NCBI GenBank assembly: GCA_025937075.1
Contig: JAICSD010000112.1
Coordinates: 1-10,879, forward strand
Direction: 5' to 3'
DNA length: 10,879 nucleotides
DNA from: Vicinamibacteria bacterium
GTDB taxonomy: Bacteria > Acidobacteriota > Vicinamibacteria > Vicinamibacterales > 2-12-FULL-66-21
Shown piece by piece: positions 1 to 10,879 of the stretch; position 1 is the first letter of the stretch; each line of letters opens with the position of its first letter. The translations under genes were made by a program, and so were the position numbers. Below the pieces are notes generated by a model. That model made no database searches. It worked only from the letters and a program-made list of their open reading frames with translations, and was not told the DNA's origin.

Positions 1-176
1 GCCAGCGCGATGCCGTCGGGCTCATCCGGAGGGTGCCCGGAAATCGCGAGGAATGCCCACAAAACCCTCGCGGCGCGGGAGTCCAGCGGGGGAGTATTCG
101 GGCCGTCCGAAACGGCTGGGGCAGCCGCGTCGCACAACTGGGCACGGCCGGTGCGAATGTAGGCAGATCTCAACCG
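1..176. other. Upstream region without a supported gene
   Basis: Several frames are open here, as expected in GC-rich DNA, but none gives a recognisable protein and none has a convincing ribosome-binding site. Two short dyads are visible: CGCGAGG (45-51) with CCTCGCG (66-72), and CGGCTG (113-118) with CAGCCG (122-127). They may be leader structure or chance. The methyltransferase reading frame is open back to position 2, so an ATG at 53 is formally possible, but the added 57 residues are Arg/Pro/Gly-rich and show no family homology that I recognise. Confidence 0.5.
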
Positions 177-206
177 TTGACAGCGCCGCCGTCCCGCATG
201 TAACCT
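177..206 (+). promoter_or_regulatory. Possible promoter of the ArsR-methyltransferase/ahcY unit
   Basis: A perfect TTGACA (-35-like) sits at 177-182. With an 18-bp spacer, TAACCT at 201-206 is a poor -10 (3 of 6 matches to TATAAT). TTTAAT at 206-211 is a better hexamer but is too far from the -35. If the first pair is used, transcription would begin near 213, about 10 nt before the ATG at 224. That fits the lack of a Shine-Dalgarno sequence there, meaning a near-leaderless message. Seen in sequence only; activity is inferred. Confidence 0.35.
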
Positions 207-209
207 TTA

Positions 210-225
210 ATCCGGATATACGGAT
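210..225. promoter_or_regulatory. Palindrome over the start codon, candidate operator
   Basis: ATCCG (210-214) and CGGAT (221-225) are inverted repeats around a central ATAT, so 7 of 8 base pairs in the 16-bp dyad match; only 215/220 fails. It overlaps the predicted transcription start and the first two bases of the ATG at 224. ArsR-family repressors bind short dyads near their own promoters, so this is a reasonable autoregulatory operator. It is the only such dyad I noticed next to this promoter. Confidence 0.45.
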
Positions 226-1189
226 GGAAGCGGGTCGCACGGCTGAAACGGCGATATTCGAGGACCTGACGGCGCTCTCGGACGCGACGCGCAGCCGGAT
301 GCTGCTGCTGCTCGAGCGTCACGAGCTGACGGTCTCGGAGCTGTGCGCGGTCCTCCAGCTCCCGCAGTCGACCGTCAGCCGCCATCTGAAGACGCTGGCG
401 GATGCCGACTGGGTCTCGTCGCGCCGCGACGGCACGAGTCGCTACTACACGCTGGCGCTCCACGAGCGGAACGCGTCGACGCGGCGACTCTGGAGCGTGT
501 TGCGGGAGCACGTCGCGCATTCGGTGGGCGCCGACCAGGATGCGCGGCGGCTCAAAGGCGTCCTCGCGCGGCGGCAGGCGAAATCGGAAGAGTTCTTCGC
601 GTCCGCAGCGGGCCAGTGGGATCGTTTGCGGCAGGAGTTGTTCGGACGCGCGTCCGCGTTGCACGCGCTACCGGCGTTTCTGAACCGCGACTGGACCATC
701 GGTGATCTGGGCTGCGGCACCGGCGAGACGGCGGCCGCGATCGCACCGTTCGTGAAGCGCGTGATTGCGGTCGATCGCAGCGGGGACATGCTGCACGCCG
801 CGAAGCGCCGCCTCCGCGATCAACCGAACGTCGACATCCGGCGCGGCGAGCTCGAAGCGCTGCCGATCGACGATGGCGATCTCGACGCGGCGATCGTGAT
901 GCTGGTGCTGCATCACACGCCGGATCCCGCTGCCGCCCTGAAAGAGGCGGCCCGCGTGCTCCAGCCGGGCGGCGCGCTTCTCTTGTGCGACATGCTGCCG
1001 CACGATCGCGAGGAGTACAAACACCAGATGGGCCACGTGTGGCTCGGCTTCAGCGCTGAGCAGATCGATCGGCTGCTCGCAGGGAGCGGATGCGACAACA
1101 GCCGGATCGTCACGCTGCCGGTCGATCCGGACGCCAGGGGGCCGGCGCTTTTCGTGGCTTCCGCCTTCAGGCGGAAGCAGGATTCGTAG
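224..1189 (+). CDS. ArsR-family regulator fused to a SAM-dependent methyltransferase
   Basis: A cytoplasmic protein of 321 aa from ATG 224. This start is preferred because the family begins with a short lead into the helix-turn-helix, and the 57 residues encoded upstream look non-coding. Residues about 11-80 are a winged helix-turn-helix with recognition helix [11 protein letters not shown]. Residues about 150-290 are a class I methyltransferase: DLGCGTG (161-167, SAM motif I), AVDRS (182-186), LHHT (229-232), QPGG (247-250) and the subfamily signature [17 protein letters not shown] (260-276). The arsenic-sensing pair of ELCxC is incomplete: ELCAVL at 40-44 region has a single Cys, so metal sensing is unlikely. 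It lies 38 nt upstream of ahcY. Known ArsR-type regulators of the SAM cycle (SahR) respond to S-adenosylhomocysteine. A similar role, or a true methyltransferase activity, is inferred. The last residues, about [10 protein letters not shown], are encoded by a hairpin repeat. Confidence 0.88.
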
Positions 1190-1209
1190 CGCGGAACTTT
1201 AGTTCCGCG
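1157..1209. repeat. Twin-hairpin REP-like repeat between the regulator and ahcY
   Basis: Two perfect palindromic hairpins lie 11 nt apart. The first has arms GCTTCCGCC (1157-1165) and GGCGGAAGC (1170-1178) around TTCA. The second has arms CGCGGAACT (1190-1198) and AGTTCCGCG (1201-1209) around TT. Both contain GCGGAA/TTCCGC. The first lies within the regulator's coding end, and the stop codon (1187-1189) falls in the linker. No T-tract follows, so this is not an intrinsic terminator. The architecture is that of repetitive extragenic palindromes. It may stabilise the message or tune ahcY expression. Confidence 0.75.
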
Positions 1210-1215
1210 GATCGT

Positions 1216-1221
1216 AAGGAG
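1216..1221 (+). promoter_or_regulatory. Ribosome-binding site fixing the ahcY start
   Basis: AAGGAG lies 6 nt before ATG 1228. It fixes the start there rather than at the in-frame ATG at 1090, which would run through the regulator gene and both hairpins. Confidence 0.85.
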
Positions 1222-1227
1222 CAATCA

Positions 1228-2724
1228 ATGAGCACTGCCGTAAAAGAACTGCACGCGTTCGATGCAGCCGTGAAGGCCGGACGCGTTCCCTACAAGGTGA
1301 AGGACCTCGGGCTCGCAGAGCTCGGTCGCAAGGAGATTCGGCTCGCCGAGCACGAGATGCCCGGCCTCATGACGCTGCGGACCCGATACAAGGACAAGAA
1401 GCCGCTGGCTGGCGCGCGCGTCATGGGCAGCCTGCACATGACGGTGCAGACGGCCGTCCTCATCGAGACGCTGACGGATCTGGGCGCGGACGTCCGCTGG
1501 GTATCGTGCAACATCTTTTCAACCCAGGATCACGCCGCCGCTGCCGTCGTCGTCGGCAGGCCCGAGACAGGCGGCACGCCGGAAAACCCGAAAGGGACCC
1601 CCGTGTTCGCGTGGAAAGGGGAGACGCTCGAAGAGTACTGGTGGTGCACGAGCGAAGCGCTCATGTGGCCGGACGAGGGCGGACCGAGCCAGATCGTGGA
1701 CGACGGTGGCGATGCGACGCTGCTGGTGCACAAGGGAGCCGAGTTCGAGAAGGCGGGGCGCGTGCCCGACTTCGATCCGGACAAGGAGCCCGAGGAGTGG
1801 GGCGTGATCCTCGATCTGCTCCGCCGCGAGCTGAAGTCCAACAATGGGCGGTGGACGAAGGTGGCAGCCGATATCCGCGGCGTCAGCGAGGAGACGACGA
1901 CCGGCGTGCACCGGCTGTATCAGATGATGGAAGCCGGCACGCTGCTGTTCCCGGCGATCAACGTCAACGACTCCGTCACCAAGAGCAAGTTCGACAACAT
2001 TTACGGCTGCCGGCATTCACTCATCGATGGCCTGAATCGCGCGACCGACGTCATGCTCGGCGGCAAGGTGGCGGTCGTGGCTGGCTACGGCGAGGTCGGC
2101 AAGGGATGCGCGCAGGCGCTCCGCGGACAGGGCTGCCGCGTCATCATCGCGGAGATCGATCCGATCTGTGCGCTGCAGGCGGCGATGGAGGGCTACGAGG
2201 TCAAGCGGGTGCAGGACGTCGTTGAAACGGCCGACATCTTCGTCACGGCGACGGGCAACCTCAACATCATCAGCGTCGACGACATGGCGCGCATGAAGCA
2301 CAACGCGATCGTCGGCAACATCGGGCACTTCGACAACGAGATCGACATGGCCGGCCTGAAGAAGCGCGGGATCGAGCGGATCAACATCAAGCCGCAGTAC
2401 GACGAGTTCCGCTTCCCCGACGGCCACAGCGTCCTGATCCTCGCCGAGGGACGGCTCCTGAACCTCGGGTGTGCCACAGGGCATCCGAGCTTCGTGATGT
2501 CCGCGTCGTTCACCAACCAGGTGATCGCGCAGCTCGAGCTGCACCAGTACAGCGGGAAGTACGAGAAGAAGGTGTACATCCTGCCGAAGCATCTCGATGA
2601 AGAAGTGGCGCGGCTGCACCTGGATCATCTCGGCGTGAAGCTCACGAAGCTGACGCCCGAGCAGGCGCAGTACATCGGCGTGCCGGCCGAAGGGCCGTAC
2701 AAGCCCGAGCATTACCGGTATTGA
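1228..2724 (+). CDS. ahcY: S-adenosylhomocysteinase (adenosylhomocysteinase)
   Basis: A 498-aa cytoplasmic, NAD-dependent enzyme that reversibly splits S-adenosylhomocysteine into adenosine and homocysteine, relieving product inhibition of methyltransferases and feeding methionine resynthesis. Visible family signatures are [16 protein letters not shown] (67-82), CNIFSTQD (94-101), [10 protein letters not shown] (221-230), [11 protein letters not shown] (248-257), the Rossmann NAD loop GYGEVGKG (286-293), [15 protein letters not shown] (about 359-373) and the hallmark C-terminus KPEHYRY (492-498). Residues about 171-212 form the extra acidic segment of the long bacterial form (as in mycobacteria), which explains a length above the roughly 430 aa of the short form. 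The protein looks complete. It follows the ArsR-methyltransferase gene on the same strand with only the hairpin repeat between, so co-transcription is likely. Confidence 0.98.
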
Positions 2725-2727
2725 TGC

Positions 2728-2746
2728 GAGCTTCCGCTTGAAGCTC
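2728..2746. repeat. Hairpin after ahcY, possibly a decayed repeat copy
   Basis: GAGCTTC (2728-2734) and GAAGCTC (2740-2746) form a 7-bp stem with a CGCTT loop, starting 3 nt after the ahcY stop. There is no T-run, so it is at best a weak terminator. It shares GCTTCCGC with the first hairpin at 1157-1178, so it could be a degenerate copy of the same repeat, leaving ahcY flanked on both sides. Confidence 0.5.
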
Positions 2747-2751
2747 TGATG

Positions 2752-3663
2752 CTATCGATGCGGGACTTGGGAGTTGGGCGATTGGGAGTTGGGCGTTAGC
2801 TTCAGCTCCCGCGTCAACCACTCGACGCGATCGCGGGCGGCCTCTGCGCTCAGCTCGTGCTCGGCGTTGTAGTACTTCACCGTCTTCGCATTCCCGGCGG
2901 CCTTCGCGAGCGCGGCGGCCGCTTCCTTCGAGACGAACTTGTCGTTGTTCGCGAACTGCAGCAGGATCGGCCGGGGAGCGATGTGCGGCAGGTACTTCAC
3001 CGGATCGAGCGGCGCGAGCTTCGCGATGAAGCGCTCGCGCGCGGGCCCCTCGCGCTTCGGCGTATAGAGGAACCAGTCGCTGAACGACTGCGTGCCGGCC
3101 ATGAACACGAAGCGCGACACGCGGCGGTCCGCCGCCACCGCCAGCGCGCCGTACATCGCCCCGAAATCATGCCCCACATACGCCATCCGCGCGGCGTCGA
3201 GGCTGGGCTGCTGCAGCAGGACGTCCAGGGCGCGCCTCAGGTTCTTCACTTCCTGCACCGACATGTCGTAGTCGCGCTCGCTGTTGCGATTGGGAAACCA
3301 CGCCGGCTCGGACCAGGGCGTATCGATCAGCAGCGACACGGCGCCGGCCCGCGCGAGCGCGATGGCGTCAGCGAGGAACTGCGTCCGGTTCGACGTCGCG
3401 TTGGGCGGCCCGTACCAGTGGACGAACAAGATGCCGGGGCGCCTGCCGGCCGTCGGCTGCGCGGGGGCCACGATCGTCGCGCCGTTGCGGGTGCCGTCCG
3501 CCTGCGCGTATGTGATCTCCCGGACGGCCACGCCCGTGCGGTCCGCCGACGCGGCGGGCCGCACGTTGATCGGCCGCGACGCGTCGTATTCGAACGACGG
3601 AGCCGGAGCCGGCATTTGTGCCGCCCCCAGCGCCGCAATCGCGACCGTCAGGATTCTGAGCAT
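2752..3663 (-). CDS. Secreted alpha/beta hydrolase, dienelactone-hydrolase-like, with Asp in the nucleophile elbow
   Basis: A 303-aa protein with a hydrophobic N-terminal export signal (residues 1-16, then an Ala/Pro-rich segment), so it is probably periplasmic. The fold is alpha/beta hydrolase: LFVHWYG (79-85) for the oxyanion region, then YVGHDFGAMYG (162-172) at the nucleophile elbow, NND (239-241, likely acid Asp241) and AEHEL (267-271, likely catalytic His269). The elbow residue is Asp166, where dienelactone hydrolases have Cys and esterases have Ser. Haloalkane dehalogenases and epoxide hydrolases use Asp in a similar GHDxG context. The substrate is unknown. The recognisable domain ends near residue 288; the tail with PNSQSPNSQ is encoded by the tandem repeat at 2762-2796. 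The gene converges on ahcY (27-bp gap) and diverges from the sulfatase-like gene at 3784. No strong ribosome-binding site is visible. Confidence 0.85.
   Translation of the reverse strand: MLRILTVAIAALGAAQMPAPAPSFEYDASRPINVRPAASADRTGVAVREITYAQADGTRNGATIVAPAQPTAGRRPGILFVHWYGPPNATSNRTQFLADAIALARAGAVSLLIDTPWSEPAWFPNRNSERDYDMSVQEVKNLRRALDVLLQQPSLDAARMAYVGHDFGAMYGALAVAADRRVSRFVFMAGTQSFSDWFLYTPKREGPARERFIAKLAPLDPVKYLPHIAPRPILLQFANNDKFVSKEAAAALAKAAGNAKTVKYYNAEHELSAEAARDRVEWLTRELKLTPNSQSPNSQVPHR
2762..2796 (+). repeat. G-run tandem repeat at the convergent gene ends
   Basis: Two 15-bp copies (2767-2781 and 2782-2796) differ at one base, and each is built from TTGGGAG and TTGGGCG. Five GGG runs start at 2762, 2769, 2776, 2784 and 2791 with 4- to 5-nt loops, which satisfies the usual G-quadruplex pattern on the plus strand. 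On the minus strand the repeat codes for the Pro-Asn-Ser-Gln tail of the hydrolase. Confidence 0.8.
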
Positions 3664-3727
3664 TCTGGCGCAACGATATCAGCATCAGGGGAGCAGCGTC
3701 CGCTGGCCGCCAGCCGCAAAGGGACCA

Positions 3728-3817
3728 CAGGAGACCAGGAGATCAGGAGAGAATACGTTGAGCTCCTGATCTCCTGAACTCCTGTGATCCGTTCTGCTGG
3801 TCTCCTGATCTCCTGTG
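3728..3817. repeat. Inverted array of an 8-bp repeat overlapping the start of the sulfatase-like gene
   Basis: Three head-to-tail units CAGGAGAC, CAGGAGAT and CAGGAGAG occupy 3728-3751. After an 11-nt gap the inverse units CTCCTGAT, CTCCTGAA and CTCCTGTG occupy 3763-3786. A second group, CTCCTGAT and CTCCTGTG, lies at 3802-3817. The inner arms 3736-3749 and 3763-3776 are a perfect 14-bp inverted repeat with a 13-nt loop. The array fills most of the spacer between two divergent genes and continues into coding sequence; the GTG start (3784-3786) is part of a unit. A short separate dyad, GCTGGC (3702-3707) with GCCAGC (3709-3714), lies nearby. Confidence 0.85.
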
Positions 3818-5826
3818 CAGCGATCGTGCTGCTGGCAGGCTGCACGCGTGCGTATGCGCCGACGCACGACATCAAGCCACGCAACGTCATCCTGATCACG
3901 ATCGACACGCTCCGCGTCGATCGTGTGGGCCACGGGCTCACGCCGTCGATAGACGCGCTCGCGGCGCGGGGCGTCCGCTTCACCCATGCCCGGGCGGTCG
4001 TCCCGCTCACGCTGCCGTCGCACACGGTGATCATGACGGGCGCGCTGCCGTCGAAGACCGGCGTGCGCATCAATGGCACAAGCGGCCTGACGCCGGGGCA
4101 CCCGACGATAGCGCGCGTCCTGAAGGACGCCGGGTATCGCACCGGCGCGTTCGTCGGCGCCTACGTGCTGGACCGGCGGTTCGGCCTCGCGGACGGCTTC
4201 GACGTGTACGACGATCGCGTCCAGCGGGATCCGAGCGGCGCGATCGCGCTCGAGGCGCAGCGCCGCGGCGACGCCGTGGTCGACGCCTCGCTCCAGTGGC
4301 TGACCGCTTCGAATCAGACGCCCTTCTTCATCTGGATCCACCTGTACGATCCGCACGCGCCGTACGAGCCGCCGCCCGACTACCTGGCGCGCGCGAAGAA
4401 TGTCCCATACGACGGCGAGGTCGCGTTCGCGGACGCGCAGGTCGGCCGCGTGCTCGACTGGCTGAAATCGTCCGGGCAGGAGAACCAGACGGCCGTCGTC
4501 GTCGCGGGCGATCACGGCGAAGGGCTCGGCGATCACGGTGAAGCAACGCACGGGATGCTGCTCTACGACTCTACGCTGCGCGTCCCGCTCGTCATGGCGG
4601 GACCGAGTCTCGCGGCTGGCACGCGCGATGAGCCTGTGTCGCTCGCGAACCTGGCCGCGACGCTGATTGGCTGGGCCGGCGTTCCCGTGGCGCGCGGGAT
4701 GCAGCCGCCGTCGCTGCTCTCGGCGGACAAGGCCGGCGAAGTGGTCGCGGAAACCGAGTATCCCCGCAGCGCCGGTTGGCACGCGCTGACGGCGCTGGCG
4801 GACGATCGATGGAAGCTGATCGTCTCGTCCGAACGCGAGCTCTACGACCTCGCCTCGGATCCAGGCGAGACGCGCAACGTCGCGGCGTGGAAGACGTCCG
4901 TGGCCGACGCCATGTCGAACGCGCTCGGTGCCGTAGCCCAGCCAGGCCCTTCTTCGACGTCAGTGCCGCCCGACGCCGCCGAGCGCCTGCGCGCGCTCGG
5001 CTACGTGTCTGGCGGGCCGCAGACGCCCGTGTCGGAGAAGGCACCGAATCCCGCGAAGCACATCGCGGCGTGGAACACGTTCGAGAAGGAGCTTGGCCGA
5101 TTGACCGCGGGTGACGCCAGACGCGCGCTTCCAGGACTCGCGGCGCTGGCGCGATCGTCGCCAGACTCGCCGCTCTTTCAATCCACCTATGCCCGCGCGC
5201 TGAAGGGGACAGGGCGTGTGCAGGACGCGCTGGTCATCTATCGCAAGCTGGTCGCGCGCTGGCCGGGCGACGCGTCGCTCTATCATGACCTCGCCGTCGC
5301 AGCGGAGGCAGCCGGTCAGCCGAAGGAAGCCGCGCGCGCGGAGCAGGCGGCGCTCGCGCTCGAGCCGTCCAATCCCGCGGCAGCGAACGGTCTCGGATTG
5401 ATCCACGTCGAAGCCGGCCGAACGGCCGACGCGATCAAGGCCTTCGAGCAGGCGGTCACAGGCGATCCCTCGAACGCGGTCTTCTGGACCAATCTCGGGA
5501 ACGCTCGCCGCGATGCGGGAGATACGGCCGGCGCGGAGCAGGCCTACCGCACGGCGCTCGACCGCGATCCTCGATCCGCCGACGCCGCAAACGGGATGGG
5601 CGTGCTGCTCGTGCAGGCCCATCGCGCGCAGGAGGCGATCGGCTGGTTCCGGCGTGCGCTGGCCTCATCGCCGCAGTTTCTCGAAGCGCGGCTGAATCTC
5701 GGGATCGCGTACCAGGAGAGCGGCGCGAGGGATCGCGCGGCGGAAGAGTATCGCCGCGTGCTGAGGGATGCGGCGCCGACGTCCCGGGAACATTACGCGG
5801 CCAGCTCGCTGCTGCAGCAGAAATAA
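3784..5826 (+). CDS. Sulfatase-like (alkaline-phosphatase superfamily) lipoprotein with C-terminal TPRs
   Basis: A 680-aa protein starting at GTG 3784; an in-frame stop at 3775-3777 rules out anything earlier. A lipoprotein signal is visible: h-region AGLLISCAAIVLLA, then lipobox LAGC with Cys20, so it is membrane-anchored and faces the periplasm or surface. The catalytic domain is about 33-340, with likely metal ligands Asp41 (ITIDTLR), Asp189/His191 (YDPHAPY), Asp243/His244 (GDHGE) and His256. The nucleophile position is Thr76 in PLTLPSH, not the Cys/Ser of formylglycine sulfatases, so a phosphodiesterase or transferase role is as likely as sulfate ester hydrolysis. RLRALGYVSGG (401-411) precedes at least five TPR-like repeats (about 465-665), probably for protein contacts. 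No Shine-Dalgarno is visible; the upstream region is the 8-bp repeat array. A paralogue lies at 9065-10879 on the other strand. Confidence 0.88.
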   Translation: MIRSAGLLISCAAIVLLAGCTRAYAPTHDIKPRNVILITIDTLRVDRVGHGLTPSIDALAARGVRFTHARAVVPLTLPSHTVIMTGALPSKTGVRINGTSGLTPGHPTIARVLKDAGYRTGAFVGAYVLDRRFGLADGFDVYDDRVQRDPSGAIALEAQRRGDAVVDASLQWLTASNQTPFFIWIHLYDPHAPYEPPPDYLARAKNVPYDGEVAFADAQVGRVLDWLKSSGQENQTAVVVAGDHGEGLGDHGEATHGMLLYDSTLRVPLVMAGPSLAAGTRDEPVSLANLAATLIGWAGVPVARGMQPPSLLSADKAGEVVAETEYPRSAGWHALTALADDRWKLIVSSERELYDLASDPGETRNVAAWKTSVADAMSNALGAVAQPGPSSTSVPPDAAERLRALGYVSGGPQTPVSEKAPNPAKHIAAWNTFEKELGRLTAGDARRALPGLAALARSSPDSPLFQSTYARALKGTGRVQDALVIYRKLVARWPGDASLYHDLAVAAEAAGQPKEAARAEQAALALEPSNPAAANGLGLIHVEAGRTADAIKAFEQAVTGDPSNAVFWTNLGNARRDAGDTAGAEQAYRTALDRDPRSADAANGMGVLLVQAHRAQEAIGWFRRALASSPQFLEARLNLGIAYQESGARDRAAEEYRRVLRDAAPTSREHYAASSLLQQK

Positions 5827-5857
5827 AAAGGGCTGGCCCGCGGATGCGAGCCAGCCC
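5821..5857 (-). terminator. Intrinsic terminator of the TonB receptor gene
   Basis: Arms at 5830-5837 and 5850-5857 (GGGCTGGC with GCCAGCCC, 8 bp, 12-nt loop) are followed on the minus strand by TTTTTATTT (5829-5821). It starts 27 nt after the receptor stop codon. The T-tract overlaps the last codon and stop (5824-5826) of the convergent sulfatase-like gene. In the plus direction the hairpin lacks a T-tract. Confidence 0.85.
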
Positions 5858-5884
5858 CCTCCTCCCGATCGCGAATCTCGGTGG

Positions 5885-8845
5885 CTAGAACGTGAAGCGG
5901 AACCCGATCTGACCCACGCGCTGCTCCGGCTGTCCCGCGTCACCGGCGAATGCGTTCGGCGTCAGGAACACCGGATTCGCCGAGTGGTTCGCCAGCGTTC
6001 CCGTGAAGAACCGCGTGGACGAAGCCGAGCCCGTATTGAACGCCGGGTTGATCGAGTTGAACATGTTGAACACCTCCCCGAACACCTCGATGTTCATGTT
6101 GCTGGGCAGATGCAGCGACTTGGAGACGCGCAGGTTGAACTGCGAGAGGGCCGCGCCACGGCCGCAGTTGACCGTTTCGCATGCACCCATCTCCTTGAAC
6201 GACGCGTGCCCCGCCGAATCGATCCCGGTGTAGCGATACGCTGTGGAGAAGATGTCGTTGCTCACGCCGTCGAGGTTGTTGTCGTACCCGTACCAGATGT
6301 GCGCCGGCAGCGCCGACCGGAAGCGATAGATCGGCGACACCGTTACTCCACCTGGCGCCTGCCAGATCGCGCTGACCGTCACCTTGTGACGCGCGTCCGT
6401 GCGCGCCGCCGGACCGAAGTCGATGGGCGTGAGCGGATCGAAGGCGTTCTGCACGAGGTTCGTCGTCAACTCGTCGACGCCGAGACCGCCGTAGCCCTCT
6501 GCCTTCGACAGCGAGTACCACGCATTGAGCTGAAGGCCGTGCTGCATGCGCCGGCGGACGCCGAAGTTGATCCCGTTGTACGTGCTCGCCCCGATGCTCA
6601 TGTTCATCGTCGGGTTTGCCGGGTTCAGCGGCAGATCCGCGTACCGCCGGGCGCCGTTGTTGATGCGCACGTTCAGCGGCCAGCGAACGCCAAGATCGTG
6701 TCCCTTGACGTTCACGTAATCGATATCCACGACCGTCGCAGGATCGAGCTCGTGCGACCAGCCCACTGACGTCTGCGCCGTCCACGGTTGCCGCACTTCC
6801 GGCGCCATCACGTTCGAGCTGAAGAACGGGCCGTTCGGGTTGACCTCGTTCTGGCTCGCAATATTGGAGATCGGCTGGCCAACCGTGAAGAAGCTCCCGT
6901 CGGGGTTCTTGATCCCCGCGGTGTTGCTGACGCTGAAGATGATGCCCGATCCGCCCTGGGCGCTCAGGCCCGGGAAGAGGATGTTTGCGTTCGTGTAGCC
7001 GAAGTCGTAGTACACGCCCCAGCCGGCCCGGATCACGTCCTTGCCGTTACCGTGCAGGTCGTACACCGCTCCGATTCGCGGCTGCACGTTGTTGTAGTCC
7101 TCCGTCGCCTTCTTGCCGAACTCCTCGAACCCGGGAACGCCGTTGAAGCGGCCTGCCGCGGCTGCCTGTGTCAGGACCTGAAAGTTGTTGACGCCGGACT
7201 GATCGATGTTGAAGCCAGTAATGAGGTCGTAGCGCACGCCGGCGTTGACCGTCAGCCTGTCGCTCAGGCGCCAGTCGTCCTGGACGTACGTCGCGAACTG
7301 CTTCATGGGCAGGTTCGCAGAGGCGCCGGGCTTGTTGCGCGACACCGCGCTGATCGGGCCGTTCAGGTCGTTGGTCAGATGCGTGTACGCGTAGTCGGAG
7401 CTGCCCGAGGCGAACGTCACGTACAGGTGCGGCTCGTTGATGAAGTTGACGCCCGCCTTGAAATCGTGGCCCAGACCGCCCGCGCCGGTGAGATGCCACG
7501 AGAAATCGTCCCGGAACTGCCACTTCTTCTGCTCGGTGGTCTGCGGCGTGTTCGTGTTGTACCCAATCGCGACGGCGTTCGGGAACGTCTCCTGCGGCTT
7601 CTCGGTGCGGGCCAGGATTTGGTTGCCGAAATCCGCGTACTGAAAGATGAACTCGTTCAGCTTGGCTCCGCCCAGCACCCAGTTGTGATTCAGATTGACC
7701 GAATTGAACTTGTTGGTGCTGTCGCCCCAGTTCTCGGGGAGCGAGCGGGTCGTCGCTCCATAGACCTGCGAGTTCTCGTTGCGGCCGTAGCGCACGGAGA
7801 GGTAGTGCGAGGCGTTCAGGTTCGCCGACACCTTCCCGGTGAGGAGCGTTTCGCGATACGGCGTGGTGTAAACCTTGCCGTCCTCAGACGGGAAGAGACC
7901 GAGCGTCGTGACCGACTGCGTCGTGTCCTGCTGCGTGCGCTCGAACGCACCAAAGTAGTGCGCCTTGTTCTGCACGATCGGACCGCCGAACGAGCCCCCG
8001 TACTGATAACGACGATAGTCCTGCTTGTCGACGTCGTTCAGCTTTTCGGTCTCCGTCCGCGCGTTCATCGACTTGTCGCGGAACGCCGTGAACCAGCTGC
8101 CGTGTGGATCGTTGGTGCCGCTCTTCGTGACGATGCTCATCACGCCGCCGTTGCTGCGGCCGTACTCGGCCTTGTAGCGCTGCGTGACGAAGTTGAACTC
8201 CTGAATCGCCTCGAGCGGGAACAGCTGCAGCAGACCTCCGACGGTGTCGTCGTTGTTGTCCCCGCCGTCGATCTGATAGTTCACGTTGCGGCCGTTGCCG
8301 CCGGCGATCTGGGGCGAGAACTGCGTGCTCTTCGTCGGGTCGCTGTGGAAGCCGAGGCCGACGCCGGGAATCGTCATCGCCAGGTTCGCGAACTGCCGTC
8401 CGTTGAGGGGCAGATTCTCAATCCGCTGCACGTCGACGACGCCGCCGACGGACGAGTTGCTCGTCTGAATCAGCGGCGATTCGGCCGTGACACTGACGCT
8501 TTCCGACACGCCGGCCACGGTCATGTCGACGTTCGCGTCGACAGTTTGGCCGACGTTCACAACCAGCCCCTTCCGCTCATAGGGGGTGAAGCCAGAAAGT
8601 TCCGCGCGCAGGTCGTACGTGCCCACCGGCAGCGCGTTGAGGCGGTACACGCCTTCCGCGTCGGTGACCTCGGACCGTGTGAACCCCGTCTCGGTGTTCT
8701 TCGCGGTCACCGTCACCCCGGGCACCGCCGCTTTCTGCGCGTCGACGATGCGCCCCTGAATGTTGCCGGTCGTCTGCTGCGCGAATGCGGGGGTCCCCAC
8801 CGCACACGCGCACAGCACGATCATCGCAACGATGATCTTCTTCAT
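5885..8845 (-). CDS. TonB-dependent receptor, Oar-like, with N-terminal carboxypeptidase-regulatory domain
   Basis: A 986-aa outer-membrane protein. ATG at 8845 is preceded by GGAGG (8860-8856, 10-nt spacing). A signal peptide is clear: MKKI, a hydrophobic core, then AFA before QQ (cleavage near residue 22). Residues about 25-110 are a carboxypeptidase-regulatory/beta-sandwich domain (GRIVDAQKAAVPGVTVT; EGVYRLNALPVGTYDLR). About 115-245 is the plug (LPLNGRQFANLAMTIPG; QIDGGDNND; AEYGRSNGGVMSIVTKSGTN), followed by the beta-barrel, ending in GQIGFRFTF with the terminal Phe of outer-membrane barrels. Oar-like receptors are expanded in Acidobacteriota and are usually assigned to uptake of peptides or glycans; the substrate here is unknown. 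It lies 219 nt downstream of a sulfatase-like gene on the same strand and ends in an intrinsic terminator. It is intact, with no frameshift seen. Confidence 0.95.
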   Translation of the reverse strand: MKKIIVAMIVLCACAVGTPAFAQQTTGNIQGRIVDAQKAAVPGVTVTAKNTETGFTRSEVTDAEGVYRLNALPVGTYDLRAELSGFTPYERKGLVVNVGQTVDANVDMTVAGVSESVSVTAESPLIQTSNSSVGGVVDVQRIENLPLNGRQFANLAMTIPGVGLGFHSDPTKSTQFSPQIAGGNGRNVNYQIDGGDNNDDTVGGLLQLFPLEAIQEFNFVTQRYKAEYGRSNGGVMSIVTKSGTNDPHGSWFTAFRDKSMNARTETEKLNDVDKQDYRRYQYGGSFGGPIVQNKAHYFGAFERTQQDTTQSVTTLGLFPSEDGKVYTTPYRETLLTGKVSANLNASHYLSVRYGRNENSQVYGATTRSLPENWGDSTNKFNSVNLNHNWVLGGAKLNEFIFQYADFGNQILARTEKPQETFPNAVAIGYNTNTPQTTEQKKWQFRDDFSWHLTGAGGLGHDFKAGVNFINEPHLYVTFASGSSDYAYTHLTNDLNGPISAVSRNKPGASANLPMKQFATYVQDDWRLSDRLTVNAGVRYDLITGFNIDQSGVNNFQVLTQAAAAGRFNGVPGFEEFGKKATEDYNNVQPRIGAVYDLHGNGKDVIRAGWGVYYDFGYTNANILFPGLSAQGGSGIIFSVSNTAGIKNPDGSFFTVGQPISNIASQNEVNPNGPFFSSNVMAPEVRQPWTAQTSVGWSHELDPATVVDIDYVNVKGHDLGVRWPLNVRINNGARRYADLPLNPANPTMNMSIGASTYNGINFGVRRRMQHGLQLNAWYSLSKAEGYGGLGVDELTTNLVQNAFDPLTPIDFGPAARTDARHKVTVSAIWQAPGGVTVSPIYRFRSALPAHIWYGYDNNLDGVSNDIFSTAYRYTGIDSAGHASFKEMGACETVNCGRGAALSQFNLRVSKSLHLPSNMNIEVFGEVFNMFNSINPAFNTGSASSTRFFTGTLANHSANPVFLTPNAFAGDAGQPEQRVGQIGFRFTF

Positions 8846-9064
8846 GCCTGTCTGGCCTCCAAAAGATGTTGTGGAACTCGGCTCCGAGCCGTTGGGACGA
8901 GTGCCATAGCAAGCGGCACACCACTCATCCAGGGACGAAATGCGCGGGTAAGCTGTTGAAAACGCTGTCTATAGGGGCAGTCGGCGGAAAACTGTGACGA
9001 ACGGATCCAAGGTTCCGGTTCGGTTGGGGACGAAGATACGGTTTTCCGTGTCGGACGGTCTTGC
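8846..9064 (-). promoter_or_regulatory. Leader region of the TonB receptor gene
   Basis: These 219 nt have no gene and are long enough for a dedicated promoter. TATAGA, on the minus strand near 8970-8975, is the best -10-like hexamer, but I see no good -35 at the right distance. A compact dyad, CGGCTC (8879-8884) and GAGCCG (8886-8891), lies in the likely 5' leader about 35 nt before the start. The ribosome-binding site GGAGG is at 8860-8856. Neither an operator nor a riboswitch fold could be recognised. Confidence 0.35.
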
Positions 9065-10879
9065 TTAGCGGACCGCCGCCAGCAGCCGCTCGACTTCCGG
9101 CCGCTGCGGCGCGTCTTCCGGCAGACGCCGGAGCAGTTCTGCGGCCTCTTTCGCCGCCTCCGCCTGGCGCCCCGATCTCGCGTACGCAATCGCGAGGGAG
9201 AACCGCGCCTGGTGCAGATCCGGATCGAGGGTCAGAGCTAGCTGAAGGTAGGGGAGTCCTTGCGCCGGGCGTCCGTGATCCGACAGCACGATTCCGAGAT
9301 TCGCGAGGACGACGGGGTCATCCGGGTCGGCGGCGTTCGCTTTCCGGAGCGTTGCCTCCGCCGCCAGTGCGTCGCGTGCGTCAACCTGACAACCTGCCAA
9401 ACCAAGATCGGCGTCAGCGCCCGGCAGGCGCGCGGCAATCGCGCGCGTAAAGAAAGGTATGGCGTCGCGGCAGCGGCCGCCGTTCATGAGCACGTAGCCG
9501 AGGCGCACGTTGGCCTGCGGGTTGTCGGGATCCTCGCGCAGGATCGCGCGAAGCGTCTGTTCGAGCGCGTCGCCGTGCAGCTCGCCGGACGTGACTTGCG
9601 CAATGCGTGCGGCTTGCGCGCGGCGGTCCTTGGGATCAGGGCGCGTGCCGATGCGATCACCTCCACCGGAGACATACCCCAGCGCCTGCAGCCGCCGCTG
9701 CGTCTCGGGATCCGCCGCTGATGCAACGGCCGGCAGCGTCGCCGGCGAGATCGCGCCCACGCGCCGCGCCATGTCGGCGGCGCGCTGGGGCTCCTCCTTG
9801 ATCATGTTGCGCGTCTCGCCGGGATCGCTCGTCAGGTTGTAAAGCTCCGGTTCAGGTGCGGCGATATATTTCCAGCCGTCCGCACGAATGGATCGAAGAG
9901 GGCTCCAGCCGAAATCGAGCAGCGGCGCGAACGACTCGGCGTAGATGCGGCGCGGCGCGAGGTGTTCAGCCGACAGCGCCGCATGGAGATCGACGCCGTC
10001 GGCGTCGAACGATCCAAGCTGCGCGAGCCGCGCGAGCGTTGGCGCGACGTCGACGAGCGAGACCTCGTCAGCGACCCGCGTCCCGTGCGGCAGGCCGGGA
10101 CCGGCCATGATCAGCGGAACGCGCAGCGTGGTGTCGTAGACGAACACGCTGTGGCTCACTTCGTCGTGCTCGCCAAAGGCTTCGCCATGATCGGCCGCGA
10201 ACACGATCAGCGTGTTTGCTCGTGCATCGCGCAGGCCCTCGAGCAATCTGGCCGTCTGCCGATCGGCCTCCGCGATGTCCTCGTCGTAGCGCGCCGCCGC
10301 AGGGCGCTGCGCATCTGTCGGATCCGCGGGATTGCCGTACGGCGCGTGCGGCTCGAACAGATGAACCCACAGAAAGAATCGATCGCTCCGATGCTGATCG
10401 AGCCAGCCGAGCGCGTCGTCGACGACCATGCGTCCGGCACGCTCGTTGGCCAGCCGATCGTCGGGTCCACGCGGCATGCGATCGCCGTAGGTTTGAAACC
10501 CTTTGTTCAGGCCGAAGCGGCGATCGAGCGGGAACGCGCCGACGAAGGCGGCGGTCGCATAACCCGCCGCCGCGAACCGTTCGGCGAGAGTCGGTCGTTT
10601 CGGATCGATCCGCATGCCGTTGTCGCGCGCGCCGTGGCCGGGCGGATAGAGCCCGGTCATGAGGCTCGCGTGCGACGTCAGCGTAATCGGCGCGGCGGCA
10701 TACGCGCGCGTGAACAGGACGCCGTCGCGGGCGAGCCCGTCGAGGGCGGCCGTCCGCGCCGCGGCATAGCCATACGCGCCCACACGATCCGCGCGCAGCG
10801 TGTCGATCGTGATCATGACGACGCCGCGGATCGGCGGCGGTGGTTGAGGAGAGGTCCCGCCCCGTCCACAGGCCGTGGA
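9065..10879 (-). CDS. Sulfatase-like (alkaline-phosphatase superfamily) protein with C-terminal TPRs, 5' end outside the window
   Basis: The frame is open to the window edge, giving 604 codons of a longer gene. An ATG at 10816 begins inside the first core strand (ITIDTLRADRVG), too late for a complete protein. The 21 codons upstream read STACGRGG, a Pro-rich linker, then IRGVV. The Cys lies 19 residues before ITIDTLR, close to the 18 between Cys20 and ITIDTLR in the lipoprotein at 3784, so this is probably a lipoprotein too. Counting from that ATG: Thr45 in PITLTSH is at the nucleophile position, with FEPHAPY and AADHGEAFGEHDE as metal-site motifs, RVPLIMAGPG, then RRLQALGYVSGGG and about four TPR-like repeats (about 420-575). 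Thr replaces the sulfatase Cys/Ser, and Thr also replaces the usual Pro two residues later. It is on the same strand as the TonB receptor, which follows by 219 nt. Confidence 0.9.
   Translation of the reverse strand, partial: STACGRGGTSPQPPPPIRGVVMITIDTLRADRVGAYGYAAARTAALDGLARDGVLFTRAYAAAPITLTSHASLMTGLYPPGHGARDNGMRIDPKRPTLAERFAAAGYATAAFVGAFPLDRRFGLNKGFQTYGDRMPRGPDDRLANERAGRMVVDDALGWLDQHRSDRFFLWVHLFEPHAPYGNPADPTDAQRPAAARYDEDIAEADRQTARLLEGLRDARANTLIVFAADHGEAFGEHDEVSHSVFVYDTTLRVPLIMAGPGLPHGTRVADEVSLVDVAPTLARLAQLGSFDADGVDLHAALSAEHLAPRRIYAESFAPLLDFGWSPLRSIRADGWKYIAAPEPELYNLTSDPGETRNMIKEEPQRAADMARRVGAISPATLPAVASAADPETQRRLQALGYVSGGGDRIGTRPDPKDRRAQAARIAQVTSGELHGDALEQTLRAILREDPDNPQANVRLGYVLMNGGRCRDAIPFFTRAIAARLPGADADLGLAGCQVDARDALAAEATLRKANAADPDDPVVLANLGIVLSDHGRPAQGLPYLQLALTLDPDLHQARFSLAIAYARSGRQAEAAKEAAELLRRLPEDAPQRPEVERLLAAVR

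Follow-up and report, generated by a model that had tools for sequence, protein, structure and literature searches.

Introduction

Palindromic repeats can become parts of proteins, as in the case of the Rickettsia palindromic elements, which are inserted inside many proteins; other such repeats, the REP (repetitive extragenic palindromic) elements, are associated with RAYT-type transposases. REP elements are multi-copy extragenic palindromes (PMC12306157, PMC3733652, PMC3116915) that bear a GTAG or CGTC tag on one of their ends (PMC3733652), and some of them lie about 15 nt or less behind stop codons and are reported to affect translation (PMC12306157). The GGGAATC heptamer arrays of Xanthomonas are described as numerous, short, mostly intergenic and situated close to where the preceding gene ends; the same gaps are kept across related species while the length and sequence of the arrays vary, and the arrays have quadruplex potential (PMC4692102). 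The TAACTGA heptamers of Beggiatoaceae are direct repeats found mostly upstream of starts, some of which overlap protein ends (PMC4679880). Here we describe an inverted array of 8-bp units at the start of a sulfatase gene from a Vicinamibacteria bacterium, and compare it with related loci and with these systems.

The array and the sulfatase gene

The window (the whole stretch of DNA analysed, 10,879 nt) carries the array in the divergent gap between the 5' ends of a hydrolase-like gene and the sulfatase gene (Table 1). An earlier sequence-only reading had counted three CAGGAG and five CTCCTG units and a perfect 14-bp inverted repeat; sequence reading and an inverted-repeat search found these counts and their coordinates to be correct. 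The CAGGAG units stand at 3728-3733, 3736-3741, and 3744-3749, and the CTCCTG units at 3763-3768, 3771-3776, 3779-3784, 3802-3807, and 3810-3815; a further unit, CTGCTG (3794-3799), carries one mismatch. The 14-bp inverted repeat joins 3736-3749 and 3763-3776, a second one of 15 bp joins 3736-3750 and 3801-3815, and seven bases separate the first 3' arm from the second 3'-type arm. The same reading had rightly observed that the GTG overlaps a unit end and that GLLISC is read across two CTCCTG units: the G of GTG 3784-3786 is the final base of the unit at 3779-3784, and the hexapeptide is encoded by GGT CTC CTG ATC TCC TGT (3799-3816).

Eight exact CAGGAG/CTCCTG hexamers fall within 88 bp, compared with at most three per ∼90-bp span when the window was dinucleotide-shuffled 500 times, and the octamer CTCCTGRW matches the window 8 times against 0.83 expected, with 5 of the 8 matches inside the array. 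The predicted hairpin at 3724-3790 has an energy of -41.1 kcal/mol (z -8.56), which none of 200 shuffles equalled. A covariance-model search of the window against Rfam 15 gave no match at gathering score, and 3600-3900 contains neither a promoter-like site nor one resembling a Rho-independent terminator (a GC stem followed by a T run).

Table 1. Features of the array and the adjoining genes in the window.
Feature	Position	Strand	Basis
Alpha/beta hydrolase-like gene, divergent to sulfatase	2752..3663	-	Translation, domain match
Inverted array of 8-bp units	3726-3817	+	Sequence reading, inverted-repeat search
5' arm, CACAGGAG ACCAGGAG ATCAGGAG	3726..3749	+	Sequence; inverted-repeat search
13-nt loop separating the arms	3750..3762	+	Inverted-repeat search; fold
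First 3' arm, CTCCTGAT CTCCTGAA CTCCTGTG; GTG start within its end	3763..3786	+	Sequence, inverted-repeat search, fold
Second 3'-type arm, CTGCTGGT CTCCTGAT CTCCTGTG; in coding region, encodes most of GLLISC	3794..3817	+	Sequence, inverted-repeat search, recoding control
680-aa sulfatase (PF00884) carrying TPR repeats at its C terminus	3784..5826	+	Translation, domain match
GTG start codon of sulfatase gene (most likely start)	3784..3786	+	Sole in-frame start upstream of 3826; aligns with orthologue starts
Predicted lipoprotein-type signal, 20 codons, ending at Cys20	3784..3843	+	Translation, orthologue alignment; LLAGC lipobox by eye

In the window's protein database entry, as in the output of a codon-score gene finder, the sulfatase begins at GTG 3826 and not at 3784, which would leave the sulfatase without a signal peptide. 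Upstream of 3826, the frame offers a single start, GTG 3784, and the translation from it (VIRSAGLLISCAAIVLLAGC) aligns with the starts of the orthologues P0002 (MISRGLLISCAALAFIAGC) and P0003 (MICRGLLISCAALALIAGC); P0004 opens with VIFLRGLVIS and P0005 with VDSLRTLLIS, and the call for P0006 begins further downstream. Comparison with these sequences points to 3784 as the most likely start, and the LLAGC lipobox, recognized by eye, predicts a lipoprotein signal over 3784-3843. The frame is intact over 680 codons, with 84-90% identity to five orthologues, and the best homologues among the compared genomes are those of G406 (70% identity) and G349 (65%). A search of viral contigs found no relative of the window, and a general contig search found distant relatives only (at most 43% in the best segment).

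Several other features of the window were recorded. Two sulfatase-TPR genes (3784-5826, plus strand, and 9065-10816, minus strand) flank a large minus-strand gene (5885-8845) with weak TonB-receptor matches. Another tandem array, made of GGGAGTT-type units, occupies 2762-2797 and encodes the last residues of the hydrolase (TPNSQSPNSQVPHR); this tail looks repeat-encoded, as the alignment with the G399 homologue goes no further than residue 289 of 303. At 1157-1178 (GCTTCCGCC...GGCGGAAGC) and 1190-1209 (CGCGGAAC...GTTCCGCG), a pair of perfect or near-perfect palindromes surrounds the end of the ArsR-methyltransferase gene, ahead of SAHH.

A dispersed repeat family in related genomes

The suggestion that the array is one member of a dispersed repeat family was borne out in relatives. 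A search of 162 genomes of the nearest order located 239 exact copies of the 14-mer CTCCTGATCTCCTG, spread over 20 genomes, compared with 3 occurrences of its reversed control. The two-arm hairpin pattern gave 36 forward matches, which fall in 7 of these genomes, and its control gave none. As a point against, each of the closest relatives compared (G406 and G349) contains just two exact 14-mers. Among 396 genomes sampled evenly across the phylum, only 3 match, all of which are within the 162-genome list of the order. We then studied 96 sites in relatives, which are a sample of the places of CTCCTGATCTCCTG rather than every site, using genes called with a simple codon-score script whose start positions are rough. 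Both arms are present at 54 of the 96 sites; 79 sites overlap no called gene, 10 overlap one partially, and 7 lie wholly inside one. A long direct repeat with units of ∼60 bp containing CAGGAGGTCAGGAGGTCAGGAG was also observed wholly inside a called gene (L137, bases 2392-3008, G400:C55).

The median distance of the arrays to facing 3' gene ends is 13 nt, with 66 of 99 within 20 nt, and that to facing 5' ends is 56 nt, with 12 of 56 within 20 nt. Of 48 arrays in tandem gaps, 39 are nearer the stop (p = 1.5e-5). The 76 classified gaps with arrays comprise 24 convergent, 48 tandem, and 4 divergent gaps, compared with 18, 105, and 33, respectively, among 156 background gaps, which stem from a narrower set of 81 sites and include as array-free a few gaps with bare two-unit sites. 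Arrays thus favour convergent gaps (Fisher p = 4e-4) and avoid divergent ones (p = 2e-3). The window copy is therefore atypical, lying in a divergent gap and against a start codon whereas the family mostly lies behind genes. In two species pairs, the same gap keeps an array with changed units: the rplT-pheS gap in G406/G349, and a gap between the same two genes in G287/G455 (pairs from the 81-site set without identical-array duplicates; the names rplT and pheS are a reading of the translations).

The consensus unit, CAGGAGnn, is 8 nt long with G runs of at most two, which sets it apart from quadruplex-type 7-nt G-rich units. The loops are AT-rich (GC 0.37 over 28 sites), the common outer trinucleotides of arrays in relatives are TCA, GAT, AAA, TAA, and GAA, and at least five T in eight bases occur at 14% of 162 array edges versus 2% nearby, so that T-richness is raised and T runs are rare. 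At the 28 sites behind the 36 forward two-arm matches (one per place), the spacers of facing units pair by Watson-Crick rules in 28 of 56 cases, compared with a shuffled mean of 29.8. The facing hexamers alone yield the hairpin and the spacers pair no better than shuffled ones, so selection on exact arm-to-arm pairing finds no support in this test and was rejected.

CAGGAG is one of several unit types in the order. The rplT-pheS gap was readable in 13 of 30 relatives (G406 is among the other 17): G349 holds a CAGGAG array, G399, G403, G433, and G437 (L224, L230, L246, and L248) hold arrays of other units (e.g., GGTTCACG in G399), and no obvious array is seen in G407, G401, G398, G402, or G043. 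These gaps with other units or without an array rule out CAGGAG as a universal unit; in the genomes whose gap is filled with other units, it is as if the architecture had been kept and the unit replaced. In unselected 20-kb regions, local tandem arrays of period 7-9 occupy 8 of 33 gaps in G406, 4 of 35 in G356, 15 of 46 in G127, and 1 of 16 in G433; the corresponding counts for two genomes from outside the order are 2 of 9 and 5 of 14. In G406, G356, G127, and G433, period 7 outnumbers period 8.

Start codon and ribosome binding

The array had also been credited with providing the start codon, which comparison with array-free homologues did not bear out. Among the start contexts of six homologues (out of 20 loci), that of the array-free homologue in G349 (CTCTTGTGACCCGT) is identical to that of the window (CTCCTGTGATCCGT) at 12 of 14 bases, and this match is indicative that the sulfatase GTG is probably older than the array and was not donated by it. 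The start in G349 reads CATAATCTCTT GTG ACC CGT, and that of the G406 homologue, also array-free, reads GATAATCGTGGC GTG AAA CGG; both carry signal sequences other than that of the window (VTRESSLALSAAACLLLTAC and VKRVAVIASLVVIAC). The gene order ArsR-methyltransferase, SAHH, sulfatase, and TonB-like gene is common to the window and G406, and tandem CTCNTG or CANGAG pairs are found neither at the syntenic G406 sulfatase locus nor at the G399 SAHH/hydrolase locus.

A role of CAGGAG as donor or mimic of a Shine-Dalgarno sequence fared no better. The CAGGAG units end 34 nt upstream of GTG 3784 and are buried in the predicted hairpin, which makes them unlikely to serve as its Shine-Dalgarno. The arrays of the family lie mainly behind genes. 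Around those of the 81-site set, CAGGAG is found within 20 nt before none of 20 called starts (the 3826 start of the window included), and Shine-Dalgarno-like 4-mers are not commoner beside arrays (3/24 vs 68/295). The role was rejected on these counts.

Probable origin of the signal codons and the predicted leader hairpin

Taken as a whole, we hold with moderate confidence that the window array is a copy of a REP-like dispersed family lying against an older GTG, half an arm of which became signal codons, and which forms a predicted leader hairpin. The family would consist of dispersed inverted arrays in which a few CAGGAGnn units stand opposite CTCCTGnn units, with a short AT-rich loop between them; some genomes of the window's lineage (Vicinamibacterales-like Acidobacteriota) carry it. 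Judging from position and by analogy with REP elements near stop codons, it may ordinarily work as an mRNA hairpin at the 3' end that affects translation, decay or, to a weak degree, termination; alternatively, it may be tolerated repeat DNA. The window copy would have arrived or grown in the divergent gap, directly against the older GTG of the sulfatase lipoprotein, and its extra half-arm would have turned into signal-peptide codons, presumably tolerated because CTCCTGATCTCC in that frame reads the hydrophobic LLIS. A likely consequence, predicted by folding, is that the 5' leader of upstream-initiated transcripts would form a hairpin in which the start codon is buried, lowering translation. 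That the window copy is not at the 3' end of a gene counts against this account.

The signal segment could instead be ordinary coding sequence that resembles the array by chance, the repeat being confined to the region upstream of the start. Just 53 of 20,000 synonymous recodings, in which the protein and the codon use of the window were kept fixed, contain the observed 15-nt array match, and codons that the window uses little (GGT, TCC, TGT, and GCA) follow one another in the segment, both of which speak against coincidence; in its favour, 510 of the 20,000 recodings give a match of at least 14 nt, LLIS is an ordinary hydrophobic segment of the sort that suits any signal core, and a natural GLLIA start adjoins the array in L131. 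The motif L[LV]IS near the N-terminus is found in 5 of the 120 listed homologues (the window's own entry, with its 3826 start, is among the 120), namely, the four closest orthologues (P0002-P0005) and P0056. We consider chance resemblance unlikely: the rarity of the match among recodings, together with a motif that marks the closest orthologues, indicates that the GLLISC codons are probably derived from the repeat, coincidence being possible. As a conjecture, the LVIS of P0004 could correspond to CTCGTGATCTCC, a variant of the array that occurs in relatives. To this extent, the earlier proposal that a dispersed repeat was recruited as an export signal probably holds for the window copy; as a general rule it looks unlikely, and we rejected it after surveying 45 gene starts that face or overlap arrays (the window included). 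Seven other frames start in or extend into an array, and only two called gene starts lie inside arrays in relatives (L131 and the minus strand of L142); inspection by eye revealed no evident secretion signal in either. Also by eye, the L131 start looks like a natural thymidylate-kinase one, that of L142 minus looks like a rough call, and the remaining array-entering frames look like unused upstream frames, of which L142 plus reads SLLISC. Phase variation finds no support here either: the coding arm has only two perfect units, and orthologue signals differ by 1-2 residues and not by 8-nt steps.

The hairpin invites two further readings. For transcripts starting at 3668-3720, the predicted fold gives the GTG an unpaired probability of 0.00-0.01, and for those starting at or after 3728, the first base of the GTG is unpaired with a probability of 0.49-0.68; that is, the hairpin is predicted to bury the GTG if transcription begins upstream. 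Conceivably, it functions as a switch in the leader of the sulfatase gene, which hides the GTG and in which competition between arms or a transcription start within the array tunes translation. The change from a wholly paired to a partly open GTG would fit such a switch, as would the constrained folds of the 5' arm with arm 1 (-71.4) and arm 2 (-68.4), which are only 3 kcal/mol apart. This is quite unlikely in our estimate, as 3600-3900 holds no promoter-like site, the window has no Rfam match, the homologues read at the G349, G406, and G399 loci are without the array, and the family overall is located at 3' ends. The array might, on the other hand, have displaced an ancestral promoter and leader, so that the gene is weakly expressed or silent and the hairpin by itself is without function. 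A -10-like hexamer, CATAAT or GATAAT, ends 5-6 nt ahead of the GTG in three of the six homologues (L081, L095, and L097), which suggests leaderless transcription of those sulfatase genes; no hexamer of this type stands 5-6 nt ahead of GTG 3784 in the window, which has no promoter-like site nearby either, and the array may thus have displaced a promoter. A weakly expressed or silent gene is nevertheless at odds with the intact frame and its high identity to the five orthologues, and the promoter search used rules that may not be those of this lineage; we rank this reading below the leader switch, as very doubtful. More speculative again, and lowest in our estimate, is an extension of our preferred reading in which one arm codes for the hydrophobic core of the export signal and the start is hidden by this very repeat at the RNA level, so that expression and secretion of the enzyme would be tied to a repeat whose number of units varies among relatives.

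Discussion

Repeat arrays with units of 7-9 nt in the intergenic DNA of bacteria have been little studied. The family described here is an inverted version of them built from octamers, and the window copy offers one concrete case in which such repeat DNA probably supplies codons of a secretion signal. It also emphasizes that a start inside an array can be passed over by a gene caller (3784 vs 3826). Our search of openly licensed papers found no description of the octamer family. Short-unit intergenic arrays are a known kind of element, to which the inverted octamer family of this lineage is an addition with an unusually placed copy in the window.

In relatives, the family resembles the GGGAATC arrays of Xanthomonas in its dispersed and intergenic copies, its position nearer the preceding stop, and its shared gaps with variable arrays. 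It differs in that those units are 7-bp, G-rich, and directly repeated, whereas here 8-bp units form two facing arms able to fold into a hairpin, and the window copy, in its divergent gap, departs from the placement described for the Xanthomonas arrays, close behind the preceding gene. Like REP elements, the family is an extragenic palindrome of many copies; unlike them, the window copy ends without a GTAG or CGTC tag, and its arms are tandem octamers of variable number. The short units, and the position of the window copy directly before a start codon without a Shine-Dalgarno sequence, recall the TAACTGA repeats, although the octamer family is inverted and found mostly behind genes. With the Rickettsia palindromic elements, the window copy shares the presence of a repeat in a protein, which is here, unlike in those elements, a single N-terminal overlap.
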